Assembly: GCA_027007005.1 (NCBI GenBank)
Contig: JALTFO010000213.1
Coordinates: 1 to 48,500 of the forward strand
Direction of reading: 5' to 3'
Source of the DNA: Candidatus Bipolaricaulota bacterium
Lineage (GTDB): Bacteria > Bipolaricaulota > Bipolaricaulia > UBA7950 > UBA9294
DNA: 48,500 nt
Shown here: positions 1 through 48,500 of the stretch, in pieces
Layout of the letters: each line of letters begins with the position of its first letter
Numbering within the stretch: the first letter of the stretch is position 1
The notes under the pieces: generated by a model
The model's database searches: none
What the model was told of the DNA's origin: nothing
What the model saw: only the letters and a program-made list of their open reading frames with translations
Made by a program: the position numbers and the translations under genes

Positions 1-26
1 TTCTCAAACAGCGTATTCATCTTCAT
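1..26 (-). CDS. Start of a gene leaving the window (partial)
   Basis: On the minus strand an ATG at 26 opens a frame MKMNTLFE that runs off the left edge. An AGGGGAG Shine-Dalgarno sequence lies at 40-34, seven bases before the ATG, which is the only support. No function can be read from eight codons. It would be divergent from the restriction-methylation remnant on its right. Confidence 0.35.
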
Positions 27-56
27 TGATTCACTCCCCTAATGACGATCTTCTAG

Positions 57-698
57 CATCAGAATACCACCACTTACCACTGCCTACCCACTCCAAACGA
101 CAAAGAGCCGAATGTTTTCGATGAATTACTCCAATTCATCGACAGCCGTTTGGAGAAGGTGCACACACCCGATCCCGAACTGCTCCAGCAGCACAACGCC
201 GATGCACTCAACAAGGACTGGCAGATCCCGGAAGGCGCGCCATGGGAGCAGTCCGACGTCGTCCACGACATCCTTGCTTTCCTCGCCGAGCAGATGATCA
301 AACTAAACAGGGAAAAGCAGGAAAAGATCGAAGGATTCTTGGAGTGGCTCGAAGCGGAGCTGGAAGTCAAGCCGGACAAGAAAGGAAATGCTGGAATCGA
401 TGCCGTCTCCGGCAAGACGAAGCTTAGAAGCTACCTCGGCGACTACCAGAAGAACGAGGAAGCGCTATCCTTCGACGAACTTTGGGCGATTCTGCGAAAG
501 AACAAAAACCGCATCGAGCGGAAGCTCACACCGGCATTCATGCAAGAGGTGAAAAAAGCTTACGAGGAGAGCCTGTCCGTCCTCCTTCCCGTCAAACAGC
601 GGCTTCGCCTCACAGATGGCCTGATCGACCAAGTCGTCTATCGCCTCTACGGACTCACGGAAGAAGAGGTTCAAATCGTGCAGGATCAGGAGGAATAG
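57..698 (+). pseudogene. C-terminal remnant of a type IIG restriction/methyltransferase
   Basis: The frame is open from a stop at 54-56 to the TAG at 696-698. The first ATG is at 150, but protein-like sequence (DELLQFIDSRLEKV) already begins near 120, upstream of any ATG, so the reading frame looks cut at its 5' end. The tail, with [20 protein letters not shown] near the end, matches the C-terminal end seen in Eco57I-like and other type IIG restriction-methylation proteins, where it follows the methyltransferase and target-recognition parts. The catalytic methylase motif NPPY and any PD-ExK nuclease are absent, so no activity is expected. Family assignment comes from the recognised C-terminal motif only. 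The stop is two bases before the downstream ATG, so the fragment may still be co-transcribed with it. Confidence 0.6.
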
Positions 699-700
699 CG

Positions 701-1120
701 ATGAAAAGCTACCGTAAAGAACTGTGGTTCGAAACTTCGACTAGGCGCGCGTTTATCAATATTACACCGCAGGTGGAAGAGGCGCTGCGCGAGAGCGGGA
801 TCGAGGAGGGGCTTTGCCTGGTGAACGCAATGCACATCACAGCGAGCGTGTACATCAACGACGACGAACCGGGCCTGCTAGCCGATTACGAGGACTGGCT
901 AGAGGGCCTCGCCCCGCACGAGCCGATCTCGGGCTACCGCCACAACCGCACTGGCGAGGACAACGGCGATGCGCACCTCAAGCGTCAGGTGATGGGCCGC
1001 GAGGTGGTGGTAGCGGTTACCAATGGCAAGCTCGACTTCGGCCCGTGGGAGCAGATCTTCTACGGCGAGTTCGATGGCCGCCGCAGGAAGCGCGTTCTGG
1101 TTAAGATCATCGGCGAATGA
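701..1120 (+). CDS. YjbQ/UPF0047 family protein
   Basis: A 139-residue protein beginning [12 protein letters not shown], the usual size for UPF0047 (YjbQ). Recognisable family features are the N-terminal beta strand with RAFINITP, the [15 protein letters not shown] segment, the [18 protein letters not shown] segment with conserved His and Asp, and a C-terminal [12 protein letters not shown] block. The family forms trimers and some members have been reported to have thiamine phosphate synthase activity; the cellular role is otherwise unclear. The ATG at 701 is preceded by AGGAGG at 689-694, inside the end of the restriction remnant, two bases after which it starts. The start is well supported; the biochemical role is inference from the family. 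Confidence 0.85.
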
Positions 1121-1280
1121 ATCTAGAAATCCCAATCCACTTGTGGCGACGGCAAGCAGAGTGTCCTGTCGAGACTAGCCAAGAGTTCCTGAGGCCCAGA
1201 GAGATCATCGCTCCAAGCAAGAACGCTTGCCGGACGCACCCCGAGCCACAGTCGTGTGAAGGCGAGTCTTTTCTCATTGA
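1121..1280. other. Non-coding spacer before the insertion sequence
   Basis: No convincing reading frame, promoter or RNA gene was seen between the YjbQ-family stop and the left inverted repeat of the insertion sequence. Confidence 0.5.
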
Positions 1281-1821
1281 AAGATGAGCATGAGTGCGTG
1301 AGTTACTAGGTCAATATACGCGGTTTGGAGAAGGAACGAAAGAGCTTGATCTTCTCCTTCTGCATCAGCTTAGCACTTTCCGTGTCACTGCGTTGCTGCT
1401 CCACCTCCTTTAAGGACTCCATCGTTACCCCCTTCTTCAGGAACTGCTCTGGTTTTGTCAGTGTTTGCAGCTTCTCAAACGGGGTAAAGTAGTCGTTGTA
1501 CTTCTTCTTGATCTTTCCCTTCTTATCCACCGTCTCCGTGGCAAACCCGCATGGACGATGGAAGTTCAGGTACTCATTGAACGTCTCCTTGGCCTGTGGA
1601 ATAAGTATTGATGAGGATATTCCACGGGCCGAGTAGAATGACTGGATCTTCGTTGCCTCCGACTGCGGAATGTGCCAGTGGCCCATGTGCTTACGAATGA
1701 TGCTGCCATTCTTTCCCTCTACCAACGCTTGGTCGTTGGTATGACGCGCTCTGCTCTTGGTGAACTCGATCAGTAGCTTGTTCAGTAGTTCCATCACTTT
1801 CTTGTTCACATACTCGCTGCC

Positions 1822-2333
1822 GTAGTACATTCGGAGGAGCAGCCACTGGCTGGGTAAGCTTCCTTGGATAGATAGATGATCTAAGGAGGTAGACAGCAAT
1901 GACTGCTCAACAAAAGTGTAACACGGAGGTTACTCTGGTGGCAATTGATGTTGCCAAGGCCTGGAATGCGGTACTGGTAGAAAAGTGTGATGGCACGCAC
2001 CAGCGTTTTCGAGTGGCGAACACCCGCGCCGACCATGATCGCCTGATGTTGTTCTTGAAGAATCAGACAGGACAGTGTCGAGTAGCGATGGAGCCAACAG
2101 GAAATTATCACCGTCCATTGGCGTACCGATTACTCAGTGAAGGATTCGAAGTACATCTGGTTTCCTCAGTGGCAGCAGCTCGGTTCCGCGAGGCAACGTT
2201 CAACTCCTGGGACAAGAATGATCCCAAGGATGCAGCGGTGATCTTGGACATGCTCAAGCAAGGCAAAGTGCTTTCCTACCATGATCCCGTGACAGCGGGG
2301 ATACACGATCTGCAGGAGATCTCCAAGACATAC
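1822..2333 (+). mobile_element. 512-bp IS110-family fragment inserted in the transposase gene
   Basis: The insert is bounded by a GT dinucleotide at 1822-1823 and again at 2334-2335. Removing it (with one GT) rebuilds the interrupted transposase frame with no base lost or gained. It carries about 75 bp of left end, then the 5' part of an IS110-type transposase gene, and ends inside that gene. IS110 elements recombine at short core dinucleotides and usually leave little or no target duplication, which fits the GT boundaries. The missing 3' two thirds of the gene means this copy is a deletion derivative that could move only in trans, if at all. Confidence 0.7.
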
Positions 2334-2342
2334 GTTATCTGA
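1899..2342 (+). pseudogene. IS110-family transposase, N-terminal domain only
   Basis: 147 codons beginning MTAQQKCNTEVTLVAIDVAK. A strong Shine-Dalgarno (AAGGAGGT) precedes the ATG. The residues IDVAK, MEPTGNYH and KNDPKDA mark the DEDD (RuvC-like) catalytic domain of IS110 transposases: Asp in the first strand, Glu in the second block, and the Asp pair in NDPKDA. The family is normally 320-420 residues with a C-terminal Tnp_20 domain holding a conserved serine; that domain is absent. The frame runs past the insertion boundary and stops at 2340-2342 in target DNA. A truncated, probably inactive gene. Confidence 0.8.
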
Positions 2343-3079
2343 GTGAAACCCATGGATGGTAAATGGATACTGTGGAAGAAGGTTGTTAAGCACCGGTACG
2401 AGGTAGTGTTCACTGATCTTCTCTACACAACCAATCACCTCCCATTGTGTCACTTCATCGATGGTATTGATGTGATATACCCCCTTCTCGCCATTGAGAT
2501 CCCCTTGATGCACCGTGTCCACTCGGATGAATCCCGGCTTACCCTGTGGGTCAGGACGGCGACGTTCACCATATTTACAGGATGATGGCTTGGTCTTCTC
2601 AATGGTCAGGGTGTGGTTGCGGTAGAATGAGCCTTGGCGTAATCGGTACAGGTGAGCAACGGAGATCTCGCTCAGTCTCTGGTACTCACTCCTACCAAAC
2701 AGGTTGTACTCTCGTTTGAAGATGGCTACGGTTGCTTTGCCTGACAACCGCTCGTTGTTGTTGTCCAGTTCCGCCAACAGGAGCTGATCATCCCGGGTAT
2801 ACTTGGTGGGGAACAAGTGTCGTTTGTAGGGCCGCACCCGTACATGACCGCTACGGCGAAACTGGGTGATGAGCCTTGTCAGTTGTGAACAAGAGATCCC
2901 AGTCATCTTCTCCATGTAACGTCTAAGCACCCCTTTCTCCAAACGTGGACGAGAACGGTACTTGTAGGAACGCAATGTACGCTCAATCCAAGCGTAGATC
3001 TCTTCCCGTGAACTTCCCTTGAACGTCAACACATCGCTCGAAGCGAGAAGTGCCTTCAGTTCGCCAATATCCATTACGC

Positions 3080-3147
3080 CTGTCTGCCACACCGGCACAG
3101 GCAGGCGTTTGTCCGCAGTCAAATGGGACAGGCAGGCACGCAGACAG
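3080..3147. repeat. REP-like palindromic repeat unit
   Basis: CTGTCTGC at 3080-3087 is matched by GCAGACAG at 3140-3147 as an 8-bp inverted pair, and ACAGGCAGGC occurs twice inside as a direct repeat (3097-3106 and 3128-3137). This arrangement resembles dispersed REP-type units known in several bacterial groups. It lies at the 5' end of the transposase gene. Whether other copies exist in the genome cannot be seen from this window. Confidence 0.45.
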
Positions 3148-3255
3148 GTGATGTGACCCACGCGCTCGTGATACCAGGGCCATCTCATGCTCACCTCCCA
3201 TGAGATTCTCCCCCTCCCTTCATGCTCATCTTGTGTGAGACAACTCTGATTGACT

Positions 3256-3468
3256 ATGCCCAACACGTACACGGCGGTAACCAAGCAAGATGGTAACTGG
3301 TGGATTGGATGGATCGAAGAAGTCCCCGGCGTCAACTGCCAAGAGCGCACACGAGAAGAGCTTCTTGCCAGCCTAAAGGCGACCCTCTCCGAAGCACTTG
3401 AGTTCAATCGTCAAGATGCGATTCATGCAGCCGAGTCGGACTACACCGAAGAACCAGTCACTGTATGA
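3256..3468 (+). CDS. hicB: HicB-family antitoxin
   Basis: A 70-residue protein from ATG 3256 (an in-frame TTG at 3250 would add two residues). The pattern YTAVTKQDGNWWIGWIEEVPGVNCQERTREE is the partially degraded RNase H-like fold of HicB, in which a beta hairpin containing W-I-G-W-I-EE is followed by a helix (ELLASLKATLSEALEFN). HicB proteins bind and inhibit HicA and often repress their own promoter. It lies directly upstream of hicA and overlaps it by four bases (ATGA), so translation is coupled; the order hicB-hicA is the reverse of the classical one. No DNA-binding domain is visible at the C-terminus, which ends EEPVTV. The start lies only 23 bp from an insertion sequence end, with no strong Shine-Dalgarno. 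Confidence 0.85.
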   Translation: MPNTYTAVTKQDGNWWIGWIEEVPGVNCQERTREELLASLKATLSEALEFNRQDAIHAAESDYTEEPVTV

Positions 3469-3653
3469 AACTTAGGAAGTTCCTGAAACATCTCCGTGAA
3501 CAGGGATGCGTTCTCATCCGAGAAGGGAGCAATCACTCTTGGTGGATGAATCCATCGCAGAACAAGTGCTCGTCAGTCCCTCGCCATTCCGAGATCAGCG
3601 ATCAGTTAGCCAGAAAGATCTGCAAAGACCTAGGGATTCCCTTTAACAAGTAA
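3465..3653 (+). CDS. hicA: HicA-family mRNA interferase toxin
   Basis: 62 residues, typical for HicA. MKLRKFLKHLREQGCVLIREGSNHSWW shows the double-stranded RNA-binding-like fold with the conserved GSNH block; the histidine is the catalytic residue of the family. The C-terminal part carries VPRHSEISDQLARKICKDLGI, matching the usual V-P-x-H-x-E-I/L-x-x-G-T-L-x-x-I-L-K-D-L-G-I ending, so the domain is complete. HicA cleaves mRNA and is held inactive by HicB. Its ATG overlaps the hicB stop. Nothing suggests inactivation, although the shift of GTL to SDQ in the C-terminal motif is a small departure from the common form. Confidence 0.85.
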   Translation: MKLRKFLKHLREQGCVLIREGSNHSWWMNPSQNKCSSVPRHSEISDQLARKICKDLGIPFNK

Positions 3654-4009
3654 CATTAAATGCAGACCCTATCATTGCTTCCATGATTTCAACGTGGTAG
3701 ACAAACCCTCTTGGGCAAGCTGCTCACGCTACAAAAACTGGAAGCGTCAAAGGGCTACCGTCAACTTTACACGTGAAGAACATGCCGTTTCGAGCACGAC
3801 GTCCGCTCGTCCAGGGGCCTCAGAGCAAAATACATGCTCGATAGAGTACCTTACGAGACTAAACGGTTGTGATCAAGACATGCATTCCCATGCCTTGTTG
3901 CGTTAGGCATGCCCATCTTCCTCCTTTCGCGAGAGGTTGACACAACTCATCAAAATACTATAATATTAGTATATTAATTACGCAAGACAACCGCGAAGGA
4001 GGGAAGAAG
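3654..4009. other. Intergenic region between the two toxin-antitoxin modules
   Basis: 356 bp without a credible gene. It holds a diverged 15-bp repeat (AGCTGCTCACGCTAC near 3718) that recurs near 4698, a small hairpin CATGCC/GGCATG at 3889-3911 with an 11-nt loop, and the AbrB-RelE promoter at its right end. The reading frame at 3694-3906 has no start signal or family resemblance. Confidence 0.5.
3937..3972 (+). promoter_or_regulatory. Promoter and palindromic operator of the abrB-relE module
   Basis: TTGACA at 3937-3942 and TATAAT at 3959-3964 are perfect -35 and -10 boxes separated by 16 bp. The inverted repeat ATACTA-TAATAT-TAGTAT (3955-3972) covers the -10 box, an obvious place for the AbrB-type antitoxin to repress its own operon. 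The promoter is seen directly; the repression is inference from how such modules are usually controlled. Confidence 0.75.
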
Positions 4010-4267
4010 ATGCCCATCGTGAAGATCCGTACAAACCGGCAGGTCACTGTTCCCAAGGCAATATTCGATGATCTAGGCCTAAGAGAGGGAGACTTCGTTG
4101 AGGTGAGCATTCAGGGGACTGATATCGTGATTAGGCCAAAACGGCTTGTCGATATGGATGATTCTCTGAGCAGAGAAGAGGAAGAATTGGTTAAGAAGGG
4201 CTTTGAGCAGCTCAAGAATGGCGAGTACATTGCGTGGGATGATCTGAAGCATGAGCTGGACCTGTAG
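4010..4267 (+). CDS. AbrB/MazE-type antitoxin
   Basis: 85 residues. The N-terminus MPIVKIRTNRQVTVPKAIFDDLGLREGDFVEVSIQGTDIVIRPK is a SpoVT/AbrB swapped-hairpin DNA-binding domain, with the typical QVTVPKAIFDDLGL-GD pattern. The acidic C-terminal tail (about residues 48-85, SREEEELVKKGFEQLKNGEYIAWDDLKHELDL) is of the kind that wraps around and blocks a RelE-type toxin. AAGGAGGGAAG precedes the ATG. It overlaps the toxin gene by 17 bases. Its probable operator covers the -10 box upstream. The pairing of an AbrB-fold antitoxin with a RelE-fold toxin is well known. Confidence 0.85.
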   Translation: MPIVKIRTNRQVTVPKAIFDDLGLREGDFVEVSIQGTDIVIRPKRLVDMDDSLSREEEELVKKGFEQLKNGEYIAWDDLKHELDL

Positions 4268-4514
4268 ACTCTCAAATCAAGCCGCCAAGCAGTTCCGTTT
4301 GCCGAAAGACCGCCGCGGACAGATCGCACAGGCGATCGAAGAGATGGGAAGAGATCCCACAAGCGGCGATGTACGGCCAATCAAGAGCGGGAGATTCAAA
4401 GGCGCGTTACGCAAACGTGTGGGGAGTTATCGCATTGTTTTCGCTCTTGACCGGGAGAACAAGGCTGTTAATGTTGCAGCAATCATCCTGCGTACTGGAA
4501 AGACCTATCGTTAA
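4251..4514 (+). CDS. RelE/ParE-superfamily toxin
   Basis: 87 residues. MSWTCRLSNQAAKQFRLPKDRRGQIAQAIEEM gives the two N-terminal helices, and SGRFKGALRKRVGSYRIVFALDRENKAVNVAAIILRTGKTYR gives the beta sheet of the RelE fold with the basic R-x-R-VG-YR-F motif typical of ribosome-dependent mRNA interferases. The C-terminal GKTYR retains the arginine/tyrosine residues used in catalysis by RelE relatives. The start ATG at 4251 lies within the antitoxin gene, so translation is coupled. Whether the target is mRNA (RelE-like) or gyrase (ParE-like) cannot be told from sequence alone, but the YRIVF and KTYR residues favour RelE. Confidence 0.85.
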   Translation: MSWTCRLSNQAAKQFRLPKDRRGQIAQAIEEMGRDPTSGDVRPIKSGRFKGALRKRVGSYRIVFALDRENKAVNVAAIILRTGKTYR

Positions 4515-4811
4515 AGAGAGGTGGAGTCACCTCTGAATCCTGCAAGTGACGTGGCCCACGAAGAGAACCAGGCGTTGGTGTCCTGAAGCAGGCGTAACAG
4601 CTTCATATCCGGGCACACTGTCGCCCCAATCGTTCCATGGTCGAGACAATCGTAGAACTTTGTTGGTACGACATGAAAAACGCAACGTGGCAGGCGAGCT
4701 GCTCACGCTACGAAATCCATGCAGTATGGAAAACGTCCCGAGCAACAGATTGACCTTCAACTTCCATCCAAGTCTTGTCAGATCACATGCTGGAAGATTA
4801 AGGAATGACGA
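4515..4811. other. Intergenic region with diverged repeat
   Basis: 297 bp between the toxin stop and the antiporter stop on the opposite strand. It holds a second copy of the 15-bp sequence AGCTGCTCACGCTAC (about 4698-4712), also preceded by CAACGTGG as in the copy near 3718. No supported gene; reading frames on both strands lack starts with ribosome sites. Confidence 0.45.
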
Positions 4812-6095
4812 TCAGCCCCCGTGGCCATTCTTGGGCATCAGTAGGTTCTTGTTCAGGCCCTTTACCCACACCGTTTCGATGATTACCGAAAAGAGAATTG
4901 TCATAACGGTTGCGGTGAGGATCATTTCCCCCCATGCGATCAGTTGTGGATTGTGGTAGGTTTTCCCCAGCGTTAGAGGCAGACTGGCAAGAGCGGCGGG
5001 TACCACTCCCCGCGGTCCTTCAAGAGATAAAAACAGATATTCCCTCCACTTCCATTTTCCAACTGGTTTTATCAATAAAGCGGCGATTGGGCGGGCGACT
5101 AAGATGACGACCAATGCGATAGCGATGTCTATTAGTGCGTGCCCCGCCAACAGTTTGAGGTCCAGGCTGGCGCCGAGCAGGGTAAAAATCATGATGGTGG
5201 CAAAATTGGAAAGGATCTCATTGAAGTGGACTTCATCACGGATTGCGGTTTTGACTCCTTCTGTGGGTTTGAACTTTCCGAAAATCGAGTCAGTGTTTCC
5301 CAGAAACATTCCGATGACCACTGCCACCAAATAGCCCGATGTATTGGCCCATTCACCAATGAGAAACCCTCCAAAAGCAAGACCCAGTGCATAAACCTCG
5401 GGATACTGTCGTATCTTTAGGACCTCCATCAAGCGGTAGCCGATGATGCCTATTGCGAGGCCGATGGCGATGGCAATGATCGTGACGTAGAGGAAATAAA
5501 TCACTGCTGCAGGATAGAGCGTGGTAAAGTGCGCGATCGCTTCCACCATCTTGACCCGCGGCGCCTCCGGCACAACCAGTGCTACTGCAACGAGCGTGAG
5601 TACAATTCCCAATGGGTCATTGAAGCACGATTCGGTGACAAGAATAACGCGCATGTCCTCCCGAACATGATGTTGTTTGAATAGCGGAATCAATGTCGCA
5701 GGATCAGTGGCAGAGATAATCGCGCCGAATAGAAACCCGGCAAGAAATGGAACATGGAACAAATACGAGAAAAAGAACGCGGCGATGAATGCTGTTACAA
5801 CCAGCCCGAACGTATCTAGCACGCCAATCGTCGGGATATACTTGCGCACGAGCGACCATTTCAAATTGTGTCCTTCGGCAAACAAGATTACGACTAACCC
5901 GAACACCCGCACATATTCAAACAGGTGATGAGCGATTTGGCGGTCGAGCAGCCCCGCTACCGGACCAAAGAGAGTACCGAGTACAATGAGGATCGGAACG
6001 ACGGATATCCCCGTTTTCCGTCCCAGGAGAAATGCTGCGGCACCAAGAGTTAGGATTATTGTTAACGCCAGTATCAGCGAATCAATGTATGGCAA
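4812..6095 (-). CDS. Na+(K+)/H+ antiporter, NhaP/CPA1 type
   Basis: About 427 residues with some 12 membrane helices, matching the cation:proton antiporter-1 family. Visible motifs are FGAIISATDPATLIPLF (the ATDP unwound-helix motif), TESCFNDPLGIVLTLV (the E-S-x-x-NDP motif with the ion-binding Asp), and LEGPRGVVPAALAS near the end (GPRG-VP, found in NhaP). The start is placed at TTG 6095, followed by PYIDSLILALTII, because AAGGAGG (minus strand) lies just before it; an ATG at 6215 would add 40 residues with no membrane segment or family look. It exchanges sodium or potassium for protons at the inner membrane. Gene stands alone on the minus strand, with a promoter candidate at 6203-6232. Confidence 0.85.
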   Translation of the reverse strand: MPYIDSLILALTIILTLGAAAFLLGRKTGISVVPILIVLGTLFGPVAGLLDRQIAHHLFEYVRVFGLVVILFAEGHNLKWSLVRKYIPTIGVLDTFGLVVTAFIAAFFFSYLFHVPFLAGFLFGAIISATDPATLIPLFKQHHVREDMRVILVTESCFNDPLGIVLTLVAVALVVPEAPRVKMVEAIAHFTTLYPAAVIYFLYVTIIAIAIGLAIGIIGYRLMEVLKIRQYPEVYALGLAFGGFLIGEWANTSGYLVAVVIGMFLGNTDSIFGKFKPTEGVKTAIRDEVHFNEILSNFATIMIFTLLGASLDLKLLAGHALIDIAIALVVILVARPIAALLIKPVGKWKWREYLFLSLEGPRGVVPAALASLPLTLGKTYHNPQLIAWGEMILTATVMTILFSVIIETVWVKGLNKNLLMPKNGHGG

Positions 6096-6202
6096 AGCCC
6101 CTCCTTTCCGACAGGGAATTACACCTGCTATCAGCAAATCCCATCCCGGCTCGGTCATCGCGAGTTGAACAAAAACGGGCCACTCGGTCCGTTTACGGGG
6201 TA

Positions 6203-6232
6203 AGTATATACTCACAGTGCGGTGACGGACAA
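6203..6232 (-). promoter_or_regulatory. Candidate promoter of the antiporter gene
   Basis: Reading the minus strand, TTGTCC (6232-6227) and TATACT (6208-6203) are separated by 18 bp. This would start transcription about 100 bases before the TTG start at 6095, supporting the shorter protein over the ATG at 6215, which lies inside the promoter. Confidence 0.45.
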
Positions 6233-6467
6233 CTTATATTGGAGAGTGGATATCCGGAACCGGAGTCCACACGCACGGCAAGTTTCACAATCAGCTTGGA
6301 ATAGTGTCTTTTGTTCCAAGAACGGTTGGTTTTGCAATGAAGGAGCAGAGTGGGTGCGGTAGGGTATCGTGCAGGAGAGCTGCTCATTGCGCAGAGGCAG
6401 AGGAAGAAGGCCAAACTCGCTTGGGCACACGTTCGGGCTCAAGCGGACGATGGATTTCCCCATGACC
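6233..6467. other. Intergenic region upstream of the padR operon
   Basis: No gene is supported here. It includes GCAGGAGAGCTGCTCA near 6368, a partial third match to the repeat near 3718 and 4698, in weaker form. The rest shows no hairpin or RNA gene that I could recognise. Confidence 0.4.
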
Positions 6468-6512
6468 TTGACAACCGTCCAGTTATATCGTATATATGTG
6501 TCAGAGTCACAT
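6468..6512 (+). promoter_or_regulatory. Promoter and PadR-type operator
   Basis: TTGACA (6468-6473), a 17-bp spacer and TATATA (6491-6496) form a near-consensus promoter. The inverted repeat ATGTG-N7-CACAT spans 6496-6512, starting in the -10 box and ending 19 bp before the padR start. It resembles the ATGT-Nx-ACAT sites bound by PadR-family repressors. Autoregulation of the following operon is inferred. Confidence 0.7.
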
Positions 6513-6531
6513 AGAGGAGTGAGAAGAGATC

Positions 6532-6957
6532 GTGCCCAAGAAAGGCAGGCAAACGAAGGTGAAACCATGGTGCAACTGCTATCCTGCAGAGCGTCCTCCC
6601 CGATTTCTGCGACCGTTCCTCCTTCTTCTCCTACGGGAGCGAGAGGGTCACGGCTACGAGCTGATCGAACGCATGCGCAAAATGGGGCTGGAGTACTCTA
6701 TCCAAGACGCGGGCTACGTCTACCGCACACTGCGCGACATGGAGGAGAAGGATCTCATCACATCGCAATGGGACACGAACAACGCTGGGCCGGCCAAACG
6801 GGTTTACGCGATCACCCCACAGGGAGTGGAGATGCTCCACGAGTGGGCGCAGACCGTAGAGAACCTCAAGGTGAGCCTAGAGGCGTTTCTGGAAGCCTAC
6901 GAAGCGATGGAGGGGGAGCAGCTGTATGCACCTAAGATCATTAAAAAGCCATCTTAG
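6532..6957 (+). CDS. PadR-family transcriptional regulator
   Basis: 141 residues from GTG 6532. PRFLRPFLLLLLREREGHGYELIERMRKMGLEYSIQDAGYVYRTLRDMEEKDLITSQWDT is a PadR winged helix: the G-H-GYEL helix, the GYVYRTLRDME recognition helix (usual form G-YP-L-LE), and the wing. A C-terminal coiled region (about 100-130) would dimerise it. Before the domain is a WCNCYP segment, a C-x-C pair that could bind a metal, arsenite or sense redox; this is unusual for simple PadR proteins. The next gene, a transporter, overlaps its 3' end by 32 bases. It probably represses its own operon through the ATGTG-N7-CACAT palindrome. No other in-frame start upstream of the domain is better placed. Confidence 0.8.
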   Translation: MPKKGRQTKVKPWCNCYPAERPPRFLRPFLLLLLREREGHGYELIERMRKMGLEYSIQDAGYVYRTLRDMEEKDLITSQWDTNNAGPAKRVYAITPQGVEMLHEWAQTVENLKVSLEAFLEAYEAMEGEQLYAPKIIKKPS

Positions 6958-7954
6958 TAAGTACTTGCTGATATACGTACTGCTGAGCATGGGAATCGGC
7001 CTTGCCATCGGTTATCCGGCGGCAGGGTTTGTTCATAGCCACAAGAGCACATTCGCTACGCTGACCACAGTTGCGGTATTCCTCATCATCTACCCGATGA
7101 TGATTAACCTAAAGGTGGAATCCATCAAATTAGCGGCCAAGAACTGGAAGGGGATACTGATCGTTCTTGCCTACAACTTCCTTCTTGCGCCGCTCTTTGG
7201 CTGGCTGCTCGCGCACGGATTGCTCCACGATCCGATGCTCTCTATTGGCTTTCTGCTGGTGATGGTGGTGCCTTGTTCATCGATGAGCATCGGATACACG
7301 GGCCTTGCCGAGGGAAACGTAGAACTAGCTACTGTTGCGATGGCGGTTAGCTTCCTCTTCTCGATGGTCGCTGTCCCGGCGTGGATGAGCCTGTTCGCCG
7401 CGCAGTATAGCATGCCCTCACCTACGTGGATCCTGATAAAATCGATGCTGACAGTACTCATTGCGCCGATGATTGCTGGCTACCTCACTCGGTTGATCCT
7501 CATGAAGAAGCTGGGGGAGAAGCGATTCATCAAGTTGATGCCGCTCTTCCCATCGATCTCGGTTGTGGCGATGTTCCTTATTGTCCTTCTTATCTTCTTC
7601 ATGAAGGAGAGTTTGATCGTTCAGAAATGGTCGCTCGTGTTGTGGCTGATGATCCCCAATATCCTGTTCATGGCGGGAACGTTGATGATTGTGACGTTGG
7701 TTGATAAACTCATCCACCTTTCTTATGAGGATCACATGGCGATCGTGTTCGGCGCCACAGGAAAGAATAACGGGACGGCTATTGCTCTTGCGACGATGGC
7801 TTTCTCGCCCCTTGTAGCGATCCCGGCGGCTACGGTTCCGATCTTTCAGATCATTCTGCTCGTCGTCTATCTTAAGATGGCGCCGCTTATTCGCCGGTAT
7901 TTCAATAGAATCCCGCGCAAGGCGATGCCGGTTGCGGGCAAAGGAGATGCTTAA
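6926..7954 (+). CDS. ACR3/bile-acid:Na+ symporter family transporter
   Basis: 342 residues with about 10 membrane helices. FLIIYPMMINLKVESIK (helix 2) and VVPCSSMSIGYTGLAEGNVELA (helix 4) are typical of the bile acid:sodium symporter superfamily, and the cysteine in the VPC segment sits where ACR3 arsenite exporters have their essential cysteine. FGATGKNNGTAIALAT in the late half fits the second repeat of the fold. Strong GGAGGGGGAG lies before ATG 6926. Overlap with padR and the C-x-C pair in that regulator make metalloid efflux a reasonable guess, but organic-anion transport is equally possible because many BASS members carry other substrates. The substrate is not settled by sequence. Confidence 0.75.
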   Translation: MHLRSLKSHLSKYLLIYVLLSMGIGLAIGYPAAGFVHSHKSTFATLTTVAVFLIIYPMMINLKVESIKLAAKNWKGILIVLAYNFLLAPLFGWLLAHGLLHDPMLSIGFLLVMVVPCSSMSIGYTGLAEGNVELATVAMAVSFLFSMVAVPAWMSLFAAQYSMPSPTWILIKSMLTVLIAPMIAGYLTRLILMKKLGEKRFIKLMPLFPSISVVAMFLIVLLIFFMKESLIVQKWSLVLWLMIPNILFMAGTLMIVTLVDKLIHLSYEDHMAIVFGATGKNNGTAIALATMAFSPLVAIPAATVPIFQIILLVVYLKMAPLIRRYFNRIPRKAMPVAGKGDA

Positions 7955-8428
7955 ATGTTTACAAAGGTTCTATATCCCACTGACTTCTCTGATTCGGCAG
8001 GTGCGGCTCTTGCTTACGTGAAGAAGCTTCATGAGGCTGGTGCAACACAGGTTGTGCTGCTGCACGTCTACGACAGCCGCATGATCGATCTGCGTTGGGA
8101 GATCGAAGCCGAGTACACAGATAAGGGAATGATGGGGGCAAAGGATGCTGTGGTGAAGAAGTTGTTGGATGCAAGTTACGAACGGCTTAAGGAAATGGAT
8201 GATCAATTGAGTGACGCGGGCTTCGAGACGGAGCTGATTGCGGTGGAGGGGATCCCGTATCAGAAGATCACGAAGACCGCCGCTGACAAGGGTGTGTCGC
8301 TTATAGTGATGGGCTCGCACGGTGAGCACGGCGTGATGGAGCGCGTGATCGGATCGACAACCGAGCGCGTGCTGCGGGAAACATCCGTGCCGGTACTCGT
8401 CGTGCGGCCCGCAAAAAAAGGAAGTTAG
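7955..8428 (+). CDS. Universal stress protein (UspA family)
   Basis: 157 residues forming a single USP domain: strand MFTKVLYPTDFSDSA with the ATP-binding Asp, and the ATP phosphate loop GSHGEHGVMERVIGSTTERVL (G-2x-G-9x-G-S/T) near residues 128-148, ending with PVLVVRP. It is therefore an ATP-binding type of USP. The ATG directly follows the transporter stop, with AAAGGAGATG as ribosome site. USPs bind nucleotides and modulate stress, membrane and transport functions. Position after a transporter suggests a regulatory partner, as seen for many transporter-USP pairs, but this is only context. Confidence 0.9.
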   Translation: MFTKVLYPTDFSDSAGAALAYVKKLHEAGATQVVLLHVYDSRMIDLRWEIEAEYTDKGMMGAKDAVVKKLLDASYERLKEMDDQLSDAGFETELIAVEGIPYQKITKTAADKGVSLIVMGSHGEHGVMERVIGSTTERVLRETSVPVLVVRPAKKGS

Positions 8429-8449
8429 AACTGAAGAGGGCGGAGACAC

Positions 8450-10378
8450 ATGAAATTTCCACATATCTTCTCGCCGATACGAATCGGGCGGGTAGAACTT
8501 AATAACCGGATCATCTTCCCACCGATCGCCACCAACCTCGCTCACGTTTCCGGCGAGATCTCCGATCGCCAAGTCTTCCACTACGCTCGGCGCGCGCGCG
8601 GAGGTGCTGGGTTGATCATCGTGGAGAACGTGTGCATTAAGTATCCTGATGCACGCCATGGCGCGACGCAGCCGCGGATCGACTCGGACGAATTCATCCC
8701 GGGCCTGGCAACGTTAGCACGCGCAGTGCACGACGCCGGGGCAAAGATCTCGATCGAGCTCACACATCCAGGGCTCAATGCCTCACTCAAGTTCAACGGA
8801 GGACGTCGTCCAGTTGCCCCCTCCCCCATATCGCAGCGAAAAGACGGCGTCCTCCCCAAAGAGCTAACGATTGAAGAGATACAGGAACTAGTGGAGGCAT
8901 ATGCGCGTGCCGCACTGCGCGCCCAGCGTGCCGGCTTTGATATGGTGGAGTTGCAAGGTGGGCACGGCCTACTTATCAATCAGTTCCTCTCTCCTCTCAC
9001 TAACAGGCGCAAAGATCTCTACGGTGGACCGCGCGAGAACCGCCTCAGGTTCGTGGAAGAGATTGTAGAGCGGATCCGTTCCCTGTGCGGCGGCAGGTTC
9101 CCGGTCACCATCCGCTTTGCTGCCGACGATATGGTAGAAGGGGGAATAACACCAGAAGAGGGGAAGACATTAGCGTCTGGTCTTGAAGCGATCGGGATCG
9201 ACATGATACAGGCCGACCTTGGCCTGTGTCCGAAGGAGAAGCGCCTGGAACCGATGCCCTACAAGCAGGGTTGGCGGGCGCATCTAGCAAAGGGGCTTAA
9301 GGAGGTAACAGCGGTCCCGATCGCTGCTGTTGGCGTGATTCGTGAGCCAGAGTTTGCTGAAGGGCTCCTTTCCCGAAACGAGGCCGACCTTATCGTCCTC
9401 GGACGTACCCTGATCGCCGATCCCGATTGGCCAAACAAGGCTCTCTCTGATCATCCTGAGCGGATCCGCAAGTGCATCGGGTGCGGTGAGTGTATCAAAG
9501 CACGCCATTACGAGGATCGGCCACTTCGCTGTGGCGTTAATGCAACTGTGGGTATGGACGAGGAATTCGAACGGATCGTCCCTGTGGAAGAGGCAAAGAA
9601 GGTGCTTATTATTGGTGGCGGCCCCGCGGGGATGGAGGCAGCACGAATCGCCGCTTTGCGCGGGCACGAGGTGATGCTCCTTGAGAAAGGAGATAAACTC
9701 GGCGGAACGCTTTCCATCGCTTCCGTACCACCGGGAAAAGAGAAGATACGTTGGCTCATCCAGTACTACACAGGTGAACTCTCCCGCTTAGGTGTTGAGG
9801 TAAGGCTAGGGGTACAAGTTACGCGCAAGATCGTTGATGAGTTGCAACCGGACGCGATTATCGTTGCCATCGGTTGCACCTGCCCACAAGAGAATATCCC
9901 TGGTGCCGATCGGCACAATGTTGTCACGGCAAGGGATATGCTCTCGGGCAAAAGAACCGCCGCAAACAATAGCATTGTGGTCATCGGGGGTGGGCTGCTT
10001 GGCCTGGAGACTGCTCTCTTCTTGGCCTCAAACGGGAACCGTGTGACTGTGCTCAAGCGGTACAAAACGATCGCGGCAAGTCTGGAACCGATCTACCGAG
10101 ATTACATCCTGCGAGAGCTAGAAGAGTACAATGTGTCCATCCTCACGGAGGTAAGCGTAGAGCGAATCGATGAGAGCGCCGTTCAAGTCAAAGATTCTCA
10201 TGGGGAGACGCGTCCTATCCCTGCCGATCTTATCGTCCTCGCTCGTGACCCGGTGCCATTGCGGGATCTTCAGGAAGAGCTACGCGGGGTCAAATTCCGC
10301 TCGATCGGTGATTGCGTCCGTCCAAGGTTAATCATCGATGCAGTTCGGGAAGGATATCTAGCGGGGAGGGCAATTTAG
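8450..10378 (+). CDS. OYE-type Fe-S flavoenzyme (FadH/enoate reductase-like)
   Basis: 642 residues, the usual size for 2,4-dienoyl-CoA reductase, enoate reductase and related enzymes. The N-terminal TIM barrel (1-330) has the FMN site; GGHGLLINQFLSPLTNRR carries the HG-L--QFLSP-N-R signature. Cys342, 345, 349 and 362 form a 4Fe-4S cluster site (CIGCGECI...C). Then follow two Rossmann folds, FAD (IIGGGPAGMEAA at about 384) and NAD(P)H (VVIGGGLLGLETA at about 508). Electrons pass from NAD(P)H via FAD and the cluster to FMN to reduce an activated C=C bond. Candidates are unsaturated acyl-CoA, enoates, or trimethylamine-like compounds. Being in an operon with fatty acid activation genes favours an unsaturated fatty acyl or enoyl substrate, but this is inference. 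Confidence 0.85.
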   Translation: MKFPHIFSPIRIGRVELNNRIIFPPIATNLAHVSGEISDRQVFHYARRARGGAGLIIVENVCIKYPDARHGATQPRIDSDEFIPGLATLARAVHDAGAKISIELTHPGLNASLKFNGGRRPVAPSPISQRKDGVLPKELTIEEIQELVEAYARAALRAQRAGFDMVELQGGHGLLINQFLSPLTNRRKDLYGGPRENRLRFVEEIVERIRSLCGGRFPVTIRFAADDMVEGGITPEEGKTLASGLEAIGIDMIQADLGLCPKEKRLEPMPYKQGWRAHLAKGLKEVTAVPIAAVGVIREPEFAEGLLSRNEADLIVLGRTLIADPDWPNKALSDHPERIRKCIGCGECIKARHYEDRPLRCGVNATVGMDEEFERIVPVEEAKKVLIIGGGPAGMEAARIAALRGHEVMLLEKGDKLGGTLSIASVPPGKEKIRWLIQYYTGELSRLGVEVRLGVQVTRKIVDELQPDAIIVAIGCTCPQENIPGADRHNVVTARDMLSGKRTAANNSIVVIGGGLLGLETALFLASNGNRVTVLKRYKTIAASLEPIYRDYILRELEEYNVSILTEVSVERIDESAVQVKDSHGETRPIPADLIVLARDPVPLRDLQEELRGVKFRSIGDCVRPRLIIDAVREGYLAGRAI

Positions 10379-10410
10379 GGATTCTTCCGTTGTAGAGGAG
10401 GAATTTGGCT

Positions 10411-12027
10411 ATGAAAGACAAGATGACGCTAGAAGCGATTGATTGCGAGATGCTTAAGCAAGCCCTGGTCGTCGGCAAGAGGCTCTTGGAGGAGCATGTG
10501 GAGGAGATTAATCGGCTCAATGTCTTTCCCGTTCCCGATGGAGACACTGGAACGAACATGCTCCTCACCATGGACGCGGTAGTGCAGGGTCTGGACGGGG
10601 ACGGCACGTCCCTATCGCAGGTCATGCAGCACGTCTCCAGAAAGGCGCTCCTCGGCGCACGTGGAAATTCCGGGGTGATTCTTGCACAGTTCCTCGTCGG
10701 ATTCGCCGCCGCGGTAGGCGACAAGGAAGCGGTCGACGCCGATGCCCTCGCAAATGGATTCACTCGCGGCACGGACGAAGCCTACCGAATCGTCAGTCAT
10801 CCGCAGGAGGGGACAATCCTCACCATTATGTGCGCTGCGCGAGACGCGATCGTAAGGGTGAAGACTAGACCGCTGACGGAGATCGTCGCTGCAGCATATG
10901 ACGATGCGCGCGAGACGCTCGCACGCACGCCGGAGATGCTTCCCATCCTGAAACGCGCGGGAGTGATCGATGCCGGCGGGTTGGGGTTTGTGTACCTCCT
11001 CTCGGCTCTTGTAGCCGTCCTTGATGATGAGGAACCCCACCCGTCGGATATCCTCGATGACCGATTCATGCAACAGTCTGACGCTGCGCTAGAAAAGATC
11101 CAAAAGGAGGGCCCTCCAACGCACCGCTACTGCACAGAGTTCATCGTACAAGGACGCAACATCCCACGGGCAACACTGCGTGAGAAACTCGATCGACAAG
11201 CCGATTCGGTGCTCATCCTTGAGGACGCTGGCCTCACGCACGTCCACTTGCATACCGACGATCCTGGAGACGCCCTGCAGATTGCTGCGGAGTACGGTCG
11301 TGTTTTCCAGGTAAAGGTTGACGACATGTACGAACAGGTCAATAAACTCCTGCACGACGATGATCGGACAAGAAAAGTGAAGCAAGAGACAAAGGTCGTT
11401 GCTGTATCTCCCGGCGAGGGGATCAGCGAGATACTGCGCAGCGTTGGGGCTGACGAGGTTTTCACCGGGAACCCAGCGGTTGGGGACCTGATCGAGGCCA
11501 TCATGCGCGTCGGTGGAAACGGGGTCATCCTTCTGCCGAACGACCCAAACATCCTTCTTGCTTGCAGACAAGCGGGGAGGATCATTCGATCTCCGACCGC
11601 AATTATCCCCAGCAAATCTGTCCCTCAGGGGATAAGCGCTCTCTTAGCCTACGATACCAACCAAGGGCTGGAAGAGAACGTGGAAACGATGCAAAGGGCG
11701 ATGGCGCACGTACGGAGTGGATCGATCGGCCGGGCGGCTCGTCCTTCGACACTGAACGAGGTGAAGGTAACTGTTGGCGAATATGTGGGGATGCTTGAAC
11801 GACAGATCGTTGTTGCTAGCAAGACAATCGATGATGTCATCATTAGACTACTTGAACTGATGGATGTGAGTTCCGCCGAGGTCGTCACCCTGTTCTACGG
11901 GCTGGATGTGCAGGAGAGAGACGCTGCCACTATTGCCTCGCGCATTCGTGATCATCATCGCAGGGTTGAAGTGCAGGTCTACTACGGAGGGCAGGCAAGT
12001 TATGACTATCTCATATCTGTGGAGTAG
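10411..12027 (+). CDS. fakA: Fatty acid kinase FakA (DAK2/YloV family)
   Basis: 538 residues from ATG 10411; GAGGAGG lies 9 bases upstream, making the in-frame TTG at 10405 less likely. The N-terminal Dak2 domain has NVFPVPDGDTGTNM (Mg-ATP binding with the DGD pair) and GARGNSGVILAQFL. The middle and C-terminal parts (about 230-538) include THVHLHTDDPG, with the conserved histidines of the FakA middle domain, and the final EVVTLFYGLDVQ segment (the EV-T-xY-G motif). FakA phosphorylates fatty acids bound to FakB (DegV) to give acyl phosphate. Two DegV genes and plsY directly follow, completing the pathway to acyl glycerol phosphate. It is 32 bases from the preceding oxidoreductase, probably in the same transcript. 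Confidence 0.85.
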   Translation: MKDKMTLEAIDCEMLKQALVVGKRLLEEHVEEINRLNVFPVPDGDTGTNMLLTMDAVVQGLDGDGTSLSQVMQHVSRKALLGARGNSGVILAQFLVGFAAAVGDKEAVDADALANGFTRGTDEAYRIVSHPQEGTILTIMCAARDAIVRVKTRPLTEIVAAAYDDARETLARTPEMLPILKRAGVIDAGGLGFVYLLSALVAVLDDEEPHPSDILDDRFMQQSDAALEKIQKEGPPTHRYCTEFIVQGRNIPRATLREKLDRQADSVLILEDAGLTHVHLHTDDPGDALQIAAEYGRVFQVKVDDMYEQVNKLLHDDDRTRKVKQETKVVAVSPGEGISEILRSVGADEVFTGNPAVGDLIEAIMRVGGNGVILLPNDPNILLACRQAGRIIRSPTAIIPSKSVPQGISALLAYDTNQGLEENVETMQRAMAHVRSGSIGRAARPSTLNEVKVTVGEYVGMLERQIVVASKTIDDVIIRLLELMDVSSAEVVTLFYGLDVQERDAATIASRIRDHHRRVEVQVYYGGQASYDYLISVE

Positions 12028-12036
12028 GGGGAAAAG

Positions 12037-12639
12037 ATGATGCTTGCGGTTTTGATACCCGTCCTTGCCTACCTTATTGGATCGCTCTCCCTGGCACCGC
12101 TGATCCTCCGTTTGAGGCATGAGTCAATGGCCGGGAGTACCGGCGCGGCGAACATGGCCCATCTGGCCGGGGTCAAGTGGGGAATAGCTGCTGGGATATT
12201 CGATTTCTCGAAAGGTTTGGTCCCTGTGCTTGTCGCGCAATTGCTTGGCTTGGGCGGATGGGTTACGGCAGCGGCAGGATTGGCTGCGGTAGCCGGGCAC
12301 ATTTGGCCTCTGTACTTTGGGTTCCACGGCGGTCGGGGTCTGAACACGATCATCGGAGCGACGGCGCTTCTCCTTCCTCGCGAGCTTCCGATCGCATTTG
12401 CTGTGGCCATTCTGGTTGGATACGTGGTGAAGAGGTCTAAGGATGTAAAATCACGTGTCGATCCGATCCCAGCGGGCGCGGCTGGTGGACTGATCGCCGC
12501 CATTCTCCTTTCTTTGGCCTTCCATGAGCCGGCTTACTTGATTTCGTATGCGCTTGGCGTAGCGATCCTTCCGATGATCAGCGGAGTCTCTGACTTACTC
12601 GCTTTCATTTCTACAATTGGCAAGGAGGCACACAGATGA
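12037..12639 (+). CDS. plsY: Glycerol-3-phosphate acyltransferase PlsY (divergent)
   Basis: 200 residues with about 7 membrane segments. Family motifs are altered but recognisable: GSTGAANMAHLAG for GSGNPGATNVLR, GIFDFSKG for the D-x-x-KG phosphate site, and GHIWPLYFGFHGGRGLNT for GH--P-F--FKGGKG-AT. PlsY transfers the acyl group from acyl phosphate to glycerol-3-phosphate to give lysophosphatidate. The Asn-Pro in motif 1 and the Lys in motif 3 (now Arg) are missing, so either the enzyme has shifted substrate or keeps activity with changed residues. It sits between fakA and the first degV, whose start overlaps its last codons (ATGA-type overlap). The location makes the acyl phosphate route likely. 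Confidence 0.8.
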   Translation: MMLAVLIPVLAYLIGSLSLAPLILRLRHESMAGSTGAANMAHLAGVKWGIAAGIFDFSKGLVPVLVAQLLGLGGWVTAAAGLAAVAGHIWPLYFGFHGGRGLNTIIGATALLLPRELPIAFAVAILVGYVVKRSKDVKSRVDPIPAGAAGGLIAAILLSLAFHEPAYLISYALGVAILPMISGVSDLLAFISTIGKEAHR

Positions 12640-13478
12640 ATGTACAAGTAGTCACCGATAGCGACACCGGATTGCAGGGAGATATCGCGCATAAGTTTAA
12701 TATCGTCGTTCTTCCTCATTATCTGATCCATAGTGGCCGATCATACAGTGAGCTCGATCTTCCACGGCAGCAAATGATCGACTGGCTCAATAAGGGTGAA
12801 GTGGTGACATCGAGCCACCCCACGGTGCATGACTACAGTTCCGCGTTTCAGGATGCAGGAAATTCACTGCATAACATCCTCTATGTTCCGATCTCCGCGC
12901 AGTACTCCAAGGCCTACGATGTAGCACTAGCGGTACGTGAAGGGCTTCCTAAATTGCAGATAGCCATCGTCGATTCGCAGCGAGCCGTTGGTGGACACGC
13001 ACTATTCTCCCTGGAAGCGGCGCGGCTGTCACAAGGCATCGATCCACTCGATTTGTTGGTGCAGAAGGTGGAGGAGATGCACGAGAGACTGACCGAGGTC
13101 ATGGTGCTCGATTCTCTGGGACAGCTTGCCCGCGAGGGGCGAACCCGCAACGCGGAGGGAGCGATGACATCGCTTGTTTCCACGAAGCTCCTCGTTGCTA
13201 GTCGGGGGATGGCAACCCCGATCGGCAAGGCACGGACAAACACGCAGGCGCTTGACGCGATCGCTGATCAGATAAAAAAGGACCTGGCGCGCTTCGATGC
13301 GGGTAACATCCGGATGCTCATAGAGTATGGAACAGACGAGGAGTTAGCAATTTCGGTGAAAGAGAGTCTTGTTGAGCAGTTTTCCCCTCGGCAAGTGTGG
13401 GTAATCCCCACATCTCCGTCGGCGATGTTGCGTATGGGGGTGACTGGATGGAGTGTGTCGTGGTCAGTGGTGATCTAA
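12636..13478 (+). CDS. DegV/FakB fatty acid-binding protein 1
   Basis: 280 residues, DegV fold. The N-terminal TDSDTGL (7-13) matches the family's TDSSADL, and TSSHPTVHDY (about 58-67) matches the TSQPS block at the fatty acid carboxylate. The C-terminal H-x-GPG-x-G motif that lines the head-group site is replaced by RMGVTGWSVSW, so the usual histidine is gone. FakB proteins present fatty acids to FakA for phosphorylation. Its ATG overlaps the plsY end by four bases. Together with the second DegV it suggests two FakB proteins of different ligand preference, or one with altered function. No start problem is seen. Confidence 0.8.
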   Translation: MNVQVVTDSDTGLQGDIAHKFNIVVLPHYLIHSGRSYSELDLPRQQMIDWLNKGEVVTSSHPTVHDYSSAFQDAGNSLHNILYVPISAQYSKAYDVALAVREGLPKLQIAIVDSQRAVGGHALFSLEAARLSQGIDPLDLLVQKVEEMHERLTEVMVLDSLGQLAREGRTRNAEGAMTSLVSTKLLVASRGMATPIGKARTNTQALDAIADQIKKDLARFDAGNIRMLIEYGTDEELAISVKESLVEQFSPRQVWVIPTSPSAMLRMGVTGWSVSWSVVI

Positions 13479-13479
13479 G

Positions 13480-14334
13480 GTGCAGCCTGTAAAGGTTATG
13501 ACTGGATCGATCGCCACTATCACGCCTGAGCTTGCCGCGCAATACGATATCGCCCTTGTTCCCTATCACGTCACCTACGCTGGTAAGACCTATGCCGATG
13601 GGATTGACCTTGACTACAAGGACTTTCACAACTTCCTCCGCGCAGGAGAGGGCTTCCCATCGACGAGCCATCCATCCCTGGGCGAGTTCAAGGATGCATT
13701 CTCCGCCGCAGCTGAAAAGGCTCACACGATCGTCTATGTCAGCATCGCCTCCGTTTACTCCAAGGGCTACAGCATGGCCAAGAAGGCGGCACAAGAACTG
13801 GCCGGGGTTGATATCGAAATCGTCGACTGCGAGGCGGGAGCAGGCGGACAGACGATGGTCGCTCTTGAAGCGGCTCGCGCTGCGGCCGAAGGAAGCGGAC
13901 GCGCTGCGGTGCTCGGGATAACCGCAGCGGGAAAGGTGAGAACAGATGTGGCGATGACCCTGGAGACGATGAGGTATCTTGCGCATGGTGGACGAATTCA
14001 CCGCGCATCTGCCATTCTCGGATCACTTCTGTCGCTGAAACCAATTATCGCCTATCGCGATGGGGGAACGACAGCGATCGCTAAGCCACACACGCATGCA
14101 CAGGCGCTTTCGTTCTTTAAACAACTTATGACATCTGAGTATGCTGAATTTGCAGGCAGGAGTATCCGTTGTATCATCGAGGATGTGGACAACGAAGATT
14201 GGGCAAATCGCGCGGAAGAAATGGTAAGAGCAGAGTTTCCAATTGATAGACTCTGGCGGATTCGTACATCGGCTACGGTTGCCACTCATGTGGGGCCCGG
14301 GGCGTGGGGAATCACCTGGTATGTGGTGCCATGA
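13480..14334 (+). CDS. DegV/FakB fatty acid-binding protein 2
   Basis: 284 residues from GTG 13480, which starts one base after the previous stop. It shares the DegV fold: LVPYHVTYAGKTYADGIDLD, PSTSHPSLGEF (the TSQPS block) and SIASVYSKGY. The N-terminal TDS motif is replaced by TGSIATI, while the C-terminal motif is intact as THVGPGAWGI, with the head-group histidine. This is the opposite pattern of motif loss to the preceding DegV protein. It would deliver fatty acid to FakA. The next gene overlaps the stop (ATGA), so the two DegV proteins and the membrane protein are translationally linked. Confidence 0.8.
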   Translation: MQPVKVMTGSIATITPELAAQYDIALVPYHVTYAGKTYADGIDLDYKDFHNFLRAGEGFPSTSHPSLGEFKDAFSAAAEKAHTIVYVSIASVYSKGYSMAKKAAQELAGVDIEIVDCEAGAGGQTMVALEAARAAAEGSGRAAVLGITAAGKVRTDVAMTLETMRYLAHGGRIHRASAILGSLLSLKPIIAYRDGGTTAIAKPHTHAQALSFFKQLMTSEYAEFAGRSIRCIIEDVDNEDWANRAEEMVRAEFPIDRLWRIRTSATVATHVGPGAWGITWYVVP

Positions 14335-15377
14335 CTAAGAAACTGAAGCGAAGGATCATGATCTATGCCTCTATCGGCCTGGGAGGAGCGATTCTGTGGT
14401 CAATAATCGACTGGGTCGGCTGGCGACGGATTACACGCGAGTTTCTCTCACTCGGCGCGATTGGTGGGACAATCTTCTTTGTAAATGCTGTCCTAATCTT
14501 CTTCCTGTGGGCCCTCACCTGGCGAATACTCTTGCAGGCCTACGGTGTAGAGCGATCGTGGCGTGAACTGTTAGGTGCTTTCGCCTCTGGGTACACCATC
14601 ACCTACATTACGCCGTCGGCCAATTTCGGAGGGGAGCCGGTGCGCATTTACATGATCACACATGGTTTCAAAGAACAAACGCGGGAAGCAACATCGAGTG
14701 TAATCGTAGAGCGGTTCTTAAATATGGGAAGTGCGCTCCTGCTGGTGTTCATTGGTAGCGTCTACAGCCTGGTCACCGATCACCTCTCATCAGCCTTACG
14801 CTTGGGGCTGTTCACGTGGGCAAGCACGGGGATGGCCTTCTTTGTTTGGGCGATTGTCAGCTTCCGTCGCCACTACCACTGGATGACGCATGGACTGCGG
14901 TTCCTGGCCAGGTATATCACGTGGCGGGGGTACATCTCCAGAGCGACTATTTGGTTTGAGCGGGTAGAGCACGAGATCGATTGCGCCTTTTCCCCGCGTA
15001 GGAGGCACCATACGCAGCTTGCGTTCATCCCCGCGATTCTCTCCTCCGTCCTCTACGCACTGAACCCACTAATCTTCCTGTACTTCACGGCAGGGACCGT
15101 CCTCTCCGTTCTTGACCTGTCGCTGATATTTGCCCTAAGCATGTTCTTGAACATGTTCTTATGGATTACCCCGGGAGGTGTGGGTGTGGTTGCGGGCGGG
15201 TTGATGGGGATATTTTCCCTATTTGGAATCGGAAAGGCAGCGGCGGTAGGATTTTCCTTTGCCTTGAAACTGACGGAGATCACGTATGTTCTGTTTGGGA
15301 TCACATACATGCTCAGTCACGGAGCGAGTCGCTTCCTTCATCGCAGCGTCGACCGCATACCGGGGGAGGGGCAGTGA
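14331..15377 (+). CDS. Flippase-like membrane protein (UPF0104/LPG synthase TM domain)
   Basis: 348 residues from ATG 14331, overlapping the preceding stop. About 8-9 membrane helices. TPSANFGGEPVRIYMI and SSVIVERFLNMGSALLL are the P-S-A-N-GGE-R and ER family motifs of lysylphosphatidylglycerol synthetase N-terminal (AglD/MprF-like) domains, and TPGGVGVVAGGLMGIFSLFG is the third conserved block. Proteins of this type move or modify lipids, or lipid-linked groups, across the membrane. The synthetase half is absent. Its operon position after fatty acid activation and PlsY agrees with a lipid role; the actual lipid is unknown. Confidence 0.75.
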   Translation: MTKKLKRRIMIYASIGLGGAILWSIIDWVGWRRITREFLSLGAIGGTIFFVNAVLIFFLWALTWRILLQAYGVERSWRELLGAFASGYTITYITPSANFGGEPVRIYMITHGFKEQTREATSSVIVERFLNMGSALLLVFIGSVYSLVTDHLSSALRLGLFTWASTGMAFFVWAIVSFRRHYHWMTHGLRFLARYITWRGYISRATIWFERVEHEIDCAFSPRRRHHTQLAFIPAILSSVLYALNPLIFLYFTAGTVLSVLDLSLIFALSMFLNMFLWITPGGVGVVAGGLMGIFSLFGIGKAAAVGFSFALKLTEITYVLFGITYMLSHGASRFLHRSVDRIPGEGQ

Positions 15378-16126
15378 TGGAAGAACATGCATCTGAGAGG
15401 TCTGTCATTCGCACAGAGCGGCTTGTGAAGCGCTTCGGACAGGTACTCGCTGTTAGTGGGCTTGACCTCGTTGTTGATGAAGGAGAGATCTACGGGCTGA
15501 TCGGGCCGAACGGGAGCGGGAAGACCACCACGATGCGCATGCTGTGTGGAATTCTACGGCCAGACGAAGGTGAGGTATACGTACTTGGAGAGCGCATCCC
15601 AAGCTTCAAGGTGCTACGATCGATTGGATACATGCCACAGGAGAATGCTATTTACGACGACATAACAGTGCAGGAGAACCTATGCTTCTTCGGTCGAATT
15701 CAAGGGATGACGCGGCATGATGTCAACGAACGCGGAGAGTCCATTCTAAAACTGGTTGAGCTACAAGGAAAGCGTCAAGCATTGGCTGGCGATCTGAGCG
15801 GTGGGATGCAGCGACGACTGTCGCTCGCGGTGGCCATGATTCATAGACCGAAGGTTCTCTTACTCGATGAACCGACAGCCGGCGTCGACCCGGACCTGCG
15901 TGTCTCCTTCTGGGAGCACTTCAAGGATCTATCAGCACAGGGCACCACGATTCTTATAACAACGCACTACCTTGAGGAGGCGTCACGGTGTGGTCGCGTG
16001 GGGTTGATGAGCCAGGGTAGGCTCATCGAGGAAGGTCCGCCGCAGGTATTGGAAGAAGAGGCGCATGCTGCAACGCTGGAGGATGCATTCCTCACACTTG
16101 TGGGAAAGAAAAGGGAGGAAGGATGA
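15377..16126 (+). CDS. ABC transporter ATP-binding protein
   Basis: 249 residues; ATG 15377 overlaps the previous stop by one base. A complete ABC ATPase: Walker A GPNGSGKTT, Q-loop MPQENAIYDDITVQENL, signature LSGGMQRR, Walker B LLLDEPTAGVDP, and the switch His in ITTHYLEEA. The D-loop and the CcmA/DrrA-type sequence put it with ABC-2 exporters. It pairs with the permease that begins four bases before its stop. Substrate is unknown; position after lipid genes suggests a lipid, glycolipid or drug. Confidence 0.9.
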   Translation: MEEHASERSVIRTERLVKRFGQVLAVSGLDLVVDEGEIYGLIGPNGSGKTTTMRMLCGILRPDEGEVYVLGERIPSFKVLRSIGYMPQENAIYDDITVQENLCFFGRIQGMTRHDVNERGESILKLVELQGKRQALAGDLSGGMQRRLSLAVAMIHRPKVLLLDEPTAGVDPDLRVSFWEHFKDLSAQGTTILITTHYLEEASRCGRVGLMSQGRLIEEGPPQVLEEEAHAATLEDAFLTLVGKKREEG

Positions 16127-17358
16127 ACCTTTTCTTTGTGGCCCGTAACGTCTTTCGCCGCCTGAGGCACGACTGGCTCACTGTAATCATGCTCGGGACG
16201 ATACCGCTGTTGTTCATCCTGCTATTTGGCTATGCCTTTTCGGGAACTCCAACCGACATTGCTGTCGTCATCGTCAACCACGACTCAGGCAAGGTTACAG
16301 TGAATACAAAAGAGTTCGGCACGATTACGGTCGAGAAAAAGCTCTCTGACGATCTAATTAGTGGGTTTGGGGACCATGCTTTCCGTGCACGCATGGTCGA
16401 CGATGAGAAGCAAGCACAAGATCTTGTAAAACGTGGAAGAGCACGAGGTGTTATCGAGATTGCTCCAGGCTTCTCGCAGATGCTAGTCGATCGAGTCTTG
16501 TCAATTACCGGTGAGATGGCCTACTCATACGAGGGACAGACGATCCATCTGCTACCGCGTGCGGTGGAAAAAGGGAGCACTCCTTCCGTCCTTCTGAGCG
16601 TGGATAGGTCAAATGTTCCCGCTGCTGACGCAATTGAGGCGACGGTGCGCACTAGCCTCAATAAGCTCTTCCTATCGTACTTGGCGGGAAAGGACGCAAG
16701 CGCGGACTGGAGTGAAATGATGCACATTGACAATCTCTATGCTGCCGGGGCGAATTACATCGATTACTCCTCGCCGGGTGTTATAGGTTTTGCCGTCACC
16801 GTGATCACCTCCATGCTCACCCTGATCTCGCTAGTTCGCGAAGAGCGAAGCGGCGTCCTCGAACGGCTATTGACGTTCTCCATCCATCCCTGGGAACTCA
16901 GCATGGGATACACGCTTGCGTTTACTCTCATTTCCCTGGTGCAGGCAAGTGAGGTGATTCTCATCGCCTATTTTTTGTTCCACACAATGTTTGCTGGGAG
17001 CCTCAGTCTGATGTTGCTTGTAATCATCATATATACGGTCGGTCTGCAGGGATTGGGAACCCTCCTCTCAGGGCTAGCGAGGAATGAGTTTCAGGCTGTG
17101 GAGTATGCACTTCTGATCATCCTTCCGGGGCTGATCCTCAGCGAGGCATTCTGGCCGGTCGAGGCCCTCTCACCGGGCCTGCGACCGCTGGTCCTCCTGT
17201 TTCCATTGACTTATCTCAATCGTGCATTGCGGGCAATAATGCTGCGCGGGGCAGGTTTCTGCGGAATATGGGTAGAACTAATGGTTCTGACGATCTACGC
17301 AGGGGTGATGCTCGCGCTGAGCATCCTTCTCATGAAGCGGCGTGCACACGCACGGTGA
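16123..17358 (+). CDS. ABC-2 type exporter permease
   Basis: 411 residues. One N-terminal membrane helix (about 20-40, VIMLGTIPLLFILLFGYAF), then a large extracytoplasmic domain (about 45-220) and five or six helices at the C-terminus, the arrangement of ABC2_membrane_3 proteins such as YhhJ and YbhS. LVREERSGVLERLLTFSIHPWELSMGYTLAF is the conserved cytoplasmic elbow before the second half, and PGLILSEAFWPVEALSP is the conserved block near the last helices. It pairs with the preceding ATPase as half-transporter of a dimer. It is the last gene of the long plus-strand series; 118 bases follow before the stop of the opposing gene. Confidence 0.85.
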   Translation: MNLFFVARNVFRRLRHDWLTVIMLGTIPLLFILLFGYAFSGTPTDIAVVIVNHDSGKVTVNTKEFGTITVEKKLSDDLISGFGDHAFRARMVDDEKQAQDLVKRGRARGVIEIAPGFSQMLVDRVLSITGEMAYSYEGQTIHLLPRAVEKGSTPSVLLSVDRSNVPAADAIEATVRTSLNKLFLSYLAGKDASADWSEMMHIDNLYAAGANYIDYSSPGVIGFAVTVITSMLTLISLVREERSGVLERLLTFSIHPWELSMGYTLAFTLISLVQASEVILIAYFLFHTMFAGSLSLMLLVIIIYTVGLQGLGTLLSGLARNEFQAVEYALLIILPGLILSEAFWPVEALSPGLRPLVLLFPLTYLNRALRAIMLRGAGFCGIWVELMVLTIYAGVMLALSILLMKRRAHAR

Positions 17359-17476
17359 TCATTTCTGCACTTCACGATGATCCTTTACTTACCTACACTA
17401 AAACGACAAAGAAGCACGTCATTGACCTCAAATGCCGCCGCTGTCCACAGATCTATCTCCTAGGGCGATGGTCCCT

Positions 17477-19210
17477 TTACGTGGGGCGTGCAAAGTGAGC
17501 GATGTCACCCTTGGTGATGAACCCGACGATTTTGCTCGGATCGTTGCGTGACACCACCGGGAGGTGGCCAATTCCGAGCTCTCCCATCCGCTCCCATGCA
17601 TCATCGAGCGTCTCGTCTGGGTAGGTAACGGCAAGCTGATGATGGGCAACGGTGATTGCCGGGAGTTTGGGATCATCCTTCATCGCTTGTATCACATCCT
17701 TCCCAGTGATGATGCCCAGGAGACGCCCGTCCTTATCGACAACGGGGAAGCCCTGATGTCCAGTCTGGAGGATCTCTTCCTGCACCTTCTCTACAGGGAG
17801 GCTCTGAGGAACGCTCTGTACCTTCCTGGTCATCGCGTCCGAGACAAATCGCGTTCTGAGAACGTTGAATCCTAAATCCTGATCGACCCTCACACCGCGC
17901 AGGGAGAGCTTCTTGGTGTAGATCGTGTCCGGGTAGAGGAGCCATGCTGCCACGTCTGCGACCACACAAGCAAACATAAGAGGCAAGATTATGTTGTAGT
18001 TACGCGTCATCTCGAACAGCATCACAATCGAAGTAAGGCTGGCGCGGGAGGTAGCGGAGAAGACTGCCGCCATTCCTACAAGAGCGTAGGCGGGGTATGG
18101 GGCCGACATGGCTGGAAATAGCATGTTCACGATTACCCCAAACGCACCTCCAAACGCCGCTCCGATGAACAGAGACGGTGCGAAGACGCCGCCCGATCCA
18201 CCGCTCCCCAAGGTGAGTGATAGGGCAACGATCTTCGCTACCATCAACAGGACAAAGAAACCAAGTAGGCTTAAGCCTCCGTTTCCCAACTGCAAGTTTA
18301 CGACTTCCCCCACCGTGCTGTACCCAGTTCCTAAGATGTTCGGCAGCCACAGGGCGATTGCGCCGAGGAGAAGACCACCGAGTGCTGGTTTTAGGATCGG
18401 GTGTATCTTCATCCGATCGAATACACTCTCAGTCCCGTACAGGCTCACGATCTCGATGTAGCCAACCAGAGCGGCGAACAATCCTAAGAACAGGTACAGA
18501 ACAAGCTCGTATGGGCTGCGGAACTGATACGGGGGAACCCTGATCATCGGTTCCGCCCCGAGGAAGATACGGGAGATAATGGTGGCGAAGGTGGAGGCAA
18601 TGACAAGCGGCACGAACGACCGCGTCTTAAGTTCCAGGAGAATAAGTTCGATAGAGAACAGAACGCCAGCTAGCGGTGCGTTGAATGTAGCCGCGATCCC
18701 AGCTGCCGCTCCGCACCCAACGAGGACGCGAATGTCGGAGCTCGAGAGCTTGAGCCACTGACCAATCGTGCTCCCGGCTGCGCTGCCGATCTGAACGATT
18801 GGGCCCTCGCGCCCGGCCGAGCCTCCTGTCCCTATACACACGCCGGAGGCCACGACCTTGGCAAGCGCTACCCGTGGACGGATGCGCCCACCGTGTCTTG
18901 CCATTGCCTCCATCACCTCCGGTACTCCGTGCCCCTTCGTCTCCGGAGCGAAGTAATATGTAATCAGACCGACAATCAACCCACCAGCGGCCGGGATGAT
19001 AAGCACTGTCCAGCCAGCGTGGTTGATGAGAGGGGTGATAAAGTGGATCGATGACTTGTGGAAGAAAGACAGGTCATTGATGAAGAAGAGGAGGTAGCGG
19101 AAGAGGAGAGCTCCAAACCCACCGATTGTACCGATTAGGATGGCAAGCAGGTTAAGTTCCAGGTTCTGGGCTGCAAGCCGCCTAATGTGTTTACCTATTC
19201 CGCGCATCAT
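17477..19210 (-). CDS. CLC-family chloride transporter with CBS domains
   Basis: About 577 residues if started at ATG 19210 (MMRGIGKHIRRL); upstream codons to 19357 are open, no start has a clear ribosome site, so the N-terminus is uncertain. The CLC fold fills roughly residues 1-440: KGHGVPEV (selectivity motif 1, with His where Ser is common), GGSAGREGPIVQ (GREGP, with the gating Glu), GVFAPSLFIGA, and a tyrosine in DTIYTKKL matching the central Tyr. Two CBS domains follow (about 450-577). The internal proton glutamate of exchangers (second Glu in FIIEE of the E. coli protein) is Leu here (FSIEL), suggesting a channel rather than a Cl-/H+ exchanger. Divergent from the V/A-ATPase operon. Confidence 0.8.
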   Translation of the reverse strand: MMRGIGKHIRRLAAQNLELNLLAILIGTIGGFGALLFRYLLFFINDLSFFHKSSIHFITPLINHAGWTVLIIPAAGGLIVGLITYYFAPETKGHGVPEVMEAMARHGGRIRPRVALAKVVASGVCIGTGGSAGREGPIVQIGSAAGSTIGQWLKLSSSDIRVLVGCGAAAGIAATFNAPLAGVLFSIELILLELKTRSFVPLVIASTFATIISRIFLGAEPMIRVPPYQFRSPYELVLYLFLGLFAALVGYIEIVSLYGTESVFDRMKIHPILKPALGGLLLGAIALWLPNILGTGYSTVGEVVNLQLGNGGLSLLGFFVLLMVAKIVALSLTLGSGGSGGVFAPSLFIGAAFGGAFGVIVNMLFPAMSAPYPAYALVGMAAVFSATSRASLTSIVMLFEMTRNYNIILPLMFACVVADVAAWLLYPDTIYTKKLSLRGVRVDQDLGFNVLRTRFVSDAMTRKVQSVPQSLPVEKVQEEILQTGHQGFPVVDKDGRLLGIITGKDVIQAMKDDPKLPAITVAHHQLAVTYPDETLDDAWERMGELGIGHLPVVSRNDPSKIVGFITKGDIAHFARPT

Positions 19211-19276
19211 GGGTTGTGATTCTAGCGACAAAAAGAACGATTGCCAAATAGTTTTCCTCGGCAGTTTCTTGTAAAC

Positions 19277-19354
19277 TTGTATCGGGAAGGCAATCGAGTA
19301 TACTACTTTGTTTAATCCCGCCTTCCTCTGGTGATCAGTGGAATAAAAGGCGGG
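19277..19354 (+). promoter_or_regulatory. V/A-ATPase operon promoter and leader hairpin
   Basis: TTGTAT (19277-19282) and TATACT (19299-19304), 16 bp apart, form a promoter candidate. Directly after the expected start, CCCGCCTT (19317-19324) and AAGGCGGG (19347-19354) can form a perfect 8-bp stem with a 22-nt loop, followed by CATGGCTTTTTA. It looks like an intrinsic terminator in the leader of the operon, 23 bases before the first ATG, so transcription attenuation or transcript protection is possible. Confidence 0.6.
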
Positions 19355-19377
19355 CATGGCTTTTTAGGACGGTTATT

Positions 19378-19713
19378 ATGACAATTGAGGAACACTTAAA
19401 GAGTATTCTTGCTACAGAAGTAGAGGCGGACAAGATCGAAGAGACCGCACGCGCGGAGGCAGACAAGATTGTCGCCGATGCAAACAACAAGGCAAGGGAA
19501 CTTCTAGATCGTGCCGAGCGGCGGGCGCAAGAGCGGTTGAAGGAGCTGCGCGCTCGTGCTAAGGCCGAAGGGCAAGCAGAGACGGAGAAGCTTGAGCAAG
19601 AGCAGGAAAAGCTGTTGCAAAGCCTGCGTGACCGCTACAGGGACCTGCATGAGAAGATCGTCAACGAAGCCGATCTCGACCTTGCCTCCATCCTCACTTT
19701 GGCGAGAGAGTAG
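19378..19713 (+). CDS. V/A-type ATPase subunit H/G (peripheral stalk)
   Basis: 111 residues, almost all charged and helical: ILATEVEADKIEETARAEADKIVADANNKARELLDRAERRAQERLKELRARAKAEGQ is a long right-handed-type coiled coil, typical of the stalk subunit called H, G or F in V/A-ATPases. It pairs with subunit E to hold the catalytic head to subunit I. There is only a weak ribosome site (AGGA ten bases upstream). First gene of the operon; the next starts two bases after its stop. Assignment rests on composition and operon position, since this subunit is poorly conserved. Confidence 0.75.
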   Translation: MTIEEHLKSILATEVEADKIEETARAEADKIVADANNKARELLDRAERRAQERLKELRARAKAEGQAETEKLEQEQEKLLQSLRDRYRDLHEKIVNEADLDLASILTLARE

Positions 19714-19714
19714 T

Positions 19715-20695
19715 ATGTCTGCTTATCTTCTAGCTAAGATCCGCGGAAAACTATCACGCATGGTGGATGATGCTGATCTGGACCGACTTATCGGTGGTGA
19801 TCTGGACGCGGTATCACAGCGTTTGCGCACGTCAAGTTATGCAGAAGCACTCGGTGAAACATGGGACAGAGCGTCTGATCGTCTACGTCAGGCTTTCTTG
19901 GACGACGTCGCCAATCTGATACATTCCCTGTATGGGCGCGATCGCATGCTCCTTGTTGACGTACTTGCCCGGTATCGGGTGGAGAACCTGAAGATGATCA
20001 TCCGGGCTCAACTTCATCGCCTCCCATCAGATGAAGTAAAGCAACATCTGTTCTCACTCACATGGGAGGATGTTGATTACCTGCATTTGCTGGAATTGCC
20101 TGGTCTGGAAGGGGTAATCCGTGCCATGCCTTGGGTGGAGTATCGCTCCCAGATCGAGGCAGTGCACCAACAGGTGGGGGACAAGCGGGAGGTATTCCCG
20201 TACGAAACCGAGCTCGATGCGATCTACTTGAAGCGGCTGGTTCACCAGTACGAAAGTGGCCCCACAAGCGCACGTGGAATGCTGAAAAACAACGTCTTGA
20301 AAGAACTTTTTTCGTGGGCATTTCGTCTGAAGAGTTACGACCGTTCATTCCCTGAGATAGTGAATATTCTTCCAGACTTCCGGCCACTTATTCCACAGGA
20401 AGAGATGCGCCACATAGTAGAGGACAATGAAGGGTGGCGTGGTATAGGTCGCTTCTTGGGACCGGTATTGGAAGGCGAGTTGGGACAGATGGATAAGCTA
20501 GATTTGTCGGCCATCCAGGAGTTATTTGAGCGCAAGCTCATGGAAGTGATACGGGAGTCGTTCGTGATGTCTCAGTTTGGGGCGGGTATCGCTGTAGGGT
20601 ACGTATACCTTAAGGAACGTGAATTGTCGCGACTCATCGAGATCGTTGAGCGAGTGCGGGGAAACATAGAGGGAGGATCGAGTGTTCATCACTGA
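19715..20695 (+). CDS. V/A-type ATPase subunit C
   Basis: 326 residues from ATG 19715, right after the preceding TAG. The sequence MSAYLLAKIRGKLSRMVDDADLDRL and the repeated three-helix patterns (for example DVLARYRVENLKMIIRAQLHRL) match the vATP-synt_AC39 family, the funnel-shaped subunit joining the central stalk to the rotor ring. A longer frame upstream (from 19556) overlaps the first gene and is not needed. It overlaps the next gene by 14 bases. No unusual residues seen. Confidence 0.9.
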   Translation: MSAYLLAKIRGKLSRMVDDADLDRLIGGDLDAVSQRLRTSSYAEALGETWDRASDRLRQAFLDDVANLIHSLYGRDRMLLVDVLARYRVENLKMIIRAQLHRLPSDEVKQHLFSLTWEDVDYLHLLELPGLEGVIRAMPWVEYRSQIEAVHQQVGDKREVFPYETELDAIYLKRLVHQYESGPTSARGMLKNNVLKELFSWAFRLKSYDRSFPEIVNILPDFRPLIPQEEMRHIVEDNEGWRGIGRFLGPVLEGELGQMDKLDLSAIQELFERKLMEVIRESFVMSQFGAGIAVGYVYLKERELSRLIEIVERVRGNIEGGSSVHH

Positions 20696-22649
20696 TAAGA
20701 TGCACAAAGTCAGTCTATTCCTTCCTCGTGAAGATATAACGCGGTTCTGGAACGCGGTTGGACGCTTTGGCAAACTGGAACCGACCGAGCTGCGGCGTGT
20801 CTCTCGTCTACAAAAGTATCTCTCGTTCATTGACCTCGGTGACATTAGCGCGAAGTTCCGAGAGGCAGCGAGCTTCCTCAACATCGATCTTACAGCTCCC
20901 ATGGATGATCCTGCAATCACCCCGCTTTCTCCAGATGAGCTCGAGAATAAGGCGGACGAGATTTACCAAGAGCTGACTGATGCCCGTGCTCGTCTCCAGA
21001 AATTGCGTGAGGCAAGACGCTCGTTGGATAGGGAACTGGATAAACTGGTTGTTCAGGAGGCGCATCTAAGGATGCTAGAGCCCCTTGATGTCGATATCGG
21101 CGCTCTACTTCATCTGCAGCGGTTCTGTGTGCTTGCTGGCACGCTTCCCGAGGACAATCTTGATCAATTGGAGCGTAGTCTAGGCCGCTTTCCACATGCT
21201 TTGCTCCCATACCGAAACGAGAAACGCCGCTTGCAACTTCTCATCATCTGCCTAAACCAAAACCGAGATAAGATTATTAAGATCTTGGACTCTGCCTTGT
21301 TTAGGGCACTTGAGCTTCCCGAGGAATTGAAAGGGGAACCAAAAAAAGTGTTGCAGATCCTAGCGGCACACAAGGAAGAGTTGCTAGGACAAAAGCAAAG
21401 CCTGGAAGATGAGTTCTCTGCCTTCGAGTCTTGGCGTGCGGCACAGCGTACGCAGTGGGGTGACTTCATTAAGATCAACTCCGCCGTGCTTGCAACGCGT
21501 GAACGAACTGGGCAGACGCATTCCGTGGCTGTAGCTACCGGATGGGTTCCCAAGAAGGAAGTACCACGCCTGCAAACACTGGTGCGCAGTGAACCGAAGT
21601 GGGTACTGGAGAGCGAGGAGATTCCCTACGAGAAGGCGAAAGACGAGGACGGGATGACCGTGCCTAGCAGACTGCGCAATCCTGCTGTCTTTCGACCCTT
21701 TGAGGGGTTGGTGCGGTTGTACGGCGTCCCGCGGTACGGCGGGTTCGATCCGACGGTGCTGTTCACTTTGTCGTTCATTCTAATGTTTGGCATGATGTTC
21801 GGAGATCTCGGACACGGGTTCATCCTGTTCCTCTCCGGGCTGGGACTTCTGTTTTGGCCACGGCTGCGGGACGGGTTTCGACGGACCGGGTCGGTCCTCA
21901 TAGCGGTTGGGGCGTCATCGATGGTCTTCGGCACCCTGTATGGGAGCTTCTTTGGTTACGAGAAGATCATCCCCGCGGTCTGGTTCCGGCCGTTCGACGA
22001 TATCAACCGGATACTGATCTACGCGATCGCGGTTGGGGCGGCGATGATCGTCGTGGGGATACTGATCAACATCGCGAGTCTGGTCATCCAGCGGCGGTAC
22101 TTCGAGTCGATCTTCACCCGGTTCGGGTTTATCGGGCTGTTGTTCTACCTCGGGCTCCTGCTCGCCATGCGGTCGTTCATGGGCGGAGGGTTGAACCTCG
22201 GGGTGGCTCTCCTTATGTTCATCCCGCTGATCATCATGGCGTTTGAAAGGCCACTCTCCAAACTGTGGTACAAAGGGAAACTTGAGGAGGGCGAGAAGGA
22301 GAGTCCGCTTATCCGCCTCATCGTTGTCGGGGTGGATATATTCGAGACGGTGATCGTCTACTTCAGCAACTCGCTCTCGTTCATCCGTTTAGCGGCGTTC
22401 GCCCTCAACCACGTCGCTCTGTCACTGGCGATATTCCAATTGGGGAGGATACTGGAACAGATGATTGGTGGCGGAGGGGTGTTTTACATCCTGTCCATCA
22501 TCGGCGGAAATGTGCTGATCCTCGTGCTCGAGGGGGGGATCGTCGGGATTCAGACGCTGCGTCTGGAGTTCTACGAGTTCTTCTCCAAGTTCTTTGAGGC
22601 GGAAGGAACGACGTTCAGGCCGTTCAGATTAGAATACAGAAGGAGGTAA
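20682..22649 (+). CDS. V/A-type ATPase subunit I
   Basis: 655 residues from GTG 20682, with GGGAGGATCGA just upstream. Residues 1-330 form the cytoplasmic arm with long coiled coils (for example EAHLRMLEPL and KVLQILAAHKEELLGQKQSLEDE); residues 335-655 hold seven or eight membrane helices. PRYGGFDPTVLFTLSFILMFGMMFGDLGHGFILF and SNSLSFIRLAAFALNHVALSLAIF are the family signatures; the Arg in FIRLAAFALNH is the key channel arginine that faces the rotor glutamate. It carries the ion path and the stator. Composition is uniform with neighbours. It is followed three bases later by the proteolipid gene. Confidence 0.95.
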   Translation: MFITDKMHKVSLFLPREDITRFWNAVGRFGKLEPTELRRVSRLQKYLSFIDLGDISAKFREAASFLNIDLTAPMDDPAITPLSPDELENKADEIYQELTDARARLQKLREARRSLDRELDKLVVQEAHLRMLEPLDVDIGALLHLQRFCVLAGTLPEDNLDQLERSLGRFPHALLPYRNEKRRLQLLIICLNQNRDKIIKILDSALFRALELPEELKGEPKKVLQILAAHKEELLGQKQSLEDEFSAFESWRAAQRTQWGDFIKINSAVLATRERTGQTHSVAVATGWVPKKEVPRLQTLVRSEPKWVLESEEIPYEKAKDEDGMTVPSRLRNPAVFRPFEGLVRLYGVPRYGGFDPTVLFTLSFILMFGMMFGDLGHGFILFLSGLGLLFWPRLRDGFRRTGSVLIAVGASSMVFGTLYGSFFGYEKIIPAVWFRPFDDINRILIYAIAVGAAMIVVGILINIASLVIQRRYFESIFTRFGFIGLLFYLGLLLAMRSFMGGGLNLGVALLMFIPLIIMAFERPLSKLWYKGKLEEGEKESPLIRLIVVGVDIFETVIVYFSNSLSFIRLAAFALNHVALSLAIFQLGRILEQMIGGGGVFYILSIIGGNVLILVLEGGIVGIQTLRLEFYEFFSKFFEAEGTTFRPFRLEYRRR

Positions 22650-22652
22650 GGA

Positions 22653-23033
22653 ATGCGCAAAATAGTTTACGGCTTGTTGGGTTTCAATCTCGTGTTGTTT
22701 GTGGCAGGAATTGCGTTGTTCGGGTTCGCTTTGGTGAGTTACCAGCCGTGGGCATCGGCACAGACCACTACTACTGCTCCTGCCGGCAACGCACCAAGCA
22801 CAACAACTACTAGCAGTGGAGTCGGTTTAGCGTTACTAGGAGCAGCGCTATCCACCGCGGGGAGCTCGCTCGGGGCCGGGATCGCCCTGTCCGGAGTGGG
22901 GGCAGCGGCGATGGGCGCGGTGACGGAAAAACCGGAGATGTTCGGGCGAAGCCTCGTCTACGTCGGATTGGCCGAGGGGATCGCGATCTACGGGATCGTC
23001 ATCTCAATCATGATCATAGGAAAACTAGGATAG
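22653..23033 (+). CDS. V/A-type ATPase subunit K (proteolipid) with N-terminal extra segment
   Basis: 126 residues. A single helical hairpin (about 55-126) is the rotor unit: GVGLALLGAALSTAGSSLGAG as helix 1 and SLVYVGLAEGIAIYGIVISIMIIG as helix 2, with the ion-carrying Glu in GLAEG. Before it lies a hydrophobic segment (about 4-30) and a Thr/Ser/Ala-rich linker (QTTTTAPAGNAPSTTTTSSG). The segment ends WASAQ, a possible signal-peptidase site; a cleaved signal sequence is known for the Thermus proteolipid. If not cleaved, it adds a third helix. No obvious Gln or Glu stands in helix 1 at the usual sodium-ligand site, slightly favouring protons. Ribosome site AGGAGGTAAGG. Confidence 0.85.
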   Translation: MRKIVYGLLGFNLVLFVAGIALFGFALVSYQPWASAQTTTTAPAGNAPSTTTTSSGVGLALLGAALSTAGSSLGAGIALSGVGAAAMGAVTEKPEMFGRSLVYVGLAEGIAIYGIVISIMIIGKLG

Positions 23034-23035
23034 AG

Positions 23036-23350
23036 ATGACAACGCGGGACAGGATCTACGCCATCGGAAGCCGTGAAATGGTGCTCGGCTTTTCCTTACT
23101 TGGCATCGCCGGCAACACTCCGAATGGGGCGACAGAGACTGAGGCAGTGCTGCAGGAACAATTTGCCGACCCAGAGATGGCCCTGATCCTGATCGAGGAT
23201 CAGGTGGCAGCTCAGATCACGGAGACAGTGGATAATCTCCAGTTGAGCAAGCACTTTCCGCTTGTGGTGAAGATCCCAGGACCGCGTGGTCAGATAGAGG
23301 AAAGGAGCATCAAGGAATACATTGCGGGGGCGATCGGAATAAAACTATGA
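23036..23350 (+). CDS. V/A-type ATPase subunit F
   Basis: 104 residues, correct length. MTTRDRIYAIGSREMVLGFSLLGIAG with the D-x-x-GFRLAGI-like start, and DPEMALILIEDQVAAQI are typical of subunit F, the small central-stalk subunit that moves with subunit D and regulates ATP hydrolysis. The ATG is two bases after the K stop, and the stop overlaps the start of subunit E by four bases. Confidence 0.9.
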   Translation: MTTRDRIYAIGSREMVLGFSLLGIAGNTPNGATETEAVLQEQFADPEMALILIEDQVAAQITETVDNLQLSKHFPLVVKIPGPRGQIEERSIKEYIAGAIGIKL

Positions 23351-23994
23351 CAGACGTCAAGACTGCAGGAGAGATGGCCTCCCTGACCGAGCATGTGTTG
23401 CACGAGGCGCGCAAGAGTGCCGAGCGGATAATAGCACGTGCCCAGAAAGAGGCGGATAAGGTCACCTCACAAGCGCAAGAGCAAGCAAAGGCTCGCGAGG
23501 AGGATCTGGTCCATGCGGGGATGGACCAGGTGGCCCGAATACGCCGACAGATCATCTCGCAAGAGCAGCTCCATCTGAAAGAGCAGCTTCTGCGCGAGAA
23601 GTCGGAGATCCTGGGGCGGGTCATCGATAAGATCCGCGATCGCCTAGCAGCGATGTGTGCCAAGGATGGGAAGGAGTATCTTGACGTTCTCATAGGCATG
23701 GTGCAGGCCGCGCTTGCCGAAGAGGAAACTGCAAAAACAGTGATCCTCCACCTATCAGCGCAGGACATCTCCCGCTACAAGAAAGACCTTCCCAAAGCCC
23801 TTAAGGAGCAGCTGGGAATTAGTGAGGTAAAGCTTGTGCCCGAGGCGATCCGCGGTGGGGTGATTGTCGAGATCCCGGATAACCACGTGGAGATCGATAG
23901 CTCCATCTCCCAACTCCTGCGAGAGTTTACCCCTAAGGTGGAGGCCTTGGTCGAGCGGGAAATCTTTGCCCCGATCGAGGGAGGAAAAAGATGA
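23347..23994 (+). CDS. V/A-type ATPase subunit E (peripheral stalk)
   Basis: 215 residues. Residues 1-100 are a long charged coiled coil (EHVLHEARKSAERIIARAQKEADKV), and residues 110-215 the globular domain with GGVIVEIPDNHVEIDSSISQLLREF, the family's C-terminal block (GG----D-N-T---R). It pairs with the H/G subunit and fastens to subunit B. ATGA overlap with subunit F, and its stop overlaps the start of subunit A in the same way. Confidence 0.9.
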   Translation: MTDVKTAGEMASLTEHVLHEARKSAERIIARAQKEADKVTSQAQEQAKAREEDLVHAGMDQVARIRRQIISQEQLHLKEQLLREKSEILGRVIDKIRDRLAAMCAKDGKEYLDVLIGMVQAALAEEETAKTVILHLSAQDISRYKKDLPKALKEQLGISEVKLVPEAIRGGVIVEIPDNHVEIDSSISQLLREFTPKVEALVEREIFAPIEGGKR

Positions 23995-25790
23995 CACAAA
24001 AGACTGAAGAACAAACCGGAACGATCATTTACATCAATGGGCCTGTGGTTAAGGGCTCAGGGATGGCTGACGCGAACGTTATGGAGCTCGTCCACGTCTC
24101 TGATGAGCGCCTTGCCGGCGAGATTATCAACATCGATGGCGACGTAGCAACGATTCAGGTGTATGAGGATACGACCGGTCTCAAGCCAGGAGTTCCCATT
24201 TATCGTACAAATCACCCCCTCTCTGTCGAACTCGGGCCCGGTCTGGTTGGAAACGTTCTCGATGGTATTGCCCGGCCGCTCGGCGTTATTCGCGACAAGC
24301 AGGGCGTATTTATCGGCCGCGGCGTGCAGGCAGAGACGATCGATAGAGAGAAGAAATGGAAGTTTACTCCACAGGTGAAGGAGGGTGATAGCGTCGTCCC
24401 CGGACAGGTGCTAGGCACCATTCCAGAGACGCCGATCCTCGAACATCGCATCGTCGTCCCGTGGGGAATTTCGGGGAAGATCAGCTCAATCGTGCCCGAG
24501 GGAGAATACACTGTAAGCGAACAGATCACATCGATCGAGACCGAGGATGGCCCAGAGAAGGTAACAATGTTGCGCGAGTGGCCAGTGCGCCGCACGCACC
24601 CGTTGCAGAAACGGATGAAACCATCGTTGCCGTTGATCACCGGCCAGCGCGTGATCGATGCCCTCTTTCCGCTTGCCAAGGGGGGAGCGGCGGCGATCCC
24701 GGGTGGTTTTGGTGCAGGGAAGACAGTTCTGCAGCATCAACTTGCCAGTTGGTCTGACGCCGATGTTATCATCTACATCGGCTGTGGGGAACGGGGAAAC
24801 GAGATGACCGATGTCCTCGGCGAGTTTCCGAAGCTCAAGGACCCCAGAAGCGGCAGGCCGCTGATGGAGCGGACAATTCTCATTGCCAACACGTCGAACA
24901 TGCCGGTGACCGCGCGTGAGAGCTCGATTTACACAGGAGTGACGATCGGTGAGTACTTCCGTGATATGGGCTACCACGTTGCGTTGATGGCAGATTCGAC
25001 ATCCCGCTGGGCAGAGGCGGTGCGCGAAATCGCGGGAAGGCTGGAGGAGATGCCTGTTGAAGAAGGGTTCCCCGCCTACCTACCGGCGCGCTTAGCGGAG
25101 TTCTACGAGCGAGCGGGGTATGGAGAGGTCGGTCCTGACCGTTATGGCTCGATAACAATAATCGGAGCCGTCTCCCCTCCAGGGGGAGACTTCACCGAGC
25201 CGGTGACGCAGAACACGAAGCGGTTTATTCGCACGTTCTGGGCGCTCGACAAGCGCCTTGCCTTTGCCCGTCACTTTCCTGCTATCTCATGGATCGATAC
25301 CTACAGCGAGTACATCGATGAGATGGCCAAGTGGTGGAAGGAAGAGAAGAAGGTCGATTGGCGTGGTCTGCGCCAGCGGACGCTCTCTGTCTTGTCGCGG
25401 GAAAATGAGCTTGAGAAGATCGTACAGATCATTGGGCCGGATGCCCTTCCAAGCGATCAGCGCCTGATTCTGCATATTGCCTCTCTCATCAAAGAAGGGT
25501 TTCTGCAGCAGAACGCGATGGATAACATTGACCGTTATTCTACGCCAGAGAAGGAATTCAAGATGCTGGAGCTTATCGCAAAGTATGAAGATAGGGCGCA
25601 GAAGCTTGTGCAGGGAGGTCTTCCCATCTACCGCATTCAGGAGATGAAAGCAAACATCAAACTCCTTACTATGAAGCAAGAGGTCCCAGATGATAAACTC
25701 GATGAACTGGACACGATCGAGCAGGAGATGAACCAGGAGTTTGACGAGCTAGAGAAGAGCCTTGTCACAACGGCCGAGAAGAAGGGATAA
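23991..25790 (+). CDS. V/A-type ATPase catalytic subunit A
   Basis: 599 residues, full length. It has the N-terminal barrel (1-70), the non-homologous insert (about 110-190), the P-loop [12 protein letters not shown] near residue 238, and the catalytic stretch [20 protein letters not shown] with the catalytic Glu. SYSEY-like [14 protein letters not shown] and the helical C-terminus (460-599) are family features. The P-loop reads GGFGAGKT, where GPFGSGKT or GAFGCGKT are common forms. It hydrolyses or makes ATP in the head. Its last four codons are followed at once by subunit B. GAGGGAGG lies before the ATG. Confidence 0.95.
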
Positions 25791-25791
25791 G

Positions 25792-27183
25792 ATGAACGGA
25801 CGAAGGATACATTTGGGAGTTGCACGGATCTCGGGTCCGCTAGTATTCGTGAGCGGAAGACAGAACGTAAGCTACGGGGAGATCGCGGAGGTTGTTACCT
25901 CTTTTGGCGAGGTGCGCCGTGGTCGCGTGTTGATTATCGATGGCGATACCGTCGCCATCCAAGTTTTCGAGGGAACGAGTGACTTTTCATCTGCCGATAC
26001 GAAGGTGCGCTTCAGCGGCCACTCGCTGACGGTAAAGGTCTCAGAGGAGATGTTGGGGCGCGTTTTCGATGGCACGGGCAGGCCGCTCGACGGTGCTCCC
26101 GCACCGATCAGTGGCGAGGAGCGCGATATCAACGGAGCGCCGATCAACCCGGTTAGCCGAGTTTACCCGAAGAACTTCATCCAGACAGGCATCTCGGCGA
26201 TCGACGGGATGAACACGTTGATCCGCGGCCAAAAGGTACCGATCTTCTCTTCAAGTGGGCTTCCCCACAATCGCCTCGCCGCGCAGATTGTGCGCCAGGC
26301 AACGATCCCGGGCGAGGAGTCGGAGTTCGTCATCGTCTTTGTTGCCATGGGGGTGAAGCACGATGACGCCGCCTACTTTGAGGAGACGTTCCGCGAGAGT
26401 GGCGCGCTGGAGAACGTGGTCATGTTCTTAAATCTTGCCGACGACCCATCGATCGAACGAACGATCACCCCACGCGTTGCCCTTACTGTTGCCGAATATC
26501 TGGCCTTCGATCGTAACAAGCAGGTCCTTGTCGTCATGACGGACATGACCAACTACTGCGAGGCGTTGCGTGAAGTGGCGACTGCACGTGGGGATGTTCC
26601 AACAAGGAAAGGATACCCCGGCTACCTGTACAGTGATCTGGCCTCTCTCTACGAGCGCACCGGGCGCGTAATCGGCTCGGAGGGATCGATCACCCAGATT
26701 CCGATCGTCTCGATGCCGAACAACGACATCACCCATCCCGTCCCCGACCTCACGGGCTACATCACCGAGGGGCAGATCGTCCTCGATCCGAAGCTTCATC
26801 GGCAGGGGATCTACCCGCCGATCGCTGTCCTCCCGTCGCTGTCACGCCTGATGAAGGACGGTATTGGAGAGGGGTTCACGCGGGAGGATCACCCAAATGT
26901 GGCCAATCAGCTCTACGGAAGCTACGCTCGCGTGCAGCAGATCAGAAACATCGCCTCGATCATTGGTGAGGAGGAGCTCTCTGAGGTGGACAAGAGGTAT
27001 CTCAAATTTGGGGATTTCTTCGAACAGCGCTTCCTTAGCCAGGGCGATGAGAACCGGACGATCGAGCAAACGCTGGACTTGGGATGGAAGGCACTCGAAC
27101 TCCTTCCTGCGGAGGAGCTGAATCGGCTGAAGAAGGCTCAGATCGAGAAGTACTACAAACAGGAACAAGATGTCACTACTTGA
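25792..27183 (+). CDS. V/A-type ATPase subunit B
   Basis: 463 residues from ATG 25792, one base after the subunit A stop; an earlier in-frame ATG at 25762 lies inside subunit A and gives a non-family N-terminus. Typical marks are [40 protein letters not shown] in place of a working P-loop, and [18 protein letters not shown] with [20 protein letters not shown]. It forms the head with subunit A and has the non-catalytic nucleotide site. It overlaps subunit D by 14 bases. No anomalies. Confidence 0.95.
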
Positions 27184-27790
27184 TGTTCCCCCGACAAAGG
27201 CTGTCTTACTGGAGCTGAAGGAACAGCTGGCGGTCGCTAAAAGCGGCTACGGTCTGCTGGAGGAGAAGCGAGAGGTCCTCGTAAGTGAGCTGTTAAACAT
27301 AATCGACGATGCGGAGTCGTTTCGCCGAGAAGTGAATGAGCAGCTTGCGCATGCCTACGAGGTCCTGCTGCAAGCGGTGCAGGCCCTAGGCGCAGAGCAG
27401 GTAGAGCGCACTGCGCTTGCCTGTGTCACCGAGGCGCACATAACGCTCAACGAGCGGTCGGTGATGGGTGTCCCCATTCCTCTCATGAACCGCAAGATGG
27501 TGAAGCTCACTCCGCAGTACGGCCTGCTCGGCACATCGTTCGCACTTGACGAAGCGTTAAGGCGTTTCTATGATGTTTTGGAGAGGATCTTGCGCCTTGC
27601 AGAGACGGAGCGGACGGCATGGCACTTGGCAATAGAGCTTAAGAAGACGCAGCGGCGGGTGAATGCGCTGGAGAATATATTTATCCCGCAGTACGAGGAG
27701 ACGATTCGCTATATTGAGGGCAGGCTGGAGGAAGTGGAACGCGAGACAATCTTTCAAATGAAGCTTCTAAAGAGCAATAAGGGGGGCTGA
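27170..27790 (+). CDS. V/A-type ATPase subunit D (central stalk)
   Basis: 206 residues. [31 protein letters not shown] is the family signature near the N-terminus (P-T---L---K--L--A--G--LLK-KRD-L), and [21 protein letters not shown] is the second block (--E---T-RRVNALE---IP). Two long helices form the rotor shaft that turns in the A/B head. Its ATG lies in the last codons of subunit B. A universal stress protein follows after one base. Confidence 0.95.
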
Positions 27791-27791
27791 C

Positions 27792-28238
27792 ATGAGGGCA
27801 ACATTCAACAAGGTTCTTGTTCCGATCGATGGCTCAAGCTACTCGATAAAAGCCGGTGAGTATGGGATTGATCTTGCCAAGACCTACGGGGCAACAGTGA
27901 TCTCTCTGTACGTGATTGATGAGACAGCCGTGCGGTCGCTAGGGAGACTTTCGGGACAGGATGCACAAACACTGCGTCGAAAACTTCACATGGAAGGGGA
28001 ATCTTGCCTGCGCAGCCTACATCAGCGTGCTCAAGAAGAAGGTGTGGAACTGACTGAGATCGTCAAGGAAGGGCTTCCACACCGGGTAATCGTGGAACTG
28101 GCGGAAGAAGAAGACGTCGATCTCATCGTAATTGGAAAGGTTGGACAGCGTGGCCCCCGGCGGATCTTGATCGGCTCGGTCACCGAGCGTGTCTTGGAGG
28201 CAGCGAAGTGTCCCGTGTTGGTTGTGCGACCGGAGTAA
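27792..28238 (+). CDS. Universal stress protein (UspA family)
   Basis: 148 residues, one USP domain: FNKVLVPIDGSSYSIKAGEY with the ATP-site Asp, and GKVGQRGPRRILIGSVTERVL (G-2x-G-9x-GS-type loop), so probably ATP binding. The ATG is one base after the subunit D stop with GGGGGGC near it, so it is the last gene of the ATPase operon. It shares the fold but not high identity with the other USP at 7955. A role in tuning the ATPase or cell energy state is inferred only from position. Confidence 0.85.
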   Translation: MRATFNKVLVPIDGSSYSIKAGEYGIDLAKTYGATVISLYVIDETAVRSLGRLSGQDAQTLRRKLHMEGESCLRSLHQRAQEEGVELTEIVKEGLPHRVIVELAEEEDVDLIVIGKVGQRGPRRILIGSVTERVLEAAKCPVLVVRPE

Positions 28239-28449
28239 GGAGCAGACTGCACGTTTGCTGGGCTAAGGCTGTCTTGTTGAACATCGGCACTTGTTCACCG
28301 TTCTACAGGTGACAAAGTTCTCGCTTTGTCGGTAGTTTGCAAGAATTGGGATCTCCTCTCTTCGGGGTATTTTTATCGATCGTGAAACAAGGCTATGCAT
28401 CGGTCATTCCTCTCTATGAGAAACTAAGACATCTACCCTGTTGCTGCTC
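28239..28449. other. Intergenic region with two hairpins after the ATPase operon
   Basis: Two short perfect inverted repeats stand close together: TGAACA/TGTTCA at 28278-28297 (8-nt loop) and GACAAAG/CTTTGTC at 28311-28330 (6-nt loop). Neither has a run of T after it, so they are weak terminator candidates or transcript-end protection signals. No gene is supported here. Confidence 0.45.
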
Positions 28450-28479
28450 TTGACTTGCGCAGCAAGTCTGTGCTACAGT
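28450..28479 (+). promoter_or_regulatory. Promoter with a palindromic operator before a ribbon-helix-helix gene
   Basis: TTGACT (28450-28455) and TACAGT (28474-28479), 18 bp apart. A perfect palindrome GACTTGC-GCA-GCAAGTC (28452-28468) overlaps the -35 box and spacer, a natural site for the DNA-binding protein encoded just downstream. Confidence 0.55.
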
Positions 28480-28577
28480 GACATTGAGGTGGGGTAGGAG
28501 CTGCTGCGGTGCGACTAAATCCTGTGCGGTAGTTTTCTGACTCGTCCTTGTCAAATTACTCTAAGGATGATACGGCA

Positions 28578-28793
28578 GTGGGAAAGCAACATACCTATCA
28601 AGAAGACGAAATAATCGACAAGAGCCTGTTGTTGAGCCTAGCTATTCTAGCTGAAGCGAACGGGAGATCGGTAACAGAAGAACTGAACATAGCTGTGTCT
28701 TCCTATGTAAGAGATAGACTGCCGCACGAGCTTGGAAGCGGCATTTTACCCCTCTTTGCAGATAGTGCTGGCGCAGATCGCTTCCTTTCTTAA
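28578..28793 (+). CDS. Ribbon-helix-helix (Arc/CopG-like) small protein
   Basis: 71 residues if started at GTG 28578 (AAGGA about ten bases upstream); an in-frame TTG at 28548 would give 81. The segment IIDKSLLLSLAILAEANGRSVTEELNIAVSSYVRDR has the two-helix pattern of Arc-like domains: the L-x-x-LAEANGRSVTEEL turn and a second helix ending in Y-R-R-like YVRDR. Such proteins act as DNA-binding antitoxins or repressors. No toxin gene follows: the next gene is on the opposite strand and unrelated. A palindrome covers its promoter. I am fairly sure of the fold and unsure of the start. Confidence 0.6.
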   Translation: MGKQHTYQEDEIIDKSLLLSLAILAEANGRSVTEELNIAVSSYVRDRLPHELGSGILPLFADSAGADRFLS

Positions 28794-28812
28794 TCTTCTA
28801 ATCTAAGAAGCT

Positions 28813-29712
28813 TCATGAGTTGTTCTTCTTCCACTCCTTGTTTGCTGCCTGCAGGATCCTCCATGCCTGATCCTCCACAAACACTGCCTGTGGAGCCTCA
28901 TCACCGGCATCGGTCTTTGCCAACCACACGCTTCCCAGAAAGTCGCTGTGAAAGGCCTTCAGTTGATCCATCACCGCTGCTGCTCCCTGTGGGCCTTGAA
29001 TCAAGTAGAGGAAGAAAAGGCTATTGTAAGAAGCGTGTAGCGATATTCCCGGTGCGGTCTGGTCTATCTGCGGCCCAAGCTGCGTCACTACAAATATCCA
29101 CTGCGGATGGTAAGCGGAGTAATGGGAGAAGAAGTTAGATAGGGTAACACTAGATGCGGTCTGAATGTAGCCTGTCCTAATTGTAAAATAGTACGTAGTA
29201 AGCGACTTTAAGTCCGCAGCACTGATGCTGCTAAAGTCTATATCTTCGGTCTTGCCTTTCGGGGTGGTCACGTTGATCCCAATCCCCGTAGGAAGAGTAA
29301 CCGGGGCCACGTAGGTGATGTCTTTTTTGTAAGTGAGATTGTTTGCCACATCCTGCAGGACGGTCTTCGCGACGTAGCTCATCCCAGGAACGGGGGTAAT
29401 GAACGGTGACAGTGTGCTCACCGAAGCAATCCTGCCACCACAGTGCTTGCGAATACGGTGAGAGTCTGTAGCGAGAGGTTTGTCCGGTGTGGAAGCCTGA
29501 TAGATGCTCCAATCGATGGTGATTTCAATGCAATTTGGGACAAGGTCGTAATTCATGAACAGGTAGAAACCGATCTGAGTGTTACCGGTTTTGCTATCGA
29601 CCCTGAATTGCACCCCAGAACGGTCGTATTTCCAATCTGTAGCAAGTACCAGTATAGAGAGAAGAGAAACGGCGGTTATAACTAGTCCTACGGTGACGAG
29701 AGCCTTTTTCAT
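28813..29712 (-). CDS. Hypothetical membrane-anchored or secreted protein
   Basis: 299 residues, not recognised. MKKALVTVGLVITAVSLLSILVLATDWKY is a signal peptide or anchor with a positive start and a long hydrophobic stretch (about 5-24). The rest is polar, beta-rich, without membrane helices, with three cysteines at most and no catalytic motif that I know. It should lie outside the cytoplasm. A strong AGGAGGT site precedes ATG 29712, and a TATAAT box stands at 29734-29729 on the minus strand with a poor -35, so the leader is only about ten bases. It is a lone gene between convergent neighbours. Confidence 0.7.
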   Translation of the reverse strand: MKKALVTVGLVITAVSLLSILVLATDWKYDRSGVQFRVDSKTGNTQIGFYLFMNYDLVPNCIEITIDWSIYQASTPDKPLATDSHRIRKHCGGRIASVSTLSPFITPVPGMSYVAKTVLQDVANNLTYKKDITYVAPVTLPTGIGINVTTPKGKTEDIDFSSISAADLKSLTTYYFTIRTGYIQTASSVTLSNFFSHYSAYHPQWIFVVTQLGPQIDQTAPGISLHASYNSLFFLYLIQGPQGAAAVMDQLKAFHSDFLGSVWLAKTDAGDEAPQAVFVEDQAWRILQAANKEWKKNNS

Positions 29713-30088
29713 ATTTACCTCCTACCTCATTATACAACTGCTGCACCTCGAGAATGCGCCTTGAGAAGAAATGATCACGAGGTCGACACGATCGGAGCGC
29801 TTCGAGAATTCGCTGTCATTCTTACGCCCGCTCGTCATTGCTCGCTCAAGGCGCCAAGCTTGCCAAGGAATGTCTTATCCTCAGTGCGTTGCTTTTCTTG
29901 GCGATCTCTGCGTCTCTACGAGAGACAAAGGCTTTTTTGTCTGTTTGATGCATCCGCTCGAGGGGTGGTTATCAATAGGGGAAAAGGAGGGGTGGAGAAG
30001 GAGGAGGCCTGCCTTCCCCACCCATGCGATGAAGAAATGCTTGACGTATAAGATTATTCCTAGCTGGGTTGGGTTTCGGACAATACTC
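29713..30088. other. Intergenic region between hypothetical gene and ABC exporter
   Basis: 376 bp; only the promoter elements of the gene at 28813-29712 are recognised at its left end (TATAAT on the minus strand at 29734-29729). Reading frames here are short, with no ribosome site or recognisable family. No RNA gene or terminator with T run was seen. Confidence 0.4.
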
Positions 30089-30871
30089 TCAGTCTGTGGT
30101 TGCGCGTTGGAAGATGACTTGGCTCACGAGCATCAGCACAATCGCTAGTCCCACGATTACCGCAAATCCCGGCAGGATCTTGCTCCAGTCCCATCCGTGC
30201 AGCACAAGCTCTCGAATTGGCCCAACGGCGTAGGTTACAGGATTGACCCTTGCGATTGCTGCCAGCCAATTGGGCATCGCCGCACGGGGGAATAAGGCGT
30301 TGCTGGTAAACATGAGCGGCATGGTGAGGAAGTTGACAAGTGCCATCAACGTCTCCATCGTCTTGATCGACGCAGCCAGCGACAGGGATATTGAGCTTAG
30401 GATTGCGCCAAAGAACATTGCTACGACCAGGAGCATCATGATTCCGAGGAAGCCGGTCTCGAAGTGTACGCCGAAGGCGGAGGCGATTCCCACTATTACC
30501 AGTACCTGAATGCCATTCTGAATCATCACGGCAAGCGTCTTTCCAAACGGGATTGCTCCGCGGTGAATCGGTGCGGCGAGGAGCTTCTCCAGATACCCTA
30601 TGCGGCGATCCCATACGATCGATATCCCCCCGAACACGCCCCCGAACAGAACGGTCATGATGATGATCCCCGGCGTCATGAACGCCATGTAGTTGTTAAC
30701 TCCCATCGCTTGCGCTACGTAGGGATTATCAAACACCTTGCCCATCATATTTCCCATCAATCCCAGCCACAGAATCGGCTGGATCAGTGTAACCACAATG
30801 CGTACCTTCGTGCGGAAGAATTTAATCAACTCGCGTTTGGCGATGTACCACGTATCGATAACTAGGCTCAT
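30089..30871 (-). CDS. ABC-2 type exporter permease (DrrB-like)
   Basis: 260 residues with about six membrane helices. FFRTKVRIVVTLIQPILWLGLMGN at the start, GIIIMTVLFGGVFGGISIVWDRRIGYLEKLLAAPIHR (the conserved loop with W-R--G--E-LL-AP) and FLTMPLMFTSNALFPRAAMPNWLAAIARVNPVTYAVGPIREL (ABC-2 signature with the LFP--P-WL-----NP-TY block) place it in the ABC-2 family near DrrB and NodJ. It works with the ATPase encoded one base upstream. It could export a drug, lipid or sugar polymer; substrate unknown. Operon with the PadR gene before the ATPase. Confidence 0.9.
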   Translation of the reverse strand: MSLVIDTWYIAKRELIKFFRTKVRIVVTLIQPILWLGLMGNMMGKVFDNPYVAQAMGVNNYMAFMTPGIIIMTVLFGGVFGGISIVWDRRIGYLEKLLAAPIHRGAIPFGKTLAVMIQNGIQVLVIVGIASAFGVHFETGFLGIMMLLVVAMFFGAILSSISLSLAASIKTMETLMALVNFLTMPLMFTSNALFPRAAMPNWLAAIARVNPVTYAVGPIRELVLHGWDWSKILPGFAVIVGLAIVLMLVSQVIFQRATTD

Positions 30872-30872
30872 C

Positions 30873-31889
30873 TCACCTTCTCCTTGCGCGCCCGCGCATC
30901 ATGCGGGCCTTGGAGTGCATTTCCCTGCTCTCATCGGCATCGCGCATTGCGTGCCCTGTGTAGTGCAGGTAGACATCATCAAGTGACGCCTTCTTTAGGC
31001 TGACAGCGTCGATTGTGATCCCCTCTTTATCACAGAGAGCGAACAGTTGAGGGACAATCCTCTCTCCCTCTTTTCTCACCATGATCCTGTTCGTTCCATT
31101 ACCGTTCTTCTCGATTGTGAGCACCTGCGGCAACTGGTTGATCTTCTCCAGGACAGAGGCCGGATCGCCGTTATCACCGAACAATACGGTGATGACATCG
31201 CCGCCGAGTTGAGCTTTCAGCGCCTCCGGGCGATCGATCGCCTTGATTATCCCTTTATCGATGATCGTCACCCGATCACACAGGGTGTCCGCCTCCTCCA
31301 TGTAGTGAGTGGTCACGAAGATCGTCATCCCTTGTTCCCTGCGCAGCCGCTCGATGTACGTCCAGATCACTTGGCGCGTTTGCACATCTAGTCCGAGCGT
31401 TGGCTCATCGAGAAACAGAATCTGCGGCCGATGGATCAGTGCCTCGGCGATGTCGAGCCGCTTCAGCATCCCGCCGGAGAACGTCTCGGCCAAGTCGTTG
31501 CGCCGCTCGTAGAGATCGAACATCTTCAAGATCTCTTCGCTGCGCGACTTGATCTGTCTCCCCGACAGGTGGTAGTAGTGCCCCTGCAGCGTGATGTTCT
31601 CCCACGCGGTCAAGCGATCATCGATCGCCGTCTCTTGGGAGGCATAGCCTGTTGCTCTCTTAATTTCCGCCTGATGCTTGGTTATATCGATCCCATTGAC
31701 CAGCAGCCTTCCCTCGGTGGCATTCACCAGACCGACAAGGATCTTGATTGTCGTCGATTTGCCCGCCCCGTTCGGCCCGAGGAAGCCGAAGATCTCACCC
31801 TTCTCGACGGAAAACGAGATGCCATCAACGGCGCGCACCCCGTTACGGTAAACCTTGACAAGATCAGTCACCTCAATCGTCTTTGACAT
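30873..31889 (-). CDS. ABC exporter ATPase (DrrA-like)
   Basis: 338 residues. Complete ATPase: GPNGAGKSTTIKIL (Walker A), Q-loop YASQETAIDDRLTAWENI, FSGGMLKRLDIAEAL (signature), LFLDEPTLGLDVQTR (Walker B) and VTTHYMEEAD (switch His). After the ATPase, residues about 225-310 form a C-terminal domain like the DrrA/DUF4162 part, ending LDDVYLHYTGHAMRD. The last residues are basic (SKARMMRGRARRR). DrrA-type pairs export anthracycline-like drugs or membrane lipids. Its ATG overlaps the padR 3' end by 17 bases, so the pair is under that regulator. Confidence 0.9.
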   Translation of the reverse strand: MSKTIEVTDLVKVYRNGVRAVDGISFSVEKGEIFGFLGPNGAGKSTTIKILVGLVNATEGRLLVNGIDITKHQAEIKRATGYASQETAIDDRLTAWENITLQGHYYHLSGRQIKSRSEEILKMFDLYERRNDLAETFSGGMLKRLDIAEALIHRPQILFLDEPTLGLDVQTRQVIWTYIERLRREQGMTIFVTTHYMEEADTLCDRVTIIDKGIIKAIDRPEALKAQLGGDVITVLFGDNGDPASVLEKINQLPQVLTIEKNGNGTNRIMVRKEGERIVPQLFALCDKEGITIDAVSLKKASLDDVYLHYTGHAMRDADESREMHSKARMMRGRARRR

Positions 31890-32415
31890 ATCCCTTCAAC
31901 TCCTCGATTGTATGATTGATAATCTTTGTTATCCCTGTTGCTTCCGTAGCGGACAGGTGTTGCGTGAGAACAGCGTGCAGCAGTGCCCGCAATGTCCTAA
32001 ATGACTTTCGTAGATCTTCTGGCAGTGACTGCTCAAACTTGGCCGGGTCGGTAAGGAGCCCCGCATTACCCGACGCCTCCTCGCCAAACAACTCGCCGAA
32101 GATGTGAATCGATTGTCGCACGCCGCGCATCACCTCATCTTTGGCCTGTTGAGCGAGCTTGAGCTTCTCCATCCCTGCGGGGGTGAGGGAGTAAAGCTTC
32201 TTATCGTCCTGGCGGCGGTGCACGATCAGCCCTTCCTTCTCTAAAGAGGCGAGTAGTGGGTAGATTGACCCCGGCGAGGGCCGCCAGAATCCCGTCTCTT
32301 CCTCGATCCTCTTCATCAAAGTGTATCCAGAGATTGGTGTCTCGCTCTTCGAAATCAGCTTTAATACGTAAAACCTAAGGAACCCTCGCCTCACAGCGCA
32401 CCTCTCTCTTCGCAT
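31873..32415 (-). CDS. PadR-family transcriptional regulator
   Basis: 180 residues from ATG 32415 (MRRERCAVRRGFLRFYVLKLIS). The winged helix is at 12-100: SGYTLMKRIEEETGFWRPSPGSIYPLLASLEKEGLI is the PadR signature (GYEL...W-PSPG-IYPLL--LE--GL), then KKLYSLTPAGMEKL. The C-terminal part (100-180) holds helices, LRKSFRTLRALLHAVLTQHLSATEATGI. There is no Shine-Dalgarno before the ATG, but a promoter and a perfect palindrome are close upstream, giving a nearly leaderless mRNA. It probably represses the ABC exporter genes that follow and its own gene; ligands of the exporter may release it. The longer frame to 32529 lies upstream of the promoter -10 box. Confidence 0.85.
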   Translation of the reverse strand: MRRERCAVRRGFLRFYVLKLISKSETPISGYTLMKRIEEETGFWRPSPGSIYPLLASLEKEGLIVHRRQDDKKLYSLTPAGMEKLKLAQQAKDEVMRGVRQSIHIFGELFGEEASGNAGLLTDPAKFEQSLPEDLRKSFRTLRALLHAVLTQHLSATEATGITKIINHTIEELKGYVKDD

Positions 32416-32420
32416 TCGAT

Positions 32421-32463
32421 ATATCGGAGCCGATATGATACGCGTGAGGAGCGTACCAGTCAA
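32421..32463 (-). promoter_or_regulatory. Promoter and palindromic operator for padR-drrAB
   Basis: On the minus strand TTGACT (32463-32458), a 17-bp spacer and TATCAT (32440-32435) form a promoter. The perfect palindrome ATATCGG-AG-CCGATAT (32421-32436) overlaps the -10 box and the start point, ending five bases before the ATG at 32415. Binding of PadR here would block the promoter; that is inference. Confidence 0.7.
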
Positions 32464-32570
32464 CCCGAGTCTTGTGTATAGATAATTGGAGACCAAGAAA
32501 TGACCGTGGGATTTGGCCACAGTTGACATTCAGGTTAAAATGGCCTCGGAATACAGAAGGAGGAGGGAAC

Positions 32571-33125
32571 ATGGGCGCAGGCTTCATTGTGATTCTTGTA
32601 GTTGTGTTTATCCTTGGTTGGGGGGTCCTTGCTTACAACCGTCTTGTGCGGCTGAGGGTGCGCTCCGACGAGTCGTGGCACGATATCGACACGCAGCTTA
32701 AACGTAGATGGGATCTGATCCCCAACTTGGTGGAGACGGTGAAGGGTTATGCAAAGCACGAAAGTGGGGTATTCGAGCAAGTAACGCTAGCGCGCGCGAA
32801 GGCAATAGATGCCTCTTCACCGCAGCAGCAAGCGGTTGCGGAGGAGGGGCTGAAGGGAGCGTTAAAGTCACTGTTTGCCGTGGTGGAGAACTATCCCGAA
32901 CTGAAGGCAAACGAGAACTTCATCAAGCTGCAACAAACGATGGAGGAGATCGAAGACTCAGTGCAGAAAGCACGCATGTACTACAACGCCGTCGTGCGCG
33001 ATCTGAACACGTCTATCGCTATCTTCCCGCAAAGCATGATCGCGGGCATGTTCCACTTCAAGGAGCGCGAGTTCTACACTCTTCCCGGCACCGAACAGCG
33101 CGAGGCACCCAAGGTGCACTTCTGA
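32571..33125 (+). CDS. LemA-family membrane protein
   Basis: 184 residues from ATG 32571, with AAGGAGGAGGG as ribosome site. GFIVILVVVFILGWGVLAYN is the single N-terminal membrane helix (about 3-22). The cytoplasmic or periplasmic rest is the LemA helical bundle: NRLVRLRVRSDESWHDIDTQLKRRWDLIPNLVETVKGYAKHE is the signature (N-LV-LR-RV-EAWS-ID-QLKRR-DLIPNLVETVKGY-KHE), and FPQSMIAGMFHFKEREFY the end. LemA proteins often accompany DUF2207 or TPM proteins at the envelope; their function is not firmly known. The stop codon overlaps the start of the DUF2207 gene. Confidence 0.9.
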   Translation: MGAGFIVILVVVFILGWGVLAYNRLVRLRVRSDESWHDIDTQLKRRWDLIPNLVETVKGYAKHESGVFEQVTLARAKAIDASSPQQQAVAEEGLKGALKSLFAVVENYPELKANENFIKLQQTMEEIEDSVQKARMYYNAVVRDLNTSIAIFPQSMIAGMFHFKEREFYTLPGTEQREAPKVHF

Positions 33126-34876
33126 TGCGCAAGATTGGCATCTTCCTTCTTCTCACTCTGGTCATCTCAGTTGCCGCTTCCGCGACGCTACGCATTAACA
33201 ACTTCGATTCCCAGATTAGGCTTGATAATCAGGGGATCCTACACGTTACCGAGAAGATCGATGCCGATTTCTACAGCCCGCATCACGGGATCGAGCGCTT
33301 CATACCTGTCTCCTACCGCCGCTCGACCGGGGAGAATATCACGATCTCTCTTCATATCACTTCGGTTGCACAAGACGGGGCAAAAGCAAAGTACATAACG
33401 CGCAGAAGCGGGCGTAACCTATACGTCCGTATCGGCGATCCGGACGTCACGATTACCGGGACACACACGTATACGATTACGTATACCGTCGCTCGCGCTC
33501 TCCTGTTTCACGATGACTACCTTCAGCTCTACTGGAACGTTACGGGAAACGAGTGGGCGATCCCGATCGATAGCGCGTCAGCGACCGTCACCCTGCCGAA
33601 AACGGTGGATACCGCTGATGTGCTGACGACCTCATACGTTGGATATTATGGAAACAATACCCGGGGCAAAGAAGCGACGCTCGATGATCAGGGAAGGTTC
33701 GTCTTCACGGCCGGCCCTCTCGCCCCCGGCGAGGGGTTGACGATCGATATGTCGATCCCGCGCGATCAGATTGCGATCGCAGCGCCGACGACATGGCAGC
33801 GCATACTCTGGTTCTTGAATGCCAACAAGTACGCAGCACTGCCGCTCCTCACGCTGATCATCATGTTCCTGGTCTGGCTCAAGGTGGGTAAGGACCCGCG
33901 CAAGGGAACAATCGCCCCACGCTTCGAACCACCGAAAGGGATGCATCCGGGAGAAGCGGGCGTTCTGATCGACGATCGCGCCGATCTACGAGACATTTCA
34001 GCGATGGTCATCGGCTTGGCAGTGAAAGGCTACCTGCAAATAAAGGAAGTAGGTGCTGAGCAGGCTGGGATCACCGAGAAAATCAAGGGCTTCTTCGGCC
34101 ATTCCGGACCACTCGATTATGAGTTTGTGAGAAAGAAGGGCGCTGACTCGGATCTGTCCAAGACAGAAACAATTTTGTTCAACGCGATATTCGATTCCGC
34201 TCATTCGGATAAACGATCTCTTTCCTCTATGGAGAACGAGTTTTACAAGGTTCTGCCAAAGCTCAAATCGAGCCTCTACTCTGGCCTCATCAAGAAGGGG
34301 TACTACCCGAACAACCCGGAGCGTACACGAAAGTCGTACGCTGGTGTGGGAATGTTCGGAGTCGTACTTGGAATCGTGATCGGGTTTTACAGCGGGTCGC
34401 TTTATCTGGGGCTGGCAATCATTCTATCAGCCCTGATTGTTCTCGCGTTTTCACCAATCATGCCGCGCAAGACGAAGAAGGGAGTCCTCGTGCTGCAGGA
34501 CCTCCTTGGCCTCTCCGAGTACATCCACCGCGCGGAAGTCAAGCAGATGGAGTTTCACGACGCCCCAGAAAAGAGCCCACAGTTGTTCGAGAAGCTCCTC
34601 CCGTACGCAATGGCGTTTAATCTGACTTCCATCTGGACCAAGCAGTTTGAGGGGCTAATGACTGAGCCTCCACAGTGGTATGTGGGCGCGACTCCCGGCT
34701 TTCATCCCGCTTTGTTCTACCTGGGGATGATGACCCTCTCTTCGGGGATGGAACGTACGTTCGTATCGGCTCCGCGCACTAGCTCGGGCGGACACTCCGC
34801 GTGGGGCGGTGGAGCGTCGTTTGGCGGTGGGTTCTCCGGCGGCGGCTTCGGCGGTGGTGGCGGTGGCGGCTGGTAG
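33125..34876 (+). CDS. DUF2207 family membrane protein
   Basis: 583 residues from ATG 33125. Signal peptide MRKIGIFLLLTLVISVAASA, an extracytoplasmic beta-rich domain (about 22-215, starting with LRINNFDSQIRLDNQGILHVTEKID, typical of DUF2207 N-terminus), a membrane helix near 235-255, a cytoplasmic winged-helix-like part (about 270-420), two helices near 400-440 and 435-450, and a Gly-rich tail (SAWGGGASFGGGFSGGGFGGGG). The last feature is usual for the family. Paired with LemA as in many bacteria. Function unknown; envelope placement is inferred. Confidence 0.85.
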   Translation: MRKIGIFLLLTLVISVAASATLRINNFDSQIRLDNQGILHVTEKIDADFYSPHHGIERFIPVSYRRSTGENITISLHITSVAQDGAKAKYITRRSGRNLYVRIGDPDVTITGTHTYTITYTVARALLFHDDYLQLYWNVTGNEWAIPIDSASATVTLPKTVDTADVLTTSYVGYYGNNTRGKEATLDDQGRFVFTAGPLAPGEGLTIDMSIPRDQIAIAAPTTWQRILWFLNANKYAALPLLTLIIMFLVWLKVGKDPRKGTIAPRFEPPKGMHPGEAGVLIDDRADLRDISAMVIGLAVKGYLQIKEVGAEQAGITEKIKGFFGHSGPLDYEFVRKKGADSDLSKTETILFNAIFDSAHSDKRSLSSMENEFYKVLPKLKSSLYSGLIKKGYYPNNPERTRKSYAGVGMFGVVLGIVIGFYSGSLYLGLAIILSALIVLAFSPIMPRKTKKGVLVLQDLLGLSEYIHRAEVKQMEFHDAPEKSPQLFEKLLPYAMAFNLTSIWTKQFEGLMTEPPQWYVGATPGFHPALFYLGMMTLSSGMERTFVSAPRTSSGGHSAWGGGASFGGGFSGGGFGGGGGGGW

Positions 34877-34934
34877 ATGAGTAATGGAAGCGCTGGGCAA
34901 TCGATGCAGTACTAGATCTTGCTTACCAGCGGGG

Positions 34935-35658
34935 TCACTCGGGTGCGGCTCCATCAGCTACAGCGCGCACCTCGCCTAGTGCTTCCGGCGGAATCGGCAC
35001 CTGCACCTCATCAGGCACGAAAGGTAAGCCGCCCAAGCGAAGAATGCGCAGGAACAAGCGGAACTCATGATCGCGCGTGCTGCGCGTTATGAACAGATTG
35101 TCAGCCGCATCTTCCATGCGGGATACCTGTTCTTCCTTCGCGGAGCTGCTGACCGACAACAGGTAACTGCATCGCTTATCTTCCCGTATTCTTCTTTCCA
35201 TCTCCTCCAGGAGTGCATCACCGTGCGTTGGGGAGAACAACAGCAGTTTCATCGCCGAACCGAACACGAGGATGCCTGGGCCCTCATCCGGGACCTCCTT
35301 GCAACTTTGCTTGAGCACCGTTCTCCACACGTTTGGCTTGACCAGGTTCGCCTTAAGCTCGTCACTGGCTTCGTCCATGGCATCGATCGTCCGGTCAAGG
35401 AGGATGAACTTTATCCTATCGAGATGATCCTTCAGGCCTATCTGTCCCAACGCAGCGATCCCGGAGAAGATAAGTGGGATACTGCAGGGACATGAAGGCA
35501 ACACTTCCCACCTCCCTGAGCCATGTGGTGGCAAGTGCGTTATCGATGAGCGGCTTCCCCGATCCTCCCGGGCCACTGATCACAGTGGAAGTGTGAGTAA
35601 GAATCCCTTCCGGCATCAAATCGTCCAACCAAGGAAAACCGGTATGCATCTTATCCAT
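34935..35658 (-). pseudogene. RecA/KaiC-superfamily ATPase, frameshifted
   Basis: Two overlapping minus-strand frames make one protein. The first (35658 down) starts MDKMHTGFPWLDDLM, has a P-loop SGPGGSGKPL (Pro replaces the Thr or Ser after the Lys) and continues to MSLQYP. The second, in another frame, picks up IFSGIAALG and runs to 34935, with FILLD as possible Walker B strand. The frame change falls near 35475-35485. The whole would be about 235 residues, a size typical of small KaiC/RAD55-like ATPases. Either a real frameshift mutation or an assembly error. A weak AAGGAG stands 11 bases before the ATG. Confidence 0.6.
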
Positions 35659-35800
35659 CTTCTATCGTTCTCCTTAACGCCCTATATAACACGTTTGCGG
35701 CGGACTATCAAGCAGACTGGTCCATTCGAGTCATTATGCAGATGGGAATAAATAAGCATAGAATACCTGTTCTAATGTGCTCGATAAGCTGTCTCATAAG

Positions 35801-37828
35801 TCACTCCGAGTTTTCTGGTACGAACAGAAGCAGCGCGTGCTCGTCTGAATCCATCGCTGAGAAGATCGCGCGCAGGAGCCCCTCCTTGTCTGGAGGAACT
35901 TGGAGCACATCTATCTCCAGTCTCCGCTCGATCAGCAGGTGCCCGCTTTCATCCATCTGGTATGAGGATGTGAACCAGCCAAGCTCGTTTCTTACATCCA
36001 TGTTCTCGGGCAAACCGGCCAACTTCATCCCCTTGGGGACACTTACGCGAGCGGTGATGTTCACTTGCAGGGGAGAGGTCACGTAGGGATGCAAGCGTGG
36101 CTCAGAGCCAAGGGAGGAGACGAGCTTCCTTGGCGTGGGACAGGGAGGGGGATACGGGAGCATGAACGAAAGCCTTCCTTGGCTGTCCTCATTTGAGGGC
36201 ACCTTAAACGACGTATTGGCGTATGCCTTCGCCCCAGGGGAGAAAGTGGGCACAAAACTGAGGTCATGCACCCCTCGGATGTCTTCGCTCAGTAGTTTCT
36301 CGTATTTAGCTTCACCTTGTTCTGGTTCATCTATCGGAAATTCCGCATCGAGAGAACAGGTAATCTCCCCGTGAGTCGACGTGTATGCTTGGACGATGCA
36401 ATCCTTTCCCAGCGCCGGGTAGACATCCATCCTCGCCTCAACGCTGTTGTTTTCTGGGGTCGTGACATCGGTGGGAACGAGGATCCACGGATGGTCCTTC
36501 TCCCCTGTGATGACGAGAGCATGTTTGTTTCTATCCTGCGGCGGGAGGTAATCCAAGGTGCAATACGCCCCGCCCATCGGATCTAAGAACCGCCACCCAC
36601 CATCCTGACTCATGGCAACGATCGCATGATTGAACGCCCCAAGTGTGGGCGGCAGGCTTGGATCGATGTCTGCTCCTGGTTCCGTATTGATGAGCGCCGG
36701 ATATGCAGTGACTCCGAGCACTCTCAACATTGCGATCAACAAGGCGGACTTCCCTTTGCAGTCCCCGGCATGGTAGGAGAAAGTGACCGACGCTGAGGGA
36801 AGAGAGTAGCGGGCAGTGAGGGATGGGTCGATCTGACTTGATACAAAGTCGTACAGAGCGTCGATCTTCTCCGGCATGGTGAACTCCCCGCATGGCTGTT
36901 TCTGCAGCTTCTGCTTAAGTCCAGGGGCCGGCTCCATTTGAGGAGTTTCAAAGTAGCCGCGCGTTATAGGGTGACAGGATATCGTCTGGACCATCTGGGT
37001 GATCGACGGATCGGGCTTGATCGCAGCGGCGAACAACCCCTGATACGCTCCCATCAGCTGGTCCCAATCGGTGAGCGTGGTGATAACTACTCTTGGTGCT
37101 ACAACAGATGAGGAGGGCATGGACGGCTCAATTTCCATCGCAGGGACATCTGTAGCGGAGAAGGTGTATGTTGTCCACTCATCCGTCTTCTGTACGACCG
37201 GCTCGATGTCGCTTCCAACAACGCTGATCTTCGCCTCCACCCCGCGTTCCACCTTGACGGTGAGCATCTCGCTCTCAGCCGGGATGGATCCTTGCAAGTA
37301 GAAGGTGTCGGAGAACTCGCCGGGAATCAGCGGATCGCGTCCGGAGATAGTCATCTGCCAGTCGACGATCGTCCCTTCCGTGACCGCTGGCATCTCAAAA
37401 TAGAGTATCTTGTCCTCCGTATCCGGCACAGTCGGTATTCCGTTACTTTGCAGTAACTGCGAGACAAGAGCATCCACAACATTGAACGGAAATACGTTTG
37501 TCACTGAACCATCGGGATGGATCGTGCGCGCGTAGTCGAGGTGAGCCGCTTCAGTGCGCGAGTCATAATACTGATAGAAATCACTGTTCGAGTCAACACC
37601 ATCCGGCGTGAGGACCAAGATGCATTTGTGTACAGACATGTGAAACGACCCATCGGCGTTGATGGTGATCTCTTCGTTGTTCTGCAGATAGACCGCATCA
37701 GCGTGTTTGTACTTCCCCGCTGACGGAAGGCTTGAGAGTATCGAGCTAGCTGGCTCCTGCGCAAGACCAAGGCTTGAGAACATACCGATCAATGCAACAC
37801 CAATAACTAAGAGCAAGCACCTTTTCAT
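35801..37828 (-). CDS. Secreted DUF3857 and transglutaminase-like protein
   Basis: 675 residues from ATG 37828 (AAGGGAGGAAGCG upstream; a start at 37849 is less likely). Signal peptide MKRCLLLVIGVALIGMFSSLGLA. Residues about 50-240 match DUF3857 (ADAVYLQNNEEITINADGSFHMSVHK, then TVDWQ-type IVDWQMTISGRD). A transglutaminase-like core follows, with Cys in GDCKGKSALLIAML, His in GAFNHAIVAM and Asp in RFLDPMGG forming the catalytic triad. The C-terminal 200 residues are beta-rich (DUF3858-like). Such proteins sit at the outer face of the cell and may modify peptide links; substrate unknown. It is monocistronic on the minus strand. Confidence 0.85.
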   Translation of the reverse strand: MKRCLLLVIGVALIGMFSSLGLAQEPASSILSSLPSAGKYKHADAVYLQNNEEITINADGSFHMSVHKCILVLTPDGVDSNSDFYQYYDSRTEAAHLDYARTIHPDGSVTNVFPFNVVDALVSQLLQSNGIPTVPDTEDKILYFEMPAVTEGTIVDWQMTISGRDPLIPGEFSDTFYLQGSIPAESEMLTVKVERGVEAKISVVGSDIEPVVQKTDEWTTYTFSATDVPAMEIEPSMPSSSVVAPRVVITTLTDWDQLMGAYQGLFAAAIKPDPSITQMVQTISCHPITRGYFETPQMEPAPGLKQKLQKQPCGEFTMPEKIDALYDFVSSQIDPSLTARYSLPSASVTFSYHAGDCKGKSALLIAMLRVLGVTAYPALINTEPGADIDPSLPPTLGAFNHAIVAMSQDGGWRFLDPMGGAYCTLDYLPPQDRNKHALVITGEKDHPWILVPTDVTTPENNSVEARMDVYPALGKDCIVQAYTSTHGEITCSLDAEFPIDEPEQGEAKYEKLLSEDIRGVHDLSFVPTFSPGAKAYANTSFKVPSNEDSQGRLSFMLPYPPPCPTPRKLVSSLGSEPRLHPYVTSPLQVNITARVSVPKGMKLAGLPENMDVRNELGWFTSSYQMDESGHLLIERRLEIDVLQVPPDKEGLLRAIFSAMDSDEHALLLFVPENSE

Positions 37829-37862
37829 CGCTTCCTCCCTTGCTCGCAACAGCGCGCGTTCG

Positions 37863-38105
37863 TTAATCTGGATCTAGTCCGTTCTCCGACAAGACTCGTC
37901 TGGCCCTTTCGACGTCCGCCGAGTTCACCTGAAATTCCACAAACCTTGCTGAGGCATTGATCAGGTACAGTCCGAGTCGGCGAGAGATTCCACCCTTCTC
38001 GAAGTAGGGGATCCCAGCCTCATCCAAAATGGATAAGGCAAGGGCGATCTGTCCTCCATTGCCCGTTGTCAGCACAGTCACTAGGAGCTCCTTTTCTTTA
38101 CTCAT
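37863..38105 (-). CDS. DUF2007 family small protein
   Basis: 80 residues from ATG 38105 with GGAGGT just before; an ATG at 38180 would add 25 residues without family match. ELLVTVLTTGNGGQIALALSILDEAGIPYF is the alpha/beta start of DUF2007 (a putative signal-transducing domain related to PII-like folds), and VEFQVNSADVERARRVLSENGLD the end. Role unknown. It is placed 34 bases from the DUF3857 gene start on the same strand, so the two may share a transcript. Confidence 0.75.
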   Translation of the reverse strand: MSKEKELLVTVLTTGNGGQIALALSILDEAGIPYFEKGGISRRLGLYLINASARFVEFQVNSADVERARRVLSENGLDPD

Positions 38106-38193
38106 GCCTACCTCCAACACCAGTATATCACCAAGCAGCGGGCGCTGCTCGCTATACCTTAGGTTTTCATCAGAGATCATCTTAAAAAGAAGT

Positions 38194-38222
38194 TTTACTT
38201 CCCCTGCTGATCGTGCTATCCT
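38194..38222 (+). promoter_or_regulatory. Promoter of the tandem metalloprotease-like genes
   Basis: TTTACT (38194-38199) and TATCCT (38217-38222) with a 17-bp spacer, 18 bases before the ATG at 38241. It lies between the two divergent genes (DUF2007 on minus, protease on plus). Confidence 0.5.
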
Positions 38223-38240
38223 GTAGTGGAGGCGATTTCA

Positions 38241-39620
38241 ATGCGCAAGTTTACCTTGGCGGTCTTTCTTTTCGTAGCTCTGTTCTCTGTGATCTCTGTT
38301 GCCAAACCATACACGCTTGTCCCATGGCCGTACGGCGTGATCGCGTTAGTGCAGACTCCGTCCATAAATCAGCAACAGTTCATCGATGATGCAACTCAGG
38401 CAGTAAAAGACGTATTCTCGTTCTGGGATCTGCCCGCACCCGTCCCTGACCCCGATTGGGCAACGCCAACGCAGACGAGCTCACAAGCATGGTGGAATAT
38501 GGCCATGCAAAATCCGGAGCTGCTCTTTGCAGAAGGTGAAAACCCGTTCCTCTCCCCGATGCAACTTGCTTTCGGTACGGCGTTTCCCGGAGATGATCCA
38601 GGACACTTAATGGTAGTACCCTATCCGGTCTGGAGCGGGTGGAAGATCATGCCGCTGACCCTGGGGGTGTTTCCAAGCAGTGAGTCGATGAACAATCTAG
38701 TTGAAGATTACACATTTTCTGCGTTGTTCGGCAGTGTGGCTGGATACACTACCATGCGATCTGAGGAGACCTGGACGGAGGATGAGCGAGAAATTCTTCA
38801 TTTATTCTGGCACGCGTCGTCCATTGTCATGTCAACTGAAGCTGACAAACAATCGCTTTCACACGAGCTCAGTCACTGGGCGGCGTGGCTGTGGTGCCAG
38901 GAGCACGCTGTTCAACTCTTCTCTCTTCCCAGGACGATCATCGAAGGCTTCGCCGACTACACCGCAGGCTCTCTTACACACGATAACAGGTGGCGCACAG
39001 TCGCCGCTTCCTGGGCACAAGGCGGAAACCTAACAGATATTCCTCGTCCGCTAATCTACGATGTTGGAACGAGCATCATCAGCCTCCTCGTGCAGGAGAA
39101 AGGGAGGAAGGGCCTGCTTGAGATGCTCGCCGATCCTACAGTGGATTGGAACGAGATCATCTCATCGCTCACCCCAGCGTGGAGAGAATCCCTCGCTGAT
39201 GTCAAGATCTCGGAAGGGGATACGGCGATGTACAAGGCTGTCCTGCAGGACCTCGCGCTCTGCTGGCGCTTGCTAGCACCCGTCCTTCCACAGGAGGCGG
39301 ACAACATCCTGAATCGACTGTATGACGGACGCGGAACGACGGAGGATATCGATCACTTCTGGGATCTCGTATCACAGGTTCCGCCTGAACCGCCAGAAGA
39401 AATCTGGCAGGCGATGATCGCGCGTATCCCAAGCTTCCTGATCACTCAGTCTCGCGATACTGACCCAGATATCCGCATGGTACGCGCGCGCCTGGAGATC
39501 AAGCTGGACAAATACGGCGAAGAACGCGATTGGAAAAGCTTCTACCCTACGTTCATCGAGGCCCTGCGCAAAGTGATCGCCCATTACGGGACGCAGGAGA
39601 CGATTGATGATGCTAACTAA
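38241..39620 (+). CDS. Secreted HExxH metalloprotease-like protein, copy 1
   Basis: 459 residues from ATG 38241 (GGAGG nine bases upstream). Signal peptide MRKFTLAVFLFVALFSVISVA. The gluzincin motif is complete: His208-Glu209-Leu-Ser-His212 (SHELSHW), and Glu235 in IEGFADYTAG as third zinc ligand, 22 residues after the second His. Flanking sequence is not like any peptidase family I can name; the pattern EGFADY is found in peptidase MA-type proteins. It should act outside the membrane. A paralog follows after 21 bases. Whether it is an active peptidase is inferred from the motif only. Confidence 0.75.
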   Translation: MRKFTLAVFLFVALFSVISVAKPYTLVPWPYGVIALVQTPSINQQQFIDDATQAVKDVFSFWDLPAPVPDPDWATPTQTSSQAWWNMAMQNPELLFAEGENPFLSPMQLAFGTAFPGDDPGHLMVVPYPVWSGWKIMPLTLGVFPSSESMNNLVEDYTFSALFGSVAGYTTMRSEETWTEDEREILHLFWHASSIVMSTEADKQSLSHELSHWAAWLWCQEHAVQLFSLPRTIIEGFADYTAGSLTHDNRWRTVAASWAQGGNLTDIPRPLIYDVGTSIISLLVQEKGRKGLLEMLADPTVDWNEIISSLTPAWRESLADVKISEGDTAMYKAVLQDLALCWRLLAPVLPQEADNILNRLYDGRGTTEDIDHFWDLVSQVPPEPPEEIWQAMIARIPSFLITQSRDTDPDIRMVRARLEIKLDKYGEERDWKSFYPTFIEALRKVIAHYGTQETIDDAN

Positions 39621-39641
39621 GCTACATTAGAACGACATACT

Positions 39642-40963
39642 ATGAGAAACGTGATACTAGCAATAGCGCTAGTCGTTCTCGCCAGCGTGGCAGTTGCAGC
39701 CAGCACCGACTATACGCTTACTCCATGGCAGTACGGCGTGGTCGCCTGGGTGCAGGGAGAGCCCAACATTGCTACGCTTCGGAGTGTGGAAAAGGCTGTG
39801 GCGGATGTCTTCTCCTTCTGGCACGAACTGCTGCCGGAGAGCGCGGACACTTGGAGTGACTTAAGCGAAATGCAGAAGGGCACCTGGGCTGCAAGCAAGT
39901 ACGATCCGTTCACCGCGGGATTCGTGCCCATTCCGTCACCGGATGCGTCCAAGATGTGGGCCGTCCCACTTCCCAGTTGGAACGGGGAGAAGATCTTGCC
40001 ACTAACGCTTCTAATTGCATCCAATCGCTCCCTGGTAGAATCGTTAGCAGGCAGGACGGCCGGAGCTGCATTCTCATACAGGAGCCTAACATATAAGGTA
40101 TTGTCTTTGAACCCATACTATTCCCTTGCAATGCTCATGTCCCGCTCGGACTCCGTCGTCCTAAACTACAACTCTCCCGATCTACGCCACAACCTGGATC
40201 ATGAACTCAGCCATTGGCTGACCAACCTGATCTGTCAAAGAAACGCCCTAACCATGCAAGACGTTCCTCGCTTACTGGGAGAAGGTTTCGCAGAGTACAC
40301 AGCATTCAGACTCAGCGGGGAAAACAGAAACTGGCGCATTAGTGCCGCCGTGTGGGCAGAGGATGGTCATGGCCTATCGGACGTTCCCTTTTACATGTTG
40401 TATCCAGTTGGAACGAGCCTGGTCTCGTTCCTCGTCGAAAAAGACGGCGTTGATGGATTCATCGAAAGGTTTCCTGACCTTGTCGCAAACTGGGACCTGA
40501 TCATTCCCGATATCACACCCGCGTGGCAAGCGTGGACCATGAAGTACAAAGTCAATGAAGCTGGACGTGCGTACGCTGAGGCAATAATAGAGCAGCTAAC
40601 GCTGTGCGGTATGGTACTTCAGCCGATTCTATCAGAGGAGGCAACTCGATCATGCGATGGGTGTATTAACTCAGTGGAACGGTGCAGGATATCGAGCGCT
40701 TCTGGGAGATCATCTCTGCCCCAGTTCCCAAACCGAGCAATGATGTATGGAAGCAATTGCAGAAACAGACCCACACCATCGTTTGGGTGGCACGCAGCTA
40801 CTCTGATCCTGGATTATTCAATATGGCAGGTGAAAACGAGTACCAGCTTTCCAGACTGTGGGCGAAAGGCGACTGGGCTGGGTATTACGATCTGCTGATC
40901 GAGACACTGCGCGACGTGGTCGCCCACTACGGGACACTGCCAGCAGAGGAGACCACACAATGA
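39642..40963 (+). pseudogene. Secreted HExxH metalloprotease-like protein, copy 2 (broken near its end)
   Basis: A paralog of the preceding gene. Signal peptide MRNVILAIALVVLASVAVAA. Zinc motif kept: His187-Glu188-Leu-Ser-His191 (DHELSHW) and Glu214 in GEGFAEYTA, with the same 22-residue spacing. At about 40640, after LQPILSEEA, the frame changes; the C-terminal homology (TVQDIERFW... LIETLRDVVAHYGTLP) continues in another frame to 40963, and that frame has a TAA at 40667-40669 within the region matching copy 1. So two lesions separate the catalytic part from the tail. The frame still open from the start gives a 418-residue protein with foreign tail sequence. No Shine-Dalgarno is clear. Confidence 0.75.
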
Positions 40964-41013
40964 ATAGGCTTATTAGGGCCTCGCGGGATATCGCAAGGCG
41001 GCGGAACATCCGC

Positions 41014-41042
41014 TTGACAAGACGCTAATTACATTCTAGGAT
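41014..41042 (+). promoter_or_regulatory. nfeD promoter giving a leaderless transcript
   Basis: TTGACA (41014-41019) and TAGGAT (41037-41042) stand 17 bp apart. The expected start point, six to seven bases further, is the A of the nfeD ATG at 41049, so the message may have no leader. A Shine-Dalgarno-like AGGA overlaps the -10 box and could not be in the transcript. Confidence 0.5.
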
Positions 41043-41048
41043 GAATCT

Positions 41049-42395
41049 ATGAAAATTCGCATTCTGCTGCTGTGTCTACTACTTACGACCTCGTTCCTGG
41101 GGCTCTCTCAGGAGATGGGGTCGATCTGGGTCCTCACCGTCGACGGCGAGATCGGGTACGGCACCGTCTCCTACCTGCGGCAAGGGATCTCCGATGCAGC
41201 CCAGGCTGATGCGCTGGCGGTGATCATCGAGTTCTCCACGCCTGGCGGCTACCTCGACTCCATGATGAGCGCGCGCGATATCATTCTCGCCGCGAAGATA
41301 CCAACAATTGCCTACGTCAACCGCGAGGCATATTCGGCTGGGGCACTTCTCGCGATCGCGTGCAACAAGATCTACTTCGCTCCAGGTGGGGTGATGGGAG
41401 CGGCGACGCCCGTCTACTTCGAATCGGGAAAGATGGAAGAGGCACCGGAGAAGATCATCTCGGCTACGCGCAAGCTGTTCGCCGCCACCGCGCAAGCACG
41501 CGGACGCGACTCCAGTATCGCTGAAGCGATGGTCGACAAGGACGTCGAAATCAAGGGACTGATCGCGAGCGGGAAGCTCCTCACCCTCACCTCCGAGGAG
41601 GCGTCCCAGTGGGACTACTCCGATGGGGAGGTTCAAGGGATCGACCAGATCCTGCCAGCGGAGAAGATGACCGGCGCGACGCTCGTCCCGTTCGTTCACC
41701 GCACGATTGATAGCGTGGTCGATGTGCTGACGACATCCTGGATGGCAGGAATCCTGATCGGCGTGGGGATGCTTGGCCTGATCGTGGAGATGGTTGTCCC
41801 CGGATTCGGCGTTCCTGGAATCGTCGGACTGAGCAGCCTTGGCCTGTTCTTCTGGTCACACTTCCTCGTCGGCCTTGCTGGATGGGAATCACTCCTGTTT
41901 CTCCTCGTGGGAGTGATCGCTATCCTGCTTGAGGTATTCGTCTTCACCGGTACGACCCTTGGTATGGTCGGACTGGGTGGATTGGTACTGATCGGCCTTG
42001 GTTTCTACACGTCGATGGTCGGTCCGCTTACCCAGCCGATAGAGGCGATGCACGCCATTCTGGCTGTGTCCATTGGCCTCGTGGCCGCGCTGGTGGGGGT
42101 CGTTTTCCTCATCGCACGACTTCCCAAGACACGCCTGCGCTTCGGCGGGGTAATCCTATCACAGGCGATCACAGGTAAAGCGTTTAACAAGATAAAAGCT
42201 ACCTCCACCAGCCCGTGGGTGGAGACGCAGGGGATTGCCGTAACCGATCTTCATCCGGTGGGAACGGGTAAATTTGCCGACGAGCGGGTAGATGTAGTCT
42301 GCGAAGAGGGATTTCTCCCGAAAGGAACGCCAATTGTGGTGACAAGAGATGATGGCTACCGCAAGGTGGTCAGGAAGAGAGACAAGGAGGCGTAG
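41049..42395 (+). CDS. nfeD: NfeD-family membrane serine protease (long form)
   Basis: 448 residues, the full-length (NfeD1b) type. Signal peptide [20 protein letters not shown]. Residues 25-220 form a ClpP-class protease domain: [23 protein letters not shown], the catalytic Ser in [18 protein letters not shown], and a lysine in the following helix region (MEEAPEKII) as the likely base. Four to five membrane helices follow (about 230-360), then a C-terminal OB-fold NfeD domain (370-448, [27 protein letters not shown]). It works with the flotillin-like protein encoded directly downstream; in characterised relatives NfeD cuts stomatin-type partners. Two bases separate the genes. Confidence 0.9.
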
Positions 42396-42397
42396 AG

Positions 42398-43390
42398 ATG
42401 AACGCGTACATTGTTGTGGCGGTGCTAGCGATCCTGGTACTGTGGGTTTTCTTCTACTTTGTGCCGGTGGGCCTGTGGATCTCGGCGCTGGCCGCCGGGG
42501 TCCCGGTGGGGCCGATGACCCTAGTTGGAATGCGGCTGCGCAAGGTGAACCCGCACAAAGTGATCGGGCCGATGATCGCCGCCTGGAAGGCGGGGCTGCA
42601 ACCATCGATCACCGAGATTGAGGCACATGTGCTCGCCGGCGGAGATGTGCAACGTGTCGTGCGGGCGCTGATCTCGGCCGATAAGGCAGAGATCGAGCTT
42701 AACTTCCAACGGGCAGCAGCAATTGATCTCGCCGGGCGGGACGTGTATGGCGCAGTGGCGATGTCGGTCAACCCGCGCGTGATCGAGACCCCGAAGATCG
42801 GCGCGGTGGCCAAGGACGGGATACAGTTGTTCGCCCTGGCAAGAGTTACAGTACGGGCGAACATCGAGCGACTGGTCGGTGGAGCGACCGAAGAGACGAT
42901 CATCGCCCGCGTCGGTGAGGGGATCGTCTCGGCGATCGGCTCGGCCACTTCGCACAAGGAGGTGCTGGAGAACCCGGACTCGATCTCCAAGAAAGTGTTA
43001 GCAAAGGGGCTCGATGCCGGAACGGCATTCGAAATTCTATCGATCGACATCGCTGATGTCGATGTAGGAAAGAACATTGGGGCCCAGCTCCAGACCGACC
43101 AGGCCGAGGCTGACCTCAAGGTTGCCCGCGCCAAGGCCGAGGAGCGTCGGGCAATGGCCATTGCCCGTGAGCAGGAGATGACCGCGCTAGTCCAGGAGCG
43201 ACAGGCGGACGTTGTACAGGCCGAAGCGGAGATACCGCGGGCGATTGCCGATGCATTCCGCAGTGGACAGCTGGGGATTATGGACTACTACCGGATGAAG
43301 AACATTCAGGCCGACACCCAGATGCGTGAGGGTTTTGCCAAAGGCGGAGAGAAGAAACCCGAGAACAAGGAAGCTATAGATGAACGATGA
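42398..43390 (+). CDS. floA: Flotillin-like protein FloA
   Basis: 330 residues, typical of FloA/YqfA (UPF0365). One membrane-embedded segment at the N-terminus ([25 protein letters not shown]), then [54 protein letters not shown], the characteristic family block, an SPFH domain and a coiled coil with [44 protein letters not shown]. It organises lipid-raft-like microdomains at the membrane. Pairing with NfeD matches known gene order. Its last codons overlap a further small ORF that begins at 43380. Confidence 0.95.
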
Positions 43391-43520
43391 ACCTTCCGTG
43401 TTGCAATTGGTGCAGAAAATCTTGCGTGAAGATCCGCGCGCCGCGATCGTGCTCGCAGAGATCCTCGGCCCACCGCCCGGGCTTGAGAGCGGCCCCGCAA
43501 AGACTTGGGACGAGGCCTGA
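43380..43520 (+). CDS. 46-residue ORF overlapping the floA end
   Basis: Starts at ATG 43380, 11 bases inside floA, with AAGGA eight bases before the ATG (43367-43371). It encodes 46 residues with a middle part [20 protein letters not shown] that could form an amphipathic helix, followed by PPPGLE. No transmembrane stretch and no family that I recognise firmly; [15 protein letters not shown] resembles short sequences seen elsewhere after membrane-domain genes, but I cannot verify this. The ribosome site and position make it a credible gene; expression is not proven. Confidence 0.5.
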
Positions 43521-43542
43521 AGAAGAACAACTGCAGAATGAT

Positions 43543-43572
43543 CACCTGATCCTGTGACCTCAGGATCAGGTG
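43543..43572. terminator. Perfect 12-bp hairpin between convergent genes
   Basis: CACCTGATCCTG (43543-43554) and CAGGATCAGGTG (43561-43572) are perfect reverse complements around a 6-nt loop TGACCT. It lies between the plus-strand nfeD-floA operon and the minus-strand GNAT gene that ends at 43592. No T run follows on either strand, so it is a bidirectional terminator candidate by position and stem strength only. Confidence 0.55.
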
Positions 43573-43591
43573 GACGGCTTGGAGACTGATC

Positions 43592-44026
43592 CTACACATC
43601 CGGACGGAGGCGCTTGGTGAAGTAGATGATGTCGTCGTGGCGCGTGTACCCAAGACGGTCGAAAACGGTCATCGATGTATCGTTCCAGTCCTCGATTTGA
43701 CAGGCGAAGATCTCGATCCCAAGATCGATCAGACGCTGTTCGACCTCCTGCACAAGGAGCGCGGCGATTCCACGCCGTTGGTGATCAGGAGCAACGGCCA
43801 AGCGGTTGATCCATCCCTTGCGCCCATCGTGGGTTCCCAGGACCGCTCCCACAAGCCGTCCATTGTCTTCGGCAGCGAGATAGATCGAACATTCACCGTC
43901 GATCTGTGCAGCGATATTCTTGCGCGTATCCCGTCCGTTCGGCCTATATGGGAGCATCGCCTCCTCCCACAGGGCACACAGAGCCTCATAATCGTCGATC
44001 GTCAGATTGCGAATGTTGACGACCAT
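43592..44026 (-). CDS. GNAT-family N-acetyltransferase
   Basis: 144 residues, one acetyltransferase_1 domain: VAPDHQRRGIAALLVQEVEQRL is motif A with the Q/R-x-x-G-x-G/A acetyl-CoA loop, preceded by a strand (GWINRLAV). NIRNLTIDDYEALCALWEEA at the start and DRLGYTRHDDIIYFTKRL at the end fit RimI-like proteins. Acceptor unknown: protein alpha-amine, antibiotic or metabolite. It begins three bases after the tldE stop on the same strand, so it is the third gene of that operon. Confidence 0.85.
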   Translation of the reverse strand: MVVNIRNLTIDDYEALCALWEEAMLPYRPNGRDTRKNIAAQIDGECSIYLAAEDNGRLVGAVLGTHDGRKGWINRLAVAPDHQRRGIAALLVQEVEQRLIDLGIEIFACQIEDWNDTSMTVFDRLGYTRHDDIIYFTKRLRPDV

Positions 44027-44029
44027 CGG

Positions 44030-45364
44030 TTATCCTGCGGTGACCGATATTCCCTCCAGCCGTAGGTAGGGGAGGGTCAGGCTGAACACGCGTTCTCGCT
44101 CGCGAGAGACACCGGACAGACTCTTCAGTGCTTCGAAGGCGTTTCCTGCGATGAGCGTTCCACTTATAGGCCTTGCTATACGGCCATTCTCGATCAAGTA
44201 CCCTCCCTTGGCAACACCGGAGAAGTCGCCCGAGACGGGGTCGGCACGGCCGGAGAAGCGAGTGACGAGGACGCCTTTGTCGATCTCACTGATGAGTTGA
44301 TCTTTGCTCTTGTCCCCCGGGAGGATCTCGAAGTTCGACGGACCGATCCCAGGGACTGAGCGTGCTGATCCAGCGGCGTGACCGGTGTTCTCCAGCCCCA
44401 GAGCCGTCGCCGTGTACGTGTTGTGCATAAACGAAGCGAGTTTGCCGTTTGTGATCAACTCTAGGCGCTTGTGCGCTACTCCTTCACGATCGAACGACGC
44501 TGTCCCCACACCGTTCGGCAAGCGCCCGTCATCGACAACACTGATCAGATCGGATGCGACCGTACTGCCAAGGGCATCCTTCCAGCGGCTCATTCCACGA
44601 AGCACGTTCTTAGCGTTAGCCTGAAAGAGGATCAACGAAGCGAGCAGGGACTGTGCAGCGTTCGGCGATAGCACTATCTGTCCGTTGAAACTTACTCCTT
44701 TCTTTGCTCCCAACGACCCAAGGGCGTTCTCGCAGGCACGGCGAGTGATCGGTTCGACATCGATCGCATCTGCCCTGCGCGTAGCGTCGAACTGGTAGTC
44801 CATGTTAGAGACTTTCTCCCCATCGTGCGCTGTAGCAAGGGCATAGTAGACGAACAGGCTCTCCGGCTCTTCCCAAGAGACACCACTAGAGTTAATGAGA
44901 GCGCGCGTTGCGATGTGCACGGAAAACTCGCCGTTACCCAGGATCAATCGTTTGTCGATCGAGCGGGCAATGTCGAGCATTCTCACCGCCTGCTCAATTG
45001 CACTCTCGATTTTGAACTCCTCGGATGCCGGATCGTATATCCCTGAGACATACTTGGTTTCCTCGTGTTGCGGCAGCACGTTGTTCTCATCACGCGGAGA
45101 AGCCTTGGCCAGCGTGATCGCGTCGGCGCATGTTTCATTGATCGTCTTCGGATCATTGGTGGAAGCAAAGCCAACACTACTGCCTGAAAACGCACGCACA
45201 CCGATCATCGTCTCCTTCTGCGCGCGCGAGACCTGTAGATCGTTCTTTTCGATAGCCACGGTGAGCGTGCGAACGGATTCGCCGTAGACCTCAGCCTCAT
45301 CGGCGCCCTTCTGTTTAGTGCGATCGAGCGCGTCCACGCACAGATCGATCAGTCTGCTGTTCAT
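44030..45364 (-). CDS. tldE: TldE/PmbA-type metalloprotease partner
   Basis: 444 residues from ATG 45364 (GGAGGCAAGA upstream). It lacks the HExxxH motif, as expected for TldE/PmbA, and has the family blocks GVSWEEPESLFVYYALATAHDGEKVSNMDY, SPNAAQSLLASLI and PGDKSKDQLISEIDKGVLVTRFSGRADPVSGDFSGVAKGGYLIENG. TldE forms a heterodimer with TldD to cleave small unfolded peptides, including modified peptide antibiotics such as microcin B17. Its ATG overlaps the tldD stop (ATGA), so production is coupled. The order tldD-tldE with a GNAT gene is read from right to left. Confidence 0.9.
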   Translation of the reverse strand: MNSRLIDLCVDALDRTKQKGADEAEVYGESVRTLTVAIEKNDLQVSRAQKETMIGVRAFSGSSVGFASTNDPKTINETCADAITLAKASPRDENNVLPQHEETKYVSGIYDPASEEFKIESAIEQAVRMLDIARSIDKRLILGNGEFSVHIATRALINSSGVSWEEPESLFVYYALATAHDGEKVSNMDYQFDATRRADAIDVEPITRRACENALGSLGAKKGVSFNGQIVLSPNAAQSLLASLILFQANAKNVLRGMSRWKDALGSTVASDLISVVDDGRLPNGVGTASFDREGVAHKRLELITNGKLASFMHNTYTATALGLENTGHAAGSARSVPGIGPSNFEILPGDKSKDQLISEIDKGVLVTRFSGRADPVSGDFSGVAKGGYLIENGRIARPISGTLIAGNAFEALKSLSGVSRERERVFSLTLPYLRLEGISVTAG

Positions 45365-46755
45365 TCTTGCCTCCCTCCGATAGTCACGATGCAACGAAGG
45401 TGTGGTCCACCAGCGTCCACCTTCGCCAGTTGCCCCTTGCCACAGTGCCCGGCCCCGAGCCCCCAGGTGAAATCGTCCGCGACAGCATCGACCGACTTTA
45501 GCACCTCAAAGGCGTTTCCGGAGATCGTCACTCCGCGCACCATCTTCCCAACCTTCCCATCGACGATTTCGTGCGCCTCGCGCACCCCGAACATGAACTC
45601 GGCGTTTGAGTCCGCCTGTCCGCCGCCACCCAATCCCTGAAGATAGTAGCCGTGCTTGACCGAGGCGATGATCTCCTCCACTGATGATGTACCCGGCTCG
45701 ATGTAGGTGTTGCGCATGCGGATGATCGGCTCATCCGAGTACTCGAATGCGCGTGCGTTCCCCGTCGGCTCAACGCCGAAGTGGGCTGCGCTCTCGCGGT
45801 TGTGTAAGTACGAACGGAGGACTCCGTGATCGATGATCACCGTGCGACCGGTCTTTACTCCTTCATCATCGACGAGGAGCTCACCCGCGGCATGCGGGAT
45901 AAGGGCAGATGGTCCGCTGTCGCATAGGGTAACTAGTTTTGAAGCGACCTGCGTGCCAATCTTCCCGCTGGTAATCGCCCCACCGAGCACAAGGTCGGCC
46001 TCGACGGTGTGTCCAATCGCCTCGTGGCTGAGCACACCGACCAATCCTGGATCGAGAACGACTGTCGCCACCTCTCCAGCGGCGTAATCGGCTCCAAGCT
46101 GATCGAGCGCGAGCCGCACGGCCCTATCAGCCATCTCGTCCGGTGTTCGCGCGGCAAACAGGTCAGAGTACCCACCGCTCACCCCAGCTGAATCCATTCC
46201 CATCGCACGGTCACCGTCTTGCTGCGCAACAGCAAGAACACGAAAATCTGGCTTGGCGTCGATGATGTGTACGGCCGCGCCATCCGTGGTGACGATCACC
46301 TTTTCGTCCTGCAACTCGGAGTAGGCAACAGATGACGAGACGATCCTCTTTGCCCCGGAACGGACACGCTCATCGATGCGCATAACAAGTTCGAGCTTCT
46401 CGCTGAGTGAATGGCGATCAAGCGGATCATTCGTCTCAACGGAGAACTCACCCGTTGCTAACTTTACCCGTGGAAGGGAGGCGACCCTCTCACGCTTTGC
46501 CACTGCGGACGCGCGTGCGGCGCTTTGAGCTTCGTTCACCGCCCGCGTTACCCCCTTCTCCGAGAGGTCTGTTGTACTGGCAAACCCGAACACGCCATCG
46601 ACCAGCGCCCGCACTCCAACACCGGTCAAATGCAGTGTTGAAGATTCCTCCAGTTTCCCGTTCCGCACCGAGATTCGTTTTGACCGGCGTGTGTGATAGC
46701 GAAGCTCCACCCACCCCGATGCACGACTTGATATTTCTTGCAGCAGCTGTAGCAT
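45361..46755 (-). CDS. tldD: TldD-type metalloprotease
   Basis: 464 residues from the second of two adjacent ATGs (46755; AGGAGG precedes them, leaving four bases, while 46758 would leave one). HEAIGHTVEAD near residue 243 is the HExxxH zinc motif of TldD, and GAGHCGKGQ near the end is the family's conserved cysteine block. RSKRISVRNGKLEE and the VSGGYSDLFAARTPDEMADRAVRLA segment match family N-terminal and middle blocks. It forms the active half of the TldD/TldE dimer. No break. First gene of the operon on the minus strand. Confidence 0.9.
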   Translation of the reverse strand: MLQLLQEISSRASGWVELRYHTRRSKRISVRNGKLEESSTLHLTGVGVRALVDGVFGFASTTDLSEKGVTRAVNEAQSAARASAVAKRERVASLPRVKLATGEFSVETNDPLDRHSLSEKLELVMRIDERVRSGAKRIVSSSVAYSELQDEKVIVTTDGAAVHIIDAKPDFRVLAVAQQDGDRAMGMDSAGVSGGYSDLFAARTPDEMADRAVRLALDQLGADYAAGEVATVVLDPGLVGVLSHEAIGHTVEADLVLGGAITSGKIGTQVASKLVTLCDSGPSALIPHAAGELLVDDEGVKTGRTVIIDHGVLRSYLHNRESAAHFGVEPTGNARAFEYSDEPIIRMRNTYIEPGTSSVEEIIASVKHGYYLQGLGGGGQADSNAEFMFGVREAHEIVDGKVGKMVRGVTISGNAFEVLKSVDAVADDFTWGLGAGHCGKGQLAKVDAGGPHLRCIVTIGGRQE

Positions 46756-46932
46756 CATGCCTCCTTGCATAACAAACCGAACAGCAAGCAAGATTCTAGT
46801 CTCCTTCCTGCAGACGGGCAAGCACAAAGAACGGCATGTGCCGCCGAGATGGGGACACATTACCCCTGCCAGGCGGTCGCACGCCCTAGCTTACGTCAGT
46901 CTTGGAGCATATCCTAAAAGTTAGGAGGAGAA
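46756..46932. other. Divergent intergenic region with a hairpin at a ribosome site
   Basis: 177 bp between tldD and the plus-strand gene. CCTAA (46913-46917) and TTAGG (46921-46925) can pair as a 5-bp stem with a 3-nt loop that overlaps the AGGAGGAG ribosome site (46923-46930) of the following gene. A TATCCT box at 46910-46915 lacks a good -35. Confidence 0.35.
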
Positions 46933-47520
46933 GTGCATAGACATCTGATACTGCTGTTACTTATTTCCTCGATACTTGGCATCGCCCTGTGCGCGCAGGG
47001 CGGGGTTCCACTGGCATTCGGTTTTGGCGTTACAGTACCGGCTGCACTTCCGGTAGACTGGAACGCATCCTTTTCCTCCATCACAACCGAGGTTCTGACC
47101 GATCAAAACCTTACACTCCTGTTCGCGCTTGGGACGTATCCGTCACTCTTTCCGAACCTGTTTGAGGGAAGCGCGAATGTCATTGTGAAGAGCTGGCTGG
47201 GGCCGATCGCCGTCTACGCTGGTGGAGGGCTGGATTTCCAGTGGAAGCCGATCGGTGGGGTCTGGGGATGGACTCCGTACCTGAATCTCACAGCGGGCAC
47301 ACAGATCTGGTTGATCGATTCTGTGGCGCTCATCGCGGGCGTACGCTCCGTGGACACGCTTCCGCCCACGTGGACATTCTCCCCAGAGGTCTCACTGGGA
47401 CTGCGCTTCTCACTCTCTCCGGCTCGGCCACCCGTGCTGGGCAAGGAGAACGCATTCTACTTCTGGATCGTGGTCGGCATGCTCGTCGCTGCCCTCCTTG
47501 CCTACTACCCACACAGCTAG
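46933..47520 (+). CDS. Hypothetical envelope protein
   Basis: 195 residues from GTG 46933 (AGGAGGAG upstream), not recognised. Signal peptide MHRHLILLLLISSILGIALCAQ, with a cysteine at residue 20 followed by Ala-Gln: LGIALC resembles a lipobox (L-x-x-C), so it might be a lipoprotein. The middle (25-160) is rich in aromatic and glycine residues in alternating patterns, compatible with a small beta barrel or beta sandwich. The C-terminus is a membrane helix (FYFWIVVGMLVAALLAYY, about 175-192). A terminator follows at 47566-47590. Confidence 0.65.
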   Translation: MHRHLILLLLISSILGIALCAQGGVPLAFGFGVTVPAALPVDWNASFSSITTEVLTDQNLTLLFALGTYPSLFPNLFEGSANVIVKSWLGPIAVYAGGGLDFQWKPIGGVWGWTPYLNLTAGTQIWLIDSVALIAGVRSVDTLPPTWTFSPEVSLGLRFSLSPARPPVLGKENAFYFWIVVGMLVAALLAYYPHS

Positions 47521-47565
47521 AGAAGAACTGCTCTTTTCAAAAAGCCTCTCTCGCTTAGCTGCCAA

Positions 47566-47590
47566 AGGCCTTCACATCGGCCTCTTTTTG
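47566..47590 (+). terminator. Intrinsic terminator
   Basis: AGGCC (47566-47570) and GGCCT (47579-47583) with an 8-nt loop, followed by CTTTTTG. Short stem but with a T run, 46 bases after the stop of the gene at 46933. It overlaps the -35 box of the next promoter. Confidence 0.5.
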
Positions 47591-47599
47591 TGCTATACT
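47571..47599 (+). promoter_or_regulatory. Promoter of the rpoD-like gene
   Basis: TTCACA (47571-47576) and TATACT (47594-47599) with a 17-bp spacer. The -35 box coincides with the loop of the terminator hairpin. The transcript would have a leader of about 150 bases. Confidence 0.55.
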
Positions 47600-47679
47600 G
47601 CAAGTTAGAAACTGAGGGATGAGATGATCAGAGGCGGCCGATGCCGTAGTAAGCATAACGTAGAAACTATTGTGGATTA

Positions 47680-47708
47680 AATCGGAGGGCCCTCAGGGTC
47701 GTCCGATT
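47680..47708 (+). ncRNA. Hairpin in the rpoD leader
   Basis: AATCGGA (47680-47686) and TCCGATT (47702-47708) form a perfect 7-bp outer stem around 15 bases that include CCCTCAGGG, which may pair further. It is followed by CTGTTTCGTT, with no uniform T run. It lies about 50 bases before the rpoD ATG; a regulatory role is possible, no family is recognised. Confidence 0.4.
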
Positions 47709-47758
47709 CTGTTTCGTTCGTGTCCTAACAGTTCAAGGGACAGGTTTAGGAGGAAGGG

Positions 47759-48500
47759 ATGGAAGAAAAGAAAGAGCCGAAGGCGACCATTAACCTTAAG
47801 GCGCATTTGAGCACGAAGCCTGACAACAAGCGGGACATACACGAGCGTTCATCTCGTTCGGATAATCCCATCCGCACATATTTCGGCGAGATTAGCCGCG
47901 TGCCTCTCCTAACAAGAGAGGATGAAGTGACCCTCTCCAAACGGATTGAGCAAGGTGACAAGCATGCTAAGGAAGAGCTGGCTGAGGCCAACTTGCGGCT
48001 CGTGGTATCGATCGCCAAAAAATACCGTGGTTGCGGGCTTCCCTTCCTCGACCTAATCCAAGAGGGCAACCTCGGATTGATGAAGGCAATTGAGAAGTTT
48101 GACTATACTAAGGGGTTCAAGTTCTCTACCTACGCCACGTGGTGGATCCGGCAGGCAATCCTGAGAGCAATCACCAATAGGTCGCGCACGATCCGCGTTC
48201 CCACTCACATCAATGAGCTAATCCGCAAGATTTACCAACTCGAACAAAGCCACCTCAAGGAGACAGGGGACATGCCTTCCTCTGAGAATATGGCCGAGGA
48301 GCTTGAAACAACCGAGGAGAATATCATCAAGGCAAAGAAGACAGCCCAGAGCATGACATCACTCGACATGCCGATCGGCTACGACGACGATGGTTCTGTC
48401 CTTGGCGACTTTATCGAGGACAACTCGGTCGATTCCCCCGAGCGGGAGACATTCGAACACCTGCTGGTACAGGAACTGGAACAGGCGTTGAACGAACGAT
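47759..48500 (+). CDS. rpoD: RNA polymerase sigma-70 factor, RpoD/SigA type (partial)
   Basis: The first 247 residues from ATG 47759 (GGAGGAAGG upstream) run to the window end. A short N-terminal extension (1-35, no full region 1.1) precedes DNPIRTYFGEISRVPLLTREDEVTLSKRIEQGD, region 1.2 of primary sigma factors. Region 2 is complete: NLRLVVSIAKKY, LPFLDLIQEGNLGLMKAIEKFDYTKGFKFSTYATWWIRQAILRAI (core binding and -10 recognition). Region 3 follows with RTIRVPTHINELI and MPIGYDDDGSVLGDFIEDNSVDSPE. Region 4 lies beyond the window. It matches the -10 boxes seen here (TATAAT, TATACT). A second, non-primary sigma is less likely because region 1.2 and the SLDMPIGYDDDG block are of primary type. Confidence 0.9.
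   Translation, partial: MEEKKEPKATINLKAHLSTKPDNKRDIHERSSRSDNPIRTYFGEISRVPLLTREDEVTLSKRIEQGDKHAKEELAEANLRLVVSIAKKYRGCGLPFLDLIQEGNLGLMKAIEKFDYTKGFKFSTYATWWIRQAILRAITNRSRTIRVPTHINELIRKIYQLEQSHLKETGDMPSSENMAEELETTEENIIKAKKTAQSMTSLDMPIGYDDDGSVLGDFIEDNSVDSPERETFEHLLVQELEQALNER

What the first reader, a model, noticed from the sequence alone, without database searches (positions are those of the whole stretch)
1822..2333. IS110-derived 512-bp insert with exact junctions inside another transposase
The interrupted transposase frame is restored to exactly 419 codons when the insert and one GT are removed, so no target base was lost. Yet the insert ends in the middle of the IS110 transposase gene. A later deletion of the right half would normally also damage the target. 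This suggests either that a short derivative, with a right end inside the gene, moved as a unit, or that an internal deletion left a very short right end. Either would bear on how little sequence an IS110-type system needs. The left non-coding end is only about 75 bp, shorter than known IS621-type bridge RNAs.
Basis: partly seen in the sequence, partly recalled or inferred. Interest (0 to 1): 0.6.

Follow-up and report, generated by a model that had tools for sequence, protein, structure and literature searches.

The report
Jumping-gene relic inside another transposase
The 512-bp insert is the left third of an ordinary-sized jumping gene that lost the rest later, but tracing its relatives showed that this whole group of RNA-guided jumping genes inserts almost only into the codons for the active-site Asp-Asn-Gly of other transposases.

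Summary
In detail: removing 512 bp (1822-2333) restores a 418-aa, IS481-like DDE transposase, and an uninterrupted paralogue in the same genome has the same spacing. The insert is the left third of an IS110-family, IS1111-like element. Complete relatives are about 1.59 kb and end ...TTAGTAC-GT, as do two right ends in this genome. The insert stops at the only internal TACGT of the closest complete relative, so an insertion followed by a ~1.07-kb deletion between internal and terminal TAC(GT) gives exact-looking junctions without loss of target. No second 512-bp derivative exists in 100 genomes of the phylum, so it is not shown to move as a unit. The 75-bp left end is normal here, because the guide RNA lies at the right end.

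The larger result concerns the target. In 46 of 46 relatives with both ends recognised, and in 16 of 16 plasmid copies under a looser rule, the element sits in the same phase of the Asn codon of D-N-G; nearly all are DDE transposases. All 63 elements compared carry TAGANAATG at the transposase stop codon, complementary to the target, followed by a covarying RNA structure. I found no report of this in the papers searched. RNA guidance is inferred, not tested.

The parts
1306..3074 (-). Interrupted DDE (IS481-like) transposase gene, 419 codons without the insert; insertion lies in the Asn codon of S-D-N-G-S-E-Y
   Evidence: translation; length; uninterrupted paralogue scores rve PF00665 2e-6 and NCBIfam IS481 1.8e-14, below its cut-off
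1822..1823 (+). Core dinucleotide GT at the left junction, read as the target copy (RT, wobble base of the Asn codon)
   Evidence: junction table; left cores are AT or GT in relatives
1824..1898 (+). Left non-coding end of the IS110-family element, 75 bp
   Evidence: same length in L013 and same start AGTACATT on C235 and in L013
1899..2342 (+). Truncated IS110-type transposase ORF (147 aa), N-terminal DEDD/RuvC part only; last codons come from the target
2331..2335 (+). TACGT breakpoint: TAC fits both element interior and true right terminus; GT is the core before the target sequence
2334..2335 (+). Core GT at the right junction
   Evidence: right cores are GT in all complete relatives listed

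Best explanation
A complete, about 1.6-kb IS110-family element of the IS1111-like type (guide RNA downstream of the transposase gene) inserted at its normal target, the sequence CC-RT-TRTC, which here encodes Asp-Asn-Gly of a DDE transposase. Target choice is inferred to be made by the element's RNA, whose GAUAAUG pairs with C-AT/GT-TRTC. Later about 1.07 kb was lost by a deletion between an internal TAC(GT) and the terminal TAC(GT). That removed the C-terminal domain, the RNA gene and the right end but left the target intact. The 512-bp remainder is an immobile relic. Shown: clean insertion, identity of the element, true right end, position of the target, unique junction. Inferred: RNA guidance, order of events, and homology-driven rather than recombinase-driven deletion.
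For: Frame restored and empty paralogue. True right ends TTAGTAC-GT in the same genome on C141 and C90. C235 and C141 join into one hicB-like frame, so a copy with both true ends exists in this genome. Complete relatives L013 (1585 bp) and L103. The break is at the only internal TACGT of L013 and is among 6 of about 1535 positions with the longest (5-bp) match to the terminus. The junction is unique in 100 genomes. The target rule holds in 46/46 and 16/16 relatives.
Against: The middle of the element is not assembled in this genome, so the internal GT is inferred from L013 (81% DNA identity); L103 reads TACACA there, so the shared stretch may be only 3 bp. A random deletion would rarely end exactly at the terminus, which leaves room for the recombinase.
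Confidence: 0.6

Rival explanations
1. The element's own recombinase made the short form, by taking the internal ...TAC-GT as a false right end, either during circle formation before insertion or in a reaction with the true right junction afterwards.
For: The right junction falls exactly at the core GT. The internal site matches 5 of 7 bases of the element's own putative donor guide GAAGTAC, which only 22 of 1570 positions equal or exceed.
Against: It matches only 3 of 8 bases of the true right terminus (504 of 1569 positions do as well), and what follows its GT is CCAGGT, not the target half TATC. Circle formation in ISEc11 needed target sequence on both sides (PMC11187229). No sub-terminal repeat was seen at the internal site.
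Confidence: 0.28
2. A 512-bp derivative is a mobile, non-autonomous unit served in trans by complete copies.
For: Both junctions are exact; complete copies exist in the genome.
Against: One copy only in own genome and in 100 genomes of the phylum; no true right end. In the published mini-element test 46 bp of right end were used (PMC11187229).
Confidence: 0.05
3. Assembly artefact joining the left end of a repeat to an unrelated flank.
For: Fragmented MAG of 307 contigs; other copies of this element sit at contig ends.
Against: The two sides share only 3-5 bp at the junction, too little for a k-mer join; the flanks restore a reading frame to the base; no Ns.
Confidence: 0.05

Closest known systems
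IS1111 group of the IS110 family (ISEc11, ISKpn4, ISPa11; seekRNA, PMC11187229)
   Same: DEDD transposase with Transposase_20 domain in complete relatives, short left and long right non-coding end, RNA gene downstream, no target duplication, one target in one orientation
   Different: Target is the Asp-Asn-Gly codon block of DDE transposases; short sub-terminal repeats with a different end asymmetry from the 7/3 bp reported
IS621 bridge RNA system (IS110 group, PMC11208160)
   Same: Structured RNA with an internal loop whose two strands match the element ends; variable core base on the target side
   Different: IS621 RNA lies in the left end and targets REP sequences; here the RNA lies in the right end and the target guide precedes the main hairpin
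ISRel25 (Rhizobium etli p42d)
   Same: Named member in the same sequence group; carries TAGATAATG and sits in a DNG codon
   Different: About 51% identical at protein level to the Burkholderia query; no paper on it in the library
IS4321/IS5075 (IS1111 group, target Tn21-type inverted repeats; title quoted in the references of PMC11208160, detail from own knowledge)
   Same: IS1111-type elements aimed at other mobile elements
   Different: They aim at terminal repeats, not at the coding sequence of the transposase active site

Membership tests
IS110 family | N-terminal DEDD (RuvC) domain PF01548 | tested here: met
   Window ORF 3.5e-18; full-length relative L023 6.2e-24
IS110 family | C-terminal Transposase_20 PF02371 | tested here: met
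   Present in relative L023 (2.8e-24); absent from the truncated window copy; NCBIfam NF033542 8.9e-63 for L023
IS1111 group | Long non-coding end downstream of the transposase gene | tested here: met
   L013: 75 bp left, about 220 bp right
IS1111 group | Sub-terminal inverted repeats (7-17 bp or 11-13 bp in the papers) | tested here: inconclusive
   Best repeats 6-14 bp, often at one fixed offset, mean score 6.0 against 2.5 shuffled; weak in L013. Extension lengths do not follow 7/3 bp
IS1111 group | No target duplication, specific target, one orientation | tested here: met
IS1111 group | RNA with segments complementary to both target strands | tested here: inconclusive
   Top-strand complement found in all 63; a bottom-strand match for the left target half was not found
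IS1111 group | Circular intermediate and RNA bound to the transposase | not testable with these tools
   needs experiment

The most novel reading that the evidence does not exclude
A widespread group of IS110-family elements uses a short RNA guide spelling GAU-AAU-G (Asp-Asn-Gly), with U opposite both wobble positions, to insert into the active-site codons of DDE transposases of several IS families. It thereby inactivates competing mobile elements and tolerates their synonymous variation.
Probability: 0.75. Interest if true: 0.7.

Novelty: new variant of a known kind. Interest (0 to 1): 0.55.

Why it matters
The relic itself is ordinary. The group it belongs to gives a natural case of an RNA-guided recombinase whose target is conserved at the level of a protein motif, so the guide must cope with codon degeneracy. 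It is a ready test of wobble pairing in bridge or seekRNA targeting, and a case of transposons that specialise on disabling other transposons. The core base and end-guide covariation across 63 copies is also a natural data set for how these RNAs recognise their ends.

Tried and rejected
A mobile 512-bp family: not found. The short left end as sign of a minimal RNA: rejected, the RNA is at the other end. Rfam: no family for this RNA. CTYGGRYC after the guide as a second target guide: looked like part of a hairpin instead, not pursued. Target restricted to DDE genes by sequence alone: rejected, since exceptions exist (hicB-like gene in this genome, a TonB receptor in L112, L103), and of six intact ARST-N5-CCRTTRTC sites in the genome only two, apparently duplicates, lie in a DDE gene. 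IMG/VR gave only two distant relatives.

Full report
What was checked. The window is the whole contig C213 of a 2.67-Mb, 307-contig MAG. A relative with 100% match to a named record (L013, Candidatus Bipolaricaulota CSMAG_1235) falls in the same family, so the window is from Bipolaricaulota. Removing 1822-2333 restores a 418-aa minus-strand protein plus stop. A paralogue on contig C69 lacks the insert and has identical spacing. The interrupted protein is a divergent DDE transposase: its paralogue scores 2e-6 against rve and 1.8e-14 against the IS481 model, both below curated cut-offs, and the insertion is in the Asn codon of SDNGSEY.

What the insert is. It holds a 75-bp non-coding end and the N-terminal part of an IS110-type transposase. 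The same left end recurs at 99% on contig C235, which stops 230 bp into the element. Right ends of the same element lie at the ends of contigs C141 and C90 and read GATGTTAGTAC-GT before the flank. The flank left of the C235 copy and the flank right of the C141 copy join to a continuous hicB-like frame, so these two contigs border one copy with both true ends. Complete relatives are L013 (1585 bp) and L103 (1581 bp), each with a frameshift in the transposase gene (read from the DNA).

How the 512-bp form arose. In L013 the gene continues AAGACATACGTCCAGG where the window has AAGACATACGT-TATCTG. TACGT occurs twice in the L013 element, at the break and at the right terminus. Only 6 of about 1535 internal positions have a 5-bp match to the terminus, and the break is one of them. 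A deletion between the two copies leaves the target complete, so exact junctions do not need a mobile short form. The recombinase cannot be excluded: the internal site fits 5 of 7 bases of the element's own putative donor guide, better than most positions, but it lacks the target half and matches the true terminus poorly. Siddiquee et al. (PMC11187229) found circle formation to need target sequence on both sides. The junction was not found again in 100 genomes of the phylum.

The target rule. For 80 relatives from genome contigs I looked for both ends and asked whether the joined flanks encode DNG with the junction in the same codon position. With a strict motif DNG.E[FY], 34 of 53 loci with a right-end motif passed, and shifting the flanks by 1 to 10 bases gave 0 or 1. 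With DNG and a tighter left rule, 46 loci passed; the loci that did not pass had one or both ends unrecognised under that rule, apart from L103. That right-end rule demanded TTRTC, so it was partly circular. In 18 plasmid loci I used a right-end rule without that demand: 16 had both ends and all 16 were in DNG. Fifteen of these look like DDE transposases by motif context; one (L112) is a TonB-dependent receptor whose gene happens to contain the motif. The reconstructed proteins were identified by motif context and neighbouring annotation, not each by Pfam. L103 and the hicB-like copy are not DNG in a DDE gene but still match C-RT-TRTC. In the 63 elements tabulated (46 + 16 + L103), flanks are fixed as C C R T | T R T C except one T. 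The three non-DDE targets also share A at -13 and T at -10, as in the DDE targets (read).

The RNA. All 63 carry TAGANAATG close to the transposase stop codon, while other IS110-type fragments of this genome do not. Allowing rU-dG pairs, 62 of 63 pair at all seven positions with their own target. Conservation by descent explains part of this. Downstream lies a structure with four helices: 171 cells changed on both sides against 59.6 in shuffles, and paired cells fall from 91% to 38-54% when slid. Relatedness inflates the shuffle test, the slide test less so. Its internal loop has AGxAC on one strand, where x equals the variable base of the right terminus TAGxACGT in 57 of 60 scored copies, and xCTATGG on the other, where x pairs with the third base of the left end in 60 of 62 and by wobble in the other two. 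L111 breaks the usual coupling of the two, so they are not merely one clade difference. I read these as end guides; this is inference.

Relation to known systems. NCBIfam names L023 an IS110 family RNA-guided transposase. Position of the RNA gene and end lengths fit the IS1111 group as described in PMC11187229 and PMC11208160; the sub-terminal repeats are short and differently placed. ISRel25 belongs here. No paper in the library describing Asp-Asn-Gly-codon targeting was found; subscription literature and ISfinder were not available, so prior notice cannot be excluded.

Limits. No reads; contamination of the MAG is given as 6.6%. The relatives were selected by similarity to the window protein, so how far the rule extends in the IS110 family is not known. 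Preference for DDE genes beyond the DNA motif may reflect longer pairing, purging of other insertions, or both.

Noticed in passing
L005 (C235) 1500-1760 and L101 (C141) reverse strand: The two contigs border one complete copy of the element inserted in a hicB-like antitoxin gene followed by a hicA-like ORF; they can be joined in the assembly.
   Followed up: partly
window 3250-3653 and 4010-4514, + strand: Two toxin-antitoxin-like gene pairs (HicB/HicA-like and AbrB/RelE-like by appearance) lie directly beside the interrupted transposase; not searched against families.
   Followed up: no
window about 1267-1305 and 3215-3260: Similar sequences in inverted order (AAGATGAGCATGA) near both ends of the interrupted transposase, probably the inverted repeats of that host element; the first also appears beside the C69 paralogue.
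   Followed up: no
window 20682-27790: Gene cluster that looks like a V/A-type ATPase operon (subunits I, E, A, B, D by appearance).
   Followed up: no
L013 3100-3201: Partial group II intron D1-D4 match, below the gathering score.
   Followed up: no
C176:10335-10351 (L128): An intact full-length match to the target motif lies in a phosphoglucosamine-mutase-like gene at ASHNEPADNGIKFF, an apparent uninterrupted off-target site.
   Followed up: no
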